Shown here one piece after another: positions 1-64,000 of a DNA stretch of 64,000 nucleotides. Under the pieces are notes generated by a model. The model ran no database searches, was not told where the DNA came from, and saw nothing but the letters and a program-made list of their open reading frames with translations. Position 1 is the stretch's first letter, and every line of letters begins with the position of its first letter. A program made the translations under genes and the position numbers. The stretch lies in assembly GCF_030219325.1 (NCBI RefSeq), contig NZ_CP126625.1:1352857-1416856 (forward strand). Direction: 5' to 3'. Origin of the DNA: Geothrix sp. (lineage in GTDB: Bacteria > Acidobacteriota > Holophagae > Holophagales > Holophagaceae).

Positions 1-1231
1 CCTGGTGGATGCCCTGAAGCGCCGCTGCCTGGTGACCTGCCGCCGGGTCTCCGAGGGCGGGCGCTGGCCCGATGACGACGAAGCCGGGCGCCTCGCGCGG
101 CTGGTGAAGGCCCTCAAGGGCAGGCCGCACTGGCTGGACCTGGAGTGGGACCTTCCGGTTCCCCCCGAGATCCAGGCGGCCCGCACCCACGTGCGCCTGC
201 TGCGCTCCATCCATGTGGCACCGGGCGTCTTCGACCTGGAGGCGCGGCTCCGGGACCTGCCCGACGGCGAGGCCTTCAAGTGGGTGGGCTGGGCGGGGCG
301 TCTGGGCGACAGCGGCCGGCTGCGGGCACCCCTGGCCTGGGCCCGGGATCACGGCTTGCGCCTCGCGGCCTTCCTCATGGGCCCCAAGGGCCTGCCCAGC
401 CGCGTGCTGCAAGCCGCCTGGGGCGGGGCCTTCACCTACGCAGCGCCGGACGACGGCCCCCCGGCCGCCCCGGGGCAGCTGCCCCTGGCCACCCTGCGGG
501 ACTGGCGCAGCGCCAGGCTGCATCCGGGTCATGGCCTCTGCGGCGTCATCGGCGATCCCGTCCTGCACTCCCGCGGGCCGGCCTTCCACAACCCACGCTT
601 CCAGTACGCCTTCAAGGACCTCGTGTACCTGCCCCTCGTCTGCGGCGAGGCGGAGGAGGCCGTCGAGGCCCTGGACGCCCTCGGCATCCTGGGCCTCAGC
701 ATCACCGCACCGCTGAAGCTGGCCCTGCCCCGGGCCCTCGGCCTGGCGGGCCCACTGAATACCCTCTGGCGCCGGGCGCCCGGCGCCCCCTGGCAGGGCG
801 CCAACACGGATGCCGAGGCCTTCGGACAGTCCCTGTCGAACCTGGCGCTGGGGCCCGTGCTGCTCCTCGGGGAAGGTGGCGTGGGCGCCACCAGCCGAGC
901 CGTATTGGAAGCCGCGGGGCGGCCCGTGCTCCAGGCCTCCCGCCGCGCCCCGGTGACGCCGGAGGCGGTGGCCGCTTTCGCGCCCGCGGGCCTCGTCCAG
1001 GCCACCAGCCTGGGCATGGCCCCCGATGATTCCGCGCCCTTTCCGGAGCTGCTGGAGGCGGCCCGCCCGAGCGCCCGCTGGGCCGTGGAGTGGATCTACA
1101 AGGAGGACACCGCCTTCGCCCTCTGGGCGCGGGAGGCGGGACTGTCGCTGGTGGCGGGCGCGGCCCTCTTCGAGGCCCAGGCCGAGGCCCAGAGCCGGCG
1201 CTTCATCGAGGGCTGCGGCGGCGCCAGTTGA
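1..1231 (+). CDS. aroDE: Bifunctional 3-dehydroquinate dehydratase / shikimate dehydrogenase (5' truncated)
   Basis: The N-terminal part resembles type I dehydroquinase: an IHV segment supplies the likely catalytic His and FKWVGWA the Schiff-base Lys. The C-terminal part is shikimate dehydrogenase: GDPVLHSRGPAFHN (shikimate binding), SITAPLK (catalytic Lys), GANTDAEAF and a GEGGVG nucleotide loop. Together they perform two consecutive shikimate-pathway steps in the cytoplasm. The frame is open at the left edge and the first visible residues match the middle of dehydroquinase, so about 50 or more N-terminal residues lie outside the window; the GTG at 5 is probably not the start. Fused AroD-AroE is best known from plants, chlamydiae and some other bacteria. 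Naming is confident; exact activity of each half is inferred. Confidence 0.88.
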   Translation, partial: LVDALKRRCLVTCRRVSEGGRWPDDDEAGRLARLVKALKGRPHWLDLEWDLPVPPEIQAARTHVRLLRSIHVAPGVFDLEARLRDLPDGEAFKWVGWAGRLGDSGRLRAPLAWARDHGLRLAAFLMGPKGLPSRVLQAAWGGAFTYAAPDDGPPAAPGQLPLATLRDWRSARLHPGHGLCGVIGDPVLHSRGPAFHNPRFQYAFKDLVYLPLVCGEAEEAVEALDALGILGLSITAPLKLALPRALGLAGPLNTLWRRAPGAPWQGANTDAEAFGQSLSNLALGPVLLLGEGGVGATSRAVLEAAGRPVLQASRRAPVTPEAVAAFAPAGLVQATSLGMAPDDSAPFPELLEAARPSARWAVEWIYKEDTAFALWAREAGLSLVAGAALFEAQAEAQSRRFIEGCGGAS

Positions 1232-1257
1232 ACCCGGATAGCTGCTAATTTCAACGC

Positions 1258-2544
1258 ATGGACCTCCTGCTGGTCGAGGACAAGGACAGCTTCCGGCGCC
1301 TGCTGAGCCAGGCTCTGGCGGGCTCGCTCTGGAAGGTCGAGGCCGTGGCCGATCCCCAGGCGGCGCTGCGGGCCCTGGAGGCCCGGCCCTTCCAGGTGCT
1401 GGTCACGGACCTGCGGCTGCCGGGCATGAGCGGCCTCGAGCTGATCCGCCGGGCCCGGCGCCTGCACCCCGCCCTGCGCGTGGTGCTCATGTCGGCATTC
1501 GGCGAACCGAAGGACATCGTCGAGGCCATGCGATTGGGCGCCGACGACTTCCTGCCCAAGCCCTTTGATCTCGACGCCTTCCTGGCCCTGCTGGACCGCC
1601 TGCGGGCCCTGGTGGGGGCGCCGCCGCCGGATCCAGCCGAACCCTGGATCGCGCACAGCCCCGCCATGCAGGCCCTGGACGCGACCCTGCGCCAGGCCGC
1701 CGCCGCCCGGCTGCCCGTGGTGTTCCGGGGCCCGCGCGGGACCGGCCGCGAGCGCAGCGCCCGCCGCCTCCACACCCTCCGCCACCCGGCCGCGCCCTAC
1801 CTGAGCCTGCCCGCGGCCACCCTGGGTCCCGAGGGGCCGGATCTCCCCACGCTGCAGCTCCTCGAAGGCGGCAGCCTCTTCCTGGGTGGGCTCGAGCACC
1901 TGGCCCCGGCCGCCGCCGGTCCCCTCGCCCGGACCATGGATGGCAACGCGGGGCGCCGCATCGACTGGATGGGGAGCATCGAGGCCGATGGGGTCCTGGC
2001 GCCCGAGGTCGCCCAGCGCCTGGGTTCGCTGGAGCTGCGGGTGCCGGCCCTGGTGGAACGCCGCGAGGACCTGCTGGCCCTCACCCGGCTGCTGCTGGAC
2101 CAGGCCGCCCGGCGGGAGGGACGCCCGACCCCGTGGCTGGAGCGTAGCGCCGAGCGCCAGCTGCTGGAGCACGCCTGGCCGGGCCACGTCCGCGAGCTGG
2201 AGGTGCTGGTGGGGCGGACCCTCCTGTTCTCCGAAGGCCGCGCCATCCGGACCTTCCCGGGCCTGGGCCTCGGGCTGGAGGCGCCCCTCTGCCTGGCCTG
2301 GCCCGAGCCGGGCGGGCTCGAGGCCATGCTCAAGACCGTGACCCGCTCCGCCGAGGCCCAGCTCCTGCTGCGGGCCATGGATCAGGGCGGCGGGGACCTG
2401 CCCCGGGCGGCCGAGGCCCTGGGGCTGACGGTGCGGACCCTGGCCCAGCGCTTGCGGGAGCACGCCATTCCTCTGGAAGATGGAGGCACCACCTCCGCGA
2501 GTCCGATCCTTGGCGAAGGCACGCCGTCCCGGAAGGCCCCATGA
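1258..2544 (+). CDS. NtrC-type response regulator with degenerate AAA+ domain
   Basis: Residues 1-120 form a receiver domain with the acidic pair E7/D8, phospho-acceptor D51 and K101 (FLPKPF). A central AAA+-like region and a C-terminal Fis-type helix-turn-helix (AAEALGLTVRTLAQRL) follow, the layout of sigma-54 activators. The ATPase is broken: Walker A reads GPRGTGRE (158-165), with Arg for the essential Lys, Walker B reads GGSLFLGGLE with D and E replaced by G210/G211, and the GAFTGA loop that touches sigma-54 is missing. It is therefore likely a phospho-controlled DNA-binding protein that does not drive sigma-54 open-complex formation. It overlaps the next gene by 4 bp (ATGA). Confidence 0.85.
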   Translation: MDLLLVEDKDSFRRLLSQALAGSLWKVEAVADPQAALRALEARPFQVLVTDLRLPGMSGLELIRRARRLHPALRVVLMSAFGEPKDIVEAMRLGADDFLPKPFDLDAFLALLDRLRALVGAPPPDPAEPWIAHSPAMQALDATLRQAAAARLPVVFRGPRGTGRERSARRLHTLRHPAAPYLSLPAATLGPEGPDLPTLQLLEGGSLFLGGLEHLAPAAAGPLARTMDGNAGRRIDWMGSIEADGVLAPEVAQRLGSLELRVPALVERREDLLALTRLLLDQAARREGRPTPWLERSAERQLLEHAWPGHVRELEVLVGRTLLFSEGRAIRTFPGLGLGLEAPLCLAWPEPGGLEAMLKTVTRSAEAQLLLRAMDQGGGDLPRAAEALGLTVRTLAQRLREHAIPLEDGGTTSASPILGEGTPSRKAP

Positions 2545-3509
2545 CCCAAGCCCCGCCCATCCTCATCCCCCCGGTCCGCAGCGCGGAGGGGATCCGTCCG
2601 GCCGCCCGGGCCGGCCTGACGGCCCTGCAGGCCGTGGTGGTGGGCAAGGAGGCCCAGGTGCGGCGCGCCTTCGCGGCCATGCTGGCCGGCGGCCACGTCC
2701 TGCTGGAGGACCTGCCTGGCGTGGGCAAGACCACCCTGGCCAAGGGCCTCTCCCGCATCCTGGGCGGCACCTTCCAGCGGGTGCAGGGCACCAACGACCT
2801 GCTGCCCTCGGACCTGCTGGGCGTGCACCTCTGGGATGCGAAGGAGCAGGGCTTCCGCTTCCAGCCCGGCCCCGTGTTCTGCCACGTGCTGCTGCTGGAC
2901 GAGCTGAACCGCATCGGCCCCAAGACCCAGAGCGCCATGCTCGAGGCCATGGTCGAAGGCCAGGTCACCCTGGATCGCAGCACCCACAAGCTGCCCGAGC
3001 CCTTCTTCGTCATCGCCACCCAGAATCCGCTGGATCACGCCGGCACCTTCCCCCTGCCCGAGAGCCAGCTGGATCGCTTCTCATGCACCATCCACCTGGG
3101 CTATCCGGATCGCGCGGCGGAGCGGCGCATCCTCACCGGGGAGGCCGGGGCCGAGCGGCTGGACACCCTGTTCCCCGTGCTCGACCTGGAGGGCTGGCGC
3201 CAGGCCCGCGCCGCGGTGCGGGCCGTGAAGGTGGCCGAGGCCGTGCTCGACTACGTGGAGCGCATGGTGGAGCGCATCCGCGCCGGGGGGGGCTTCTGCT
3301 CCACCCGCGCCGCCAAGCACTGGCTGGGCCTGGCCCAGGCCGAGGCCTGGCTGGACGGCCGCGACTTCATCACGCCGGACGACCTGCAGCGCACCCTCGC
3401 CGACACCATGGCGCATCGTGGCAGCCTGGATGACCGCCGCCTCAACCGCGGCGACCGGCGCGAGCAGCTGGCCCGCCTGCTCAAGGAACTGCCCGTGGGG
3501 TGGTCCTGA
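2541..3509 (+). CDS. MoxR-family AAA+ ATPase
   Basis: The 322-residue protein has Walker A (DLPGVGKTTLAKG), Walker B (HVLLLDELNRI), sensor 1 (IATQNP) and the MoxR signature ESQLDRF, followed by the C-terminal lid domain. MoxR ATPases act as chaperones that mature or activate partner proteins, commonly together with VWA-domain proteins and DUF58 proteins. No VWA or DUF58 partner is encoded next to it here; instead it is translationally coupled to the degenerate NtrC-like regulator before it and the RodZ-like protein after it (stop and start overlap by one base). Its client is unknown. Confidence 0.9.
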   Translation: MTQAPPILIPPVRSAEGIRPAARAGLTALQAVVVGKEAQVRRAFAAMLAGGHVLLEDLPGVGKTTLAKGLSRILGGTFQRVQGTNDLLPSDLLGVHLWDAKEQGFRFQPGPVFCHVLLLDELNRIGPKTQSAMLEAMVEGQVTLDRSTHKLPEPFFVIATQNPLDHAGTFPLPESQLDRFSCTIHLGYPDRAAERRILTGEAGAERLDTLFPVLDLEGWRQARAAVRAVKVAEAVLDYVERMVERIRAGGGFCSTRAAKHWLGLAQAEAWLDGRDFITPDDLQRTLADTMAHRGSLDDRRLNRGDRREQLARLLKELPVGWS

Positions 3510-4321
3510 TGCGGGAGGACGGGTCCGTCGGCCAGCTCATCCGCGAGGCCCGCGAAGCCCGGGGCCTGAGCCTCGAGGCCCTGGCCAAGGAACTCAAGCT
3601 GCCGGTGCGCCACCTGGAGGCCATCGAGGCCGACGACTGGGTGGCCCTGCCGCCCGGCCGCCCCCGGCCCCTGGCCCGGCAGCTGGCCGAGCGGCTCGGC
3701 GTGGACCTGGAGTTCCACACCGGGGCTTTCCAGATCGTGCCGGGCGTGCAGGAACTGGAACCGCCGGACCCCCGGCGCGAGCGGCTCGAGCGCATCGTGA
3801 TGGGCGCGCTCACCGGAACTTCGGTGATCGTGGTCCTGTGGCTGGTGGTGCCGGGGCCCAGCCTGGGCCACAAGCCCCCGCCCAGCTACCTCGTGGCGCT
3901 CAGCAGGCCCTCCCTGCCGCCCCCCCCGGCGCCCTCCGCCTCGCCCTATCCCGTCCTGGGGGAGCTCCTGCCCGAGGCGCCCGTGAACGAACAGGGTCTG
4001 CTGGTGAGCCTGCGGGCCATGGACACCGCCGACATCCGCATCGAGCCCCAGACCCCGGAAGGCGGCCTGCCCATGGTGCGCACCCTGCGCGTCTCGGAGG
4101 CCTGGCGGTTCCGGGTGAAGGGGGCCTTTCTCATCCGTGTCGAGAATGCCGGCGTGGTGAGCGTCGAGGTGGCCGGCCGCCGCATCCCCCATGGCCAGAG
4201 CGTCGGCGAGGGCTGGATTGGCACTTTCGACGGCGAGGGCCGCTGGCTCCGGCCGACCCAGCCTGAACTCCCGGACGAGCCCGTCGTTCCCGATGAAGAT
4301 GAGGAAGTCACCCGGCCATGA
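3509..4321 (+). CDS. RodZ-like HTH / single-pass membrane protein
   Basis: The N-terminal 70 residues form an Xre/HTH_25-type helix-turn-helix (GQLIREAREARGLSLEALA). One hydrophobic helix follows near residues 95-120, then a proline-rich linker and a C-terminal beta-rich domain resembling DUF4115 (RVSEAWRFRVKGAFLIRV). This is the architecture of RodZ, the membrane protein that links MreB to the cell-wall machinery. The ATG at 3509 overlaps the moxR stop and is preferred over the GTG at 3500. No mreBCD genes are visible, so a cytoskeletal role is an inference. The 3' end overlaps the next gene by 4 bp. Confidence 0.75.
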   Translation: MREDGSVGQLIREAREARGLSLEALAKELKLPVRHLEAIEADDWVALPPGRPRPLARQLAERLGVDLEFHTGAFQIVPGVQELEPPDPRRERLERIVMGALTGTSVIVVLWLVVPGPSLGHKPPPSYLVALSRPSLPPPPAPSASPYPVLGELLPEAPVNEQGLLVSLRAMDTADIRIEPQTPEGGLPMVRTLRVSEAWRFRVKGAFLIRVENAGVVSVEVAGRRIPHGQSVGEGWIGTFDGEGRWLRPTQPELPDEPVVPDEDEEVTRP

Positions 4322-5427
4322 GCATGCATCCCATCGTTGAACGGTTCCTCCAGGGCGGTCTGCCCGAGCCCATGGCCATGGCCCTGGTGGGGGGCAGCCT
4401 CCCCGTGCCGACCGCAGACCTGCTGCAGGCCCTGGCCCACGCCTGCCTGAGGGAGACCAATTACACCCAGCGGGGCCTGGACTTCTTCGCGACCATGCCC
4501 GAGTCCCTCCTGACCGGCGTGATGGTCGAGCGGGTGGATCCGCCCGCGCCCCTGCAGCTGGTGCTCTGCCACCGCAAGGAACCCGCCCTGCTGGAGACCA
4601 CCCTACTGAACCCGGCGCTCACCGCGGCCATCGTGGAGGCCTCGGTGCCCAGCCTGCCCGGCTCGGTGCTCGAGATCGTGCTGAACAACCAGGTGCTCTG
4701 GATGGAGCGCCACCGGATCCTGGATCTGCTGGAGGAGCACCCCGAAGGCGAATACGTCATCAAGCGCCGTGTCAACGAGTTCCGCTTCGACGTGCTGCGC
4801 CTCATTCCCGAAGAGGTGAAGCGCCAGCGGCTGGAGATCATCGACGAGGTCGAGGCCGGCCACCTGGACCGCTCCTGGTCCGAGCTGCCCCTGCCCAGGG
4901 AGAAGTCGAAGGAGGAGGCCGAGGCCGAGGTCGAGACCGAGGAGATGGCCGCGGAGCGCCGCCTGCTGGCCCAGAAACCCATCCTGGACGACGAGGGCAA
5001 CGAGATCACCCTCACCCTCACCCAGCGCATGATGAAGCTCACCACCAACCAGAAGATCATGCTGGCCATCAAGGGTGGCAAGGAGGAGCGCACCTTCCTC
5101 ATCCGCGAGGCCAACCGCCTGATCCAGGTGAACGTGATCCGCAATGGCCGCATCACCGAGGGCGAGGTGGCCTACATCGCCAACATGCGCACCGTGAACG
5201 AGGAGGTGCTGCGGATCATCTCCAACAGCCGCGAGTGGATGAAGAAGTACCCCATCACCAAGTCGCTGGTCATGAACCCCCGCACCCCGCTGCCCGTGGC
5301 CATGACCCACTTCAAGCGACTCTACGAGAGCGACATGAAGCTGCTCATGAAGGACCGCAACGTGGCCGAGCTGCTCCGCCGCGAGGCCAAGCGGCTGGTG
5401 GAGATGAAGGCCCACGGCAAGGGCTAG
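4318..5427 (+). CDS. Conserved protein of unknown function (helical, RodZ-linked)
   Basis: A 369-residue soluble protein with no signal peptide. The N-terminal half has repeated leucine-rich helical segments reminiscent of HEAT-like folds. The middle carries a highly charged stretch of Lys and Glu (about 195-215), and the C-terminal half contains the segment TQRMMKLTTNQKIMLAIKGGKEERTFLIREANRLIQ. I do not recognise a catalytic motif. It is the last gene of the overlapping set with the MoxR and RodZ-like genes, which suggests a shared process. Coupling by ATGA overlap makes the start certain. Confidence 0.7.
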   Translation: MSMHPIVERFLQGGLPEPMAMALVGGSLPVPTADLLQALAHACLRETNYTQRGLDFFATMPESLLTGVMVERVDPPAPLQLVLCHRKEPALLETTLLNPALTAAIVEASVPSLPGSVLEIVLNNQVLWMERHRILDLLEEHPEGEYVIKRRVNEFRFDVLRLIPEEVKRQRLEIIDEVEAGHLDRSWSELPLPREKSKEEAEAEVETEEMAAERRLLAQKPILDDEGNEITLTLTQRMMKLTTNQKIMLAIKGGKEERTFLIREANRLIQVNVIRNGRITEGEVAYIANMRTVNEEVLRIISNSREWMKKYPITKSLVMNPRTPLPVAMTHFKRLYESDMKLLMKDRNVAELLRREAKRLVEMKAHGKG

Positions 5428-5440
5428 GGATCCTTGGGGG

Positions 5441-5866
5441 CTAGCCGTTCAGAATCGTGATGTGGACGGGCTCATTCCGGTCCAGGGCCGCCTGCACCTT
5501 GGTCTTCAGGGCGACCAGCGCGCCGGTGGACGTGCTGCCGGCGATGGTGTCCCCGGCCAGCCTGCTCCCCACGAGGATGCAGCCATGCGTGTCGGCATCC
5601 GTGTTGCCACTGTGGATGAGGATCCCGTCGAAGAAGGGCACGTCCAGCAGGCGCATCATGGGTTTGCCCAGGCGCGGGCTCATGTTGATGATCACCTGGT
5701 AGGTGCCGGGCGGGATGGCGGTTTCATCCTGCACCTTACCCGCGCCCGTGGGGCCCAGGTCGCGGACCAGGTCCTCCAGGGTGTAGCACTCGAACTGGCC
5801 ATCCACCGTGAGCGTGCCCGTGGTGGCGTGGGCGCTGGAGGGGTTGCGCTGCAGGCGGAGCTCCAT
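5441..5866 (-). CDS. DUF5675-family protein
   Basis: The 141-residue protein contains the conserved segments [18 protein letters not shown] and [19 protein letters not shown]. Their His, Ser, His and Cys residues recall the HxxG..SHGC active site of L,D-transpeptidases. DUF5675 proteins occur in phages and bacteria and are thought to act on or mimic peptidoglycan cross-linking enzymes, but the activity is not established. It is convergent with the preceding operon, only 13 bases apart, and stands alone. Confidence 0.8.
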
Positions 5867-6037
5867 GGATTACCTCGCGGGTCTGGCTGGATGTCTGGAC
5901 GTGGACTGGTGGAACAGCCTAGCGAAAGGGGGCCTGTCCGTCCCGAAAAACCTGTCTGAAACCCCAAGTGATGTCCGGACATCCATTTCTTCTGATGGTC
6001 CCTTCAGACAGAGCGGATCCACTGCCGGGGGAAGACC

Positions 6038-6469
6038 TCAGCGGGGGAGCCGCTCGAGCAGGATGCCGGCTCCCGGGGACTCGGGCCGGTAGTAGGCGAG
6101 GCGCCCGGGAAGGCAGGACAGGACGGCGCCGGAGCTGTGCAGGCAGATGGCCTGGAGCGCCTCGGCGAGGGGCAGTTCCCGGCCGTCGAGCTTCAGTCCG
6201 GCCACCATCACATGGCAGGTGGGGCCGGCCCCCTTGGCTTTGAGCAGCTTCTCCAGCTCGGCGGGGTAGTCCTGGTGGCTGGGGACCAGGGTGCCCAGGG
6301 CGGATTGGTAGGGCAGGTCTCGGCCAAGGCGAGCCAGGATCTCGTGGCGGCGCTTGGCGCTGGCCAGGAACTGGGTCCACCGCGCCTGTTTTTCCGATCG
6401 GAGGAAGGCCTTCACGAACGGCCCTTCGTGATCCGTGGGGCCCTCTCCGGTGATGGGATCGGGCCTCAA
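6038..6469 (-). CDS. Hypothetical protein
   Basis: A 143-residue protein beginning with TTG that overlaps the stop of the upstream secreted-protein gene (TTGA). It is rich in charged residues and Leu, without a signal peptide or membrane helix; visible segments include DHEGPFVKAFLRSEKQARW and PAELEKLLKAKG. I do not recognise the family. The overlap suggests co-translation with the gene at 6466-7005. About 170 bases between this gene and the DUF5675 gene show nothing else. Confidence 0.6.
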   Translation of the reverse strand: MRPDPITGEGPTDHEGPFVKAFLRSEKQARWTQFLASAKRRHEILARLGRDLPYQSALGTLVPSHQDYPAELEKLLKAKGAGPTCHVMVAGLKLDGRELPLAEALQAICLHSSGAVLSCLPGRLAYYRPESPGAGILLERLPR

Positions 6470-7005
6470 GGCCGCCGCCGCTTGAAGTGGTTGCGGCTGT
6501 AGACCGCGAAGGGCTTGTCGGGCTGGGCGAGCTCGAAGGTCTCAGTGAACTCGTCGGCGGAGATCCAGTCATAGGTCTCCCGTGCCTTCCAGGTGCTGGG
6601 GATGTTCTCGACCTGCTCGCTGTCGAACACGCTGCGGGTGGGCGTGCTCAGGGCCGGGTTGAGGGCGTAGGTGACGACGAAGCCCTCCTGGTGGAACTGC
6701 CGGAACAGGAGCGTCTTCCGCTTCTTGTCGTAGCTGAACAGGCTCCAATGCTCGTGGACTTCGCCGGTCTTGTTCTTCTCCTGGGGCGGGAAGGTCGAGG
6801 TGTTGCGCTCGTGGAGGAAGCGGCCGTTCAGGACGAACTCGTAGCGCCGTGCCGCCGTGCCCGTCCCCGGCTCGCCCGAGGCCGCGCCCTGCCACTCGCC
6901 GGCCAGGGGCCGAAGGGGCGCCCAGGGATCTGGCTTCGCCTCCGGCGCCTGGGCCAGGAGGGTGGCGCCGAGGAGGCAGAACAGGGCCGCGGCGGGTCGG
7001 GTCAT
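6466..7005 (-). CDS. Secreted DUF1579/heme-binding-barrel-like protein
   Basis: A signal peptide (MTRPAAALFCLLGATLLAQA) is followed by a domain opening with PLAGEWQGAASGEPGTG and continuing with alternating beta-strands (NGRFLHERNTSTF, HWSLFSYDKKRKTLLFRQFH). That pattern fits the lipocalin-like beta-barrels of the DUF1579/THAP4-nitrobindin type, which share the G-x-W motif at the start of the barrel. It is probably periplasmic. No ligand can be read from the sequence. Confidence 0.65.
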   Translation of the reverse strand: MTRPAAALFCLLGATLLAQAPEAKPDPWAPLRPLAGEWQGAASGEPGTGTAARRYEFVLNGRFLHERNTSTFPPQEKNKTGEVHEHWSLFSYDKKRKTLLFRQFHQEGFVVTYALNPALSTPTRSVFDSEQVENIPSTWKARETYDWISADEFTETFELAQPDKPFAVYSRNHFKRRRP

Positions 7006-7025
7006 GGCGTTCCTTCCGGAGGGGA

Positions 7026-7394
7026 TCAGGGCTGGGTGGGGCCGTCGATGGCCATGATTCTAACCCGCAGCGAGGTCTCGACCCTCGCGGCGCGGGTGAT
7101 GCCGATGCTCAGGGTGTAGCGGTAGAGCCTGCGGGAGGCGGACTCCACCGTCCAGGTCTCGAGGGTGGCCTCCGACTCCTGGTCGTCAGGCCTCAGCCTT
7201 CTTTCGATGACGACCTGGCTGACCCGGCTGAAGCGATCCTGAGGGAACCGGGCGTCGTGGAAGGCCCTGATGCCGTAGTAGAGCTCCGGAAGGCAGCCTT
7301 CGCCCCGGGCGATCGACTGGAATGCGCCCTCGGGCGGCAGCTGGAGGGGCTGGCAGCCCAGGAGCAGCAGGGGCAGGAGCAGGACGGCCTTCAC
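7026..7394 (-). CDS. Small predicted lipoprotein
   Basis: Starts with GTG; MKAVLLLPLLLLGCQ is a short lipoprotein signal with a lipobox (LLLGC). The rest, about 105 residues, is polar with beta-type segments (SQVVIERRLR, RLYRYTLSIGIT) and no recognised domain. Its start overlaps the stop of the GNAT gene upstream by four bases, so the two are likely translated together. Function unknown. Confidence 0.65.
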   Translation of the reverse strand: MKAVLLLPLLLLGCQPLQLPPEGAFQSIARGEGCLPELYYGIRAFHDARFPQDRFSRVSQVVIERRLRPDDQESEATLETWTVESASRRLYRYTLSIGITRAARVETSLRVRIMAIDGPTQP

Positions 7395-7867
7395 GGGGCG
7401 GGGATCAGGGACAACCCCAGGAACCGCGCCCCGGGGACGGGGTTCGGGCGATAGGGCGGGATGTCGCGGAAACCGAAGGCCAGGTACAGGCCCTGGGCCT
7501 CGGCCATGCTGGGCAGGGTGTCCAGGACGAGCTCCGCATAGCCGGCGGCCCGGGCCTCGTTGATGAGGCGGGTGACGAGCCGCCGGCCCAGTCCCAGCCC
7601 CCGGCCCTGGGGCCGGACGAAGAGTCGCTTCATCTCACCTCGGATGGGACTGAGGCCCCGGAGCGCGATGCAGCCCACGGGCCGGCCATCCTGCTTCGCG
7701 AGGAGCAGCCGCCCCGCGGGCGGTGCGTAGTCGCCGGGCAGGCGCCTCACCTCCTCGTCGAAGGACTGGAACCCGAGGTCGATGCCCAGGCCCGCCTGGT
7801 ATTCCAGGAACAGCCCCCGGACCGCCTCGAGGTCCTGGCTGCATCCGGCGGGGTCGATGCTGAGCAT
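7391..7867 (-). CDS. GNAT-family N-acetyltransferase
   Basis: The 158-residue protein has the acetyl-CoA-binding motif RPQGRGLGLGRRL (Q/R-x-x-G-x-G/A) and the GNAT end motif GLYLAFGFRDIPPY. It would transfer an acetyl group from acetyl-CoA to an unknown amine. The ATG at 7867 (MLSIDPAG) is chosen because the longer open frame upstream lies inside the DinB gene. Similar proteins are often annotated MarR-associated or YitI-like, with no firm substrate. Confidence 0.78.
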   Translation of the reverse strand: MLSIDPAGCSQDLEAVRGLFLEYQAGLGIDLGFQSFDEEVRRLPGDYAPPAGRLLLAKQDGRPVGCIALRGLSPIRGEMKRLFVRPQGRGLGLGRRLVTRLINEARAAGYAELVLDTLPSMAEAQGLYLAFGFRDIPPYRPNPVPGARFLGLSLIPAP

Positions 7868-7893
7868 GGAAAGGCTCCGGTCGCGGCTGGGAG

Positions 7894-8409
7894 TCAGCCG
7901 GGGCCGCCGGCGGAGGGCGGCACCTCGGCGCGGTAGACGAGGAAGTCGGTGGCGGGGGCGGGGCTTCCGAGCCGGCGGAGCATGGCGGCGAGCTGGCCGC
8001 GGTGGTAGGTCGAGTGGTTGGCGGCGTGGACGAGGAGGTCCCGCAGCGCGTGCGAGGCCGCCTTGCCGCTGAGCAGGGTGAACGCGCAGGTGGCCCCCAG
8101 GTCCGCCTCGGAGAGTCCCGCGAGGAAGGCGTCCCGCTCCGCTTCGACCTCCTTCAGTTGCCCCACCAGCTGGGCCAGGTCCGCGGACGCGACCCAGCCG
8201 GGCGCCGCCGTGGGATGGCTGCCCCGCCAGCGCTCCAGCCACAGCCACTCGGCGGAGACGATGTGGGCGAAAGTGGTGCGCAGGGTGGGGAAGCTGCCCC
8301 CGAGATCCTGGGCGGCCGCCTCCGGTGGGAGCTGCAGGATGGCCGAGGCGAGGCGCGCGTTGGCCCAGGCGTCGTAGCGGAAGAGGTCGAGGAGGTCGGC
8401 GGGGGTCAT
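7894..8409 (-). CDS. DinB-family metal-binding protein
   Basis: The 171-residue protein shows the DinB four-helix-bundle pattern: a YDAWANARL start, FAHIVSAEWLWLERW with the first metal His, and HAANHSTYHRGQL with the second His pair. DinB/YfiT-type proteins are putative divalent-metal-dependent transferases, often using bacillithiol or mycothiol in other phyla. It probably forms a small operon with the GNAT and lipoprotein genes on the same strand, 26 bases apart. Confidence 0.82.
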   Translation of the reverse strand: MTPADLLDLFRYDAWANARLASAILQLPPEAAAQDLGGSFPTLRTTFAHIVSAEWLWLERWRGSHPTAAPGWVASADLAQLVGQLKEVEAERDAFLAGLSEADLGATCAFTLLSGKAASHALRDLLVHAANHSTYHRGQLAAMLRRLGSPAPATDFLVYRAEVPPSAGGPG

Positions 8410-8504
8410 GGTGGCTCCGGATGGCGCATCGCCGGATGGAAGGGATCAAGCATAAGCGAAGGCGCGGGGGCCCGATGGGTGGGCCGGCTTCTTTTCCTGC
8501 GTGC

Positions 8505-8969
8505 CTACCTGGTGCCCGACCGCTGGTTCTGGGCCACTGCGGCTTGGATCAGATCTTTGAACGCCCCGGCATCCAGTGACTCGCCTTCGCGAAGGTCAAT
8601 GGCCCGGCGCGTGCTCCCCTCCAGGCTGGAGTTGAAGAGGTGTCGAGGGTCATCCAAGGAAGCACCCCGGGCGAAGGTCAGCTTGACGACCTGCTTGTAG
8701 GCCTCTCCCGTGCAGACGATCCCGGCGCGGGACCAGGTGGGAACACCCAGGGGATTGGTGGGTTTGATCCATTTGCAGTCCTCCTCGATCTCCGGAACCG
8801 CCTCGTGGATGAGGCGGCGGATCTCCGCCAGGGTTCCGGCCCGCCAGCCGCCGAGAGACTGGATCTTCGCGTCAATTTGAGCAGAGGTGATGGGTGCCTG
8901 CTGAGAGGATGCGCCGGGCCGGGCCTCTGCCTTCACCCCTGGCCCGTTGCGCTTGGATGGGATCGCCAC
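8505..8969 (-). CDS. DUF1801-family protein
   Basis: The 154-residue protein has the DUF1801 hallmarks IRRLIHEAVPEIEEDCKW and GEAYKQVVKLTFARGASL followed by a DPRHLFNSSLEG segment, as in YdhG/YdeI-like proteins. The fold is small alpha-beta; the role is unknown. Members are frequent cargo of mobile gene cassettes. This gene lies just downstream (on its own strand) of an integron-type core site at 9078-9084, which may be relevant. Confidence 0.75.
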   Translation of the reverse strand: MAIPSKRNGPGVKAEARPGASSQQAPITSAQIDAKIQSLGGWRAGTLAEIRRLIHEAVPEIEEDCKWIKPTNPLGVPTWSRAGIVCTGEAYKQVVKLTFARGASLDDPRHLFNSSLEGSTRRAIDLREGESLDAGAFKDLIQAAVAQNQRSGTR

Positions 8970-9077
8970 AGATCATCCTCCGATGGCTTGTGATGCCCGA
9001 TGGGAGCAGTCCCGTGGCTCGGCCCGCACCGGGGAGACGGGCAGCCGGGATGGCAGGAAGGTGAGAGAGAGCGGAGG

Positions 9078-9084
9078 GTTGGGC
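9078..9084 (-). repeat. attC-like inverse core site (GCCCAAC on minus strand)
   Basis: On the minus strand the sequence GCCCAAC follows the stop codon of the 64-residue gene by about ten bases and fits the integron consensus RYYYAAC exactly. A 13-bp motif, GAGAGAGAGCGGA, sits beside it (9063-9075) and recurs inside the next attC-like site (9380-9392). I cannot find a matching GTTRRRY core at the far end, so this site looks decayed. Confidence 0.4.
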
Positions 9085-9093
9085 CGAACGGTT

Positions 9094-9288
9094 TCATGTG
9101 AGTACCGCGAGCAACCCAAAGAGAAGAAGGAATACCCCAAGGAACCGGACTCCGAGAACCGTTGTGGGGTAGATGACCAATGCCCGGCGCTTGTTGATTT
9201 CGGCGAGTTGACCAGGCCACACCTGATGCGCGAGGCCTATGAGAACCACCACGATGCCGATGAGATGTTGTTGCGTTTGCTTGTCCAT
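9094..9288 (-). CDS. Small two-helix membrane protein (cassette gene)
   Basis: The 64-residue product has two hydrophobic helices (IGIVVVLIGLAHQVW and FLGVFLLLFGLLAVL) separated by a short polar turn with NKRR. It starts 22 bases after an integron-type core (GTTAGGC read on the minus strand) and is followed by an inverse core, which is how integron cassette genes are arranged. No family was recognised. Confidence 0.55.
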   Translation of the reverse strand: MDKQTQQHLIGIVVVLIGLAHQVWPGQLAEINKRRALVIYPTTVLGVRFLGVFLLLFGLLAVLT

Positions 9289-9310
9289 CGAGCGGTACCT
9301 GCTTGGTGAG

Positions 9311-9433
9311 GCCTAACGATGTGGCTAACTGGCCGCGTCTGCACTGAGGCGATGAGCGAAGCCGAGAACGCGAAATGACGAGAGAGAGCGGAAGGCAATG
9401 CAGGCGGGGACTGCGTTGAGCGGAAGGTTAGGG
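9311..9433 (-). repeat. attC-like recombination site (123 bp)
   Basis: The ends read GCCTAAC on the left and GTTAGGG on the right, near-complementary cores of the RYYYAAC...GTTRRRY type. The arms are imperfectly palindromic: GCGTCTGCACTG near the left end pairs with CGCCTGCATTG when the right end is reversed. The stop codon of the 117-residue gene lies within the right core, and the next gene starts 22 bases beyond the left core. Length and placement fit an attC site of an integron cassette. No integrase gene is in the window. Confidence 0.55.
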
Positions 9434-9781
9434 CGACGGGAAGCCCATGGCTTTTGACACACGCTCCATTGCTGCTCTCATTTCCTGAGCTTCTGACTCC
9501 AACAGGTGATCCGATATCTGATTCAATCTGTGATTCTCGCTGAATAGAATCATCAAAATAATTTCCATTGATTTGCGTGACATTTTGAATTTGTCATTCC
9601 AGGCACCACCGCAATCTCGAGTAAAGTAGACCTCACCGCGTTGAACTTCATTATCAAATTCATCCATATGATTCTTCCTGGCTTCATGGTCTCCCCATTT
9701 CCAGTAGTCACCGAATAAAGAATTGAATTTCTTGTACAACTCCCAGAACTGCTCATCCGTGTAAGCTGGCTGAAACGGCAT
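9428..9781 (-). CDS. Hypothetical protein, AT-rich cassette gene
   Basis: A 117-residue soluble protein (MPFQPAYTDEQFWELYKKF) rich in aromatic and charged residues, with no recognised domain. Its codon use is clearly more AT-rich than nearly all neighbours, suggesting recent acquisition. It starts 26 bases after a GTTAGGG core (9807-9813) with a good GGAGGAA ribosome site, and its TAA stop is part of the next attC-like core. It thus forms one complete cassette of about 496 bp between repeated cores. Confidence 0.6.
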   Translation of the reverse strand: MPFQPAYTDEQFWELYKKFNSLFGDYWKWGDHEARKNHMDEFDNEVQRGEVYFTRDCGGAWNDKFKMSRKSMEIILMILFSENHRLNQISDHLLESEAQEMRAAMERVSKAMGFPSP

Positions 9782-9806
9782 GAAACTTCCTCCTGGATGT
9801 GATGAG

Positions 9807-9820
9807 CCCTAACGATGTGG
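9807..9820 (-). repeat. attC-like core, repeat of the 9311 site end
   Basis: CCTAACGATGTGG at 9808-9820 is an exact 13-bp copy of 9312-9324. On the minus strand it reads CCACATCGTTAGG, a GTTRRR-type core sitting just upstream of a gene start in both places. The two copies bracket the 117-residue gene plus the attC-like site. The outer half of this site, towards 9900, is not convincingly palindromic. Confidence 0.5.
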
Positions 9821-10224
9821 TGTGTTTGAAAGCAGGGTACTGGAAACTTTTCTTGCGCGGGCAAATGATCGCACGGCCCCAGTGCGGGCCAAGGGCGCAA
9901 TGGCTGCGCTGTGACCGTCACATCCATGGCGGCCCCGCGGGGCTTTGTCCCGCGCTGTGTACTACTGGTGGGCTCCTCTGTGCAGGAAAAGCTGGGCGTC
10001 AGGCTGGCTAGCTGAATAGGGTTTGTCCTGGATGAGGACGACCCGCATGACCAGGACCAGTTTCCTCATGAGACCGCCGACCGATCTACCGCCACGCCAC
10101 CACCAGCTGATACTCCTTCTGATACGGCGGACTCCAGGCGGACTCCACGTGAAAATTCGGGGCGCTTTTCAGCACTTACGAACGCCTGCGATCACTCAAA
10201 AATGGCCCGAAACCAGGACAAGCG
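9821..10224. other. Gap without a convincing gene
   Basis: About 400 bases between the cassette remnant and the tRNA-Gly terminator. Short open frames exist on both strands, but none has a ribosome site, recognisable motif or coherent composition. It may hold decayed cassette sequence. Confidence 0.5.
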
Positions 10225-10256
10225 AAAGCCCCGAAACCTAGTGGTGACGGGGCTTT
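10225..10256 (-). terminator. Terminator after tRNA-Gly
   Basis: Nine-base perfect stem AAAGCCCCG / CGGGGCTTT with a 14-base loop, directly downstream of the tRNA on the minus strand. Confidence 0.65.
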
Positions 10257-10261
10257 GCGGG

Positions 10262-10336
10262 TGGAGCGGGCGACCAGGATTGAACTGGCGACATTCAGCT
10301 TGGGAAGCTGACGTTCTACCACTGAACTACGCCCGC
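10262..10336 (-). tRNA. tRNA-Gly (anticodon CCC)
   Basis: The minus strand reads GCGGGCG...CGCCCGCTCCA. It has a seven-base acceptor stem, the anticodon arm TCAGC-TTCCCAA-GCTGA giving anticodon CCC, a TTCAATC T-loop and an encoded CCA end. It decodes GGG. Confidence 0.95.
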
Positions 10337-10384
10337 GGCAGGGGTCCATGCTAGCGCAAGTGGCGGCCTTGGGGCCAGTCCTGG

Positions 10385-11101
<717 letters not shown>

Positions 11102-11110
11102 GGATGCCTC

Positions 11111-13066
11111 CTAGGCCGGCTGCGGCGAGGGTTCGCCGGGGAGATCGGTTTGCGGGGGCTGGCCCAGGTAGGCCTCCACCACCTTGGGATGGCGCTTCAC
11201 CTCGTCAGGCGTGCCCTCGGCGATGACTTTGCCGCCGTCCAGCACGGTCACGGTGTCGCAGAGCTCGCTCACCACGTCCATGTGGTGCTCGATGAGGAGG
11301 ATGCTGATGCCGCGCCTGTGGACCCGCTTGATGATCTCGATGAGCTGGACCACGTCCGGGTGGGCCAGGCCCGCGGCGGGCTCGTCGAGGATGAGCAGGT
11401 CGGGCTTGCGGGCCAGGGCGCGGGCCACTTCCAGGAAGCGCTGGGCGCCATAGGTCAGGTCCTTGGCCTTGGTGAGGGCCTGGTCCTTCAGCCCGATGCG
11501 GTCCAGCAGGCAGAGCGCGTCGGCCTGGGCCTGGCGTTCTTCTTTGCGGGCCAGGCCCAGCAGCACCAGGGGCAGGGGGCTGCGGTACACGCCCTTCAGC
11601 GCCACCATGACGTTCTCCAGGGCCGTGAGCTCGGCGAAGAGCTGCAGGTTCTGGAAGGTCCGCGCCACGCCGGACTTGGACACCTGGTAGAGGCTGCCCG
11701 AGGGCAGGACCGAGCCCCGGAGCAGGATGCGCCCGGCGCTGGGCGTGTAGAGCCCGGAGATGACGTTCACCACGGTGCTCTTGCCGGAGCCGTTGGGTCC
11801 GATGAGGCCGTGGATGGCGCCGGACTTGATCGTCATGGAGAGGCCGTCCACAGCCTTCACACCGCCGAAGTACCGCTTGAGGTCCTCGATGACCAGCAGG
11901 GGCGCGCCATCGGCGCTGCGGGGCGGCAGGATGGCCTCGATGTCCGAGGCTTCGGGCAGGGGCGCGTGGGGCACCCGGAACAGCTTCGCCAGGAAGAGGG
12001 ACAGGAAGCCCATGAGACCCTCGGGCAGGCCCACCACCACGGAGAAGAGCATCAGGGCGAAGATGGCCTTGCGCCAATCCTCGGTGTTCTCCACGAAGAG
12101 GCCGCCCACCACCAGCAGTCCCATGGCCACGACGGGGGCCAGGGCCTGGAAGGGCCGCGTGGTCTTCTTCACCAGGCCGCGCAGGCCCGCCGCCAGGGCC
12201 ATGGCGAAGCCCAGGCCGGAGAAGATCTGGAAGAGGTGGCGATTCGACAGCAGGTTGGGCAGCAGCACGATGACCGTGGCGCCCACGAAGGCGCCCCACA
12301 GGCTCTTGCGGCCGCCCAGCACCACGCCCAGCAGCAGGATGATCATCAGGTCATAGGTGAAGCTCTGGGGCTGCAGGTACTGGAAGTTGAAGGCGTAGAG
12401 CCCGCCCGCCAGGCCGCCGAGACTCGAGCCCAGGGCGAAGGCGGCCACCTTGTGCCGGTAGGTGCCCACGCCCATGGCGTCCGTGGCGATGGGGCTGTCC
12501 CGCAGGGCCTCGAAGGCCCGGCCCCACTGCGAGGCCAGCAGGTTGCGCATCACCATCCACACCAGGGCCAGCAGGGCCAGGCAGAGCCAGAAGAACAGGG
12601 GCGGGGTGAGCGCGTGCCCCCAGACCGGCGGCCGGCTGAGGCTCAGGCCCTGGGCGCCGCCCGTGAGGCTCTCCAGCTCGTTCAGCGCCGTGGTGCTGAG
12701 GGCGGCGAAGCTGAGGGTGGCCAGGGCGAACTGGGGGCCTTCCAGGCGCAGCGCGGGCAGGGCCAGCAGACCACCCAGCAGCAGGCCCACGGCCATGGCC
12801 GCCAGCAGGGCCGGAGCCATGCCCAGGCCGAACTTGGTGACGGTGAGGCCGGCCGCGTAGGCGCCCAGGCCCAGGAAGGCCACGTGGGCGAGGTTCACCT
12901 GGCCCAGGTAGCCCACGGTGACGTCCAGGCCGATGAGGAGGATGCCGTAGATGGCCAGCAGGGTGAGCAGGCCCAGGGCGTAGGGATTCACCACCAGGAG
13001 CGGGATGGTGGCCAGGAAGGCGAAGACGATGAGCTCGGCACCGCGGAGGAGGAGGATGCGCTTCAT
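11111..13066 (-). CDS. Fused LivM permease - LivG ATPase
   Basis: The 651-residue protein joins two normally separate subunits. Residues 1-370 form the LivM-type permease, with about ten hydrophobic helices and the segment GYLGQVNLAHVAFLGLGAY. After a linker, residues about 395-651 form the LivG-type ATPase, with Walker A GPNGSGKST (about 423), signature LTYGAQRFLEVARAL and Walker B LLILDEPAAGL. The product would supply one membrane and one nucleotide-binding half of the branched-chain amino-acid importer. The frame is continuous across the junction. Such fusions are known in some bacteria, so it is likely functional. Confidence 0.9.
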   Translation of the reverse strand: MKRILLLRGAELIVFAFLATIPLLVVNPYALGLLTLLAIYGILLIGLDVTVGYLGQVNLAHVAFLGLGAYAAGLTVTKFGLGMAPALLAAMAVGLLLGGLLALPALRLEGPQFALATLSFAALSTTALNELESLTGGAQGLSLSRPPVWGHALTPPLFFWLCLALLALVWMVMRNLLASQWGRAFEALRDSPIATDAMGVGTYRHKVAAFALGSSLGGLAGGLYAFNFQYLQPQSFTYDLMIILLLGVVLGGRKSLWGAFVGATVIVLLPNLLSNRHLFQIFSGLGFAMALAAGLRGLVKKTTRPFQALAPVVAMGLLVVGGLFVENTEDWRKAIFALMLFSVVVGLPEGLMGFLSLFLAKLFRVPHAPLPEASDIEAILPPRSADGAPLLVIEDLKRYFGGVKAVDGLSMTIKSGAIHGLIGPNGSGKSTVVNVISGLYTPSAGRILLRGSVLPSGSLYQVSKSGVARTFQNLQLFAELTALENVMVALKGVYRSPLPLVLLGLARKEERQAQADALCLLDRIGLKDQALTKAKDLTYGAQRFLEVARALARKPDLLILDEPAAGLAHPDVVQLIEIIKRVHRRGISILLIEHHMDVVSELCDTVTVLDGGKVIAEGTPDEVKRHPKVVEAYLGQPPQTDLPGEPSPQPA

Positions 13067-13067
13067 C

Positions 13068-13946
13068 TCACACCTTCCGGATGATGGCTTTGCCGAACAC
13101 GCCCGTGGGCCGCACGGCCAGGGCGAGGATCAGCAGCACCAGGCCCGGCGCCTCGCGCCAGCCGCTGCCCAGGTAGAAGCTGGCCAGGCTTTCCAGCGCC
13201 CCCAGGAACATGCCGATGAGCACCACGCCGAAGCCCGAATCCAGGCCCGCCACCACGGCCACGGAGAAGGCCTTGAGGATGAGCGCCGAAGCCATGGTGG
13301 GGCCCACGGTGGTGATGGGCGAGACCAGGATGCCCGCCAGGGCCGCCACGGCGCCCGACAGGGCGTAGGACAGCATGACGGTGCGGGTGGCCGAGATGCC
13401 CATGAGCTCGGCGGCGTCGCGGTCCGCGGACACGGCCTCGAAGGCCTTGCCCAGCAGGGTGCGGCGCTTGAACAGTTCGATGGCGCCCATGATGGCCAGC
13501 ACGCCCACGGCCACGGACAGCTCGAGCCGGGTCACGTCCACGCCCAGCACGTGGATGGGATCGGCGGAGATGGGGGTGGGGAAGGGGCGGTCGTCCCGGC
13601 CCCAGAGGTTCTCGGCGGCGGAGAAGAAGAAGAGGCCGATGATGATCGTGAGCAGGATCCAGCCTTCGCTCTTCTGCTCCAGCGCCAGCCGCACGCCGGC
13701 GCGCTCGACCACCAGGCCCATGATGGCGCCGAAGAGCAGGCCGCCGGGAATCATGGCCCAGTAGGGCACGCCAAGGTTGAGCAGGGTGAGGCTGAAGAAG
13801 GCCGAGACCATCACCAGCTCGCCCTGGCCGAAGTTGATGCTCTTGCTGGTGGCGAAGGTCAGCTGGAAGCCGTAGGCGATGAGGGCGTAGACCAGCCCCA
13901 TCAAGGCGCCGCTGACGGCCATCTGCCCAATGATCGATGCATTCAT
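13068..13946 (-). CDS. livH: Branched-chain amino-acid ABC transporter permease LivH
   Basis: A 292-residue polytopic membrane protein with the LivH signature YGFQLTFATSKSINFGQGELVM and about eight hydrophobic helices. It partners the LivM half of the downstream fusion protein. The ATG at 13946 (MNASIIGQ) is preferred. An upstream GTG-like start would begin inside the terminator hairpin and add a Pro/Phe-rich segment untypical of the family. It is separated from the fused livMG by one base. Confidence 0.92.
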   Translation of the reverse strand: MNASIIGQMAVSGALMGLVYALIAYGFQLTFATSKSINFGQGELVMVSAFFSLTLLNLGVPYWAMIPGGLLFGAIMGLVVERAGVRLALEQKSEGWILLTIIIGLFFFSAAENLWGRDDRPFPTPISADPIHVLGVDVTRLELSVAVGVLAIMGAIELFKRRTLLGKAFEAVSADRDAAELMGISATRTVMLSYALSGAVAALAGILVSPITTVGPTMASALILKAFSVAVVAGLDSGFGVVLIGMFLGALESLASFYLGSGWREAPGLVLLILALAVRPTGVFGKAIIRKV

Positions 13947-13971
13947 GCGCGGCCTGTCCGGGGGAAAAAGC

Positions 13972-13989
13972 GGGGGGCCGAAGCCCCCC
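13972..13989 (-). terminator. Intra-operon terminator/attenuator hairpin between livJ and livH
   Basis: On the minus strand GGGGGGC-TTCG-GCCCCCC forms a seven-base stem with a UUCG tetraloop, followed by GCTTTTTCC. It lies between the binding-protein gene and the permease genes and should make livJ mRNA more abundant than the rest. Confidence 0.75.
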
Positions 13990-14009
13990 GGGTTCACGGG
14001 TTGGGAAAG

Positions 14010-15263
14010 CTACTTCTTCTTGCCCTTGATCTTGGCGGGCGTGGCGCTCAGCGCGGACTTGCGGAGGCGCTCGCGGTCGGCGTCGTTGCCGAAGACCACG
14101 TGGCCGTCCTTCACCATGCCCATGACCGTCTGCTCGCGGCGGAAGGCCTCGTGGGTGGTCACGTCGGCGGGATCCCACTTGGTGTAGGGGTGGTTCCAGG
14201 TGGCGATGACGCCCTGCACGGGCTCCTTCAGGTCCTCCAGGGCCTCCTTGACCTTCTTCGTGTCGGTGCTGCCGGCCTGCTTCACGGCGGCGGCCATGAG
14301 GTAGACGGCGTCATAGCCCTGGGCGGCGGCCACGGGGGAGGGGATGCGGCCCACCTTGAAGGTCTTGTGGTAGCCGTCGATGAAGGCCTTGGCCTTGGGG
14401 GTGATGGGCTCTTCGATGAAGGTCTGCGGCATCAGCGTGCCGTTGCCGTTCTTGCCGGCGTTGTCGATGTAGTTGGACATGGAGAGCGTCCAGCCGCCGA
14501 TGAGCGGGGCCTTCATGCCGATCTTGGCCATGCCGTTGGAAATGGCGGCCAGCTCGGGCCCGATGCCCCAGATGAGGATGGCCTGGGCGCCGGCGGACTT
14601 GGCCCGCAGCAGCTGGGCGGTCATGTCCTTGTCGCCGATGTTGAACTTCTCCTGGGCCACGACCTCCAGCTTGCTGCCCTGCTTCTTGATCTGGTCCAGC
14701 ATGTCGTCGCGGCCGGAGACGCCGTAGTTGGTGGAATCGAAGACCACCGCCACCTTGGTGAACTTGCGGTTGATGGCCTCCTCCACCACCATGGCCGCCT
14801 GGATGCCGTCATGGGCGGCGAAGCGGAAGATGGAGCAGTCCTTCACGCCGGCCTTGCTCCACTGCGTCATGGAGGCCGAGCCCGCGGCGGGGCAGATGAT
14901 CTTGGTGATGCCCTTCTCCTGCAGGTGCTTGTCGCCGGCCATGCAGACGCCGGTGTTCACGGTGCCGATGACGCCCGTCAGGTCGCTCATGGCGGCCAGC
15001 TCCTGGGCGATGAGGGCGCCGCGCTCGTTCTTGGCCTCGTCATCGCGCTCGACGATCTCGATCTTCATCTTCTTGCCGCCCACCAGGATGCCGCCGGCGG
15101 CGTTGATCTCGGCGATGGCGAGCTTGGAGCCGTCCCGCGCGGAGGTGCCCATGGGGGCGGAGCCGCCGCTGAAGGGTCCCGTGAGGGCGATCTTCACGGT
15201 GTCTCCGGCCGTGAGGCCGAGGGCCGTGAGCAGGAGCGATCCCTGGACGATCTGCTTGAACAT
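14010..15263 (-). CDS. livJ: Branched-chain amino-acid ABC transporter substrate-binding protein
   Basis: The 417-residue protein has an N-terminal signal (MFKQIVQGSLLLTALGLTAG) and a type I periplasmic-binding fold of the Leu/Ile/Val family. Diagnostic stretches are VKIALTGPFSGGSAPMG, LAIAEINAAGGI and VIGTVNTGVCMAGDKH. It captures ligand in the periplasm and delivers it to the LivH/LivM pore. Exact ligand (branched-chain amino acids, amides or other) cannot be told from sequence. It is first in the operon, and a lysine-rich tail ends the protein. Confidence 0.92.
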   Translation of the reverse strand: MFKQIVQGSLLLTALGLTAGDTVKIALTGPFSGGSAPMGTSARDGSKLAIAEINAAGGILVGGKKMKIEIVERDDEAKNERGALIAQELAAMSDLTGVIGTVNTGVCMAGDKHLQEKGITKIICPAAGSASMTQWSKAGVKDCSIFRFAAHDGIQAAMVVEEAINRKFTKVAVVFDSTNYGVSGRDDMLDQIKKQGSKLEVVAQEKFNIGDKDMTAQLLRAKSAGAQAILIWGIGPELAAISNGMAKIGMKAPLIGGWTLSMSNYIDNAGKNGNGTLMPQTFIEEPITPKAKAFIDGYHKTFKVGRIPSPVAAAQGYDAVYLMAAAVKQAGSTDTKKVKEALEDLKEPVQGVIATWNHPYTKWDPADVTTHEAFRREQTVMGMVKDGHVVFGNDADRERLRKSALSATPAKIKGKKK

Positions 15264-15366
15264 CGTGTCCTCCTCAGAGGCGGTGGATTGGGTGGATGGA
15301 TGGGCGCAAGCATAGCGGCCCTGGGCCCTTCCGGGAAGGTGGGCCTGTTCCTTCCAAGCTTCGAAA

Positions 15367-16386
15367 TCAGATCAATCGGGCCAGCACCCAGGCGAGCAAT
15401 GACTCGCCGCCGGCCACCCGCTGCTCCGCCACGAGGAGGGGCAGGTCCAGGGCCCGCGCATGGTCGGGGCCGAGCTTCACCGCGTCCTTCTCGGTGCAGA
15501 CCAGCCAGGCGGCGCCTTCGGCCCGGGCCTGCGCCTGCAGCCGGCGCAGGTCCGCCGGCGAGGGGCCCCGGTGGTCCGGGAAGCTGCGCGAGCCGGTCCA
15601 GGCATGCCCGGCCAGCAGCAGGTCGGCGTAGAAGGCCTCGGGGTGGCCCAGGCCGCACCAGGCGAAGGCCGGGCCCTGGACCTCGGCCGCCGGCAGCTCC
15701 GCCGGCCAGCGGCGCAGGCCGCCCAGGGCGAAGTCCACCCAGAAGACGGGGCCACCCGAACCGTGGCGGGCCCACCAGGCTTCGATCTCAGGGCGGTCCT
15801 GCACCCGCGCGGCGCGGGTTACCACCAGGGCCTGGGCGCGGCGGGCGCTGTCCACGGGCTCGCGCAGGTCACCCAGGGGCAGCATCCGCCCGTCGCCCCA
15901 GCGGCGCACGCCATCGAGCACCAGCAGGTCCAGGTCGCGGTGCAGGGCCCGGTGCTGGAAGCCGTCGTCCAGCAGCAGGCAGCGGAGGCCCGGCCGCTGG
16001 GATTGGGCCCGCATGGCCGCCGCCTCGCGCTTCCGGCCCACCACCACGCGGCGGGCGCCCAGGCGCCGGGCCATGAGCAGGGGCTCGTCGCCGGTCTGCC
16101 GGGGATCGGAGTCGGCCTCGACGCTCATGGGATCCACGTTCCGCCGCCCGCCGTAGCCACGCGAGAGCACGGCATTGGTCCAGCCGGCGGCCTCCAGCCC
16201 TTCGGCCAGGAACAGGGTGAGGGGCGTCTTGCCGGTGCCCCCGGCGCTGAGGTTGCCGATGGAGATCACGGGGACCGTGGCATGGGCGACCCGCTCGGGG
16301 TGGGCGTCGAAGCCCCGGTTGCGGGCGCGCACCACGGCCCCGTAGAGGGGTGCCAGCGGGGCAGCCAGGAGGCGCAGGAGGGACAT
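15367..16386 (-). CDS. lpxK: Tetraacyldisaccharide 4'-kinase LpxK
   Basis: The 339-residue protein has the LpxK P-loop GNLSAGGTGKTP (44-55), the SRGYGG and DDGFQHR motifs and an N-terminal hydrophobic anchor (LLRLLAAPLAPLYGAVV). It phosphorylates the 4' position of the lipid A disaccharide at the inner-membrane surface, so this organism makes lipopolysaccharide-type lipid A. No other lpx genes are adjacent. It lies upstream of livJ on the same strand, about 100 bases away, and may be separate. Confidence 0.94.
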   Translation of the reverse strand: MSLLRLLAAPLAPLYGAVVRARNRGFDAHPERVAHATVPVISIGNLSAGGTGKTPLTLFLAEGLEAAGWTNAVLSRGYGGRRNVDPMSVEADSDPRQTGDEPLLMARRLGARRVVVGRKREAAAMRAQSQRPGLRCLLLDDGFQHRALHRDLDLLVLDGVRRWGDGRMLPLGDLREPVDSARRAQALVVTRAARVQDRPEIEAWWARHGSGGPVFWVDFALGGLRRWPAELPAAEVQGPAFAWCGLGHPEAFYADLLLAGHAWTGSRSFPDHRGPSPADLRRLQAQARAEGAAWLVCTEKDAVKLGPDHARALDLPLLVAEQRVAGGESLLAWVLARLI

Positions 16387-16499
16387 GCACCCAGGGTAGC
16401 GGAGGTCGGCGGCGGGAATGGATTTCGTCCCGGGTCCCGAGGGGAGGTTTCCATCCGACCCTGGCCCTGGGTTAAGCTAGGGGCCTCCCCGGGACCTGC

Positions 16500-17222
16500 A
16501 TGGCTGAACCCAGCTTCATCGACCAAAGCAAGCTGCGCTTCCGCGAAGGCGAGCTGATCTTCCGCAAGGGGGAGATGGCCCAGCAGATGTACATCATCCT
16601 GTCGGGCAAGGTGCGCCTGTATGTCTCAGAGGAGGCGCAGGGGGAGTGGGCCGAGGAGCTCGCCAAGGGGGATTTCTTCGGGGAAGGCAGTCTGCTGGAG
16701 GCTTTGCCGCGCCAGCACACGGCCCTGGCCCTGGAGGATTCGGACCTCATCGCCATCAACCGCGGCACCTTCATGCGGATGATCCGGCAGAACCCCGAAG
16801 TCTCCGTGAAGATGATGCAGCGCCTGGCCCAGCGGCACCGCGAAGTCGGCGAGCGGCTGGAGTCCATGGACGCCAACCGCCCCGCCAAGGTCGTCACGGC
16901 CCCGGTGGCCAACCTGGTGTCCGTGCTGAGCGGCAAGCCCCACCCGATCCTGTCGCACGGTTCGCTCATCGGGCGCTTCGATCCCACCACGGGCGTCCAC
17001 CCCGACATCGACCTGACGGACGAGGACCACAACCTCAGCGTGTCCCGGCGCCATGCCCGCATCCTCTGCGAGCACGGCCGCTACTTCCTGCTGGAGGAAC
17101 CCGGCGTGGCCAACGGCACCTTCGTGCGCGGCGAGCGCATCCAGCCGGGCGAGCCCCGGGAGCTGAAGCACGGCGACCGCGTGGGCTTCGGCATGGTGGT
17201 GCTGTTCTTCGAAAAGACGTAA
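16500..17222 (+). CDS. cNMP-binding / FHA-domain fusion protein
   Basis: Residues 1-125 form a cyclic-nucleotide-binding-type beta-roll (FREGELIFRKGEMAQQMYIILSGKVRLY, then GDFFGEGSLLEALPRQHTALA). Residues about 150-240 form an FHA domain with GRF, the SRRHARI phosphothreonine-binding motif and VANGTFVRGERI. There is no DNA-binding domain, unlike CRP/FNR. It may relay a nucleotide signal to a phosphorylated partner protein. The partner is not visible. The gene is divergent from lpxK with about 110 bases between. Confidence 0.85.
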   Translation: MAEPSFIDQSKLRFREGELIFRKGEMAQQMYIILSGKVRLYVSEEAQGEWAEELAKGDFFGEGSLLEALPRQHTALALEDSDLIAINRGTFMRMIRQNPEVSVKMMQRLAQRHREVGERLESMDANRPAKVVTAPVANLVSVLSGKPHPILSHGSLIGRFDPTTGVHPDIDLTDEDHNLSVSRRHARILCEHGRYFLLEEPGVANGTFVRGERIQPGEPRELKHGDRVGFGMVVLFFEKT

Positions 17223-17253
17223 CCTTCCGGCGGGCAGGAGACGGGAGGCGCTC

Positions 17254-17481
17254 ATGGGGACGGATCTGCTGGTCGAGTTGTGGCGGGATGAGCACGGCGT
17301 CATCCGGGAATTGGTGCAGTTCGGGCTGGATGAGGTGGGCGGGGCCTGCATCATCCGCGAGCGCAACAGCCTGGATGCCCTCGATGGCGACGCGAACGAA
17401 GGGGACATGGTGATCGCCCGTTTCGGCGATCCTGAAGATGCGCGGGATTTCCTTCGGGATGAGGGCTTCGAGCCACTGTGA
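17254..17481 (+). CDS. Small hypothetical protein
   Basis: A 75-residue acidic protein (MGTDLLVELWRDEHGVIRE) preceded by a good GGGAGG ribosome site. No signal, helix or motif was recognised. Closely linked to the DUF1569 gene downstream and 31 bases after the cNMP-FHA gene, so possibly one transcript. Confidence 0.6.
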   Translation: MGTDLLVELWRDEHGVIRELVQFGLDEVGGACIIRERNSLDALDGDANEGDMVIARFGDPEDARDFLRDEGFEPL

Positions 17482-17537
17482 CCGTCTGGCGGGACGATCC
17501 GGATTATCGTGGAAGCCATAGGCTCTCGGAGGTTCCC

Positions 17538-17987
17538 ATGCATTCGCTGTTCGTTCCCGCCGACCGGGATGCCCTGGCCCGGCGGTTCGCGGAGCTGGAG
17601 CCGGGTGCACAGCGCCAGTGGGGGAAGATGGACGCGGCCCAGATGCTGAGGCACTGCTCCATCGCCCTGGGCGATCTCCTGGGGGATCGTCCGGTGAAGC
17701 AACTCTTCCTGGGGAAGCTGATCACACCTTTGATCCGGGGCCAGATCTTCGGGGAGAAACCCTTCCGTCGCAACTCCCCCACCGATCCCATCTACGTGGT
17801 GTCCGATCCCCGGGATTTTGAGACTGAGCGCACGCAGCTGGCCACCTTCATCGACCGCGTGGTCCAGCGTGGCACCGCCAAGACCGAGGGCATGGTCCAC
17901 CCCTTCTTCGGCCGCCTGAGTGGCGAGCAGTGGGGACGCCTGATCTACAAGCACTTCGACCATCACCTGAGGCAATTCGGCGTTTGA
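17538..17987 (+). CDS. DUF1569 (DinB-related) protein
   Basis: The 149-residue protein contains WGKMDAAQMLRHCSIALGD, FRRNSPTDP and HPFFGRLSGEQWGRLIYKHFDHHLRQF, with the three His typical of the DinB/DUF1569 superfamily metal site. Role unknown; probably a metal-dependent small transferase-like fold. The ATG at 17538 is chosen because a GGAGG sits six bases before it; an earlier in-frame GTG at 17478 overlaps the previous stop but lacks a ribosome site. Confidence 0.78.
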   Translation: MHSLFVPADRDALARRFAELEPGAQRQWGKMDAAQMLRHCSIALGDLLGDRPVKQLFLGKLITPLIRGQIFGEKPFRRNSPTDPIYVVSDPRDFETERTQLATFIDRVVQRGTAKTEGMVHPFFGRLSGEQWGRLIYKHFDHHLRQFGV

Positions 17988-17999
17988 GCCTTCTCATAT

Positions 18000-18037
18000 C
18001 TGCAAAATGGCCCGGCGACTGCCGGGCCATTTTGCAG
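18000..18037. terminator. Strong bidirectional terminator
   Basis: A 17-base perfect stem (CTGCAAAATGGCCCGGC / complement) with a GACT loop, placed between the convergent DUF1569 and etfA genes; A/T tracts at both arms suit both directions. Confidence 0.9.
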
Positions 18038-18050
18038 CAGGGAAGGGCGG

Positions 18051-19022
18051 CTAGTTCGAGCCGATACCCAGCGCCTTGGCGGCCTTGGTGAGTTCGGGAA
18101 CGACCTCGAACAGGTCGCCCACTATCCCGTAGTTCGCCAGCTTGAAGATGGGCGCCTCGGGATCCTTGTTGATGGCGACGATGAACTTCGAGCCGCTCAT
18201 GCCGGCGATGTGCTGGATGGCGCCGCTGATGCCACAGGCGATGTAGAGGGTGGGGCTCACGACCTTGCCGGTCTGGCCCACCTGCATGCTGTGGGGCAGG
18301 CCCCAGCCCGCGTCCACGGCCGCCCGGGAGGCGCCCACGACGCCGCCGATGGCGTCCGCCAGCTCTTCGAGGATCTTGAAGTTGGCGCCGTCCTTCATGC
18401 CGCGGCCGCCGCTCACGATGACGTTGGCTTCGCTCAGGTCCACCTTGCCGCTGGCCTTGGCCAGAATCTCCTTCACCACGGACTTGAAGTCCCCGGCGGG
18501 AGCGGCGAGGGATTCCATCGTGCCGGCGCCGGCCTTCTCGGCGGCGGCGAACACGTTGGGCCGGGTGGTGGCCACCTGGATGGCACTGGCGAAGCTGGTG
18601 GTGGCAAAGGCCTTCCCGGCGTAGACGGGGCGGACAGCCTGGAGCTTGCCATCCACGATGGAGAGCCCGGTGACGTCCGACGCGTAGCCGGCACCCAGAC
18701 GGGCGGCGGCCCGGGGGGCCATGTCCTTGCCCACGGCGGTCGCCGCGGCGAGCAGCACGGTGGCGCCCTTGGCCTTCATGGCCTCGGCAATGACGGCGGC
18801 GAAAGCGTCACTGGAGTAGGAGGCCAGCGTGGCGCCTTCGGCGGTGAGGATCAGGTCGGCGCCGTACTTGGCGGCCTCGGCGGCACCCGCGCAGGAGGCG
18901 CCGGCGAAGAGCGCGCCCAGCTGCCTGCCCGCGGCATCCGCGAGGCGGCGGCCTTCGCTCAGGGCTTCGGCGCTGGGCTTGCGGATCTGGCCATCCTTCA
19001 GTTCACAGAACACGAGAATCAT
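18051..19022 (-). CDS. etfA: Electron transfer flavoprotein alpha subunit
   Basis: The 323-residue protein has the C-terminal FAD-binding region of Etf[50 protein letters not shown] and the final [10 protein letters not shown]. With EtfB it accepts electrons from acyl-CoA dehydrogenases and passes them to the quinone pool or to bifurcating enzymes. An acyl-CoA dehydrogenase is encoded at 51.3 kb. The gene follows etfB by 38 bases. Confidence 0.95.
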
Positions 19023-19060
19023 GGAGTCGTCCTTTCGAATCGGAATCGGCGGGGAGCGGC

Positions 19061-19810
19061 CTAGAAGACCTTGGCTTCGTCCTTGAGGGCCTGGATCAGG
19101 GCCTGGGCCTGGGCGGCGGCATCGCCTTCCAGCTTGCGGCCGGCGGGGCGCTCGGGCGGCAGGGCCAGGGCGATGGTTTGGGTGCCGACCGTCGCGGGCA
19201 CCGCGTCCACTTCCTCGATGGTCTTCTTCTTGGCGGCCATGATGCCCTTGAGGCTGGCGTAGCGGGGCTCGTTGAGGCCCTTCTGGGCGGTGATCACGGC
19301 GGGCAGCTGGCCCTCCACGATCTCGGAGCCGCCTTCGATCTCGCGCTCGGCCTTGAAGGTGCCTTCACCCAGTTCCAGCATCACGATCACGTTGGCCTGG
19401 GCGACGCCCAGCAGCTCCGCGAGCATCGGTCCCATGGCGGCATTGTCGCCGCCGAGGCCCTTGTTGCCGCAGAGGATCAGGTCGAAGCCCTTGTCCTTGG
19501 CGTAGCCGGCGATGATCTGTGCCACGGCGAAGGCGTCGCCCTGGCCATCGCCCCGGAGCAGCACGGCGCTGTCGGCGCCGAGGGCCAGCGCGTTCTTCAG
19601 CACGTCCTTGGCGCTGTCGCCGCCCACGGAGAGGGCCACCACCTCGGCGCCCTTGCCCTCCTTGGTGCGGATGGCCTCTTCCAGCGCGTACTCGTCATAG
19701 GGGCTGGTGATCCACTTGACGTCGGCCGGGTCGAGGGACCGGCCATCGGCGGCGACTTTGATCTTGGTTTCGGTGTCGGGTACCTGCTTGAGGGCGACGA
19801 GGATCTTCAT
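19061..19810 (-). CDS. etfB: Electron transfer flavoprotein beta subunit
   Basis: The 249-residue protein begins MKILVALKQVPDTETKIKV and has the EtfB segments INPYDEYALEEA-like (ITSPYDEYALEEAIR) and GADSAVLLRGDG. It binds AMP and forms the heterodimeric flavoprotein with EtfA. The ATG at 19810 with GGGAG before it matches the family start; the longer open frame to 19858 adds an unrelated leader. Confidence 0.95.
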   Translation of the reverse strand: MKILVALKQVPDTETKIKVAADGRSLDPADVKWITSPYDEYALEEAIRTKEGKGAEVVALSVGGDSAKDVLKNALALGADSAVLLRGDGQGDAFAVAQIIAGYAKDKGFDLILCGNKGLGGDNAAMGPMLAELLGVAQANVIVMLELGEGTFKAEREIEGGSEIVEGQLPAVITAQKGLNEPRYASLKGIMAAKKKTIEEVDAVPATVGTQTIALALPPERPAGRKLEGDAAAQAQALIQALKDEAKVF

Positions 19811-19970
19811 GGGCGCTCCCTGATGCGTCTTGGACAGGCCGGCGGATAGCCGACCCAAAGGAAGAGTTTAGCCTGAGGAAGTCCAGATCCCATCGGGGTT
19901 TCGCAGGTTTTTGGAGGTCATCACGCCTGCCTCAGGGTAGGTTGGAACACTCCGGTGAGGTGGACGGTAC

Positions 19971-21059
19971 ATGCGCGACGCGACGCCGAATTTCCAGGAT
20001 GCGCTGGTCCTTACGGGGGGCGGCACGGGTGGCCACTACTTTCCGGCCATCGCCCTGGCGGAGGGGGCCCGGGCCCGGTGGTCTGACCGTCTGATCACTT
20101 TCGTGGGCGCGCAGCGTGGCATCGAGGCGAGAGAGCTGCCCGCCACCACCTGGCCCCACCTGCTGCTGGACGTGGAGGGTTTCCTCGGCCGCTCGCCTTT
20201 GCGGGCCGCGCGGTCGACCTGGAAACTCGGGCGCGCCGTCTTCCGCCTGAAGGCCCTCTGGCGCCGGGAGCGGCCCTGGGCCGTGATCGGCACCGGCGGC
20301 TACGGTGCCGCGCCCGCGCTGCTGGCCGCCCGCTCACTGGGCATCCCCTTCTTCCTGCACGAGAGCAACGCCGCGCCGGGCGCCCTGGTGAAGCTGGTGG
20401 CGCCGAAGGCCCGGCGCGTGTGGTGCGGCATGGAGGCCGTGCGTCCGCTGCTGCCGGGCGCCGACTGCCGCGTGGTGGGGACGCCGGTGCGGGGGGCCTT
20501 CCTGCGCACCTTCCGGCCCGTCGCAGAGCTGGCGCCACCCTTCCGCGTGCTGGTGCTGGGCGGCAGTGGCGGGGCCCGCGCCCTCAATGAGGCGCTGCTG
20601 GAACTGGCGTCAGCGCTGCTGGAGCGCCAGCCCGACTGGGAGATCCTGCACCAGACGGGGCCGGCGGAACTGGAGCGCCTGAAGGCGCGGCCGCGCCATC
20701 CGCGCCACGCGCTGGTGCCCTTCATCGCCCGCATGGACGAGGCCATGGAAGCTGCGAGCCTGGTGGTGGGCCGCTCCGGCGCCAGCACCTGCGCCGAGCT
20801 GAAGGCCGCCGGGCGCGGCGGGCTCCTGATCCCCCTGCCCACCAGCGCGAACGACCATCAGCGCAGGAACGCCCTGGCCCTGGCGGCGGAGGGGCGGGCC
20901 CTCGTCCTCGAACAGGGGCCGGAGTTCATCCCGCGGCTCGAGGCGGCCCTCCTGCCGTTGCTGGAGGATCCCTTGGCGCGACAATCACTGTCCAGCGAGC
21001 CCGAATCCAACCGGGCGGTGCAGCTCTGCCTGGATGATCTGGGCGCCTGTCTCGGCTGA
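19971..21059 (+). CDS. murG: UDP-N-acetylglucosamine--MurNAc-pentapeptide transferase MurG
   Basis: The 362-residue GT-B glycosyltransferase shows the MurG glycine loops GGGTGGHYFPAIA and GTGGYGAAPALL, HESNAAPG, GGSGGARALNEALLELA and the donor-site segment PLPTSANDHQRRNA. It makes lipid II from lipid I on the cytoplasmic face of the membrane. Unusually it is not inside an mra/div cluster here; it stands alone between etfB (divergent) and tatC (convergent). Confidence 0.93.
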   Translation: MRDATPNFQDALVLTGGGTGGHYFPAIALAEGARARWSDRLITFVGAQRGIEARELPATTWPHLLLDVEGFLGRSPLRAARSTWKLGRAVFRLKALWRRERPWAVIGTGGYGAAPALLAARSLGIPFFLHESNAAPGALVKLVAPKARRVWCGMEAVRPLLPGADCRVVGTPVRGAFLRTFRPVAELAPPFRVLVLGGSGGARALNEALLELASALLERQPDWEILHQTGPAELERLKARPRHPRHALVPFIARMDEAMEAASLVVGRSGASTCAELKAAGRGGLLIPLPTSANDHQRRNALALAAEGRALVLEQGPEFIPRLEAALLPLLEDPLARQSLSSEPESNRAVQLCLDDLGACLG

Positions 21060-21071
21060 GAGCTGTCGGGG

Positions 21072-21872
21072 CTACCTGGGCTGGCGGGGTTCGGCGAGCC
21101 AGGCTACGGCGACGGAGATGAAGTAGAGGCCCAGCAGCACGATGCTGAAGAAGATGGTCGTGACCACCACGTCGCCGGGCGTGAAGAAGGCGCTGAAGAT
21201 CAGGATGACCATGGTGGCGTGGCGCCAGTACTTCAGCATCCACCGGGCGGTCACGATGCGGAACCGGGCCAGGAAGAAGAACAGCACCGGCAGCTCGAAC
21301 ATGATGCCGGTGATGAGGGTGGTCGAGATGAACAGGTCGAGGTAGTCCGAGGCGTGCAGGTTCGCCCGCAGGCCGGCGGCGGCGGCTTCCTGGAAGAGGA
21401 TGTCGCCCAGGAACTTGAAGGCCTGGGTGTAGGCGAAGGCGGAGCCAAGGAGGAAACAGCCTGAAGTCACCACCACGAAGGGGATGACGAGGCGGCGTTC
21501 CTTGGGCAGCAGGCCGGGCCGGATGAAGGCCCATAGCTGGTAGAACAGGAAGGGTGCCGCAACGAAGGCGGCCGCCCACAGCGAGAGCCGCATCATGCTG
21601 AAGAACGGCTCGGTGAGATCCGTGAAGGCGAAGGGTTGCAGCTCCGAGATGGGCTTGTGGGTCTGGGCCGCCATGGCCTCCATGAAGGGCTTCTGGGCCC
21701 AGGCCCAGAGCTTGAAGCGGAGGGGGGGGATGTCCCGGTAGCCGAACGGGAAGCCGTACGTGAAGGCGAAGGCGCCCGCCACGATGAGCAGGGAGCGCAC
21801 GATGCGCACCCGCAGCTCCTGCAGGTGCTCCCAGAAGCTCATTTTCTCGGGCGGGGTGGCCGGAATCGCCAT
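21072..21872 (-). CDS. tatC: Sec-independent translocase subunit TatC
   Basis: The 266-residue protein has six hydrophobic helices, the N-terminal MSFWEHLQELRVRIVRS motif that recognises the twin-arginine signal, and the FYQLWAFIRPGLLPKERR loop. It is the receptor of the Tat export pathway at the inner membrane and partners the TatA-like protein upstream. Confidence 0.95.
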   Translation of the reverse strand: MAIPATPPEKMSFWEHLQELRVRIVRSLLIVAGAFAFTYGFPFGYRDIPPLRFKLWAWAQKPFMEAMAAQTHKPISELQPFAFTDLTEPFFSMMRLSLWAAAFVAAPFLFYQLWAFIRPGLLPKERRLVIPFVVVTSGCFLLGSAFAYTQAFKFLGDILFQEAAAAGLRANLHASDYLDLFISTTLITGIMFELPVLFFFLARFRIVTARWMLKYWRHATMVILIFSAFFTPGDVVVTTIFFSIVLLGLYFISVAVAWLAEPRQPR

Positions 21873-21891
21873 GGGCCTCAGTCAGGAAAAG

Positions 21892-21920
21892 AGCCCGGCC
21901 CCCCGCGGGGAGGCCGGGCT
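21892..21920 (-). terminator. Hairpin between tatA and tatC
   Basis: On the minus strand AGCCCGGCC...GGCCGGGCT with an inner CCCC/GGGG pairing is followed by CTTTTCC. It probably lowers tatC transcription relative to tatA, in line with the large excess of TatA needed. Confidence 0.7.
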
Positions 21921-21936
21921 GTGGGGATTCAGCAGG

Positions 21937-22122
21937 CTACTTCTTGTCCTTGTCGGCCGTGACGTCTTCCTTCACGGAATCGGTGAGCTCGCGGCTGGCC
22001 TTCTTGAACTCCTGGATGCCCTTGCCCAGGCTCTTGCCCAGTTCCGGCAACCGCGAAGGCCCGAAGAAGATCAGCAGCGCGATGCCGATCAGCAGGATTT
22101 CCATCATTCCCAGGTTGCCCAT
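21937..22122 (-). CDS. tatA: Twin-arginine translocase subunit TatA/TatE
   Basis: The 61-residue protein has one N-terminal transmembrane helix (MMEILLIGIALLIFF), the conserved FGPSRLPELGKSLGKGIQEFK amphipathic helix and a charged tail, the standard TatA layout. It oligomerises to form the transport passage. No tatB-like second copy is visible. Confidence 0.94.
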   Translation of the reverse strand: MGNLGMMEILLIGIALLIFFGPSRLPELGKSLGKGIQEFKKASRELTDSVKEDVTADKDKK

Positions 22123-22150
22123 GGTGTGCTCCAGTTGCGGTGCTGCGGGT

Positions 22151-22498
22151 TCAGGGTCGCAGATCGGCCAGCGACACGTCGCCCGGCAGGTCCAGTTCCA
22201 TTCTAAGCAGGGCCTGCCCGTGAGTCTTGCCCTGGGCGTCGGTTTTCACGCTTTCGCTGCCGCCCCCGCCGAGGGAGTCGTGCAGGATGAAATTGATGGC
22301 CTTGAGGTTAGGAACTTCGAATCGATCAACACCACCTTTGCATATGCTTGAAAAGTGATGCTTCACGCGCTCGGCCGTGAGCTCCCGCTGCAGGAGGCGG
22401 AACCCCGCCTCGGTGTAGGCGATGATGCCCACGTTGGAGCCGTCGCCCTTGTCGCCGCTGCGGGCGTGGGCGATGTCTTCCAGCCTGATCCTGGTCAT
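22151..22498 (-). CDS. AtuA C-terminal-domain-like protein
   Basis: A 115-residue protein with the segment IAHARSGDKGDGSNVGIIAYTEAGF and INFILHDSLGGGGSES, both diagnostic of the small C-terminal domain of AtuA-type (DUF1446) proteins of terpene and acyl-CoA catabolism. Here it is a stand-alone gene without the large N-terminal domain. It overlaps the ugd stop by four bases, so is co-translated with it. The cellular role is unclear. Confidence 0.7.
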   Translation of the reverse strand: MTRIRLEDIAHARSGDKGDGSNVGIIAYTEAGFRLLQRELTAERVKHHFSSICKGGVDRFEVPNLKAINFILHDSLGGGGSESVKTDAQGKTHGQALLRMELDLPGDVSLADLRP

Positions 22499-23850
22499 TT
22501 CGCTTCCACGGCGCGGCGACCCAGGGAGTGGTAGGTCCAGCCCTTGGCCTCCATGGCCTCGGGACGGAACAGGTTGCGGCCGTCGAAGATGCGGCGGGCC
22601 TTGAGGGCCTTGGCCACGGCCTCCAGGTCGGCCTCGCGGTACTGGGCCCACTCGGTGGCGATGAGGAGGGCATCGGCACCCTCGCAGGCCGCCAGGGGGG
22701 ACTCCGCATAGCGCACCTTGTCGCCGATCCTGGCCCGCACGGCCTCCATGGCGGCGAAGTCGTGGACCACCACCTCGGCGCCCAGGTTCACCAGGCCTTC
22801 GATGAGCTCCAGGGCCATGCTTTCCCGGATGTCGTCCGTATCGGCCTTGAAGGCCAGGCCCCAGAGGGCGAAGCGCCTGTTCTTCAGCGGAGCCGGCACG
22901 CCGGACTTCACGCCGAAGTGGGCCTTCACCTTCCGGAGGAGCACCTGCTTCTGGTGGCGGTTGGCTTCCACGGTGGCGGCGAGCGTCATGAGCGGGTGAC
23001 CCTGCTCTCGGCCCACCTTCAGGAGCGCCTGCAGGTCCTTGGGGAAGCAGGAGCCGCCGAAGCCGGGGCCGGGGTTGAGGAAGGCGGGGCCGATGCGGTG
23101 GTCCGCGCCGATGGCGGTCTTCACGTGGTCCACGTCCGCACCCACGGACTCGGCCAGGTTGGCGATCTCGTTGATGAAGCTGATGCGCAGGGCCAGCATG
23201 GCGTTGGCCGCGTACTTGGTCAGCTCGGCGCTGGGCGGATCCATGCGGAACCACTTGCCGCCGCTGCGGTCCAGGAAGGGCTGGTAGAGGGCCTTCATGA
23301 CGGTCTCGGCATGATCCGAGCGGCAGCCCACCACCACGCGGTCGGGCTCCAGGAAGTCGCCGATGGCCGAGCCTTCGCGCAGGAACTCGGGGTTGCTCAC
23401 GACCTCGAAGGCGCGGTCCGTGTGCACGGCGATCTCCGCGTGGACTCGGGCCGCCGTGCCCACGGGCACCGTGCTCTTGTCCACCACGATGAGGGGTTTG
23501 GCGTCCGTGGCGCGCAGGGCCATGGCGTCACCCAGCTGGCCGGCCACGGCCAGCACGTACTTCATGTCGGCGCTGCCGTCTTCGCTCTGGGGGGTGCCCA
23601 CGCAGATGAAGGCGGCATCCGCCTCGGCGATGCCCGCCTTGAGGTCGGTGGTGAAGCGCAGGGCGCCGGAGGCCAGGTGCTTGGTGAGCAGGTCGTCCAG
23701 GCCCGGCTCGAAGATGGGGGACTCGCCCCGGGAGAGGGTGGCCACCTTGGCCGCGTCCACGTCCACGCCGAGGATGCGGTGACCCGCCTCCGCGAAGCAG
23801 GCGGCGGCGACCAGCCCCACGTAACCTGAACCGATGACCAGCACCTGCAT
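22495..23850 (-). CDS. ugd: UDP-glucose 6-dehydrogenase
   Basis: The 451-residue protein has the NAD loop IGSGYVGLVAAACFAE, VDKSTVPVGTAARV, SNPEFLREGSAIGDF and the catalytic Cys in GFGGSCFPKDLQAL. It oxidises UDP-glucose to UDP-glucuronate for surface polysaccharides. The start MQVLVIG at 23850 matches the family; the longer frame adds five residues. It is divergent from the TolQ-like gene, 57 bases apart. Confidence 0.95.
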   Translation of the reverse strand: MQVLVIGSGYVGLVAAACFAEAGHRILGVDVDAAKVATLSRGESPIFEPGLDDLLTKHLASGALRFTTDLKAGIAEADAAFICVGTPQSEDGSADMKYVLAVAGQLGDAMALRATDAKPLIVVDKSTVPVGTAARVHAEIAVHTDRAFEVVSNPEFLREGSAIGDFLEPDRVVVGCRSDHAETVMKALYQPFLDRSGGKWFRMDPPSAELTKYAANAMLALRISFINEIANLAESVGADVDHVKTAIGADHRIGPAFLNPGPGFGGSCFPKDLQALLKVGREQGHPLMTLAATVEANRHQKQVLLRKVKAHFGVKSGVPAPLKNRRFALWGLAFKADTDDIRESMALELIEGLVNLGAEVVVHDFAAMEAVRARIGDKVRYAESPLAACEGADALLIATEWAQYREADLEAVAKALKARRIFDGRNLFRPEAMEAKGWTYHSLGRRAVEAK

Positions 23851-23907
23851 GACAGCCTCGCGCAAAGCAACCAGTGTAGCTTGCTATCATTCGGGAGAGG
23901 AGGCGGC

Positions 23908-24603
23908 ATGGTGATCCTGATGGCACCCACGGGCAGCGAGGTCAATCTGCTGGAGGTCATGCTCCATGCGGGGCCGGTCTCCAAGTCGGTGCTCGTGATC
24001 CTGGCGGCGTTCTCCCTCCTCAGCTGGGTGGTGATCCTGCGCAAGGGCCTGCTCTACCACCGCAGCCGCACCGTCTCCGAGGCGTTCCGGGGCGCGTTCA
24101 AGCGGGCCACGGACTGGCGCGAGTTCAAGCAGCAGGTGGAGAAGTTCTCCCTCAGCCCCCTGGTGGGCCTCTTCGTGGCCGGCTACGGTGAGGTGACCTA
24201 CCAGCTGCGGCAGGTGGGCCAGGACGGCAGGCCCCAGCTGCGCAGCATGGAAGCCGTGGAGCGCAGCCTCCAGCGGGCCAGCGTGGTGGAGATGGGCCGG
24301 CTGGAGCGCTCCCTCGGAAGCCTGGCCACCGTGGCGGCCGTGAGCCCCTTCATCGGGCTCTTCGGCACCGTGTGGGGCATCATCGACGCCTTCCGCGGCA
24401 TCGGTGCGACCGGCAACGCCAACCTTGCCACCGTGGCCCCCGGCATCTCGGAGGCCCTGGTGGCCACGGCCATCGGCCTGGTGGCGGCCATCCCCGCGCT
24501 CATGGCCTACAACTTCTTCCAGGGCCAGCTGAAGCAGTTCCAGACGGAGCTGGACGACTTCTCCCTGGAGTTCATCAGTCTTTCCGAACGGAACTTCACC
24601 TGA
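23908..24603 (+). CDS. TolQ/ExbB-type proton-channel protein
   Basis: The 231-residue protein has three hydrophobic helices and the conserved TolQ/ExbB core SLATVAAVSPFIGLFGTVWGIIDAFRGI and GISEALVATAIGLVAAIPALMAYNFF. These proteins form pentameric proton channels that drive TolA or TonB with a TolR/ExbD partner. No TolR/ExbD gene follows here, which is odd; the next gene is a deacetylase that overlaps its stop. GGAGG before the ATG at 23908 fixes the start. Confidence 0.9.
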   Translation: MVILMAPTGSEVNLLEVMLHAGPVSKSVLVILAAFSLLSWVVILRKGLLYHRSRTVSEAFRGAFKRATDWREFKQQVEKFSLSPLVGLFVAGYGEVTYQLRQVGQDGRPQLRSMEAVERSLQRASVVEMGRLERSLGSLATVAAVSPFIGLFGTVWGIIDAFRGIGATGNANLATVAPGISEALVATAIGLVAAIPALMAYNFFQGQLKQFQTELDDFSLEFISLSERNFT

Positions 24604-25415
24604 GCAAACGACTGCCCCTCTCCCTGGATTGGGAGGACTGGTTCCAGCTCTGCTGCCCGCCCTACGACCAGCCTGAGGCCCTGGACCGCTTCGAGTGCCG
24701 GCTGCCCCTGGCCACGGAGCACTCCCTGGCGCTCTGCGCGGACCTGGGCGCCACGGCCACCTGGTTCTGCCTGGGCGACCAGGCCCGGCGCCACCCCGCG
24801 CTGCTGCACCGCATCGCCGGCGCCGGCCACGCCATCGGCCTGCACGGGTTGACGCACCGGCGGGCCTTCGAGATGGACCGCGGGGCCTGGCGGGCTTCAT
24901 TGCGCGACGGCAAGGCCCTGCTGGAGGACCTCAGCGGGCAACCCGTGGTGGGCTACCGGGCCCCGGAGTGGAGCCTGCGCGGAGTTGCCGCCGACTGGTG
25001 GCGGGACCTGCCCGAGCTGGGCTTCCGCTACGACTCCAGCCGCGTGCCCCTCGCCGTGATCGGAAACCCTGCCGCCCCGCGCCGCCCCCACCTGCTGACC
25101 GAAGGCCTGTGGGAGCTGCCGCCGCCCGTGCTCTGGTCCGGGCCGGTGCGCATGCCGCTCTGGGGCTGGGGCCCGCGCGTCATGCCCTTCAGCCTGGTGC
25201 GCCGGGCCCTGGAGACCCTGGCCCTGGAGGACGCGGGCACGCCCCTGGTGCTGCACCCCTGGGAACTGGACGCGGAGCAGCCGCGCCTGCCGGGCCTGTC
25301 CCTGGGGCATCGCTACACCCACAGCATCGGGCTCCGGGGCTACGGGGGCCGGCTCCGGGAGCTCCTCGACGGCTTCCGGCTCACGAGCCTCGAGGCCTGG
25401 GTGGACGCGCAATGA
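24600..25415 (+). CDS. Polysaccharide deacetylase (NodB-homology)
   Basis: The protein opens PLSLDWEDWF (the Asp of the metal site), then shows ATATWFCLGD, IGLHGLTHRR (H-x-x-x-H zinc ligands), GYRAPEWSL and LHPWELD, the five NodB motifs. Similar proteins de-N-acetylate polysaccharides during capsule or exopolysaccharide synthesis. The only start compatible with motif 1 is a CTG at 24600 that overlaps the TolQ stop (CTGA); no ATG, GTG or TTG is close by. The open frame runs further upstream inside the TolQ-like gene, but that part is a shadow. Cytoplasmic by absence of a signal. Confidence 0.85.
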   Translation: MSKRLPLSLDWEDWFQLCCPPYDQPEALDRFECRLPLATEHSLALCADLGATATWFCLGDQARRHPALLHRIAGAGHAIGLHGLTHRRAFEMDRGAWRASLRDGKALLEDLSGQPVVGYRAPEWSLRGVAADWWRDLPELGFRYDSSRVPLAVIGNPAAPRRPHLLTEGLWELPPPVLWSGPVRMPLWGWGPRVMPFSLVRRALETLALEDAGTPLVLHPWELDAEQPRLPGLSLGHRYTHSIGLRGYGGRLRELLDGFRLTSLEAWVDAQ

Positions 25416-26134
25416 CGGCCGTCCCGCTCATCCTGCTGGCCCCCTCCGAGGAGAAGGCCTCCGGCGGCGTTCCGGGCCGCCTGATGGAAACCCCCGCCCA
25501 GCGCTGGGCCCGGGAGCAGCTGGTGGCCCTGGCGAAGCAGGGCTCGCCCGAGGCCCTGCGGAAGGCCTTCGACGTGAAGGACCTGGCCCTGGACAAGGCC
25601 CGCAGCGAGGCGCTGGCGCTCTCGGGCCGGGTGCCGCTGCTGCCGGCCCTCTCGCGCTATGCGGGCGTGGCCTTCCAGGCACTGGCGGCGGCCTCGCTCC
25701 CGCCGGCGGCCTGGACCCAGGTCTACATCCTCTCCAACCTCCGCGGCCTGGTGCGCGGCGATGAGGCCGTCCCGCCCTACAAGCTGAAGCTCGGGGCGAT
25801 CCCCGGCCTCAAGGCCCATTGGCGGAAGGCCCTCCGGACGCAGCTGGCGGCCCTGCCCGAGGGGCCCGTGTGGGAGCTGCTGCCGGGCGATGCCGCCGAC
25901 CTGCTGAAGGGGTGGGCGCGGCCGCGGCACACCGTGGAGATCTTCGACGCGCAGGGCCGGGCCATCAGCCACTTCTCGAAGTTGTACCGGGGCCTGGTGG
26001 CCCACTGGATCCTGAAACATCAGCAGGGCGATCCCCGGCGGGTGCTGAAGGGCCGGCTGCCCGGATGCCAGTGGGCGGGCGTCGCCGAGAACGATCGCGG
26101 CGGGCTTTGCCTGCGCCTGGTGGTGGAACGGTGA
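25412..26134 (+). CDS. yaaA: YaaA/DUF328 peroxide-stress protein
   Basis: The 240-residue protein has the YaaA start LILLAPSEEKA, YILSNLRGLVRGDEAVPPYKLKLG and the end segment HFSKLYRGLVAHWIL. E. coli YaaA lowers intracellular iron and protects DNA during hydrogen peroxide stress; the biochemical mechanism involves DNA binding but is not settled. It overlaps the deacetylase gene by four bases. Confidence 0.88.
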   Translation: MTAVPLILLAPSEEKASGGVPGRLMETPAQRWAREQLVALAKQGSPEALRKAFDVKDLALDKARSEALALSGRVPLLPALSRYAGVAFQALAAASLPPAAWTQVYILSNLRGLVRGDEAVPPYKLKLGAIPGLKAHWRKALRTQLAALPEGPVWELLPGDAADLLKGWARPRHTVEIFDAQGRAISHFSKLYRGLVAHWILKHQQGDPRRVLKGRLPGCQWAGVAENDRGGLCLRLVVER

Positions 26135-26919
26135 GCGACGACTGCAACCGCACCCCCTTCTGGCAGCGCCAGCCGCGGCTCCCCCTGGAGATCCACCGCT
26201 TCCTGCAGGACCGCACGGAGGCGGCGCTCCAGGATCCCGAGGACCGCCAGGCGCTCGTGTGGCCCACCATCCTCGCGGCACCGGGGCTGCGGCGGGCCCA
26301 CCCTGCGGGCCTTCCGCAGCCTGAGCTGCTGGGGCATGCCACGCGCATGCTGGGGGCCCTGGGCCACCACGATCCGGCCGACGCCTGGCGCACGCATCGC
26401 ACGGCCTGGCCGGACACGGCCGAGGGCGACGCGGCAGGCTGGCGGCCCGCATCCGCCTGGGGTGCCTGGGGCCCCCTCGTGAGCCTGCGCTGCGGCTGGC
26501 AGCTGGCGGCGCTCACTCCGCTGCCCCTGGGTGAGCCCTACCCGCTGGCCTGTGGCGTGTCGCTCTTCAATCACGGTCTCTACCACGAGTGCCACGATGC
26601 CCTGGAACCACTATGGGCGCGGGCGGAGGGGGACCTGAAGCAGGGGCTGCAAGGCCTCATCCTCCTGGCGGGCGGCTATCACCACCTCCAGCAGCACAAC
26701 CTGGCCGGCCTGCTGTCCCTGTGGGAGGAGGCCCTGGTCCGTCTGGGGCCTGGCGGCGGGCGCGTGGGCACGCCCTGGGGCGAGGTGTGCGCGGAGTCGG
26801 CCCTGGACCTGACGGCACGGAGGCTGGACCATGGAAGGTGCATGACCGAGGACGCAGACGATGATGCGGTATTCGGGCCCCTCTGGGCCCTGGACCGCCC
26901 CACCTGGGAGCTGGCATGA
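26131..26919 (+). CDS. DUF309-domain protein
   Basis: The 262-residue protein starts with a GTG overlapping the yaaA stop. Its C-terminal half holds the DUF309 motif FNHGLYHECHDALEPLWARAEGDLKQGLQGLILLAGGYHHL, whose His and Glu probably bind metal. The N-terminal half is not recognised. DUF309 has no proven activity. The gene overlaps nadB by four bases. Confidence 0.75.
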   Translation: MSDDCNRTPFWQRQPRLPLEIHRFLQDRTEAALQDPEDRQALVWPTILAAPGLRRAHPAGLPQPELLGHATRMLGALGHHDPADAWRTHRTAWPDTAEGDAAGWRPASAWGAWGPLVSLRCGWQLAALTPLPLGEPYPLACGVSLFNHGLYHECHDALEPLWARAEGDLKQGLQGLILLAGGYHHLQQHNLAGLLSLWEEALVRLGPGGGRVGTPWGEVCAESALDLTARRLDHGRCMTEDADDDAVFGPLWALDRPTWELA

Positions 26920-28490
26920 GCCACACGGTTGACCTGCTGGTCCTGGGCGCGGGCATCGCCGGGTGTTCCGCGGCCCTGCGTGCGGCGGACCTGGGCGCCT
27001 CGGTGGTGCTGGTGGCCAAGGACGAGCTGGGCGGCACCAACACCTCCTGGGCCCAGGGCGGCATCATCGGGCTGGCGCCCCCCGAGGAGGGGGATTCCCC
27101 CGACCTGCTGGCCGCGGACATCGAGGGGGCCGGCGGCGGACTCTGCCGGCATGAGGCGGTGCGGCTGCTCGCCGAGGAGGGGCCGAAGCTCTGCCGGAGC
27201 TTCCTCTGGGAGCGCCTGGGCGTGCCCTTCGACCTGGGGGAGAACGGCACACCGGATCCCACGGCCGAGGCGGCTCACAGTGCCCGGCGCATCTACCACG
27301 CCAAGGACGCCACGGGGCTCGCGATCCAGTCGGCCCTCAGCGAGGCCGTCCGGCAGCACCCGAACATCGAGGTCCGCGAGCGGCTCTGCCTGGTGGACCT
27401 GATCACGAGCCCCCACCACTGCCTCAGCCCGGTGCGGGTGTACGATCCCATCCGCGTCCATGGCGCCTTCCTCTTCGATCCCGCCACCGGCCAGGTGGAG
27501 GGGGCCCTGGCCCGGCGCACGCTCCTGGCCACCGGCGGCCTCGGCTACCTGTACCTGCACACCACCAACCCGCCCAGCGCCACCGGAGACGGGCTCGCCG
27601 CCGCCTACCGGGCCAGCGCGCGCATCGTGAACTGCGAGTACATCCAGTTCCATCCCACGGCGCTCTACGTGCCGGGCAAGCCGCGGACGCTGCTCACCGA
27701 GGCGCTGCGCGGCGAAGGCGCCCACCTGGTGAACCGCAAGGGCGAGCGCTTCATGGCCAAGTACGAGCCGGAGCACATGGAGCTGGCGCCCCGCGACGTG
27801 GTGAGCCGGGCCATCTTCCAGGAGATGGCAGCCAGCGGCGAGGCCAGCGTCTACCTGGACCTGGCGCCCCTGGCCGCGAAGCTGGACCTGGACGAGCACT
27901 TCCCCACGGTGATGGCAGCCTGCCGCGCCGAGGGCCTGGATCCCAGCCGCCAGCGCATCCCCGTGGTGCCCGCGGCCCACTACTTCTGCGGCGGCGTGCT
28001 GGTGGACCTGGATGGGCACACCTCCCTGCCGGGGCTCTTCGCCGCGGGCGAGGTGGCCTGCACCGGGCTGCACGGCGCCAACCGGCTGGCCTCCACCAGC
28101 CTGCTGGAAGGCCTGCTATGGGGCTTCCGCGGGGCGGAGGCCGCGGTGCGCGAGCTGGCCGATGGCAACCTCCCCGACCCGGGTGACCTGGCCCAGTGGC
28201 GGATGCCCGAGGCCCCAGAACCCACCGATCCCCTGCTCATCGACCAGGACTGGGGGCTCATCCGCAGCACGCTCTGGAACTACGCCGGCATCGTGCGCAC
28301 CGGGGACCGCCTGCAGCGCGCCAAGGCGGACCTGCACTACCTGGCCCACCGCATTGAGCGCTTCTACCATGAGTCTTCCCTGAGCCGGGAGCTGCTGGAG
28401 CTGCGCAGCGGCATCCTCTGCGCCCGCCTGATCCTCAACGCCGCCCTGCAGAACCCCGAAAGCCGGGGCTGCCACTACCGGGTGGACTGA
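26916..28490 (+). CDS. nadB: L-aspartate oxidase NadB
   Basis: The 524-residue flavoprotein has the FAD loop LVLGAGIAGCSAALRA, the NTSWAQGGI motif, EYIQFHPTALY, HYFCGGVLVDLDG and LASTSLLEGLLWGFRGAEA. It oxidises aspartate to iminoaspartate, the first step of de novo NAD synthesis; nadA and nadC are not in the window. Last gene of a run of overlapping genes that begins with the TolQ-like protein. Confidence 0.95.
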   Translation: MSHTVDLLVLGAGIAGCSAALRAADLGASVVLVAKDELGGTNTSWAQGGIIGLAPPEEGDSPDLLAADIEGAGGGLCRHEAVRLLAEEGPKLCRSFLWERLGVPFDLGENGTPDPTAEAAHSARRIYHAKDATGLAIQSALSEAVRQHPNIEVRERLCLVDLITSPHHCLSPVRVYDPIRVHGAFLFDPATGQVEGALARRTLLATGGLGYLYLHTTNPPSATGDGLAAAYRASARIVNCEYIQFHPTALYVPGKPRTLLTEALRGEGAHLVNRKGERFMAKYEPEHMELAPRDVVSRAIFQEMAASGEASVYLDLAPLAAKLDLDEHFPTVMAACRAEGLDPSRQRIPVVPAAHYFCGGVLVDLDGHTSLPGLFAAGEVACTGLHGANRLASTSLLEGLLWGFRGAEAAVRELADGNLPDPGDLAQWRMPEAPEPTDPLLIDQDWGLIRSTLWNYAGIVRTGDRLQRAKADLHYLAHRIERFYHESSLSRELLELRSGILCARLILNAALQNPESRGCHYRVD

Positions 28491-28520
28491 GCGGGGAAGG
28501 GCGGGGACGCCGACCGCCCG

Positions 28521-29543
28521 TCATCCGAAGAGCGCCGGAACCCGGGTCCGGAGAAGGGCCAGCGCCGCCTCCTGCGCAGAGGCCGACGCTGCGATGGACG
28601 CCTCCGTCCCGGGTTCCCGCCAGTCGAAGCGGGGATCCGGCCCCACTGCGGCCAGGGGCCTGGGCGTCCCTTCCGCGCCACTCCGGTGCAGGTTCTCGAG
28701 GCCCTGGTAGAGGATCGCCTGGGCCACCAGCACCCGCCAGAGCACCGGCAGCCGGGCGGGATGGAAGGGCCGGAAGAATTCCTCCCACGCCTGCAGGAGG
28801 GCGTGGTCGTCCTTTCCCGACTTGTCGCCCTTGCGGAAGTGCTTGTCGAATTCGCCGTAGCTGACGAGCTGGAGCCGCCCCTTACCGTCCTCGCGGATCA
28901 GGAGGTCCAGCGAGCGTTCCAGGTCGCCATGGGCCCAGCCCTGCCAGCGGTAGATCGCCGGGGCCGCGGCAACCTGCTCTCGGGTGGGTTCGGAGTGGGG
29001 ATCGTAGGCGAGCTTCGGTTCGCAGCCGGCCAGTTCGAAATCCCGCGTGAACATCCCGGCCGCCTCCTTCAGCAGGGCGTAGTGGGTCCCGATGGCGGGC
29101 TCCAGGCTGAGGTCCAGCCAGGTCATGCGGGACCGCAGCAGGCGGAACACGGCCATGGGCGCCAGCAGGTAGTAGATGGTGGATCGCAGGTAGTAGGGAT
29201 CGATCTCCAGCCAGCTGCCCTCGCCGGGTTTCAGCCGCCCCTGGGCGGCCGTCCTGGCCAGGCTGGCGATGCGGTCTCTGGCCTTTGCCGCGGCTTCCGT
29301 GGCCTGGAAGAGGAGTGGCTCGCATTCCTCGTAGATCCGCTTCCTGGCTTCATATTCATAGTCCCGCCGCGCATCCCGCTCCTTGGCCGCGCTCTGGAGC
29401 CGGTCCTTCAGCGTCTCGAGCTCCCGGTCCGTCTCCCGCTTGTGCCGGGCGGCCAGCACCGCGCTCACGACGCTCACCAGCAGGGAGGCGCCCGCAGCGA
29501 TGAGCGAACCCGTGAGCTTGGCCTCCCCCTCCAGAATCCACAC
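28521..29543 (-). CDS. Hypothetical membrane-anchored coiled-coil protein
   Basis: A 340-residue protein starting at GTG 29543 with GGGAGG upstream. One N-terminal helix (LTGSLIAAGASLLVSVVSAVLAA) is followed by a coiled coil (KRETDRELETLKDRLQSAAKERDARRD) and a large soluble domain with many Trp and Tyr. Proteins of this layout are common unknowns in bacteria and sometimes appear near defence genes; I see no catalytic motif. It converges with nadB. Confidence 0.6.
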   Translation of the reverse strand: MWILEGEAKLTGSLIAAGASLLVSVVSAVLAARHKRETDRELETLKDRLQSAAKERDARRDYEYEARKRIYEECEPLLFQATEAAAKARDRIASLARTAAQGRLKPGEGSWLEIDPYYLRSTIYYLLAPMAVFRLLRSRMTWLDLSLEPAIGTHYALLKEAAGMFTRDFELAGCEPKLAYDPHSEPTREQVAAAPAIYRWQGWAHGDLERSLDLLIREDGKGRLQLVSYGEFDKHFRKGDKSGKDDHALLQAWEEFFRPFHPARLPVLWRVLVAQAILYQGLENLHRSGAEGTPRPLAAVGPDPRFDWREPGTEASIAASASAQEAALALLRTRVPALFG

Positions 29544-29682
29544 GCCGCACCTCCCGGGTTTGGTTGTCGGAACAGCCAGGATTGTGGCCCCGATGCTCCG
29601 GCCTGGATAGTCCCGGCGGGGCCCCTTGGCGCATCCCGAGGGGGCTCCGGTAGACTGCACCATGCCCCTTTCCGGAGAGCTG

Positions 29683-30417
29683 ATGCGACGATCCGCCCTG
29701 TTCCTCTTCGTCTCCGGCCTGCTGGTCGGGCAATCCACGGGCCTGGATGACGGCCGCCTGGATCCTGCGTGGTTCGGCGCCGGTGTGGTCTTCCAACCTT
29801 CCAAGGCCCTCGGCTTCCAGTGGCTCAAGCCCAACCTGGACCTGCGCAACCGCAGCCTCCGCCTCCGGGCCTGGGAACCGGCCGCCTGGGTGCAGGGCCC
29901 ACGGGTCGGAAAGGACCAGGCCTTCCTGTCGCGGGTGGCGCCGGGACTTCCGGCCGACCTGGAGCGGGGCCTCAAGCGGGGCCTCAAGGGCGCCCTGCCA
30001 GTGTCCACCACCCTCGGGGACGTGGTCCTCGTGGGAAGGGTGGCGGACGCGCTCGGCAGCGACGATGACTACATGTCCGTCCGGCCCATGACCCTCTCCT
30101 TCGACCTCAAGCTCGTCGATGGCGATTCGGGGGAGGTGCTCGCGGCCTTCCACGACACGCTCACGGGGCCGAACACCGAGGCGATCTCCTACCACTTCGG
30201 CCGATGGTGCGAGGCGATGGGCCGGGCCCTCGCCCCGGCTGCCGCCGCTCCGGTGTTGGCCGCGCCGGCCGCCGCCAAGCCGCTTCCTGTGCCATCGAAG
30301 CCGGCCTTCGACCTGGAGGGCGCGCTCCGGCGCATCGATGCCCTTGGGCGCGATGGCCTGCTCAGCGAAGCGGAATGCGAAGCGCTGCGCAAGAAGGCCC
30401 GCGCCAAAGCCCAGTGA
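29683..30417 (+). CDS. Exported protein of unknown function with SHOCT-like C terminus
   Basis: Starts at ATG 29683 (MRRSALFLFVSGLLVGQSTG, a signal peptide) with GGAGAG before it. The middle resembles DUF3313-type lipoprotein domains (GDVVLVGRVADALGSDDDYMSVRPMTLSFDLKLVDGDSGEVL). After an Ala/Pro linker the last 35 residues (LEGALRRIDALGRDGLLSEAECEALRKK) look like a SHOCT oligomerisation helix pair. Periplasmic role unknown. Its stop abuts the stop of the next, convergent gene. Confidence 0.6.
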   Translation: MRRSALFLFVSGLLVGQSTGLDDGRLDPAWFGAGVVFQPSKALGFQWLKPNLDLRNRSLRLRAWEPAAWVQGPRVGKDQAFLSRVAPGLPADLERGLKRGLKGALPVSTTLGDVVLVGRVADALGSDDDYMSVRPMTLSFDLKLVDGDSGEVLAAFHDTLTGPNTEAISYHFGRWCEAMGRALAPAAAAPVLAAPAAAKPLPVPSKPAFDLEGALRRIDALGRDGLLSEAECEALRKKARAKAQ

Positions 30418-31020
30418 TCAGAGAGGCCAGGGGCCGGCGCCTTCGCGCACCAGGAGGGGCTCGTCGCCGCTGAGGTCCACGATGGTGCTGTGGATGCCCA
30501 GGGGCTGGCCGCAGTCCACGACCAGGTCCAGGGCATGGCCCTGTTCCTCCTCGATCTCCCAGGCGGTGTTGAGCACGGGCTGGTCGGGCAGGGCGACGCT
30601 GGTGGTGATGATGGGCTCACCGAGCAGGGCCACCAAGGCGTGGCAGAAGGGCTGGCTGGGGATGCGGAGGCCCACCACCTGCTTGTTCTGGAGGTAGCGG
30701 GGCACCTCGCGGCTGGCGGGCAGCAGCACGGTGTAGGGCCCGGGCAGCATCTGCTTGAGGAGGCGGAAGGTGGGGGTGTCCAGGTGCCGGGTGTAGCGGC
30801 AGAACATCTCCATGTCCGAGCAGAGGATGGACATGGGCTTCTTGGGGTCGCGCCCCTTGATCTGCTGGATCCGGTCCACGGCCTTCTTGCGGGAGGCGAG
30901 GCAGCCCAGTCCGAAGAGGGTGTCGGTCGGATAGGCGATGACGCCATCGCGCTGCAGCAGCTCGACGATGCGCTCGAGATGGCGCACCTGGGGCGTCTCG
31001 GGGTGCAGGGTGAGGATCAT
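30418..31020 (-). CDS. YciO/Sua5-family threonylcarbamoyl-AMP synthase-like protein
   Basis: The 200-residue protein has YPTDTLFGLGC, KGRDPKKPMSIL, GPYTVLLPAS and GLRIPSQPF, matching the YrdC/Sua5 fold, and by its start MILTLHPETPQVRHLERIV it is closest to the YciO branch. Sua5/YrdC make threonylcarbamoyl-AMP for tRNA t6A; YciO has weak or uncertain activity. It overlaps the Nudix gene by four bases. Confidence 0.87.
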   Translation of the reverse strand: MILTLHPETPQVRHLERIVELLQRDGVIAYPTDTLFGLGCLASRKKAVDRIQQIKGRDPKKPMSILCSDMEMFCRYTRHLDTPTFRLLKQMLPGPYTVLLPASREVPRYLQNKQVVGLRIPSQPFCHALVALLGEPIITTSVALPDQPVLNTAWEIEEEQGHALDLVVDCGQPLGIHSTIVDLSGDEPLLVREGAGPWPL

Positions 31021-31691
31021 GGCGCGCCCAGCTCCCCCCAGCGGGCCCGCCCGGCCGAGGGCCGCTCGGCGGGCCGCTGAAAGAAGCGCTCCGCCAGGGC
31101 GGCGTCCAGCTCGGCAGACATGCCGGAGCGCCGGGCCTGAAGGGCCAGCAGGGCGACGGTGGTGAGGCCGTCGGTGATCTCGCCACCCAGTACGCGCCGG
31201 AGGCAGTCCCGGAAGGGCTCGCGGTGGACCAGCAGCTCCTCGTCCTCCTCGGCGTGGTGTCCGTCCACCGGACTCAGGCCTGTGGCCAGGAACAGGAAGG
31301 CCTCCTCATCCGTGGAGGAATTGCTGGGATGGAAGAAGCAGAGCGGCTCCCAGACCCGCGCGCTGAGCCCCGCCTCCTCGGCCAGCTCCCGCCGGATGGC
31401 CTCGAAGGGGCTCTCCGTGGCGTCGCCACCGCCCTCCGGAAGCTCCCAGGAGTAGGTTTCCAGCGGATAGCGCCACTGGCCCACCAGGACCACGCGGTCC
31501 TCCTCGTCCAGCGCCACGACGCCACAGGCGGTGCGGTGGAAGCCGCAGACTGCGTAGCGGCCCTCGGCGCCCTTCCGGTGCCTGAAGCGGTCCTCGCGGA
31601 CGCGGATCCAGGGCGAGTCGTACACCAGCCGCCGGTCCAGGACCGTGTAGGGGTCCGGGTGAGCGGGCTGGGGCAGGGGCTTCAATTGCAT
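31017..31691 (-). CDS. Nudix hydrolase (ADP-ribose pyrophosphatase-like)
   Basis: The 224-residue protein carries a complete Nudix box, GGGDATESPFEAIRRELAEEAGL (23 residues with G, E, R-E and E-E at the conserved places), preceded by WRYPLETYSWELPEG as in ADP-ribose pyrophosphatases. It probably hydrolyses ADP-ribose or related sugar nucleotides. The C-terminal tail beyond the domain is Ala/Arg-rich and unassigned. Confidence 0.87.
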   Translation of the reverse strand: MQLKPLPQPAHPDPYTVLDRRLVYDSPWIRVREDRFRHRKGAEGRYAVCGFHRTACGVVALDEEDRVVLVGQWRYPLETYSWELPEGGGDATESPFEAIRRELAEEAGLSARVWEPLCFFHPSNSSTDEEAFLFLATGLSPVDGHHAEEDEELLVHREPFRDCLRRVLGGEITDGLTTVALLALQARRSGMSAELDAALAERFFQRPAERPSAGRARWGELGAP

Positions 31692-31705
31692 GCTTTAAAC
31701 ATAAC

Positions 31706-31731
31706 AAAATGCCCGCTTTCGCGGGCATTTT
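31706..31731 (-). terminator. rpsO terminator
   Basis: AAAATGCCCGC-TTTC-GCGGGCATTTT, an 11-base perfect stem directly after the rpsO stop on the minus strand. Confidence 0.9.
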
Positions 31732-31749
31732 GCAGGGATGGGGGACGGT

Positions 31750-32019
31750 CTACCGACGGAGGCCCAGGCGCTCGATCAGGGTCGCGTAGCGATCCTTGTT
31801 CTTCTTCTTGAGGTAGTCGAGCAGGCGGCGGCGCTGGCCGACCATGATCATGAGGCCGCGGCGGCTGTGGTAGTCCTTGGTGTGGGTCTTGAAGTGCTCG
31901 GTCAGGTCGTTGATGCGCTTGGTGAGGATCGCGACCTGCACCTCGGGCGAACCCGTGTCCGACTCGTGCTGCTTGTAGTCGTCGATGATGATCTTCTTCT
32001 GTTCAACGTTGAGGGCCAT
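31750..32019 (-). CDS. rpsO: 30S ribosomal protein S15
   Basis: The 89-residue protein is of standard length and shows the S15 pattern: [53 protein letters not shown]. It binds the central domain of 16S rRNA. Its 140-base leader contains a six-base hairpin (32084-32101, ACCTGG/CCAGGT); S15 regulates its own translation in many bacteria through leader structures, but this small hairpin alone does not prove that here. No pnp gene is adjacent. Confidence 0.97.
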
Positions 32020-32127
32020 GGTGGCTCCTGTTCGGGGGATCGCCCGTCACCCGTTCTTCAGTCCCGTACCGAAGGTGGGTCGAACCTGGTGAAGGCCAGG
32101 TGCCTTTATCAATTTTGCTTTTGGCTA

Positions 32128-32162
32128 CCATTTTCTTGCCGGCGCAGCCGGTGAGAAAATGG
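32128..32162 (-). other. Hairpin overlapping the 3' CCA of tRNA-Leu
   Basis: CCATTTTCT...AGAAAATGG plus an inner CCGGC/GCCGG with a GCA loop make a long stem. Its outer arm includes the CCA end of the tRNA. It may terminate or guide processing of the tRNA transcript; no U-tract follows. Confidence 0.5.
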
Positions 32163-32245
32163 TGCGGATAGAGGGACTCGAACCCCCACGTCTTGTGAAC
32201 ACTAGTACCTGAAACTAGCGCGTCTACCAATTCCGCCATATCCGC
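32160..32245 (-). tRNA. tRNA-Leu (anticodon CAG)
   Basis: The minus strand reads GCGGATA...TATCCGCACCA with a class II long variable arm, anticodon stem CTAGT/ACTAG around TTCAGGT giving anticodon CAG, a GTTCGAGTC T-arm and an encoded CCA. It decodes CUG, the dominant Leu codon in this GC-rich genome. Confidence 0.96.
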
Positions 32246-32331
32246 TTGAAAGATCGGTTCGGGCCCCGCGGGATCCGAAACAGCCGAACTCCAAGCCTAG
32301 CAAAGTGCGCCGTTAGAGGCAACACCGTTTC

Positions 32332-32790
32332 TCACCACTCGCGGTAGGGGATGCCGTTCATCCCCGTGCCCTGGGAGAGGGTGTAGACGTCGTAGACATG
32401 CCCGCCCCCCCAGCTGGTGCTGTTGGCGTCATCGCTGGTGTTCCGGAGCCCCCACTCGGCCTTGCCGGTCATGGGATCCACCGGGATGCGCCGGAGGAAG
32501 CGGATCTTCTTGCTGAGGGACCCGGTGGCGGGGGCCCCCTCCACCAGGAGCTCGAGGCTCTCGGGATAGAAATTCGCCTCCGGGGGGGGCGCCTTGATCT
32601 TCTGCTGTTCCGCCTGCTTCTTGTACTCGTCGATGGCGGTGCGGATCTCCCGCAGCGAGCGCCGCAGCTCCAGCTCCTGCTGCCGCTTCAGGCCGTTGCG
32701 GGCCAGGGGCACCGTCACCGAGGCCAGGATCATCAGCACCGTGGCCGTGACGACCAGCTCGAGGAGGGTGAAGCCGCGCTGCCGGCTCAC
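32332..32790 (-). CDS. Type II secretion / type IV pilus-like pseudopilin
   Basis: The 152-residue protein has a prepilin leader cut before F (VSRQRG|FTLLELVVTATVLMIL), with the conserved Glu at position 5 and a hydrophobic helix. The soluble part (IDEYKKQAEQ..., PVDPMTGKAEWGLR) resembles GspG/PulG major pseudopilins, including the IPVDPMTG loop. GTG start overlaps the secretin stop (GTGA). It would assemble into a periplasmic filament with the other proteins of this operon. Confidence 0.85.
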   Translation of the reverse strand: MSRQRGFTLLELVVTATVLMILASVTVPLARNGLKRQQELELRRSLREIRTAIDEYKKQAEQQKIKAPPPEANFYPESLELLVEGAPATGSLSKKIRFLRRIPVDPMTGKAEWGLRNTSDDANSTSWGGGHVYDVYTLSQGTGMNGIPYREW

Positions 32791-35102
32791 TGCACCGTCA
32801 CGAGGGCGTTGGACCAGCGCCCGGAGATCGGGGCGGTGCCGACGAGGAACTGCCCGCTCTGGATCAGGACCGGGGCGTTGCCGGCGGTGAGGCCCTCCAG
32901 GTCCAGGGTGACGAAGGGACCGGCATCGGTGCCGGCGGGGTTCCGCCGGAAGACCAGCTTCAGGAGTCCGTCCTTGCCCGGAAACTGTTCGAGACTGCCG
33001 CCCTCGCCGGTGATGAACTCGCCGGGGGACACGGCCTGGAGGCGCAGTCCCGGGGGCAGGCGCAGTTCCAGGGTGCCGGAGCTGAGGCCGCCACCGCCGC
33101 TTACGGTGAGGCTGATGCGCACCTTCTCCCCGACCTTGATTTCCGAGGCCACGGGGGACATGAAGATGACCAGGTCGGAGGGGGCGGGGGGCGGGTCGCT
33201 GGGGGCCGCGGGCTTCTTGTCCTGGATGGCGTCCGGCGCTGCAGGCGGCGTGGCGGGGGGAGGAACCGGGGCCGGCGCGACCGGAGAAACCGGCACGGGC
33301 GCGGGCTGGGACACGGGCGGGGCGATCACCGGGGCGGCCGGCTTGGGGGCCGGAGCCGGGGCCTTTTTCACGGGTTCCGGGGCGAAGGGGCCGGCCTTGG
33401 CCGTGGCGTCCTCGGGGTTGAAGGGGGCCATGTCCTGCTCCGTCATGACGGGCTTGCGGACCAGGACCGCCCGGATGGTGAGGATGACGTCGGTCTTCGC
33501 CTTGCTGTTGCGGGTGTTGCCGATCAGCCGGCCGATGAGGGGGATGTCGGAGAGGCCCCACACGCCCTGCAGGCTCTTCTGCTCCTCGTCCTTCAGCAGG
33601 CCGCCGAAGATGGCGGTCTCGCCATCCCGGAGGCGGGCGGAGGTCTTGATTTCGCGCTTGCCGAGGTCGGGGCGGCCGGGCGTGGAGCCCGACTTGAGGG
33701 TGGTGACGAGGCTGTCGATCTTCAGGGTGATCTCGCCGTTGTTGTGGACCCGTGGCTCCACCTTGATCTTCACGCCCACGTCCTCGTAGGAGAACGAGGT
33801 CTGGGCCGCGCCTGCCAGCAGGGACGAGGCCGCGGTGTTGGTGCCGGTGGCGCCGCCGAGCCCGGAGATCTGGCTCTGGGTGGTGGAGATCTTCTCGCCG
33901 ATGTTGACTTCGCCGGTCTCGCCGGAAACCACCCGCACGTTGGGGCTGGCCACCAGGCGGGCGTCGCCGTTGCTCTTGAGGAAGTCCAGGGCGAGGTTCG
34001 GGAACAGGACGCGGATGTCGGCGGTGTGGATCTTGGTGAAGCCCGAGTTGGTGTTCATGCCGGACGTGTTGTTCACCGTGGTGGCGCCGAAGCGGTAGGT
34101 GCCGGACGTATCGGAGGCGTTCAGCACCGGCAGCAGGCCGATCTGCTCCAGACTGTTCTCGGTGACCTCCATCAGCTCGAGGTAGACCATGATCTCGGCC
34201 TTGCCCTTGTCCAGGGTGCGGATCACCTGGTCCACGATGGCCAGTTCCAGGGGCTTGGCCTTCACGATGAGGGCGTTGACCCGCTTGTCCGTGAAGACCC
34301 TCAGCTGCGGGTTGATGGTCGTGAGGGTGGAGCGCAGCTCGTTGGGGTCGGCGAAGGAGAGGTAGTAGGTCTTGATGATCTGGTTCTCGAAGGCCTCGCG
34401 GTTCTGCGGGGTGGCCTTGAACACCATGATGGTGTTCTTGTCGATGACCTTGTAGAACAGGTCGTTCTGGAGCATCAGCGTGTCCAGCACCCGCTGGAAG
34501 GACAGGCCCCGCAGGTCGATGGAGACGCTCTGATCCTGGTACGAGGTGTGGGCGATGATGTTCACGCCCGAGGCCTTGCTCAGGGTCGCGAAGATCTCCC
34601 GCAGGCTGGTCTTGCGGCTGAAGTTCAGGTCGATGCCTTCGAGGGAGCGCGGGTTGAGCTGGACGACGTTCACGCTGTCGGCCTTGGCCTTCATCACTTC
34701 GAGATCATCCACGGCGTCGGCCTCGGCCTTGTCCCTGGCCGCTTTGGTCTCCAGCTTGATGAGCCAGTCCTGGGCGATCTGGTTGTCCGGATCCAGCACC
34801 AGGGCCTTGCGGACCTCCAGGAGCACCGTGTCGGTGAAGCCCCGCGCCTCCGCCTGGCGGGCCAGGGAGAGGTGGGCCTCCGCGGCCCGCTGGGAGGCGC
34901 GCTTGATGCCGATCCTCGCCTTGGTGTTGTTGGGATCGCTGCGGAGGGCGGCCCGGTACTCGGCCACGGCCTCGTCGTAGCGGCCCTCGTCGAAGGCCTT
35001 GTTGGCCTTGTGGAGGCTGCAGCCGATGGCCAGCAGCAGCACGGCGGTGATCAGCAGGAGCTTGCGGACCGGGGCGAAGGAGGGAATCGGCATCGGGGGC
35101 AT
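32787..35102 (-). CDS. Secretin (GspD/PilQ-type) lipoprotein with TPR and cohesin-like domains
   Basis: The 771-residue protein starts with a lipoprotein signal (LLLITAVLLLAIGC). It continues with TPR-like repeats (30-120), an STN-type domain (REIFATLSKASGVNIIAH), secretin N-domains (KTYYLSFADPNELRSTL) and the beta-barrel gate with VASPNVRVVSGETGEVNIGEKI and GLLKDEEQKSLQGVWGLSDIPLIGRLIG. After a Pro-rich linker there is a cohesin-like beta-sandwich (about 645-771). It forms the outer-membrane channel of a pilus or type II-like machine. TPR and cohesin parts are additions to the usual PilQ or GspD plan. Confidence 0.9.
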   Translation of the reverse strand: MPPMPIPSFAPVRKLLLITAVLLLAIGCSLHKANKAFDEGRYDEAVAEYRAALRSDPNNTKARIGIKRASQRAAEAHLSLARQAEARGFTDTVLLEVRKALVLDPDNQIAQDWLIKLETKAARDKAEADAVDDLEVMKAKADSVNVVQLNPRSLEGIDLNFSRKTSLREIFATLSKASGVNIIAHTSYQDQSVSIDLRGLSFQRVLDTLMLQNDLFYKVIDKNTIMVFKATPQNREAFENQIIKTYYLSFADPNELRSTLTTINPQLRVFTDKRVNALIVKAKPLELAIVDQVIRTLDKGKAEIMVYLELMEVTENSLEQIGLLPVLNASDTSGTYRFGATTVNNTSGMNTNSGFTKIHTADIRVLFPNLALDFLKSNGDARLVASPNVRVVSGETGEVNIGEKISTTQSQISGLGGATGTNTAASSLLAGAAQTSFSYEDVGVKIKVEPRVHNNGEITLKIDSLVTTLKSGSTPGRPDLGKREIKTSARLRDGETAIFGGLLKDEEQKSLQGVWGLSDIPLIGRLIGNTRNSKAKTDVILTIRAVLVRKPVMTEQDMAPFNPEDATAKAGPFAPEPVKKAPAPAPKPAAPVIAPPVSQPAPVPVSPVAPAPVPPPATPPAAPDAIQDKKPAAPSDPPPAPSDLVIFMSPVASEIKVGEKVRISLTVSGGGGLSSGTLELRLPPGLRLQAVSPGEFITGEGGSLEQFPGKDGLLKLVFRRNPAGTDAGPFVTLDLEGLTAGNAPVLIQSGQFLVGTAPISGRWSNALVTVQ

Positions 35103-35110
35103 CCTTCGGA

Positions 35111-35761
35111 TCAGAACTGGTTCACGGGCGCGCCGCCGGAGGCCTCGCGGACCTCCAGGACGAGCCGCATCTTGGGATACTTGGTGTTCTGGAACTCCGC
35201 CTTGGTGTCCAGGATGGACACCAGCTTCCAGCGCTCCTTGAGCACGGTCCCCGAGGTCAAGGTGACGGGTTCTTCGCCCTTCATGAAGGCGCCCACGGCG
35301 CCGGACGGGGCCCCCTTGAAGAACCCGAGGTAGCGCAGGTCCTGGGGACGGCCCGCGTACTCCCGGGCCTCCTCTTCCTGCTTCCGCTTGGCCTCGAGCT
35401 CTTCGGCGGTGGGCTGCGGCGGAGGTGGCAACGGCTTCTGCGGAGGGGGGGGCGGAGGCGGGGCTTCGAACATGAAGAGGTCGCGCTGGACCTTCGCGGC
35501 GGGCGGCAGCTCGCCGGCCTTGCCCAGGGCGGCGAGGTCGGGAAGGCGACGCAGGCCCTGGAGCTGCCGCGGATCCAGGTTCGATCCGGTCCTGGCCGCG
35601 ACGGTCTTCCTCCCGCCCTTGGGTGAATCAGGGGAGAAGAAGGTGTAGAGGGCGTAGATCATGACAAGGGCGAAGGCCGCCAGCGCGATCTGGGTCCTGG
35701 GGTTGGCCCGCAGCTCCTGGCGCATGGCCTGGAAGTCGAAGTTCGAGGAGGCTGCGTTCAT
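35111..35761 (-). CDS. PilP-like inner-membrane alignment protein
   Basis: The 216-residue protein has one N-terminal membrane helix (QIALAAFALVMIYALYTFF), a long proline-rich linker (PPPPPPPQKPLPPPP) and a small C-terminal beta domain ending KYPKMRLVLEV. This matches PilP/GspC-type proteins that connect the inner-membrane complex to the secretin. PilP proper is a lipoprotein; this one has an anchor helix instead, more like GspC. It overlaps pilO by four bases. Confidence 0.7.
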   Translation of the reverse strand: MNAASSNFDFQAMRQELRANPRTQIALAAFALVMIYALYTFFSPDSPKGGRKTVAARTGSNLDPRQLQGLRRLPDLAALGKAGELPPAAKVQRDLFMFEAPPPPPPPQKPLPPPPQPTAEELEAKRKQEEEAREYAGRPQDLRYLGFFKGAPSGAVGAFMKGEEPVTLTSGTVLKERWKLVSILDTKAEFQNTKYPKMRLVLEVREASGGAPVNQF

Positions 35762-36339
35762 GCCTCGCCCTCCTCTCGTTCAGGCGCGCCGGCCTTGCGG
35801 AAGGCCCGGAGCACGATGTTGAGCCGGGCCCCTTCGGGGCTTTCCTCCAGCCGCCCGTCCCGCACGGCGAAGGGGAGGCCGGAGCCCTCGAGGTCGCGCA
35901 TGAAGGCCTTGTGGTTGGCGTAGACGCCCAAGGCGACGAACTCCACTTCGACCGCCTCGAGATCCGTGCCCTTGGCGCCTTCGCGGCTGGGCAGGCCGTA
36001 CTTCACGCTCTGCAGCCTCAGGCCATGCTTCTGGGCCATGGCATGAAGGGTCTTGCTGAGGCTCCACTGGAGCTCTCCGGCTGAGCCCTTGGGCAGGCGG
36101 CTCTCCAGGTCGGCCAGGGTGTCCTGGCCCCGGCGGATGCGATCCGCCAGCTGCTGGAGTTCCTGGAGCCGCTGCACCTGCTGATTCCGGCTGAGCTCCG
36201 CCTCCCGCTTGGCCCGCTGCTTCTGGGCCAGCTGCTGCGAGGCGTCCGGGAGGAGGAAGAAGGCCACGCCGAGGCCCGCCGCCATGCCCAGGATGCCGAG
36301 GGCCAAGCGGAGGCGGCTGGCGCGAAGGGGGCTGCTCAT
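35758..36339 (-). CDS. PilO-like protein
   Basis: The 193-residue protein has a membrane helix (ALGILGMAAGLGVAFFLLP), a coiled coil (KQRAKREAELSRNQQVQRLQELQQLADRI) and a C-terminal ferredoxin-like domain (VEVEFVALGVYANHKAFMRDLEGSGLPFAV). This is the PilO/GspM plan and the protein would pair with the PilN-like protein. It overlaps both neighbours by four bases. Confidence 0.75.
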   Translation of the reverse strand: MSSPLRASRLRLALGILGMAAGLGVAFFLLPDASQQLAQKQRAKREAELSRNQQVQRLQELQQLADRIRRGQDTLADLESRLPKGSAGELQWSLSKTLHAMAQKHGLRLQSVKYGLPSREGAKGTDLEAVEVEFVALGVYANHKAFMRDLEGSGLPFAVRDGRLEESPEGARLNIVLRAFRKAGAPEREEGEA

Positions 36340-37193
36340 TGGGGGACCCTCGGATCGGTCGGGCGCGCACGGGCGGGGCGTCGACGGCGGCTGCCCTGCT
36401 CGTCGTCGTCCGCGGGTGGCGGGACCGGCGCCGGCCGGGCCTGTACGCCCAGGGGCGCGGGCTTCACGGGCGCTGCAGGATGCGTGGGCGGGGGCGGGGC
36501 GATCGCGGGGCGCGCGGCTGCCGTGGCGATGGGCCGTCCGGGGACCGCGACCGGGGGGCGGACCGGGGTGCCCGCTTTGATCGGGGTGGCCGGTCCCTGC
36601 TTGATGGGCTTCACGCGGAAGGGGGGTGGCACCGCCGCGGCAGGCAGGCTGATCTCGAAGTCCCAGCCCCCGCCGACCCGCTCGACCTCCCGTTCCAGCA
36701 CGACCTGGGCGAAGACAGGGGTGATCCGCAGAGCCTCCACGAATTCAGCCTCCGCCTGCCGGGTACGCGCCTCGCCCTTGAGCTTTAGTACCACCTGCTG
36801 GGCACTGCTGCGGGCCCGCTGGATGCCCTTCAGCCGCATGTCGGGCACCATGCACTGCTCGAGCTCCGCCGTCAGCCGGGACCAGGGCAGGCTGCGCTCC
36901 TGGAGGATCCGCTCCGCGAGCTTCCACCGGGACTGCTCCCGGCTGGCGTCCATGTCCTGCAGTGAGGTCTGGAGCTGCTGCTCCTGCCGGCCCGCGCGCC
37001 GGGCCTCTTCGGTGAGGCTCACGGCGTCGCGCCCCGCCCGGTTCGCCTGGTGATAGGCGCGCCAGGTCATCCCGATGGCGGCCGCCAGGAAGAGCCCGCC
37101 GAGGCCCAGGGCGATCCAGCCCAGGAGCGCATGGCGCTGGCGCCACAGGCTGGGACGGGGGGCCAGGTTGAGGTGGAGGACCGGCACGGCCAT
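36336..37193 (-). CDS. PilN-like protein with proline-rich tail
   Basis: The 285-residue protein opens VLHLNLAPRPSLWRQRHALLGWIALGLGGLFLAAAIG: the N-terminal LNLxPR motif is the peptide by which PilN binds PilM, followed by the membrane helix and a coiled coil. The ferredoxin-like domain follows (VLKLKGEARTRQAEAEFVEAL). The last 90 residues are a Pro/Ala/Arg-rich tail that normal PilN lacks. Confidence 0.78.
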   Translation of the reverse strand: MAVPVLHLNLAPRPSLWRQRHALLGWIALGLGGLFLAAAIGMTWRAYHQANRAGRDAVSLTEEARRAGRQEQQLQTSLQDMDASREQSRWKLAERILQERSLPWSRLTAELEQCMVPDMRLKGIQRARSSAQQVVLKLKGEARTRQAEAEFVEALRITPVFAQVVLEREVERVGGGWDFEISLPAAAVPPPFRVKPIKQGPATPIKAGTPVRPPVAVPGRPIATAAARPAIAPPPPTHPAAPVKPAPLGVQARPAPVPPPADDDEQGSRRRRPARARPTDPRVPQ

Positions 37194-37924
37194 CAGCGCG
37201 CCTCCCCGAACACGGAGCGGTCATCCAGGATGCGCGTGGGCAGGCTGCTCTCGGGCCAGGCGGCGGCCCCCCAGACGTAGAGCTGCTGGGGGGTGCGGGA
37301 TTCCCGCTGGAGGAAGGCGGCGCTGGGGGCGATGCGCTCTTCGAGCCAGGCCTCCGGCGTCAGGGGCTCGGACCACTGGCGCAACAGGCAGAGGGTGCGT
37401 CCCCAGGCCACGAGGGTGCCGGCGTACCGCCCGGAGTCCATGGGGCTGAGGGAGAGCAGCATGCCGGGGAGGTCGAGCGAGGGGGCCAGCAGGTTGTAGA
37501 GGTGCAGCCACCGGGGGGTGAGGTTGTGGAGGTTGCGCTCAAGGCGCAGGCCCAGCTGGAGAAGGGTCTCCCGCAGCTCCTCGGGGATGCCGGAAGCCAG
37601 CCAGACGCCGGGATCGATTTCCATGGCCTGGACGAAGTGGGGAACCTCCAGGGCCAGGGCCTGCATGAAGCGCCAGCGGAAGAAGGCCTCCTGGGCCTCA
37701 GCCCCCTTGGGCAGCTCGGTCAAGTCGCGGAGCAGGATCGAGGGCGTCCAGAGGTCTTCCACGACCCAGCGCGTGGGTCCGAGGGGCAGGGCGGCCAGGG
37801 CCTGGGCCAGCTGATCGTCGGTGGGGGGCGCGCTCAGGGGACGCCGGTGGGTGCCTGCGACGACCCGGTGGGCTTCCAGCCAGAGCAGGGAGGCATCCGG
37901 TGGAGCCAGGAGGGGGAGTTTCAC
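37193..37924 (-). CDS. PilM-like actin-fold protein (divergent)
   Basis: The 243-residue protein starts at GTG 37924 (KLPLLAPPDASLLWLEAHR). It lies just upstream of pilN and is translationally coupled to it, and its length and strand pattern (RWVVEDLWTPSILLRDLTELPK, LHLYNLLAPSLDLPGMLLSLSP) suit a reduced PilM/GspL cytoplasmic domain. The typical PilM ATP-binding motifs are not clear, so identification rests mostly on gene order. Confidence 0.6.
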   Translation of the reverse strand: MKLPLLAPPDASLLWLEAHRVVAGTHRRPLSAPPTDDQLAQALAALPLGPTRWVVEDLWTPSILLRDLTELPKGAEAQEAFFRWRFMQALALEVPHFVQAMEIDPGVWLASGIPEELRETLLQLGLRLERNLHNLTPRWLHLYNLLAPSLDLPGMLLSLSPMDSGRYAGTLVAWGRTLCLLRQWSEPLTPEAWLEERIAPSAAFLQRESRTPQQLYVWGAAAWPESSLPTRILDDRSVFGEAR

Positions 37925-38181
37925 GATCGGTCCCCTGCCTCGGGGCGGCTTTTCCCGCATGCGATGCCGCCGGCTCCTGGCCGGTCAGGTGCCGCCAAGT
38001 CGCGCGGGGGGGCTGGAAAAGGCTGCACAGGTGACTCCTGACTGGCCTGGGGAAACCCGAGTCTACCGGGCTTCCGGCCGTTTCCCAAGGGGGCCATCCG
38101 CAAGCAGAGCTCGGTTCTTACGCGTCATGTGGAATGATGGGGGGAGATGTTCCCATCCGCCTGACCCGGAGCGCTGACAGC

Positions 38182-41100
38182 GTGCGCCTGATCTCCCTCG
38201 AACTCCATGGATTCAAGTCCTTCGCCGACGCCCAGAAGCTGAGCTTCCCGGGCGGGATGACGGCGGTGGTGGGGCCGAACGGCTGCGGCAAGTCGAACAT
38301 CTCCGACAGCCTGGCCTGGGTGCTGGGGGAGCAGCGGGCCTCCATGATGCGCGGCTCCGAGATGGCCGACGTGATCTTCGCGGGCACGGCCCAGCGACGT
38401 CCCATGGGCCTCTCCGAGGTGAAGCTGATCCTCGAGATGCCCGATCCCGCCCTGCCCGGGGCCTCGCGCGAGGTGGCCATCTCGCGCCGCCTCTACCGGG
38501 ACACCGGCAGCGAGTACCGCATCAACGGCCGCGAGGCCCGGCTCAAGGACGTCCAGGACCTGCTGCTCGACACGGGCATGGGCACGCGGGCCTACAGCTT
38601 CATCCAGCAGGGGCAGATCGACCTCATCCTGAGCAGCAAGCCGAAGGACCGGCGCCTGCTGCTGGAGGAGGCTGCCGGCATCACGCGCTACAAGCTTCGC
38701 CGCACCGATGCGGAGAAACGGCTCGAAGAGACCAAGGCCAACCTCCAGCGGCTCGATGACATCCTCTTCGAACTGAACAAGCAGATGGATTCGCTGCGGC
38801 GCCAGGCCTCACGGGCCCGCAAGGCCAAGGAGCTCGACGCGGAGATCAAGTCCACCCAGCGCATCCTCCTCGCCGGGAAGGCCGTGGAACTGGAGGCGGC
38901 CAAGCTCCGCATCCTCGACCAGCTGGACCAGACCGAGCGCCGCGTGGCGGAGCTCACGGCCCAGGTCTCCGAGAAGGCCTCCGAGGTCGAGGCCCTGCGA
39001 CTGTCCGTGGACGAGCAGCAGCAGGCCCAGGCCAAGCGGGCCAGCGCGATGCTGGCCCTGGATCAGCGCCTCCAGCTGGCGGACCAGGAACGGGGGTTCC
39101 AGGAGGAACGCCGGAGCGAGGCCGAGGGACAGCGGAGCCGCCTGCAGGAGCGCATCCAGGCCCTCTCCGACCGGCTGGCCGAATCCGGTGATTCCTTCTC
39201 GGCGCTGGAGGCCCTGCTGAAGGAGGCGTCGGATCGCCTCGCCAGTTGGGAGGCCCAGCTGGCCAAAGCCGAGGAGACCGTGGCCCTGGCCCAGGGCGCC
39301 CTCCGCCACATGGAAACGGAACTCCACGCCCTCCGGGAGCGCAAGGCCGAGAGCCAGAAGGAGGCCCTGGCCCGCCAGAAGCAGAGGCTGGCCTTCCAGA
39401 GCCAGATCGCCCAGCTCGAGGGGCGCCTCGATGCGCTGAACCACGAGGAATCCGTCCGCGCCCCGCGCCTGGAGAGCCTGCAGGCGGAAGCGACCCAGGT
39501 GAACCGCTCCCTGGAGGGGCATCTGGCCCAGCTGGCCCAGGCCGAGGAGGCCGCCTTCGACCAGCGCCGGCGCACCGAGGCCCTGGAGGAGGCCCAGCGG
39601 ACGCTGGCCCAGGACCACCATCGCGCTGAGGCGGAACTGGATGCCGCCGAGCGGCGCCTCCGCCAGATCTCCGACCTGCTCGCCCAGAGCTTCGGTGACG
39701 AGGAACTGCGCAAGGGGCTCACCTGGCTGCGCGAGCAGGGAGTCCGCCCCAACGCCCTGGTGGAGCTGCTGACCGTGGACGAGGCCCTGCGGCCGGACCT
39801 GGAGCGGCTGCTCGGGGTGTGGCTCCAGGCCCTTTCCGCCGACCCGGAACTGGCGCTCCGGGCCGCAGAAGCTCCGGGCCACCTGCTGCTGGCCCTGGAA
39901 GGCGAGGTGCCCGTGCCACCCACGCCGGCTGATTGCGAGCCGTTGCGGAACCACGTGCGCTGGACCTCCACCGACCGGCCGCTCCAGGCCCTCCTGGACC
40001 GCTCGTTCCGGTGTGCCGACGAGGCCCTGCCCCAGCTCGCGGTCCTGCACCCGGATCTGGCCTTCGTCTCCCCGGGCTTCATCCGGCTGCCCTTCGGCCC
40101 CCTGCAGCTGGGCATCTCCGCGCCCGCCGCCTCTCCCATCAAGCTGCGGGCCGAGCAGGAGGAGGCCAGGGCCACCCGCGAGGCGCTGCTGGATCGGCTG
40201 GAGGAGCTGGAGGCCCAGCGCGGACGCGGCGGCGACGATGCCCGGGCCGCGAGGGCGCGGTCCCTGGAGATCGACGAGGACCTCCGCTCCCTCCGCCGGC
40301 GGGCGGACAGCCTCAAATCCCAGCAGACATCGCTCGCGGCGCAGCTGTCGGAGATCCGCGCTGCGAGCGAGCGGGCCGACGCCCTCTGGGAGCAGATCGA
40401 AACGGAGATCAAGCGGCTGCAGGGCCTGCTGCGCGAATTGGATGAGCATCCCGAGGAGGCCGGTGATGTGGCCCTGGACCAGGCCGTCCTGGAGGCCGAG
40501 AACCAGGTCCGCGAGGCCCGCCAGCGCCTGGACGAGCGCCGCGAGGAGCGCCTGGAGGCCGCGCGGGGGCGCGATGCTGCGTGGGCCGAGCGGGACGGCC
40601 ATGAGCGCCATCTCCAGCTGGCCCAGCGGGGCCGCTTCGACCTGGAGGCCGAACGGCAGCGGCTGGGGGGCGAAGCCACCGAGCAGGCGGAACGCATGGA
40701 GGCCTGCCAGCGGCGCCTCGCCGAACTGGAATCGGAAGCCCAGGTCCTGCTGCTGGAGCGGGAGGGCGTGCAGACCCAGGCCCGCGAGGCCCAGCCCCGG
40801 CTCGAGCTGGATCAGGAGACCCTGCGGGTCCAGGAGCGCTCGGCCCGTGAATTCCAGGAGGCCCTGGAGAACGCCCGCGCCCAGCACCAGGAGGTGCTCC
40901 TCCACGGCGCGCAGGTGCAGGGCAGCCAGGAGGCCCTGGCCAAGGAAGTGGAGCTCGCACTGGGGCTGGAGGTGCCCGCCTTCCTGAACGGGCTCAGCGA
41001 GCCGGAGCGGGAGGCTTGGGAAGAGGGCGAGTTGGTCCACCAGACGCGCCTGAATGAGCTGCAGGGTCGGCGCATGGATCTGGGGGGCGTGAATCCCCTG

Positions 41101-41691
41101 GCCATCCAGGAGCTCGAGGAGGCCGAGACGCGCATGGCCTTCATGAATGAGCAGCGTGCCGACGTCACGGCGGCCATCGGCAACCTCGAGGCCACCATCC
41201 AGGAGATCAACGCCACCAGCGAGGAGCGGTTCCGCGAGGCCTTCGATTTCGTGAACAGCCGCTTCCAGGAGGTCTTCCGGGAGGCCTTCGGCGGCGGCAG
41301 CGCCCACCTCAGCCTCGAGGATCCCAAGAACCTGCTGGAGTGCGGCATCGAGATCACCGCCCAGCCGCCCGGCAAGACCGCCAAGGCCCTGACCCTGCTG
41401 AGCGGCGGCGAGAAGGCGCTCACCGCCATCTCCCTGCTCTTCGCCATCTTCCACTTCAAGCCCAGCCCCTTCTGCGTGCTGGACGAGGTGGACGCGCCGC
41501 TGGACGAGGCGAACGTGGGCCGCTTCGCCGCCATGGTGCAGAAGATGAAGGCCGACACCCAGTTCATCGTCATCACCCACCAGAAGCCGACCATGGTCGC
41601 GGCCGATACCCTCTACGGCGTCACCATGGAGGAAGCCGGTTGCTCACGCCTGGTGAGCGTCCAATTGCGGGAAGCGGAAGCCCTGGTTTGA
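38182..41691 (+). CDS. smc: Chromosome segregation protein SMC
   Basis: The 1169-residue protein has Walker A (AVVGPNGCGKSNISDSLAWVLGEQ), two long coiled-coil arms around a hinge in the middle (LREQGVRPNALVEL...), the ABC signature LLSGGEKALTAISLLFAIF and Walker B FCVLDEVDAPLDEANVGRF. It compacts and separates chromosomes with ScpA/B, which are not in the window. The GTG at 38182 (RLISLELHGFKSF) matches the family start and has GGAG upstream; an ATG at 38134 would add 16 untypical residues. Confidence 0.95.
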   Translation: MRLISLELHGFKSFADAQKLSFPGGMTAVVGPNGCGKSNISDSLAWVLGEQRASMMRGSEMADVIFAGTAQRRPMGLSEVKLILEMPDPALPGASREVAISRRLYRDTGSEYRINGREARLKDVQDLLLDTGMGTRAYSFIQQGQIDLILSSKPKDRRLLLEEAAGITRYKLRRTDAEKRLEETKANLQRLDDILFELNKQMDSLRRQASRARKAKELDAEIKSTQRILLAGKAVELEAAKLRILDQLDQTERRVAELTAQVSEKASEVEALRLSVDEQQQAQAKRASAMLALDQRLQLADQERGFQEERRSEAEGQRSRLQERIQALSDRLAESGDSFSALEALLKEASDRLASWEAQLAKAEETVALAQGALRHMETELHALRERKAESQKEALARQKQRLAFQSQIAQLEGRLDALNHEESVRAPRLESLQAEATQVNRSLEGHLAQLAQAEEAAFDQRRRTEALEEAQRTLAQDHHRAEAELDAAERRLRQISDLLAQSFGDEELRKGLTWLREQGVRPNALVELLTVDEALRPDLERLLGVWLQALSADPELALRAAEAPGHLLLALEGEVPVPPTPADCEPLRNHVRWTSTDRPLQALLDRSFRCADEALPQLAVLHPDLAFVSPGFIRLPFGPLQLGISAPAASPIKLRAEQEEARATREALLDRLEELEAQRGRGGDDARAARARSLEIDEDLRSLRRRADSLKSQQTSLAAQLSEIRAASERADALWEQIETEIKRLQGLLRELDEHPEEAGDVALDQAVLEAENQVREARQRLDERREERLEAARGRDAAWAERDGHERHLQLAQRGRFDLEAERQRLGGEATEQAERMEACQRRLAELESEAQVLLLEREGVQTQAREAQPRLELDQETLRVQERSAREFQEALENARAQHQEVLLHGAQVQGSQEALAKEVELALGLEVPAFLNGLSEPEREAWEEGELVHQTRLNELQGRRMDLGGVNPLAIQELEEAETRMAFMNEQRADVTAAIGNLEATIQEINATSEERFREAFDFVNSRFQEVFREAFGGGSAHLSLEDPKNLLECGIEITAQPPGKTAKALTLLSGGEKALTAISLLFAIFHFKPSPFCVLDEVDAPLDEANVGRFAAMVQKMKADTQFIVITHQKPTMVAADTLYGVTMEEAGCSRLVSVQLREAEALV

Positions 41692-42040
41692 AGGCGGTCC
41701 GGCCGTATAGTCGGTGTAACTAAAAAGGGTTGACAGGCTGGTTTTCGCCTCTTCCCCCAAGGGGTCCAAGGCCTTTTTCGTGTCAATGCGAAAGAAAGCG
41801 GAAAATGTGGAAAACCCCGAAGTCCGGCCATTCGGCAGATTCTGCTGGCGTCGTCAATTTAAAGATTGATATTAAACGATTAACATTGATGGGAATTTAC
41901 CCTGCTTATGTTAGGAAATCTGTATCCGGACAGGGTTTAGCACCGGTCCAGGGGGTCAATCCGCAGGCTTTTCCACAGGGACTTTTGCCCTCAGCGTAAC
42001 TGGCTGGAAACGCTCAGGTGACGAATCTGTGACCGGAGGA
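41692..42040. other. AT-rich gap with two DnaA-box-like sites
   Basis: TTTTCCACA occurs in opposite orientation at 41806-41814 and 41969-41977 (one mismatch from TTATCCACA). Between them lies an AT-rich stretch (about 41858-41900, TTAAAGATTGATATTAAACG). No gene is visible. It could be a replication-origin-like or regulatory region; dnaA itself is not nearby. Confidence 0.35.
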
Positions 42041-43579
42041 TCAGACTTCAGATTCGGCCAGGAACCCCGGTCGCAGCCACTCGCGGATGGTGTCGTCGTC
42101 GATGCCGAGATTCGCGAGGTGCTCAGTGGCCATCTTCAGGCTCTGGTCCTCGTCGCGGCAGATGAGAAGGCGCTGTTTCCAGGCCTCGGTCGCCCGGGCC
42201 CGCAGGCTGGGCTCGCCGCCATTCATCCGCTTCTCGAGGACGAAGCCGAGGTTGTTGGCGGCTTTGCGATGGTGCGGCTCGAGGGCGAGGGCCTTCTCGT
42301 AGGCCTCGGTGGCCTCCTGCCAGCGGTTGGTGACCTCGAGGGCGACGCCCCTGGCGTTCCAGACGTCGGCGTCCTGGGGGGCCAGGGCCATGGCCTGCTC
42401 GACCATGCTCATCTGGTCTTCGCGCCGGTTGGCGAAGCGGTACACCTCGGAGAGGCCCAGGTAGGCGCTGTATTCGCCGGGATCCAGCTCCAGGGCCTGG
42501 AGGAAGGCCTGCTCGGCGGCGGTGCCCTGGTGGGTCTCCACGAGGACGTAGCCGAGCTGGACCTGGAGGTCCGCGGCATCGGGCTCGCGCATCAGGGCTT
42601 CGCGGTAGCAGCGCAGGGCATCGTCCCAGCGGCACTCTTCGCGGGCCATGTCACCCAGGGCCGCCCAGGGATTCGCAGCATCGGGATCGGTTTCGGCGGC
42701 AAGGCTGAAGTAGGACAGCGCGCCGTCCCGATCGCCCATATCCCGCTTGAGTTCACCCAGCAGGGCCTGCGCCTCGGCCAGCACCGGGGCGGGGGGCGCC
42801 AGCAGCATGAGCGTGTGGAGCTGGCCCTGGGCCAGTTCCAGGTGGCCCTGCTCGCTGAAGATCTCGGCGAGGATGAAGTAGCTGGTGGGATCGCAGACGT
42901 GGAGGCTGCGGGCCCGCTGGATGCAGCGCAGGCCCTCCGCGAGTTCTCCGCGCTTCAGGAGCAGCTCGCCCAGGGCGTGCCAGCCCCAGTAGTAGGTCTC
43001 TTCGGCGTGGAGGGCCGCCATGAGCTGGGCTTCCGCACCGCAGAGGTCCCCCAGCTGCTCCATGGCGATGGCCAGCAGGCGCAGGGTGCGCGGGTCCTTC
43101 GGGTTGAGGCTGAGGGCCTTCAGCAGCCAGGCCTTCGCGTCGGAAGGCTGGTTCAGGTGCAGCTGCACGAGGCCCGCCAGCTCCAGGGCCTTCGGATCCT
43201 GGCCGTTCAGGGCCAGGGCCTGCTGCAGCGTGAGCTCCGCCCCGTCGAGATCCTGCATGAGGAGCCGCAGGTAGCCCAGGTTGCGGAGATGACCTCCCGT
43301 GGCGGGGTGCTCATCGCGGAGGGACTCCAGCTGCCCCATCAGCTCCAGGCCCTCCTCGTCTCCCGTGTGGTTGCTGAAGCAGAGCAGGCGTTCGAACCAG
43401 GCCTCGGCGTTCGAGCGGTCCTCGGCCAGCAGCTGGTCCAGGACCTCCCGGGCCTCCTCGTGGCGGGCGCGGACGTTGTAGGCGCGGGCCAGGGCCAGGC
43501 GGCCTTCGAAGGTGGTACTGGCGGCGGTCTTGAGCGCCGTCAGGCCGGGGTCCAGCAGCTTGAGCCAGGGGCGTGCCAT
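42041..43579 (-). CDS. Tetratricopeptide-repeat protein
   Basis: The 512-residue cytoplasmic protein consists almost wholly of TPR units, about a dozen 34-residue repeats with the W-LG-A-Y-P pattern, for example GYVLVETHQGTAAEQAFLQALELDPG and GVALEVTNRWQEATEAYEKAL. Such proteins are scaffolds for protein complexes; no enzymatic domain is attached. The ATG at 43579 (MARPWLKLLDPG) starts the repeat body. Partner unknown. Confidence 0.88.
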   Translation of the reverse strand: MARPWLKLLDPGLTALKTAASTTFEGRLALARAYNVRARHEEAREVLDQLLAEDRSNAEAWFERLLCFSNHTGDEEGLELMGQLESLRDEHPATGGHLRNLGYLRLLMQDLDGAELTLQQALALNGQDPKALELAGLVQLHLNQPSDAKAWLLKALSLNPKDPRTLRLLAIAMEQLGDLCGAEAQLMAALHAEETYYWGWHALGELLLKRGELAEGLRCIQRARSLHVCDPTSYFILAEIFSEQGHLELAQGQLHTLMLLAPPAPVLAEAQALLGELKRDMGDRDGALSYFSLAAETDPDAANPWAALGDMAREECRWDDALRCYREALMREPDAADLQVQLGYVLVETHQGTAAEQAFLQALELDPGEYSAYLGLSEVYRFANRREDQMSMVEQAMALAPQDADVWNARGVALEVTNRWQEATEAYEKALALEPHHRKAANNLGFVLEKRMNGGEPSLRARATEAWKQRLLICRDEDQSLKMATEHLANLGIDDDTIREWLRPGFLAESEV

Positions 43580-43607
43580 GGGATGCCTCGTGAGGGAGTC
43601 CAGGGTA

Positions 43608-44534
43608 TCACCCAAGGGCGGCGGCGAGTCCGTCGCATAGCAGGCCGGCCATCGCCGCGCGCGTTTCCACGGTGGCGGATCCGAGGTGGGGCAGGAGCAC
43701 GGCGCGGGGCGCCTGCAGCCAGCGAGGGTTGACTTCCGGTTCCCTGTCGTAGACATCCAGCCCCACGCCGCCGAGCCGTCCCGCCCCCAGCAGATCGATG
43801 GCGGCGTGCTCATCCAGGATGCCGCCGCGGGCGGTGTTGATGATCACGGCTCCATCCGGCAGCCGCTCCAGGGCCGCGCGATCCAGCAGGCCGCGGGTCT
43901 GATCCGTCAGGGGGCAGTGGAGGGAGACCACGGCGCTGCGGGACAGCAGGTCGGGCAGGATCATGCGCGGGGCGCGGCCGGGGCCGAAGTCCACGTCGCC
44001 TCCCTGGCCATCGCGGTCCCAGAAGACCGGGGCCATGCCCAGCGCCCAGGTGCGCCGCGCGAAGGCCTGGCCGATGGGGCCGCTGCCGAGGATGCCGCAG
44101 GTCTTGCCGGCAAGGCCGGTGCCCAGGAGCTGGTCCGGCGCCCAGCCCTTCCATGCGCCGGAGCGCACCAGGGCTTCGCCCTCGGCCACGCGCCGGGTCA
44201 GGGCCAGCAGCAGCGCCAAGGCCGTGTCGGCGGTGGCGTCCGTCAGCACGCCGGGGGTGTTCACCACTGTGATGCCGCGGGCCTGGCAGGCTTTCAGGGG
44301 CAGGTGGTTCACGCCCACGGAGTAGGTGCCGAGGGCCTTCAGGTTCGGCGCGGCGTCCAGATCCGCCTCGGTGATGGGCTCGGACACCATGGCCACCAGC
44401 ACCTCGGTCTCACTCAGGGCCGTGGTCCATTCCGCCGAGCGGAAGGGGGCCAGGAGCAGGTCCGGGAACCGCGCGCCGAGGTCGGCCAGGGCCGGGCCCA
44501 CGAGGGGGGAGGTGGCGAGAATGCGGACGCTCAT
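43608..44534 (-). CDS. D-2-hydroxyacid dehydrogenase (glyoxylate/hydroxypyruvate reductase-like)
   Basis: The 308-residue protein has the NAD(P) loop ILGSGPIGQAFARR and the catalytic triad context: Arg in INTARGGILDE, Glu in YDREPEVNP and His in LLPHLGSAT. It most resembles glyoxylate/hydroxypyruvate reductases (GhrB) but substrate cannot be fixed from sequence. It overlaps the ruvA stop by four bases. Confidence 0.88.
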   Translation of the reverse strand: MSVRILATSPLVGPALADLGARFPDLLLAPFRSAEWTTALSETEVLVAMVSEPITEADLDAAPNLKALGTYSVGVNHLPLKACQARGITVVNTPGVLTDATADTALALLLALTRRVAEGEALVRSGAWKGWAPDQLLGTGLAGKTCGILGSGPIGQAFARRTWALGMAPVFWDRDGQGGDVDFGPGRAPRMILPDLLSRSAVVSLHCPLTDQTRGLLDRAALERLPDGAVIINTARGGILDEHAAIDLLGAGRLGGVGLDVYDREPEVNPRWLQAPRAVLLPHLGSATVETRAAMAGLLCDGLAAALG

Positions 44535-45118
44535 CGCTGCAGGGCCTTCAGGGCCTGGCGGATGGCCTCGGCCAGGGGCGGCTTCGCGGCGCGGAGCTCG
44601 GCCACCACGGGCAGCACCGCATCCTCCCTGAAGCCCAGGTTCGTGAGGGCGGAGCGCAGGCTCTCCTCCCAGGGATCGCCCGAAGATCCGCCGGAAAGCC
44701 CGTCCAGCCCCGAAAGCCCGCCCATCTTCTCCGACAGCTCGAAGCACATCTTCTCGGCGGTCTTCCTGCCCACGCCGGGAATGCGCGTGAGGGCCTTGAC
44801 GTCCCGTCCGCGGATGGCCTGCACCAGATCCTCCAGGGACAGCGCGCCCAGGGCCGCCAGGGCCATCTTCGGGCCCACGCCATCCACCTTGATCAGCATG
44901 CGGTAGAGCTCCCGTTCCTGGGTCGCGTAGAAACCGAGCAGCGAAATCTCGTTCTCGCGCACCAGGAGTTCCGTATGCAGCACCACCATGGCACCCACCT
45001 CCGGCAGCAGCCCGTAGGTCGAGAGGCTGATGGCCGCGGCGTAGCCCACCCCCCCGCACTCGACGAGCGCCAGGTTCGGCAGCTTCTGGATGAGTTCCCC
45101 GCGCAGTCGTCCGATCAT
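44531..45118 (-). CDS. ruvA: Holliday junction branch-migration protein RuvA
   Basis: The 195-residue protein has the N-terminal OB-fold (MIGRLRGELIQKLPN), two helix-hairpin-helix motifs (VDGVGPKMALAAL and IPGVGRKTAEKMCFEL) and the small C-terminal domain III that contacts RuvB. It binds four-way junctions during recombination. Neither ruvB nor ruvC is adjacent. Confidence 0.95.
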   Translation of the reverse strand: MIGRLRGELIQKLPNLALVECGGVGYAAAISLSTYGLLPEVGAMVVLHTELLVRENEISLLGFYATQERELYRMLIKVDGVGPKMALAALGALSLEDLVQAIRGRDVKALTRIPGVGRKTAEKMCFELSEKMGGLSGLDGLSGGSSGDPWEESLRSALTNLGFREDAVLPVVAELRAAKPPLAEAIRQALKALQR

Positions 45119-45138
45119 CCTTCGAGGATAGCGGAAGC

Positions 45139-46272
45139 TCAGAACCAGTAGCGGAGCAGGGAGTCCAACAGGCGGTCCACCACGTCCCGGTTGCGGCGGG
45201 CGCGCTCCTCTCGGCCCGGGAACTCGGGATAGGCCGGCACCGGATCGTGAAGGGTGTGGCCGACCTCAGGCCCGAGCAGGTGCTTCCAGCGCACCAGCCA
45301 ATCCGCGGGCAGGTCCTCCGGGATGGGGAGGTCCATCAGGGTGAGGTAGAGGATCGTCCAGACCCGGGCCACCACCTGGGCCTCGTAGCCGCCGCCCAGC
45401 GTGAACAGCACCCGACCCTGGGTGTGCTCGCCGGCCAGGGCGAGGATCCTGCGGTAGAGCGTCTCGAAGGCCTGGGTGGTGAGGGCGAGGTCCCCCAGGG
45501 GATCGGCGAAATGCGCATCCGCCCCGGCCTGGATCACCAGGACGTGGGGCGAGAACTGCTCCAGGGCCCGCGGCACCACGGCCTCGAAGGCCTCCAGGTA
45601 GCTCTCGGATTCCGTGAAGGGCTCCAGGGGGACGTTCAGGCTGAGGCCCCGCGCCGCACCGGTGCCCAGCTCATGGATGTGGCCGGTGCCCGGGTAGAGG
45701 TAGTGCCCCGTCTCGTGGAGGCTGAGGGTGAGCACCCGGTCCTGGTCGTAGAACAGGTTCTGCACGCCGTCGCCGTGGTGGAGGTCGATGTCCAGGTAGG
45801 CCACGCGCCACCCGTGATCCACGAAGGCGCGGATGGCCACGGCCAGGTCGTTGTACAGGCAGAAGCCCGCGGCCCGGTCCTTCTGGGCGTGGTGCAACCC
45901 GCCGCCCAGCTGGAGCACGCGCGTCTCCGCCCCCTCCATCAGCAGCCGGGCCCCGTGGAGGGCCCCACCCGCCAGCCACCGGCCGGCGAGATCCATGCCC
46001 GGGAAGATGGGGTTGTCCTGCGTGCCCAGGCCGAAGCGTCCGGCCTCCGGCTGGGACTCGCCCCGGTCGAGGGCTTCGACCGTCGCCACGAAGGCCTCGT
46101 CGTGGACCGAGAGGATGTCCTCCCGGGTTGCGGCGGGCGCTGCGACGGTGGGGGCCCCGTGGCCCAGGCTCCGGATGAGGTCCAGGAGCATGGCGAGCCG
46201 GGCGGGCGTGAAGGGATGCTCCGGACCGAAGTCGTACCCGGCGTACTCCGGGCGGTGGATCAGGGTTGCCAT
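45139..46272 (-). CDS. Histone deacetylase-family (AcuC-like) protein
   Basis: The 377-residue protein has the deacetylase motifs GGGLHHAQKDRAAGFCLYND and YLDIDLHHGDGVQNLF (zinc ligands D-x-H), LSLHETGHYLYPGTG, QAGADAHFADPLGDL and FTLGGGYEAQV. Bacterial AcuC removes acetyl groups from lysines of acyl-CoA synthetases; other relatives hydrolyse acetylpolyamines. The neighbours (CBS-ACT protein, GNAT fusion, acyl-CoA synthetase) argue for an AcuC-type role. It overlaps the CBS gene. Confidence 0.88.
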   Translation of the reverse strand: MATLIHRPEYAGYDFGPEHPFTPARLAMLLDLIRSLGHGAPTVAAPAATREDILSVHDEAFVATVEALDRGESQPEAGRFGLGTQDNPIFPGMDLAGRWLAGGALHGARLLMEGAETRVLQLGGGLHHAQKDRAAGFCLYNDLAVAIRAFVDHGWRVAYLDIDLHHGDGVQNLFYDQDRVLTLSLHETGHYLYPGTGHIHELGTGAARGLSLNVPLEPFTESESYLEAFEAVVPRALEQFSPHVLVIQAGADAHFADPLGDLALTTQAFETLYRRILALAGEHTQGRVLFTLGGGYEAQVVARVWTILYLTLMDLPIPEDLPADWLVRWKHLLGPEVGHTLHDPVPAYPEFPGREERARRNRDVVDRLLDSLLRYWF

Positions 46273-46916
46273 GGCTTGGACGTCAAGTGCAGCTGGGAGC
46301 TCTTGGGAATGGGCCAGAGGATCGTGAACCCGGCGCCGCGGAGCTCCTCCGCCAGGGGGCGGATCTGGTTCGAGTCCACCCGCAGCACCGTGCGCACCGT
46401 GGCGTCGGGCGTGGGGTAGGTGAGGATGGAGTGGATGTTCACGTGGCGCTCGGCGAGGAAGGTCGTGAGGCGGGCCAGCTCGCCCGGCTGGTCCCTGAGG
46501 GCCACTTCGAGCCGGGAGGAGGGCTTGGTCACGCCCGTGAGCGTCATCAGGGCGTCGAGCAGGTCCATGCCCGTGAGGATGCCCACCAGTTCGCCGCCGT
46601 CCAGGACGGGCAGGCAGCCTATTTTGTTTTCCCGCATGATCCGGGCGGCGTCCTCCACCGGGTCCAGCGGATCCGCCGTCAGCGGGGGGCTGCTCATGGC
46701 GAGGGTGACGGAATCCCCTCCACTGCGTGGCGTCGGGCTGAGGCTGCTGGTGGCGAACCGGATGTCCCGGTCGGTGAGGATGCCCACCAGCCGTCCCTGG
46801 TCCACCACGGGCAGGTGGCGGAAGCCGCGGGAGTGGAGGAGCTGATCAGCCTCGCCGAGGGTGGCCCCGACCGCGATCACCGTCACCGGCTTCCGCATCA
46901 TTTCCTTCACGAGCAT
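46260..46916 (-). CDS. CBS-pair / ACT-domain regulatory protein (AcuB-like)
   Basis: The 218-residue protein has two CBS motifs (residues about 7-58 and 75-130: HLPVVDQGRLVGILTDRDIRF and CLPVLDGGELVGILTGMDLL) and a C-terminal ACT-like domain (LRDQPGELARLTTFLAERHVNIHSILTY). This matches AcuB of the B. subtilis acuABC operon. CBS pairs usually sense adenine nucleotides. It overlaps the deacetylase start by 13 bases. Confidence 0.85.
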   Translation of the reverse strand: MLVKEMMRKPVTVIAVGATLGEADQLLHSRGFRHLPVVDQGRLVGILTDRDIRFATSSLSPTPRSGGDSVTLAMSSPPLTADPLDPVEDAARIMRENKIGCLPVLDGGELVGILTGMDLLDALMTLTGVTKPSSRLEVALRDQPGELARLTTFLAERHVNIHSILTYPTPDATVRTVLRVDSNQIRPLAEELRGAGFTILWPIPKSSQLHLTSKPWQP

Positions 46917-46943
46917 GGGGCCTCCACAGGTCGGGATGGGCGT

Positions 46944-49382
46944 TCAGGGCTTGCGGGAACCGGACTGGCTGAAGGTCAGGCGCAGGCCCGGCGATAGCGG
47001 CAGCGGGCCGCCGGCCTCGGCTTCGCCACGGATGGCCACCGTGGCCTCCAGGGTGTGCAGCCAGGGCAGCTCTTCCACGAGTTGTGTCAGGCGGCCCAGG
47101 GTCTCGCCCAGCCCGCTGCCCGGACGCAGGCGCATGCGCTCGAGGACCTCGGCGATGTCGAGGTCCGTCAGCGGCGTGAGGCGGAGGATGGAGTCCACCC
47201 CCTGGCGGTGGAAGCGCCAGATGGGCCCGAAGTCCGGGTCCGACGACAAGTGGAGCGAGACCTGCGGTCCCTTCCGGTTCGAAGGTTCCACCGTCTCGGC
47301 GATGGGAATGCCGAAGGCCCCCAGGAGCTCCCGGGTCTCCACCTCCGAGAAAGGCGCGGGCGCGGGGCTGGGCAGCGCCTCGACGAGCTGCTCCACGCGC
47401 CGGCGGGCCTCGCCGCCATTGAGGTCCGCGTAGCCCAGGATGCGCCCCGGCGGCAGCTGGCGGAACCGCGCGTACTCCACCACCTTGGAGAGGGCCAGGG
47501 CCGCGGATTCCGGGAAGCGGTACGAGGGGAAGGTGCGGTGCCTGCCCCCGCTCTCGGCCAGGGCGGCCGAGCCCACGGGCACGGCGCCGCTCATGCCCAT
47601 GAGGGAGAGCAGGGTCGGCTTGGCGATGCCCGTGGTCTGCTCGGCCCGCACCGCGGCCCGGCGGATGGCCCGGGCCACCACGGTGGGATCGCAGGTTCCG
47701 AGACAGGCGAAGGAGGCGATGAGGGCGTCCACCTGGGGATGCTCCAGGGCTTCGCGGCAGGCCTGCTCATAGTGCTCGGGCGTGGCCATGGCATGCAGGT
47801 TCACCACGCCGGTGCCGGAGATCTCCATGCCGTGCGTTTCGCAGGCGTCCGCGCAGATGGTCGCCACTCCGCCGGAGTTGCTCACGATGGCCACGCGGTT
47901 CCCCCGGGGCAGGGGCTGGTGGGCCAGGAGCAGCGCGATGTCGAACAGATCCTCCAGGGTGTCGGCGCGGATCACGCCCGCCTGGTGGAACAGGGCCTCC
48001 ACTTCCGCATCGTCCCGGGGGGCCGCCGCGATGTGGGCCAGGGCCACGCGCCGTCCGGCATGGCTCCGGGCGCTCTTGACGCAGAGGATGGGCTTGCGCC
48101 GCGAGATCCGGCGGGCCAGCCGGGCGAAGCGCCGCGGGTTGCCGAAGGTTTCCAGGTAGAGCAGGGCCAGGTCCGTGTCCGGGTCCTCGTCCCAGTACTG
48201 CAGCAGGTCGTTGCCGGAGACGTCGGCCCGGTTCCCCGCGGAGACGAAGGTGGAGAAGCCCAGGCCGCGCTCGGCCGCGTACTGCAGGATGACCACGCCC
48301 AGGGCCGCCGAGTGGCTGAAGAAGCCCACCCGACCCCGCGGCGGCATGGCCGTGGCCAGGCTGGCATTGAGCTGGACCGCCTCGTGGGTGTTCAGCAGTC
48401 CCAGGCAGTTGGGGCCCACCAGCCGCGCGCCGTGGCTGCGGGTGAGGCGCAGCAGGCGCTCCTGCCGCCGGGCGCCCTCGGGCCCTGTCTCGGCGAACCC
48501 GGCCGCGAGGACCAGGAGGCCCCGGGCGCCCCGCTCCAGGGCCCGCTTGGCGAGGGCGGAAACCTTGGTCGCCGGCACCGCGAGGATGACCAGGTCCGGG
48601 GTCTCCGGCAGGGCCGCCAGGGACTGGTAGGCCTGCACCCCTTCGATGGAGGTGGCCTTGGGATTGACGGGATAGACCGAGCCCTGGAACCGGCTCTGGA
48701 GGATGTTCCGGAAGATGGCGTTGCCGACGGAACCGGGATCCCGGGAGGCCCCGGCCACCGCCACGACGCGGGGGCGCAGGAGCGGTACCAGGGAGTTGGC
48801 GGTGGCCACGCGCTCGCGCAGGTCCGTGCGCTCGCGCAGGGCCTCGGGGGCGCTCAGGGGGAACTGCACGTGGATGACGCCGTCCTCCAGGGCGCGCCGG
48901 GTCTCGAAGCCCGTGTCCATGAAGACGTTCCCCATCTTCTTGTTGCCCGTGAGGTGCTCCGCCTCGAAGCCCAGGTAGCCGACCCCCGCCGCCAGTCCCG
49001 CCAGGCGCTCGAGGATCAGGGTGCCGATGCCCCGGCCCTGGTGAGCGTCGCCGATCATGAAGGCCACCTCGGCCACGGGTCCGCCGCCACCGATGTAGTT
49101 GCCCAGCCCCAGCACCTGCTCATCCTCGCCTTCCCCCTCCACGGCCAGCAGGCAGGCCTGCAGGCGGAGGTTGGGCGTGCAGAGCTCCTCCACGAACTTG
49201 CGGGAGACGCTGGCCACGCCGCCCATGAAGCGCATGGCCAGGCTCTCCCGGGACAGGCCCCGGATGAAGGCCTCCACCCGGTCGATGTCCTCGGCGAAGG
49301 CGATGCGTAGCAGCACGCCCCGCCCGTCCTTGAGCAGGACGAATTCCCGGTAGGCGGCCCCCTCTGGGATGATGCTGAACAC
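46944..49382 (-). CDS. GNAT / NDP-forming acyl-CoA synthetase-like fusion (Pat-like)
   Basis: The 812-residue protein has an N-terminal GNAT domain (VAEVAFMIGDAHQGRGIGTLIL). A CoA-binding domain (VVAVAGASRDPGSVGNAIFRNIL) and ligase-CoA domains (FFSHSAALGVVIL, VGPNCLGLL, AIVSNSGGVATICAD) follow. The C-terminal ATP-grasp part is shortened: from LLGAFGIPIAE the sequence jumps to DPDFGPIWRF, without the Lys and HK-S/T-DVGGV loops. It resembles protein acetyltransferase Pat, here with GNAT first. The GTG at 49382 (FSIIPEGAAYREF) is the likely start. Sensing of acetyl-CoA by a dead synthetase part is inferred. Confidence 0.85.
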   Translation of the reverse strand: MFSIIPEGAAYREFVLLKDGRGVLLRIAFAEDIDRVEAFIRGLSRESLAMRFMGGVASVSRKFVEELCTPNLRLQACLLAVEGEGEDEQVLGLGNYIGGGGPVAEVAFMIGDAHQGRGIGTLILERLAGLAAGVGYLGFEAEHLTGNKKMGNVFMDTGFETRRALEDGVIHVQFPLSAPEALRERTDLRERVATANSLVPLLRPRVVAVAGASRDPGSVGNAIFRNILQSRFQGSVYPVNPKATSIEGVQAYQSLAALPETPDLVILAVPATKVSALAKRALERGARGLLVLAAGFAETGPEGARRQERLLRLTRSHGARLVGPNCLGLLNTHEAVQLNASLATAMPPRGRVGFFSHSAALGVVILQYAAERGLGFSTFVSAGNRADVSGNDLLQYWDEDPDTDLALLYLETFGNPRRFARLARRISRRKPILCVKSARSHAGRRVALAHIAAAPRDDAEVEALFHQAGVIRADTLEDLFDIALLLAHQPLPRGNRVAIVSNSGGVATICADACETHGMEISGTGVVNLHAMATPEHYEQACREALEHPQVDALIASFACLGTCDPTVVARAIRRAAVRAEQTTGIAKPTLLSLMGMSGAVPVGSAALAESGGRHRTFPSYRFPESAALALSKVVEYARFRQLPPGRILGYADLNGGEARRRVEQLVEALPSPAPAPFSEVETRELLGAFGIPIAETVEPSNRKGPQVSLHLSSDPDFGPIWRFHRQGVDSILRLTPLTDLDIAEVLERMRLRPGSGLGETLGRLTQLVEELPWLHTLEATVAIRGEAEAGGPLPLSPGLRLTFSQSGSRKP

Positions 49383-49546
49383 CTTGTGCCTCGCACGGTT
49401 GCTATGTTGCGACCACCCTACCACGACCCCGCGGGAGGTCGGTCCGTGCTGAAAGTCATGATTCCCCTGTCGGCCGGGTTTGGTTCTGGACGCTCCCTGG
49501 GCAGCGCTATAGATTGGCCTCATCACTCAATCAACCAGGGGGCGTC

Positions 49547-51223
49547 ATGACCGCACGCGAGGCTTTCCTCCAGGCCCGGGACTTCCTTGTCGAGCGACGG
49601 GACGACTACGCTGGAGCCCGCCGGGATTTCCGCTGGCCGGTCCTGGATGACTTCAACTGGGCCCTGGATCACTTCGATGCCTACGCCAGGGGCAACGCCC
49701 GTCCGGCCCTCTGGATCGTGGAGGAAGGTGGCACCGAAACGAAGGTCAGCTTCCAGGATCTGTCCACCCGCAGCAACCAGGTTGCCAACGCCCTGCGGGC
49801 CCTGGGCGTCCGCCGGGGCGAGGGCGTGCTCATCATGCTGGACAACGTCCTCCCGCTCTGGGAGGTGATGCTGGCCTGCATGAAGCTGGGGGCCATCCTG
49901 GTGCCTTCCACCCTGCTGCTCTCCCAGGCGGATCTGCTGGATCGCATCGAGCGGGGCGGCATCCGGCACCTGGTGGTGGACGCCGCCCAGACAGGCAAGT
50001 TCGAGACCATGGACCCGAGCCTCACCCGCATCTGCGTCGGGGGCGAGGCTCCGGGTTGGCGGGGCATGGCCTCGCTCTATGAAGGCAGCCCCTCGTACGA
50101 ACCCGATGCCGTGACCCGCGCCACCGATCCCATGCTGCTCTACTTCACGTCGGGCACCACGGCGAAGCCCAAGCTGGTGCTCCACACCCACCAGTCCTAC
50201 CCGGTGGGGCACCTCAGCACGATGTACTGGGTGGGTCTGCGCGAGGGCGACGTCCACTACAACATCAGCTCGCCCGGCTGGGCGAAGCACGCCTGGAGCA
50301 GCTTCTTCGCGCCCTGGAACGCCGGGGCCTGCATCTTCGTTTACCGCGCCGCCCGGTTCAGCGCCGCCGCCACGCTGCAGGCGATCGTGGACAAGGGCGT
50401 CACCACCCTCTGCGCCCCCCCCACGGTGTGGCGCCTGTTCATCCAGGAGGACCTCGCCGCCTACCCGGTGAAGCTGCGGGAGCTGGTGGGAGCCGGCGAG
50501 CCCCTGAACCCCGAGGTCATCAGCCAGGTCCAGAAGGCCTGGGGCCTCACCATCCGCGATGGCTACGGCCAGACCGAGACCACGGCCCAGGTGGGCAACC
50601 CGCCCGGGCAGCCGGTGAAGGCCGGATCCATGGGCCGCTCCCTCCCCGGCTACGAGGTGGTGCTGCTGGATGCCGATGGCCGCGAAGCGCAGGAGGGCGA
50701 GATCTCCCTGAAGCTGAACCCCAGGCCGCTGGGCCTCATGGCGGGCTACAAGGACGATCCCTCGAAGATGGCGAAGGCCGAGGCCGAGGGCTTCTACCGC
50801 ACGGGCGACGTGGCGACGCGCGACGAGGATGGCTACCTGTTCTTCGTGGGCCGGGCGGACGATGTCTTCAAGAGCTCCGACTACCGCATCAGCCCCTTCG
50901 AGCTGGAGTCCTTCCTCATCGAGCACGAGTCCGTGGCCGAGGCGGCGGTGGTGCCCAGCCCCGATCCCCTGAAGCTCACGGTGCCCAAGGCCTACGTCAT
51001 CCTCCGCGCCGGGTGGGAGCCGAACCGCGAGACGGCCCTGGCCCTCTTCCGATTCATCCGCGAGCGGCTGTCGCCCTACAAGCGCATCCGCATCCTGGAG
51101 TTCGGCGATCTGCCGAAGACCATCTCCGGCAAGATCCGGCGCGTGGAGCTCCGCAAGCGGGCCGCGGAGCAGACCCAATCCCCCACGGAATTCCGGGAAG
51201 AGCAGTTTCCTGAACTGAAGTAA
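49547..51223 (+). CDS. AMP-dependent acyl-CoA synthetase
   Basis: The 558-residue protein has the AMP-binding P-loop YFTSGTTAKPKLV, YGQTETT, YRTGDVATRDEDGYLFFVGRADD and the C-terminal PKTISGKIRR with Lys 529 of the lid domain. It activates an organic acid to its CoA thioester; it resembles medium-chain/acetyl-type (ACSM) synthetases, acid unknown. PKTxSGK is the motif in which Pat acetylates Acs to switch it off. ATG 49547 with AGGGGG upstream is the start. The gene is divergent from the Pat-like gene, with 164 bases between. Confidence 0.92.
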   Translation: MTAREAFLQARDFLVERRDDYAGARRDFRWPVLDDFNWALDHFDAYARGNARPALWIVEEGGTETKVSFQDLSTRSNQVANALRALGVRRGEGVLIMLDNVLPLWEVMLACMKLGAILVPSTLLLSQADLLDRIERGGIRHLVVDAAQTGKFETMDPSLTRICVGGEAPGWRGMASLYEGSPSYEPDAVTRATDPMLLYFTSGTTAKPKLVLHTHQSYPVGHLSTMYWVGLREGDVHYNISSPGWAKHAWSSFFAPWNAGACIFVYRAARFSAAATLQAIVDKGVTTLCAPPTVWRLFIQEDLAAYPVKLRELVGAGEPLNPEVISQVQKAWGLTIRDGYGQTETTAQVGNPPGQPVKAGSMGRSLPGYEVVLLDADGREAQEGEISLKLNPRPLGLMAGYKDDPSKMAKAEAEGFYRTGDVATRDEDGYLFFVGRADDVFKSSDYRISPFELESFLIEHESVAEAAVVPSPDPLKLTVPKAYVILRAGWEPNRETALALFRFIRERLSPYKRIRILEFGDLPKTISGKIRRVELRKRAAEQTQSPTEFREEQFPELK

Positions 51224-51297
51224 CCCGAGCACGACGACGCCTCCGGGCCGAAACTGGTCCCTGGCGACGCCACCCCTGATGGCCAGATGGAGGTCCC

Positions 51298-53133
51298 ATG
51301 AAGTACCTCGACGATGATCGCGACATCCGCTTCAACCTCTTCGAGTGGCTGGACCTGGATCCGCTGCTGAAATCGGGGCCCTACGGGGAGATCGACCGGG
51401 ACCAGCTGGGCATGGTGCTGGACGAGGCCCTGAAGGTGGCCCGGGGCAGCATCGCCGCCTGCAACGAGACGGGGGATCGCGTCGGCGCCCGCTTCGACCA
51501 CGGCAAGGTGGAACTGCCCGAGGGTTTTGCCGGGGCCTTCCACGATCTGGCCGAGGGCGGCTGGATCAGCGCCACCATGAGTCCCGAGTTTGGCGGCATG
51601 GGCCTGCCGGAGTCCGTGGGGGCCGGCATCAGCGAGTTCCTCATGGGCGCCAACACGGCGCTGGGCCTCAAGGCCCTGCTTACCCGCGGCGCCGCGCACC
51701 TCATCGAGACCTTCGGCAGCGACGAGCTCAAGGGCACCTTCTGCGAGCGGATGTACTCCGGCGAGTGGACCGGCACCATGTGTCTCACCGAGGCCGGGGC
51801 CGGCAGCGACCTGGGGGCCCTCAACACCAAGGCCGTGCCTCAGGCCGACGGCACCTACCTGATCACCGGCGAGAAGATCTTCATCACCAGCGGGGATCAC
51901 GAGCTGACCTCGAACATCATCCACGCGGTGCTGGCCCGGACGCCGGGCGCACCTGCCGGGCCCAAGGGCATCAGCCTATTCGTCGTGCCCAAGGTGCGGG
52001 TGAAGCCGGACGGCTCCCTGGGCGAGGCCAACGACGTCGTCTGCGCGGGCATCGAGCACAAGCTGGGCATCCACGGCTCGCCCACGTGCAGTCTGGTGTT
52101 CGGCACCACGACTGGCAGCCAGGGCTTCCTGCTGGGCGAGGAGAACCAGGGGCTCGCCCACATGTTCCAGATGATGAACGCCGCGCGCTGGGAGGTGGGG
52201 GTCCAGGGGCTCAGCAATGCCTCGGCGGCCCACCAGGCCGCGCTGGCCTACGCGAAGGAGCGCCTGCAGGGCCGAGGCCCCAGCGCGGGCAAGAGCTCCA
52301 GCCAATCCCTGATCATCGAGCACCCGGATATCCGGCGCTCGCTCCTGCTGCAGTCAGCCTACGTGCAGGCCATGCGGGCTCTGGTGACCTACACGGCCTG
52401 GTGCATGGACATGGCCCACGTGTCGGAGGGCGACGAACGGGATCGCTGGCAGGGCCTGGTGGAACTCCTCACGCCCATCAGCAAGGCCTGGTGCTCGGAC
52501 TGGGGTTTCCGCGTCACGGAGTGGGCCCTCCAGGTGTACGGCGGGTATGGCTACACCATGGACTACCCGGCCGAGCAGTACCTGCGGGACTGCAAGATCG
52601 CCTCGATCTACGAAGGCACCAACGGCATCCAGGCCCTCGACCTCGTAGGGCGGAAGTTCCGGATGCAGGAGGGGCGGCCGGTGAAAGCCCTGCTGAAGCT
52701 GGCGGCCGACGCGGCCCAGACCCTGGTGGAAGACCCCGTGCTCGGCGCCTCCGCCCGGCAGTTGGGCGAGGCCGTGAAGGCCATGGGTGCCGTCCTGACC
52801 CAGATCCCGGCGCGCGAGAACGCCCTGCAGCTGACCCTCCTGAACGCCGTGCCCATCCTCGACATGCTCGGGCACGTGGTGGGGGGCTACCTCCTCCTGC
52901 AGCAGGCCGAGGTGGCCAAGGGCAGGGCCCAGGCGCTCCTGGTCGAACGCGGGGTGGACCCGGCCGACCCCGCCGCCGTCCGTGCCCATCTGGCCGGGAG
53001 CAGGGAGGCGGCCTTCTACCAGAACAAGGTGCAGGCTGCGATCCACTTCGCCCACCGGGGCCTGCCCCTGGTCGCCGCCCACGCCGTGGGCCTGCTGGCC
53101 GGCGAGACGGCGCCCATGGAGGCGGTGTTCTAG
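51298..53133 (+). CDS. Long-form acyl-CoA dehydrogenase
   Basis: The 611-residue protein has the ACAD motifs LTEAGAGSDLGALNT, GEKIFITSGDHE, ARWEVGVQGL, YGGYGYTMDYPAEQYLRDCKIASIYEGTNGIQALDLV (catalytic Glu in IYEGT) and an extra C-terminal domain, as in DmdC/FadE5-type enzymes. It introduces the alpha-beta double bond into an acyl-CoA and gives electrons to EtfAB (18-19.8 kb). An AGGTCCC leader precedes the ATG, 74 bases after the synthetase gene, so both are probably co-transcribed. Confidence 0.92.
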   Translation: MKYLDDDRDIRFNLFEWLDLDPLLKSGPYGEIDRDQLGMVLDEALKVARGSIAACNETGDRVGARFDHGKVELPEGFAGAFHDLAEGGWISATMSPEFGGMGLPESVGAGISEFLMGANTALGLKALLTRGAAHLIETFGSDELKGTFCERMYSGEWTGTMCLTEAGAGSDLGALNTKAVPQADGTYLITGEKIFITSGDHELTSNIIHAVLARTPGAPAGPKGISLFVVPKVRVKPDGSLGEANDVVCAGIEHKLGIHGSPTCSLVFGTTTGSQGFLLGEENQGLAHMFQMMNAARWEVGVQGLSNASAAHQAALAYAKERLQGRGPSAGKSSSQSLIIEHPDIRRSLLLQSAYVQAMRALVTYTAWCMDMAHVSEGDERDRWQGLVELLTPISKAWCSDWGFRVTEWALQVYGGYGYTMDYPAEQYLRDCKIASIYEGTNGIQALDLVGRKFRMQEGRPVKALLKLAADAAQTLVEDPVLGASARQLGEAVKAMGAVLTQIPARENALQLTLLNAVPILDMLGHVVGGYLLLQQAEVAKGRAQALLVERGVDPADPAAVRAHLAGSREAAFYQNKVQAAIHFAHRGLPLVAAHAVGLLAGETAPMEAVF

Positions 53134-53153
53134 GCGGGTTAACAAGATAAAGA

Positions 53154-55274
53154 GTGCCTGTGGCAACGAAGAAGACCATAGCAGACATGCATAACCTGGC
53201 CAGTCAGCACCCTGGCGGAGAGTGTATTTCCCCTCAGTACCTGGGTGATACCGGGAAGCTTCAATGGCGATGTGAGCATGGCCATGGCTTCCTTATGGCC
53301 CCAGGAAAGGTAAAAGCAGGCCAATGGTGCCCTCGATGTCGCGGGATGTATTCAACCATCGAAGACATGAAAGCCCTTGCCCGGCTTCACCCAGGTGGGG
53401 AATGTCTTTCAACCGAATTCCGGGGTAACAAAGTCCCCCTGATGTGGCGATGCGAAAAGGGCCATGAATGGGACATGCCCCCCGAATATGTGAAATCAGG
53501 GTGCTGGTGTCCACATTGCCAAGGTCGAAGGGCCACCATTGAAAAGTTGCAGAAGTGTGCGCTCGAACGAGGTGGGAAGTGCCTTTCTCCCGAATACCTT
53601 GGAACCCAGGCTCATCACCTTTGGGAGTGCTCATCAGGCCACTCATGGCGAGCGACTGCCAGCAATGTTCTTCGGGGTAGTTGGTGCCCGGTATGCAGCA
53701 GAACCGTGCGAAAAACCATTGATGAAATGAAGAACTTGGCAAAGGCGCGAGGGGGAGAATGCCTCTCGGAGGTCTACAAGAACAAGGATGCCAAACTCCG
53801 CTGGAAATGTTCTGAAGGGCATGAATGGGAGACCAGCTCTGCACCGGTTAGAAAGGGATCGTGGTGCCCCCACTGTGCAGGGACAGCTCGAAAATCTATG
53901 CAGGACATGCATGATCTCGCGAGTCTCCATCCAGGCGGGGAATGTATCTCTACTGAATATTTGGGTGACACTGGGAAATTGTGGTGGCGGTGTGAGAAGG
54001 GCCACGAATGGGACATGGCCCCAGGAGCGGTAAAGGCTGGGCACTGGTGCCCGCTTTGTCGTGGCAAACGAGCAAATATTGAGAAGCTCCAACTCCTAGC
54101 CGCCGAAAGAGGAGGGCGCTGCCTTTCACCAAAGTATCTAGGTGCTCTGAGCCATCACCTCTGGGAGTGCAACAAGGGTCATTCCTGGAGCGCCGCCGTC
54201 AACAATATTGTAACTGGCTACTGGTGTCCGGAGTGTGCAGGGAACCGCCGTTTGACCATTGAAATGGTTCGTGCTTTTGCCCGCGAGAAGGGCGGTGAGT
54301 GCCTCTCCGACTCATATCAGAACAACTCAGATCATCTTAGCTGGCGATGTAACGAAGGCCATGAATGGAGCACAGGCTTTGGCAGCATTCAGCAGGGATC
54401 TTGGTGTCCAAAGTGCTCTGGAGTGGGCAGAATCACCATCGAGGAGCTTAAGGATCTCGCACGACTGAGAGGCGGAGAGTGCCTTTCGGATCAAGTCGAA
54501 TCTGGTGATAGACACCTTCGTTGGAGGTGCTCTGACGGACACGAATGGATGGCTAGTCCATTCTCGATCAAGAGGGGGTCTTGGTGTCCAGAATGTTCAG
54601 CAGGCATTTCTGAACGCGCTTGCCGAGCAATATTGGAACAATTGTTAAATGTCCCTTTCAAAAAATCTCCGCTTGGCAGAATTCCATGGCTGAAAAATAG
54701 CCGTGGGAAAGCCATGGAACTTGACGGGTATTCTTCCCAACTAGCGCTTGCATTTGAGTACCACGGAAGACAGCACTACGAGTTTCTCCCTCACTTCCAT
54801 CGCAATGAGAACGCTCTACAACGCCGAAAGGAGGATGACGAAACCAAACTGGCTCTCTGCGAACAGCACGGAGTTCGACTAATTGTTGTTCCCTACTGGA
54901 TCGAACTTGAGGAAATGGAACTCTTCCTTCGGAGGGTTCTCGAAGAACTAGGGATTTACTGTGCCCCAGGCCCTCCCATCTCGATCGAATCAATAAGTGA
55001 AGCCATCTACTCTCGAAATCGAATCGAGGGCCTCCGGAAGCTAGCTCAAGAGCGGGGAGGGACTCTGCTTTCCGAGACCTATCTTGGCTTCACCCGAAAT
55101 CACCGCTTTCGGTGCGCTCAGGGTCATGAATGGTCAACTTCCCCAGCGACCTTGAAAACCGGGGCCTGGTGCAAACGATGCAGCCAAGGTCAAGCTTGGA
55201 GCCGTCGAAGGATCGAGAAGGCCCGCCTAGCTCCAGGCGACCAACCTCGACTATTAGAAGAAGAGCCCCTGTAG
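53154..55274 (+). CDS. Zinc-ribbon-repeat protein with restriction-endonuclease-like domain
   Basis: The 706-residue protein starts at GTG 53154 (or 53160) with a weak ribosome site, 20 bases after the dehydrogenase stop. Residues 6-484 hold eight repeats of about 59 residues, each with W-x-C-x-x-GH-x-W and WCP-x-C, the zinc-ribbon (DUF4379-type) pattern. Residues about 485-605 look like a Vsr/PD-(D/E)xK nuclease: ELDGY (D524), FEYHGRQHYE (E535, Q540), then K565 before an IVVPYW strand. A ninth, poorer zinc ribbon follows (about 618-680). Composition is far more AT-rich than neighbours, suggesting transfer. It may be a DNA-targeting or defence nuclease; function unproven. Confidence 0.78.
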   Translation: MPVATKKTIADMHNLASQHPGGECISPQYLGDTGKLQWRCEHGHGFLMAPGKVKAGQWCPRCRGMYSTIEDMKALARLHPGGECLSTEFRGNKVPLMWRCEKGHEWDMPPEYVKSGCWCPHCQGRRATIEKLQKCALERGGKCLSPEYLGTQAHHLWECSSGHSWRATASNVLRGSWCPVCSRTVRKTIDEMKNLAKARGGECLSEVYKNKDAKLRWKCSEGHEWETSSAPVRKGSWCPHCAGTARKSMQDMHDLASLHPGGECISTEYLGDTGKLWWRCEKGHEWDMAPGAVKAGHWCPLCRGKRANIEKLQLLAAERGGRCLSPKYLGALSHHLWECNKGHSWSAAVNNIVTGYWCPECAGNRRLTIEMVRAFAREKGGECLSDSYQNNSDHLSWRCNEGHEWSTGFGSIQQGSWCPKCSGVGRITIEELKDLARLRGGECLSDQVESGDRHLRWRCSDGHEWMASPFSIKRGSWCPECSAGISERACRAILEQLLNVPFKKSPLGRIPWLKNSRGKAMELDGYSSQLALAFEYHGRQHYEFLPHFHRNENALQRRKEDDETKLALCEQHGVRLIVVPYWIELEEMELFLRRVLEELGIYCAPGPPISIESISEAIYSRNRIEGLRKLAQERGGTLLSETYLGFTRNHRFRCAQGHEWSTSPATLKTGAWCKRCSQGQAWSRRRIEKARLAPGDQPRLLEEEPL

Positions 55275-55742
55275 CGGCCACAGGCTCTATCGGCCAAGAG
55301 ATCCTATAAAGGTGAAATTCTGTTAGGCAGGCAACATGCTATTGTTGTAATAGTAAGAATTGCTATGGATTAAATTGTAAATGACCGCTCAGCTCGCCAA
55401 ATGGATAGCCCAGGTCTATGGGGCTACAGGCTATCTACAGCGCCTATACAAGGGACTCAAAGACCCATTACAGAGAGAACGAGCTGAAGCTGCTGGTGCA
55501 TAGCCCATCCCATGACAGCCATATGAACCCACAGTAAGAGCGTCCTCCTACTGTCTACCTGCAATCGAGCGACCTGGTGGAGAGCGCCTCACCACGCCAG
55601 ATCGCCAGGTTTGTATTACAGGTTGTATTACAGGGTCGCCACCGCCGAATTCCCTTAGTCTGGCTTAACCTTCTCTTGAATTAGCGTATTACACCCACTT
55701 GAAATTGATTAATTATTGGTTCGTTAAATAAATACAAAAATA
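55275..55742. other. AT-rich gap beside the zinc-ribbon nuclease
   Basis: Nearly 470 bases without a gene. It contains a perfect tandem repeat of TTGTATTACAGG (55611-55622 and 55623-55634) and an imperfect inverted repeat just before it (GCGACCTGG-TGG / CCACGCCAGATCGC, about 55569-55606). These could be remnants of an attachment or mobility site; no integrase gene is visible. Confidence 0.45.
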
Positions 55743-55766
55743 CCTCTAGATGTTTGAATCTAGAGG
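55743..55766 (-). terminator. Terminator after tRNA-Ala
   Basis: CCTCTAGAT / ATCTAGAGG stem with GTTTGA loop, followed on the minus strand by TATTTTTG. Confidence 0.85.
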
Positions 55767-55775
55767 CATTTAAGT

Positions 55776-55851
55776 TGGTGGACCTGATCAGGATCGAACT
55801 GACGACCTCTGCATTGCGAACGCAGCGCTCTCCCAGCTGAGCTACAGGCCC
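55776..55851 (-). tRNA. tRNA-Ala (anticodon CGC)
   Basis: The minus strand reads GGGCCTG...CAGGTCCACCA. Anticodon arm CTGCG-TTCGCAA-TGCAG gives anticodon CGC, and the D-arm (GTAGCTCAGCTGGGAGAGC) and GTTCGATC T-arm are canonical. CCA is encoded. It decodes GCG. Confidence 0.95.
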
Positions 55852-55951
55852 ATGAAGTCTCAGTTTACCGTGCCTGCAATAACCGTCAATCCTTGGGGCT
55901 GTACCAAACTGCCGCCCGTGCGGGCGGCAGCAGGAACGGGCGCTCGTTCGA

Positions 55952-56989
55952 TTACATGAGGCTCTGCATGATCTCCTCCAGCACGGCCGGGCTGGGCTTC
56001 ACCTGGGCTTCGGTCAGGGTGGCCAGGGGCTGGTCCACCAAGTTCAGCACCTGGGGCAGGGGGGGCTGGGTGGGGTTGATGTAGAGCAGGCCCGTGAGGA
56101 ACTCGCCCTTGGCCATGGACTCGTGGATGGCCTTCATGGCGCCGAAGCGGTCCGTGGGGTCGTAGTCCTCGTGGATGGCCTTGATGGCGACCTTGGAACC
56201 ATCGGGGAAGGTGACGACCTCGGTCGCGCCGGCGGCGATGTCCATGTCCTCCACTTCGGAGTACTGGACGAAGCCCAGGTCATGGAGGGGGAAGTCGTGG
56301 TCCTTGACGTGCTTGTAGGAGCGGGTGGAGGCGTCGTGGTTGTTGAAGGTGACGCAGGGGCTGATGATGTCCAGCACCACGGTGCCGTCATAGGCGAAGG
56401 CGGCCTTGAGGATGGCATTCAGCTGCTTGGGGTTGCCCGAGAAGCAGCGGGCCACGAAGCCGCAGCCCAGCTCGATGGCCAGGGTGCAGGGGTCGATGGG
56501 TGGCAGGTCATTCTTGGCGCCGCTCTTGAGGAAGGAACCCTTGTCGGCGGTGGCGGAGAACTGGCCCTTGGTGAGGCCGTAAACGCCGTTGTCCTCGATG
56601 ATGTAGATCATGGGAATGTTGCGGCGGACGGCGTGGACGAACTGGCCCATGCCGATGGACATGGAATCGCCGTCGCCCGAGACGCCGATGTTGATGAGGT
56701 TCCGGTTGGCCAGGGACGCGCCCGTGGCGATGGCCGGCATGCGCCCGTGGACGCTGTTGAAGCCCCAGCCCTGGTTGATGAAGTAGGCCGGCGTCTTCGA
56801 TGAACAGCCGATGCCGGAGTACTTGGTGACGAGGTGCCCCTCGATGTTGGACTCGAAGGCGGCGTTGATGATCTGCGCCGTGATGGCGTCATGGCCGCAG
56901 CCGGCACAGAGGGTGGACTTGGAGCCCACGTAGTCCTGCTTCGTGAAGCCGAGCCTGTTGGTGGGAGCGGAAGGTGTCGCGGTGGTCAT
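55952..56989 (-). CDS. korB: 2-oxoacid:ferredoxin oxidoreductase beta subunit
   Basis: The 345-residue protein has the CAGCGHDAI cysteine motif and thiamine-pyrophosphate site GVSGDGDSMSIGMGQF followed by NIPMIYIIEDNGVYGLTKGQ. With the alpha subunit it decarboxylates 2-oxoglutarate (or a related 2-oxoacid) to acyl-CoA with reduction of ferredoxin. The substrate is inferred from the resemblance to KorB. It follows korA by 12 bases. Confidence 0.9.
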   Translation of the reverse strand: MTTATPSAPTNRLGFTKQDYVGSKSTLCAGCGHDAITAQIINAAFESNIEGHLVTKYSGIGCSSKTPAYFINQGWGFNSVHGRMPAIATGASLANRNLINIGVSGDGDSMSIGMGQFVHAVRRNIPMIYIIEDNGVYGLTKGQFSATADKGSFLKSGAKNDLPPIDPCTLAIELGCGFVARCFSGNPKQLNAILKAAFAYDGTVVLDIISPCVTFNNHDASTRSYKHVKDHDFPLHDLGFVQYSEVEDMDIAAGATEVVTFPDGSKVAIKAIHEDYDPTDRFGAMKAIHESMAKGEFLTGLLYINPTQPPLPQVLNLVDQPLATLTEAQVKPSPAVLEEIMQSLM

Positions 56990-57001
56990 GGTCGGCTTCT
57001 C

Positions 57002-58825
57002 CTACTTCTGCTCGAAGGCGGTGATCTGGTCCACGATGCACTTGGCGTCGATGGCGTGGCCGTTGTAGTGGAGGACGCTCTTGAACTTGGCGGCGTGCTC
57101 CGGGTAGGTCTCGCGGAACAGGTTCGCCATCTGGCCATCGCGGTTCTGCTCCACCACGTAGACCACCTGCTTCTCCCTCACGAAGGCATCCACCTCGGCG
57201 GTGAAGGGCAGGGCGCGGAGGCGCAGGTAGTCGGTCTTCAGGCCGCCCTCAGCGAGGAGATCCTGGGCCTCGATGACGGCGGGATCGCTGGAGCCGAAGG
57301 CCAGGACGCCCTTGGCGGAGCCGAGGTTGCGGAAGACGGGCGTGGGCACGTGGGTTTTGGCGGTCTCGTACTTCCGGCGGAGGCGGTCCACCACCTCGAC
57401 GTAGTCCTCGGGCTTCTCGGAATACTGGGCGTAGGCGTTGTGGCCGGACCCACGGGTGAAGTAGGACCCCTTGCCGCCGGCGGTGCCGGGCAGGGAGCGG
57501 TAGCAGATGCCGTCGCCATCCACGTCCTTGTAGCGGCCCCAGTCCTTGGCCTCGGCCAGCTGCTGCTGGTTGAGGACCTTGCCGCGGTCGTAGGCCTTGG
57601 CGGGATAGGTGAAGGGCTTCGAGGACCAGTTCTGCATGCCCAGGTCGAGGTCGGTGACCACGAAGATGGGCGTCTGGAAGCGCTCAGCCAGGTCGAAGGC
57701 ATCATAGGCGAACTGGAAGCACTCCTCCATGGTCCCTGGGTAGAGGTTGATGTGCTGGGTGTCGCCGTGGCTGCACTTGGCGCAGAGTTCCACGTCGGAC
57801 TGCTGGGTGCGGGTGGGCAGGCCCGTGCTGGGCCCGGTGCGCGCCACGTTGAAGAAGACGCCGGGCGCCTCCACGTAATAGCCGAGGCCGATGAACTCGC
57901 TCATCAGCGACACGCCGGGGCCGGCGGTGGAGGTCATGGAGCGGGCGCCGGCCCAGCCGGCGGCGAGCACCACGCCGGCGGAGGCCAGTTCGTCCTCCAT
58001 CTGCACGATGGCCACGGTGGACTTGCCGGTGGCCGGATCCTTTCGGTATTCCTCGGCGTATTCGATGAAGGTCTCGACCAGGCTGGAGGCGGGGGTGATG
58101 GGATACCAGCCCACCACGGTGACGCCGGCGAAGAGGGCGCCCAGGGCGCAGGCCTCGTTGCCGTCCACGATGATCAGGCCGTTGGTCTTGTTGTCGCGCA
58201 CGACCTTGATGTGGTCCTGGTCCTGGAGGTTCTCCATGGCCCAGTCGTAGCCCGCCACGGCCGCGGCCTGGTTGATCTCGATGGCCTTGGCCTTGCCCTT
58301 CAGCTGCTTGGTGATGGCCTTCTTCACCTCTTCCATGTCCACGCCCAGCAGACGCGCCGCCACACCGACGTAGATCATGTTCTTCACCAGCTTGTGCAGC
58401 TTGGGCTCGGGACAGGAGGCCGTCACGAGCTTCTGGAAGGGCACGGGGATGTAGGCGAGGTCAGCGCGGAGCTTGTCCAGCTGCAGGGGTTCGTCGTAGA
58501 TCACCAGGGCACCGGCATCGGCTTTCGCGATGTCCTCCTTGGCGGTCTCGGCATTCATGAGGATCAGCATCTCGTTGCTGGCCTTGCGGGCCACGTAGCC
58601 CTTGGCACTGGCGCGGATGGTGAACCAGGTGGGCAGACCCGCGATGTTCGAGGGGAAGAGGTTCTTGCCACTGACGAAGACGCCCATCTGGAAGATGGCG
58701 CGCAACAGCACCGTGTTCGCCGTCTGGGAACCCGACCCGTTGACCGTGGCCACCTGGATGGAAAAATCATTGATCCGGGTTTTCGCCCCCACAGGCGCAG
58801 AGGGGGCGGCAAGGCTGGCAGTCAT
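57002..58825 (-). CDS. korA: 2-oxoacid:ferredoxin oxidoreductase alpha subunit (gamma-alpha fusion)
   Basis: The 607-residue protein has an N-terminal gamma domain (VNGSGSQTANTVLLRAIFQMGVFVSG) fused to the alpha part with GWYPITPASSLVE, QMEDELASAG and the TSTAGPGVSLMSEFIG motif. The enzyme would feed ferredoxin in the oxidative or reductive citric-acid cycle. The ATG at 58825 has AAAGGAG six bases before it. No ferredoxin delta subunit gene is adjacent. Confidence 0.91.
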   Translation of the reverse strand: MTASLAAPSAPVGAKTRINDFSIQVATVNGSGSQTANTVLLRAIFQMGVFVSGKNLFPSNIAGLPTWFTIRASAKGYVARKASNEMLILMNAETAKEDIAKADAGALVIYDEPLQLDKLRADLAYIPVPFQKLVTASCPEPKLHKLVKNMIYVGVAARLLGVDMEEVKKAITKQLKGKAKAIEINQAAAVAGYDWAMENLQDQDHIKVVRDNKTNGLIIVDGNEACALGALFAGVTVVGWYPITPASSLVETFIEYAEEYRKDPATGKSTVAIVQMEDELASAGVVLAAGWAGARSMTSTAGPGVSLMSEFIGLGYYVEAPGVFFNVARTGPSTGLPTRTQQSDVELCAKCSHGDTQHINLYPGTMEECFQFAYDAFDLAERFQTPIFVVTDLDLGMQNWSSKPFTYPAKAYDRGKVLNQQQLAEAKDWGRYKDVDGDGICYRSLPGTAGGKGSYFTRGSGHNAYAQYSEKPEDYVEVVDRLRRKYETAKTHVPTPVFRNLGSAKGVLAFGSSDPAVIEAQDLLAEGGLKTDYLRLRALPFTAEVDAFVREKQVVYVVEQNRDGQMANLFRETYPEHAAKFKSVLHYNGHAIDAKCIVDQITAFEQK

Positions 58826-58893
58826 GGAGACTCCTTTCTCATCGGGGCACAGGCAACGAGTGGGGCCAAAAGAGGACGAGAAGGGCGTAAATA

Positions 58894-58906
58894 CTTGACC
58901 CTCAAG
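58894..58906. promoter_or_regulatory. Palindrome in the korA-lexA divergent region
   Basis: CTTGA-CCC-TCAAG is a perfect 13-base palindrome between the divergent korA and lexA genes, possibly an operator; no factor can be named. Confidence 0.25.
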
Positions 58907-59002
58907 GCCGTCGATCAGTATGACATAGGTCACAGGTGGGTTCCACGGAGGGTCCGGAACCGGGCCCGATCCGGGATCTTAAATAAAGCGAAAAAAAAGG
59001 GA

Positions 59003-59031
59003 TTGACGACCTGCGCCTCAACTCTTACCTT
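59003..59031 (+). promoter_or_regulatory. lexA promoter (leaderless)
   Basis: TTGACG at 59003-59008, 17-base spacer, TACCTT at 59026-59031. Transcription should begin at about 59038, next to the lexA ATG at 59039, and no ribosome site is present. Confidence 0.6.
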
Positions 59032-59038
59032 GAAGCCC

Positions 59039-59704
59039 ATGAAAGCCAGCGATCTCACCAAACGCCAGCAGGCCGTGCTGAAGTTCATCCGCACCTTCGT
59101 GCAGAGCGAAGGGCGAAGCCCAACCCTGGCTGAAATTGCCAAGGGGGTGGGTTCCAGCGCAGTGTCCACCATCCACAAGCACGTCCAGCACCTCATGGAC
59201 AAGGGCTTCCTCGTCCGCAGCCATGGCAAGGGCAACAACCTGGTCGTGGCGACGGGAACGGAGGACGATCCGTCCTCCACCCGCGCCGCACGCAGCGATG
59301 CCCGTCCGGAGGGGGCACCCGCGGTGCGGATCTTCCCCTTCTGCGGTGACGTCGCCGCGGGCTCGCCGATCCTGCCGGAGAGCCGCGCCCTGCCCATCGA
59401 GGTGCCCAACAGCATCCACCGCCAGCGCGACGAGTTGTTCGTGCTGCGCGTGCGGGGTGACTCCATGGTTGATGACGCCATCCTCGACGGGGACCTGGTG
59501 GTGTTGCAGCGCAAGGGCGAGTACCGGAATGGCGACCGCGTGGTGGCCCTAATCGACCGGGAGGAGGTCACCCTCAAGGAGTTCCGCCGGGACGCCAAGG
59601 GTGTGTGGCTCATCCCCCACAACCCCGCGCTGCAGCCCCGCTGCTACCCGCCCCAGCTCATCGACATCCAGGGCATCCTCGTGGGCGTCATGCGCAGCTG
59701 CTGA
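59039..59704 (+). CDS. lexA: LexA repressor
   Basis: The 221-residue protein has the N-terminal winged helix (LAEIAKGVGSSAVSTIHKHVQHL) and the S24 peptidase domain: self-cleavage at Ala-Gly in GDVAAGSP, nucleophile Ser in VRGDSMVDDAI and Lys in EEVTLKEF. It represses the SOS regulon until RecA filaments trigger its cleavage. No canonical LexA box was found by eye. The mRNA appears leaderless. Confidence 0.95.
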   Translation: MKASDLTKRQQAVLKFIRTFVQSEGRSPTLAEIAKGVGSSAVSTIHKHVQHLMDKGFLVRSHGKGNNLVVATGTEDDPSSTRAARSDARPEGAPAVRIFPFCGDVAAGSPILPESRALPIEVPNSIHRQRDELFVLRVRGDSMVDDAILDGDLVVLQRKGEYRNGDRVVALIDREEVTLKEFRRDAKGVWLIPHNPALQPRCYPPQLIDIQGILVGVMRSC

Positions 59705-59712
59705 AAACGAAT

Positions 59713-59813
59713 AACAAGAACCGCGAAAGACACCAAAGGGGCGCGAAAGGAAAGACAAGCAATCTCCTTTCGCGCGCCCGAAGGGCGATTTCGCGAATTT
59801 CGCGGTTCCTGTT
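59713..59813. repeat. Nested palindrome between lexA and the isopropylmalate-type dehydrogenase gene
   Basis: Outer arms AAC(A/G)AGAACCGCGAAA (59713-59728 and the complement at 59798-59813) match at 15 of 16 positions. Inner arms GCGCGAAAGGA (59741-59751) and TCCTTTCGCGC (59765-59775) are perfect, and a small CGCCC/GGGCG hairpin sits beside them. Likely a bidirectional terminator and perhaps a dispersed REP-like element. Confidence 0.6.
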
Positions 59814-59824
59814 TTTCGATGGCC

Positions 59825-60856
59825 TCAGCTGGGCAATCGATCCCGGATGGCCTTGCCCATGGCCGTCGTGCTGAGTGTGCCGCCGAGATCGCTTGTTTTC
59901 GCACCGGCGGCCAGGGCGCCTGATACCGCAGCCTCCAAGGTTTTGGCCTCGGGTTCCCACCCCAAATGCCGGAACAGCAGGGCCGTGCTGAGCATCATGC
60001 CCACGGGATTGGCCAATCCCTTCCCGGCGATGTCCGGTGCGGAGCCGTGCACGGGCTCGGCCAGGGCCGTGCAGCGGAAGGGACGGTGGGGGGCCCAGCT
60101 GAGGGAGGGCGCCACACCCATGCCGCCGATGAAGGCGGCGCAGAGGTCGCTGATGAGGTCGCCCAGGTAGTTGTCGGCCGCGATCACGCCGAAGGAGGCC
60201 GGATCCTGCACCAGCGCGCAGAGCAGCGCATCGGCATGCATGCCGCGGGCGGCCACGCGCGGATGCAGCGGCTTCAGGTCTTCAAACACCCGCATCCATA
60301 GACCATGTCCGTGCTTGAGCACGTTGGCCTTGTGGGCCAGGGTGAGGGGGCGGTCCAGGGCCTCGGCCCGCTGGAACGCGGCAGTCAGCAGCCGACCGAC
60401 GGCGGACTCCGTGTGGATCGCCAGGTCCACCGCACGACCCGGTTCGGTGGAACCCTGCAGACAGTAGGGGCCCTCGGTGTTCTCCCGGAAGACTTCCAGG
60501 TCCAGGTCGGGACCCGCTCCCGGCACCCAGGCCCGGCAGGGCCTGAAGTTCACCGTCAGGTCCAGGTCCTGCCTCAGCCGCAGCAGGATGGCCTCCGCGT
60601 GGCGCCCGTCGGGAATCCGGGGATCGCCCACTGCGCCGAAGAGGATGGCGTCGCAACCGTCCCTGATCGCCGTGAAGGCGGTTTCGGGCAGGGTCTCCCC
60701 CGTGGTCAGGTAGTGCCCGGCTCCATAGGGGAGCTGGAGGGTCTCCAGAACGTGGCCGCGGGAACGGGCCCAGGTCAGGCAGGGAAGAACCTCTGCCATG
60801 ACTTCGGTTCCGACGCCGTCGCCGGGGATGAGGGCGATGCGAATCGGTTTGTCCAA
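59825..60856 (-). CDS. Isocitrate/isopropylmalate-type dehydrogenase (probably LeuB)
   Basis: The 343-residue protein starts IRIALIPGDGVGTEVM and has VFRENTEGPYC, HKANVLKHGHGLW, AADNYLGDLISDL and PVHGSAPDIAGKGLANPVGMM, the conserved pattern of beta-decarboxylating dehydrogenases. FRENTEGPY resembles some LeuB and tartrate-type enzymes more than isocitrate dehydrogenase; 3-isopropylmalate dehydrogenase is the best guess. No leuA, leuC or leuD adjoins it. Confidence 0.85.
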   Translation of the reverse strand: MDKPIRIALIPGDGVGTEVMAEVLPCLTWARSRGHVLETLQLPYGAGHYLTTGETLPETAFTAIRDGCDAILFGAVGDPRIPDGRHAEAILLRLRQDLDLTVNFRPCRAWVPGAGPDLDLEVFRENTEGPYCLQGSTEPGRAVDLAIHTESAVGRLLTAAFQRAEALDRPLTLAHKANVLKHGHGLWMRVFEDLKPLHPRVAARGMHADALLCALVQDPASFGVIAADNYLGDLISDLCAAFIGGMGVAPSLSWAPHRPFRCTALAEPVHGSAPDIAGKGLANPVGMMLSTALLFRHLGWEPEAKTLEAAVSGALAAGAKTSDLGGTLSTTAMGKAIRDRLPS

Positions 60857-60917
60857 GTCTCCGGCTCCTCCTCAAGAGCCGATGGTGCCACACTCCAGGA
60901 TCTTTCCGGAGGACCAC

Positions 60918-61430
60918 ATGAGTCGGAACTGGAGGGTGGGCATGGGCATCATGGCAACGCTGGGATTGGCCTCGGCCGCAGACATCACCGAAGGCACCAA
61001 GGCCCCGGCCTTTGAAGCGCAGGATCAGAACGGAGCCACGATCCGCCTGGCGGATTTCCAAGGCAAGTCCGTCGTGGTGCTCTACTTCTATCCCAAGGAC
61101 GACACGCCGGGCTGCACTGCCGAGGCCTGCAGCCTGCGGGACGGTTTCGCAGAACTCAAGGCCGCGGGCGCCGTGGTCCTGGGCGTCAGCGCGGACAGCA
61201 CCCAGAGCCACAAGGCTTTCGCGGAGAAGTTCCACCTGCCCTTCAGCATCCTGGCCGACCCCGACAAGCGCATCATCGAGGCCTATGGCGTGAAAATGCC
61301 CCTGCTGGGGTTTGCCAAACGGGTCACCTTCCTCATCGATCGGCAGGGCATCGTGAGGAAGGTCCTCACCGATGTCCAGACCCGGGCGCATGACCAGCAG
61401 GTGCTCGCCCTCCTGAAGGGAATCTCCTAA
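60918..61430 (+). CDS. Exported Bcp-type peroxiredoxin
   Basis: The 170-residue protein has an N-terminal signal-like segment (VGMGIMATLGLASAADI) and the Bcp core YFYPKDDTPGCTAEACSLRD, with peroxidatic Cys in PGCT and resolving Cys five residues later. It reduces peroxides using thiol donors, probably in the periplasm. The ATG at 60918 has GGAGGA upstream. Confidence 0.9.
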   Translation: MSRNWRVGMGIMATLGLASAADITEGTKAPAFEAQDQNGATIRLADFQGKSVVVLYFYPKDDTPGCTAEACSLRDGFAELKAAGAVVLGVSADSTQSHKAFAEKFHLPFSILADPDKRIIEAYGVKMPLLGFAKRVTFLIDRQGIVRKVLTDVQTRAHDQQVLALLKGIS

Positions 61431-61503
61431 GGAATTCCTGCATTTGCATTGAGCAGGGGGCGCTTTCCAAGCTAGACTTCGTGACAGCACACGAGGTTAT
61501 GGA

Positions 61504-62847
61504 ATGGTGTTCTTCAACCACGCCACCCGGCAGATGACGGCGAAAATCGTCTACTACGGCCCGGGCCTGTGCGGGAAGACCACCAACCTGAACACCATCT
61601 ATGGCAAGACGAGCCAGAAGGCCCGCGGCGAGATGGTGAGCCTGAACACCGAGACCGACCGCACGCTCTTCTTCGACCTGCTGCCCATGGACGTGGGCAT
61701 GGTGGGCGGCTTCAAGACCAAGCTCCAGCTCTACACGGTGCCCGGCCAGGTGTTCTACAACAGCACCCGCAAGCTGGTGCTGAAGGGCGTGGACGGCATC
61801 GTCTTCGTGGTGGACAGCCAGACGCCCATGCTGGATGCCTGCAAAGAGAGCTACCAGAACCTCGAGGAGAACCTCCGCGAACTCGGCCTGATCCTGGGGG
61901 ACATCCCCACCGTCTTCCAGTGGAACAAGCGCGACCTCCGGAACGTGGTCCCCGTGGACGAGCTTGAGGCGGTCTTCAATCCCAAGGGCGTGCCCAGCTT
62001 CCAGTCCGTGGCCTCCGATGGCTCAGGCGTTTTCGAGACGCTGCGCGGCATCACCAAGCTCTCCCTCTCCCACATCAAGGCCCATGTCCTGGGCGAGTCC
62101 CAGGTGGCGGCCCCGGCGCCCCCGGCCGACGTGCGGCCGGCCCGTCCGGAGATCGAGGCCCTCACCCTGTCGGACCTTCCCTCCGTCACCGACCTGCTGG
62201 ATCTGGAGGGCTCGGCCCCCGCCGGACCCTCGGCCGGTTCCACGCCCCTGCCGGACGAGGACGACGACAGCGGGTTCTTCATCGAGGCGCCGGTGCTCCC
62301 GGAGCATCCCGGGATGGCCGCAGACGACATCGCCTTCCTGATGGACGAGGGGGAATCCCTGCCTCCGGCGGCCCTGCCCGAGGTTGAAGAGCTTCCCGTT
62401 CCAGCCTTCGAGCCTGAGCCTGTGCAGGCGTCTGAACTGGTCCCACCTCCAGCCGAGGTCGCCCCGGAGGTGGCGGAGGAGCCGGAACCGGCAATTCCCG
62501 TTGAAGTCCATACAACTCCGCGTCCCGCCAAGGTCGGCGTGAAGATGGACCCGCTGGCCGCCCTGGCCTCCCTGAATGTGGAGACCAAGCGCCTCCCCGC
62601 CAAGCCCAAGGCCGTGGACCACAAGGATGCGATCAACTCCCTCATGGGCGAGCTGACTCTGGTGGGACGATCCGGTGCCCCTTCGGTCCTGCGCCTGGAG
62701 GTCCCCCCGGAAGTGGATGGGCATGAGATCGAGGTCGTGGTCCAGCTTCGGCACCAGGGTCAGGTTCTGGTGGAAGGCCAAGTCCGCCGTCCGGCGCCCG
62801 GGAAGGGCAGCACGGCCAAGCTCAGCGTCGAGATGAAGCGGAGCTGA
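61504..62847 (+). CDS. MglA-like GTPase with long C-terminal extension
   Basis: Residues 1-195 form the MglA-type small GTPase: P-loop YYGPGLCGKTTNLNTIY, switch region with TDRTLFFDLLP, VPGQVFYN and the guanine motif WNKRDL. MglA sets front-rear polarity of type IV pilus motility in Myxococcus and Thermus. Here a further 250 residues follow: a Pro/Glu/Asp-rich stretch (about 200-350) and a beta-rich end domain (VPPEVDGHEIEVVVQLRHQ). Plain MglA lacks the tail. The pilus-like operon at 32-38 kb may be related in function. Confidence 0.88.
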   Translation: MVFFNHATRQMTAKIVYYGPGLCGKTTNLNTIYGKTSQKARGEMVSLNTETDRTLFFDLLPMDVGMVGGFKTKLQLYTVPGQVFYNSTRKLVLKGVDGIVFVVDSQTPMLDACKESYQNLEENLRELGLILGDIPTVFQWNKRDLRNVVPVDELEAVFNPKGVPSFQSVASDGSGVFETLRGITKLSLSHIKAHVLGESQVAAPAPPADVRPARPEIEALTLSDLPSVTDLLDLEGSAPAGPSAGSTPLPDEDDDSGFFIEAPVLPEHPGMAADDIAFLMDEGESLPPAALPEVEELPVPAFEPEPVQASELVPPPAEVAPEVAEEPEPAIPVEVHTTPRPAKVGVKMDPLAALASLNVETKRLPAKPKAVDHKDAINSLMGELTLVGRSGAPSVLRLEVPPEVDGHEIEVVVQLRHQGQVLVEGQVRRPAPGKGSTAKLSVEMKRS

Positions 62848-62848
62848 G

Positions 62849-63430
62849 GTGCGCCTGCCCATCCTGATCTGGCTGGCGGTGTCCCCGTGCTTCGCGTCCA
62901 TGCCCGGCTGGTGGACCACCTTCACCAGGATGCCCTCCCTGGAGAGCCGCTTCCGGCAGGAGAGCGACAGCCTGGTGTTCGGCAAGCTGGCCCGTCAGGG
63001 GCGCCTGGCCCTGGCCCGGGGCGGGCGGCTGCGGGTCACCTACGAGGGCGGGCTCACCGTCACCTGTGATGGGCGCCATCTGGTGCAGTACGACCCGGAT
63101 ACGCGGACGGCCCAGCGGGTGGAGCTGGCCCGGGCGGTGCGCGATTTTCCCCTGCTGGGCATCCTCCTGGATCCGGCCCGCCTCGACCGGCTGTACAAGG
63201 CGGAGTCCCTCGGTGGCGAGGCCGTGAAGCTCTCGCCCAGGGAGCCGGGCCTGCCCGAACTGAACCTCACGGGGCGCAAGGGTCTCCTGCATTCCCTGGC
63301 CTGGACCGATCCCTCCGGGGCGCGCCAGACCCTGGAGCTGCTCGATCCGAAGTCGCCGGCCCCCTTGGCGCCGGACGCATTCAAGCTACAGGTTCCGGCG
63401 GGCACCCGCTGGTCTACTCCGAACGGCTGA
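62849..63430 (+). CDS. lolA: LolA-like outer-membrane lipoprotein carrier
   Basis: The 193-residue protein begins with GTG one base after the GTPase stop, with a signal peptide (LPILIWLAVSPCFASM). The rest fits the LolA half-barrel: SLESRFRQES, RQGRLALARGGRLRVTY, CDGRHLVQYDPDTRTAQRV and PLLGILLDPARLDRLY. It would ferry lipoproteins across the periplasm. Similarity is to the LolA family broadly; lolB and lolCDE are not in view. Confidence 0.78.
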   Translation: MRLPILIWLAVSPCFASMPGWWTTFTRMPSLESRFRQESDSLVFGKLARQGRLALARGGRLRVTYEGGLTVTCDGRHLVQYDPDTRTAQRVELARAVRDFPLLGILLDPARLDRLYKAESLGGEAVKLSPREPGLPELNLTGRKGLLHSLAWTDPSGARQTLELLDPKSPAPLAPDAFKLQVPAGTRWSTPNG

Positions 63431-64000
63431 AGGCGTCGAAGCGCTCGGGCTGCGGAAAGCGGATCCGGAGCCAGGCATCGAGGTCGGCGACCGTGTCGAA
63501 GATCCTGGCGGCCCCGGCCCTGGTCAGTTCTTCGCGGCTGCCGTAGCCCCAGCCCACGCCGATGGCCTCCAGGCCATGATCCAGGGCGGCCACCATGTCC
63601 AGGCCCCGGTCGCCGATGAAGACGCCCCCGGGCCAGATGGTGCCCCGCTCCGCCAGACCTCCCAGCACCTCGGTCTTGGGCTGCCAGCGGCCTTTCAAGG
63701 TGCTGCCGAAGATGTCGTCGAAGATCAGGTTCAGGTCGAACTGGTAGGCGATGCGCCGGGCGAAGAGGCTGGGCTTGGCGGATACGACGTAGATGCGGTG
63801 GCCCTGGCGCTTCAGGCGGTGCAGCAGGTGGAAGACGCCTGGGTAGAGCTCGTGCTCGAAGACCCCGTCCTGCCGGTAGCGCTCCCAGTAGAAGTCGAGG
63901 GCCGCCTCCAGCCGCTCGGGGTCCTCGAGGCCCCGGAGGGAAGCCAGGGACTCCCGCATGCCCAAGCCGATCCAGCCCCGGATGGTGGCCTCGTCCGGCA
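63414..64000 (-). CDS. HAD-superfamily hydrolase, phosphoglycolate-phosphatase-like (5' truncated)
   Basis: The visible part covers the cap end and motifs II to IV of a HAD phosphatase: YVVSAKPSLFARRIAYQF (Ser/Thr motif II), KPKTEVLGGL-like LysIII (WQPKTEV) and GVFIGDRGLDMVAALDHGLEAIGVGWGYGSREEL (motif IV acid pair). The frame is open to the right edge, so the start and the DxDGT motif lie outside. It overlaps the lolA 3' end by 17 bases on the opposite strand. Confidence 0.82.
   Translation of the reverse strand, partial: PDEATIRGWIGLGMRESLASLRGLEDPERLEAALDFYWERYRQDGVFEHELYPGVFHLLHRLKRQGHRIYVVSAKPSLFARRIAYQFDLNLIFDDIFGSTLKGRWQPKTEVLGGLAERGTIWPGGVFIGDRGLDMVAALDHGLEAIGVGWGYGSREELTRAGAARIFDTVADLDAWLRIRFPQPERFDAFSRSE

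Follow-up and report, generated by a model that had tools for sequence, protein, structure and literature searches.

How a gene for nine zinc ribbons and a nuclease-like domain came to lie in an AT-rich islet of a Geothrix chromosome, and what its product does, is the question raised by this locus. The window, the whole 64,000-nucleotide stretch that was analyzed, holds at positions 53154-55274 of the forward strand one intact open reading frame of 706 amino acids (ORF list and translation), which is single copy in its own 3.73-Mb genome. The answer developed below, judged probable though well short of certain, is a long-site DNA endonuclease of a homing lineage that is carried as island cargo. 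The computed domain content of the gene is as follows.

53160..55274, + strand: zinc-ribbon array/Vsr-like endonuclease gene (ORF-list start GTG 53154; L006-conserved start GTG 53160)
53166..54599, + strand: eight tandem DUF4379-type C-H-C-C zinc ribbons (period about 60 aa; Pfam DUF4379; ribbon model pLDDT 93)
54606..54983, + strand: Vsr/EDxHD-like nuclease domain, aa 485-610 (conserved E487, D524, E535, G538, Q540, H541, D562, K565)
55020..55205, + strand: ninth zinc ribbon, C-terminal to the nuclease (motif and structure model)

Start codon and coding constraint

A reading made from the sequence only had placed the start of the gene at GTG 53154. The closest relative of the gene, L006, 74% identical and carried by a Holophagaceae MAG of the same genus, begins VATKK... 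at the codon equivalent to window position 53160, and nucleotide similarity between the two copies starts at 53152. This points to GTG 53160, two codons later, as the probable true start of a 704-aa protein. Residues are numbered throughout on the 706-aa ORF from GTG 53154.

The GC3 of the gene is 0.53 versus 0.91-0.94 in the two genes upstream. Between the window and L006 copies, dN is 0.19 for the whole gene, with 0.21 in the nuclease domain versus 0.18 in the ribbon array; because synonymous sites are saturated, a dN/dS ratio is not computable. Judged against L006, the gene is under purifying selection, and the constraint on array and nuclease is similar.

Zinc-ribbon array

The nine ribbons take the form C-x-x-G-H-x-[WF] ... 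W-C-x-x-C and lie at residues 40, 100, 159, 219, 280, 339, 399, 459, and 654. The nuclease-like stretch is placed between ribbons 8 and 9, and the motif positions confirm the arrangement of eight ribbons, nuclease, and ninth ribbon that had been seen in the translation. In the DUF4379 profile search that the sequence-only reading had proposed, Pfam DUF4379 scores nine separate stretches of the protein (E 9.3e-40), so the array is not a chance pattern. Pfam CapR also matches (E 9e-7); a literature search on CapR as a zinc ribbon returned nothing useful.

The closest pairs of units include 1/5 (70%) and 3/6 (60%), and their likeness suggests block duplication within the array. Each ribbon retains its own identity versus L006 (40-51 of 60 residues per unit), and the units differ among themselves. 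Some ribbon columns vary between ribbons but stay conserved between the window and L006 orthologs, a pattern that is compatible with base reading by the ribbons but is no proof of it. Taken as DNA grips, the ribbon arrays agree with the NUMOD idea put forward for phage homing endonucleases (PMC3943268; PMC12350094).

A three-ribbon model has no strong match among solved structures, and RNA binding by the ribbons is therefore possible as well. The best solved matches of this model (mf86e6da45766, aa 3-182) are trypanosome mitoribosome assembly proteins (6yxx_E2, Z 4.8, the best; 7pua_Fd, 24% identity over 55 residues, Z 4.3), which hint, weakly, at RNA-binding relatives of the ribbon.

Nuclease domain

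The stretch between ribbons 8 and 9 had been taken for a Vsr/PD-(D/E)xK-like nuclease, and the Vsr half of this assignment is supported by modeling. In VIA-align, a structure model of aa 443-706 (AlphaFold, pLDDT 89) superposes on Vsr (1cw0, Z 9.8, 3.0 Å over 106 residues) and on I-Bth0305I (3r3p, Z 9.1, 3.4 Å over 95 residues), with Z-scores above most of the structure-match list; structure prediction, named beforehand as the check that could overturn a nuclease fold, did not overturn it. In PDB Foldseek alone, 3r3p ranks tenth with a weak E-value. The nuclease sequence, as single sequence or profile, gives chance-level matches only to solved structures, and Pfam Vsr (PF03852) has no match in the protein up to E 1. 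The predicted Vsr-like fold is drawn from VIA-align, conservation, and homology, with weak Foldseek E-values.

Computed residue conservation gives seven invariant columns among 13 relatives, namely E487, D524, E535, G538, Q540, H541, and D562. In 75 non-redundant relatives, D524 is conserved at 100%, K565 at 97%, and E487 and D562 at 96% each. E535, G538, Q540, and H541 also reach 100%, all four within the pattern that scanned the viral contigs, which inflates the conservation of E535, Q540, and H541; D524 and K565 lie outside it. D524, E535, Q540, and K565, which had been singled out from the translation, are thus present as numbered and conserved in relatives, and homologs that lack D524, E535, or K565 are not the rule.

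The other half of the assignment, a canonical PD-(D/E)xK triad, does not hold. E535-Y536-H537 stands where (D/E)xK is expected, with K565 in the following helix, which argues for the EDxHD/Vsr type rather than a textbook PD-(D/E)xK nuclease. The E-D-H-D order is matched by E487-D524-H541-D562, a set that fits the EDxHD/Vsr type when mapped by order and predicted fold. The active site of Vsr is marked by an Asp51-His69 pair (PMC11879112), to which D524 and H541 would correspond.

Vsr (1CW0, 1VSR) is the best fold match, yet it has no zinc array, and the window gene has neither a Pfam Vsr match nor a methyltransferase partner; a methyltransferase stands near the G002 relative described below, not near the window gene. 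I-Bth0305I (PDB 3R3P) shares the predicted fold and has E-D-H-D residues in the same order, but identity over the aligned fold is 15%, there is no sequence-level PDB match, and the two are compared by the nuclease fold alone.

Relatives in phages and other viruses

That the protein was of an uncharacterized kind, as had been supposed, needs partial correction. PHROG_559, a family of phage genes that holds homing endonucleases, covers aa 327-600 of the protein (E 7e-116); its library label “HNH endonuclease” does not fit the domain. PHROG 559 occurs in terminase introns of Bastillevirinae with a VSR signature (PMC11878797). Merk, Jones & Eddy described in 2025 phage introns that encode 3-5 CapR/DUF4379/DUF723-like modules followed by an EDxHD/Vsr-like domain, and reported thousands of UniProt hits (PMC12350094). 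Their phage endonucleases and the window protein share tandem ~60-aa CapR/DUF4379-related zinc modules and a ~100-aa EDxHD/Vsr-related nuclease. The phage proteins have 3-5 modules and a C-terminal nuclease and lie inside group I/II introns, whereas the window protein has eight modules, the nuclease, and a ninth module, and is encoded outside any intron on a bacterial chromosome as integrative-element cargo. C-terminal placement of the nuclease, a descriptive trait of the phage members, is broken by the ninth ribbon here and likewise in several bacterial relatives. The two-module design is already known from phage introns; layout, array length, and setting differ here.

The protein matches 340 phage records, many labeled homing endonucleases, and the nuclease alone matches a “group I intron-associated VSR homing endonuclease” within the terminase gene of Staphylococcus phage KSAP7. 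Free-standing phage relatives sit between tail genes or beside ribonucleotide reductase, and both positions are typical homing sites. Relatives are encoded in at least 421 stretches of viral contigs, with 1-6 ribbons N-terminal to the nuclease where ribbons are recognized.

Giant-virus zinc-ribbon proteins head the matches in a viral structure library (BFVD; E about 1e-22), which also include phage homing endonucleases. Aligned with the ribbon-nuclease-ribbon model in about 240 columns, the giant-virus proteins (Yasminevirus, Klosneuvirus, and others) show 31-36% identity; they come from genomes of eukaryotic viruses. The tree of the short nuclease domain is poorly resolved, with bacterial and viral rows intermixed. 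The idea that the bacterial nucleases form one clade was rejected, the labels being scattered on this tree.

Islet and integrative element

53134..55775, no strand: whole low-GC islet, from the acyl-CoA dehydrogenase gene to tRNA-Ala (GC profile; comparison with relatives)
55605..55775, no strand: right end of a decayed integrative element (86% identity to the G062 right end; GTATTAC repeats)
55776..55851, - strand: tRNA-Ala(CGC), whose 3′ end is the attachment site of related elements

The AT-rich islet in a GC-rich genome, already remarked on, is borne out by 1-kb GC values of 0.52-0.56 versus about 0.69 around it. The closest relative (G013, 90% DNA identity) has about 243 unrelated bases at the islet position and no copy of the gene there, and other congeners hold other genes.

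The element remnant was computed by a search with the islet 3′ flank. At 86% identity, window positions 55605-55771 match DNA of the congener G062, where an element abuts the same tRNA-Ala with its right end. On the matching left contig of G062, 45 bp of the tRNA 3′ end recur exactly, and the C-terminus of a tyrosine recombinase comes next; in G020 the copied stretch of the tRNA 3′ end is 48 bp long, and a tyrosine integrase gene follows it. Three GTATTAC repeats lie in the right end of the islet (55613, 55625, and 55686), and repeats of this type occur in both G062 ends and in the window islet (P about 0.001, mononucleotide shuffle). They are candidate integrase arm sites.

No second tRNA 3′-end (att) copy was found near the islet, including its left edge, and the ORF list contains no integrase in it, so the islet is read as an element remnant. 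Given the likeness to the G062 right end, the gene would have arrived as cargo of an integrative element whose insertion point is the tRNA-Ala(CGC) 3′ end. Integrase and far attachment copy would later have been lost from this element, while the gene and the right end stayed next to the tRNA. A mobile origin of the gene is well supported by this comparison, which sustains the mobile part of the earlier proposal of a solitary defense or mobile nuclease. Direct repeats flanking the islet were not found beyond the internal zinc repeats, and the islet 3′ flank gave no match to plasmids. An intron of group I or II, or any further known RNA in this place, was rejected: only the tRNA was detected, plus a sub-threshold Rfam match.

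Proposed activity

The protein would cut DNA in a metal-dependent manner, as a member of the EDxHD/Vsr lineage of homing endonucleases. For DNA binding, cleavage, target, and benefit alike, we infer the following. The nine ribbons would hold a long stretch of target DNA over an extended surface and position the Vsr-like domain embedded among them, which would cut or nick the DNA via E487, D524, H541, and D562; E535, Q540, and K565 are also near-invariant beside this proposed catalytic set. The basic activity of the lineage would be homing-type cutting that favors its own spread. The window copy would most likely be a mobile cargo nuclease that no longer homes at its present site.

On this reading, a homing-endonuclease type recognized in phage introns in 2025 would extend to bacterial chromosomes, plasmids, and defense-rich islands, with as many as ten modules surrounding the nuclease in bacterial arrays. 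If each ribbon reads a few bases, the number and order of ribbons would set the target, making the array a natural modular DNA reader. The DNA alone would also record how the gene came to this place and was left behind, as cargo of a tRNA-Ala element.

Bacterial relatives and a possible role in defense

The gene is patchy, occurring in 4 of 396 genomes of the phylum. Architectures and neighbors of relatives, listed as the sequence-only reading had proposed, show the nuclease embedded in several bacterial arrays. Counting ribbons N-terminal plus C-terminal of the nuclease, the layouts among bacterial and plasmid relatives are 8+1 (window and L006), 7+3 (L007), 4+3 (L106), 3+3 (L105), 3+4 (G002), and 2+3 (L205). 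The L006 relative is similar across the gene only (53152-55267), with no shared flank and no adjoining tRNA; since its setting differs, the gene itself has moved between contexts. Copies in the genus lie at unrelated sites, unlike the outcome expected of homing into one conserved site. The L205 relative (positions 40-4163, G754), in which two ribbons precede the nuclease and three follow it, ends at a distance of 39 bp from an apparent ribonucleotide reductase gene. Ribonucleotide reductase is a classic homing neighbor.

Bacterial relatives with the nuclease often stand among defense genes. The L006 relative lies 48 bp downstream of a PDDEXK_4 gene that matches PADLOC PDC-S26, with PDC-S14 nearby; in L007, a PDC-S26 match lies at a distance of 1.1 kb. 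Nearby genes in other loci are a type III REase (L106), PDC-S31 (L108), and a SoFic-like gene (L109). The G002 relative lies between Vsr-Dcm and PDC-M26A/PDDEXK_7 genes and Tn7-like TnsB/TnsC genes. This locus (L197, 1386-13775) encodes Vsr, a cytosine methyltransferase, a PDDEXK_7/AAA pair, the query relative, and TnsA/B- and TnsC-like genes, and is apparently a Tn7-like element with defense cargo.

These neighborhoods raise the alternative that fares best, a nuclease of defense or inter-element interference, whose array would recognize DNA of phages or competing elements for destruction and which would be selected as island cargo. The purifying selection on the gene relative to L006 is in keeping with it, and homing-type nucleases are used in the conflict of Vibrio phage ICP1 with its satellite (PMC10448857; PMC8263062). 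However, no defense gene adjoins the window copy, and the protein matches zero PADLOC 2.0.0 families up to E 1. The neighbors of relatives are raw counts, called in part by candidate models that are broad. PDDEXK_4 as a fixed partner was rejected, as it is present in only 2 of about nine loci, and no other partner recurs. A defense role is suggested by the neighborhoods of relatives only, and we regard interference as a tentative reading, with a chance clearly below that of homing-lineage cargo. Fainter still is the prospect that the phage homing endonucleases have a bacterial branch, with the nuclease embedded in a lengthened zinc array, that turned into a solitary, modular, sequence-reading interference nuclease, borne by islands to act on competing elements and directed to its target by ribbon order.

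Unlikely readings: homing at the present site, binding without cleavage

An active free-standing homing gene that targets the tRNA-Ala/acyl-CoA dehydrogenase junction itself is improbable. Closely related genomes do lack the gene at the tRNA-Ala site, phage relatives are free-standing homing genes, and tRNA genes offer conserved targets. However, the likeness of the right end to an element that carries an integrase explains the insertion without homing; the L006 relative has neither an adjacent tRNA nor a shared flank, and the gene stands at the tRNA-Ala site in the window genome only, among the genus genomes examined.

It is very improbable that the protein only binds nucleic acid, perhaps RNA or in a regulatory role, with an inactive or incidental nuclease domain: RNA binding without cleavage is known from Vsr-like proteins, FASTKD4 among them (PMC11879112), nuclease-less ribbon arrays are common in Burkholderiaceae, and the weak ribbon matches are mitoribosome assembly proteins, but every predicted catalytic position is intact and near-invariant in relatives, and the nuclease domain is constrained like the array.

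Nuclease-less arrays of five to eight DUF4379-like units were observed in L008, L010, L014, L015, L016, L017, L018, and L029, mostly from Burkholderiaceae. The bacterial genomes with such arrays that were tested have no such nuclease elsewhere in the genome.

Further observations at the tRNA-Ala site

Within the genus, the 3′ flank of tRNA-Ala(CGC) is a hot spot for insertions (window 55776-55851; L092-L103, L211, and L212). G020 and G062 have integrase elements there with 45-48 bp tRNA copies, and other relatives have unrelated genes. In several relatives, a spacer of ~165 bp adjoins the tRNA; its first 19-21 bp repeat the tRNA 3′ end, and a GGCGGCCCGGAGACCGCC-like hairpin lies within it. The spacer, which may be a small repeat element or the scar of a former attachment, has the following positions.

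L092, 2539-2706: ~165-bp tRNA-side spacer
L093, 2220-2387: ~165-bp tRNA-side spacer
L094, 2273-2439: ~165-bp tRNA-side spacer
L096, 544-709: ~165-bp tRNA-side spacer
L097, 600-767: ~165-bp tRNA-side spacer

Between the islet and tRNA-Ala, a 14-bp inverted repeat at window positions 55738-55771, also present in G062, could act as a terminator in both directions.
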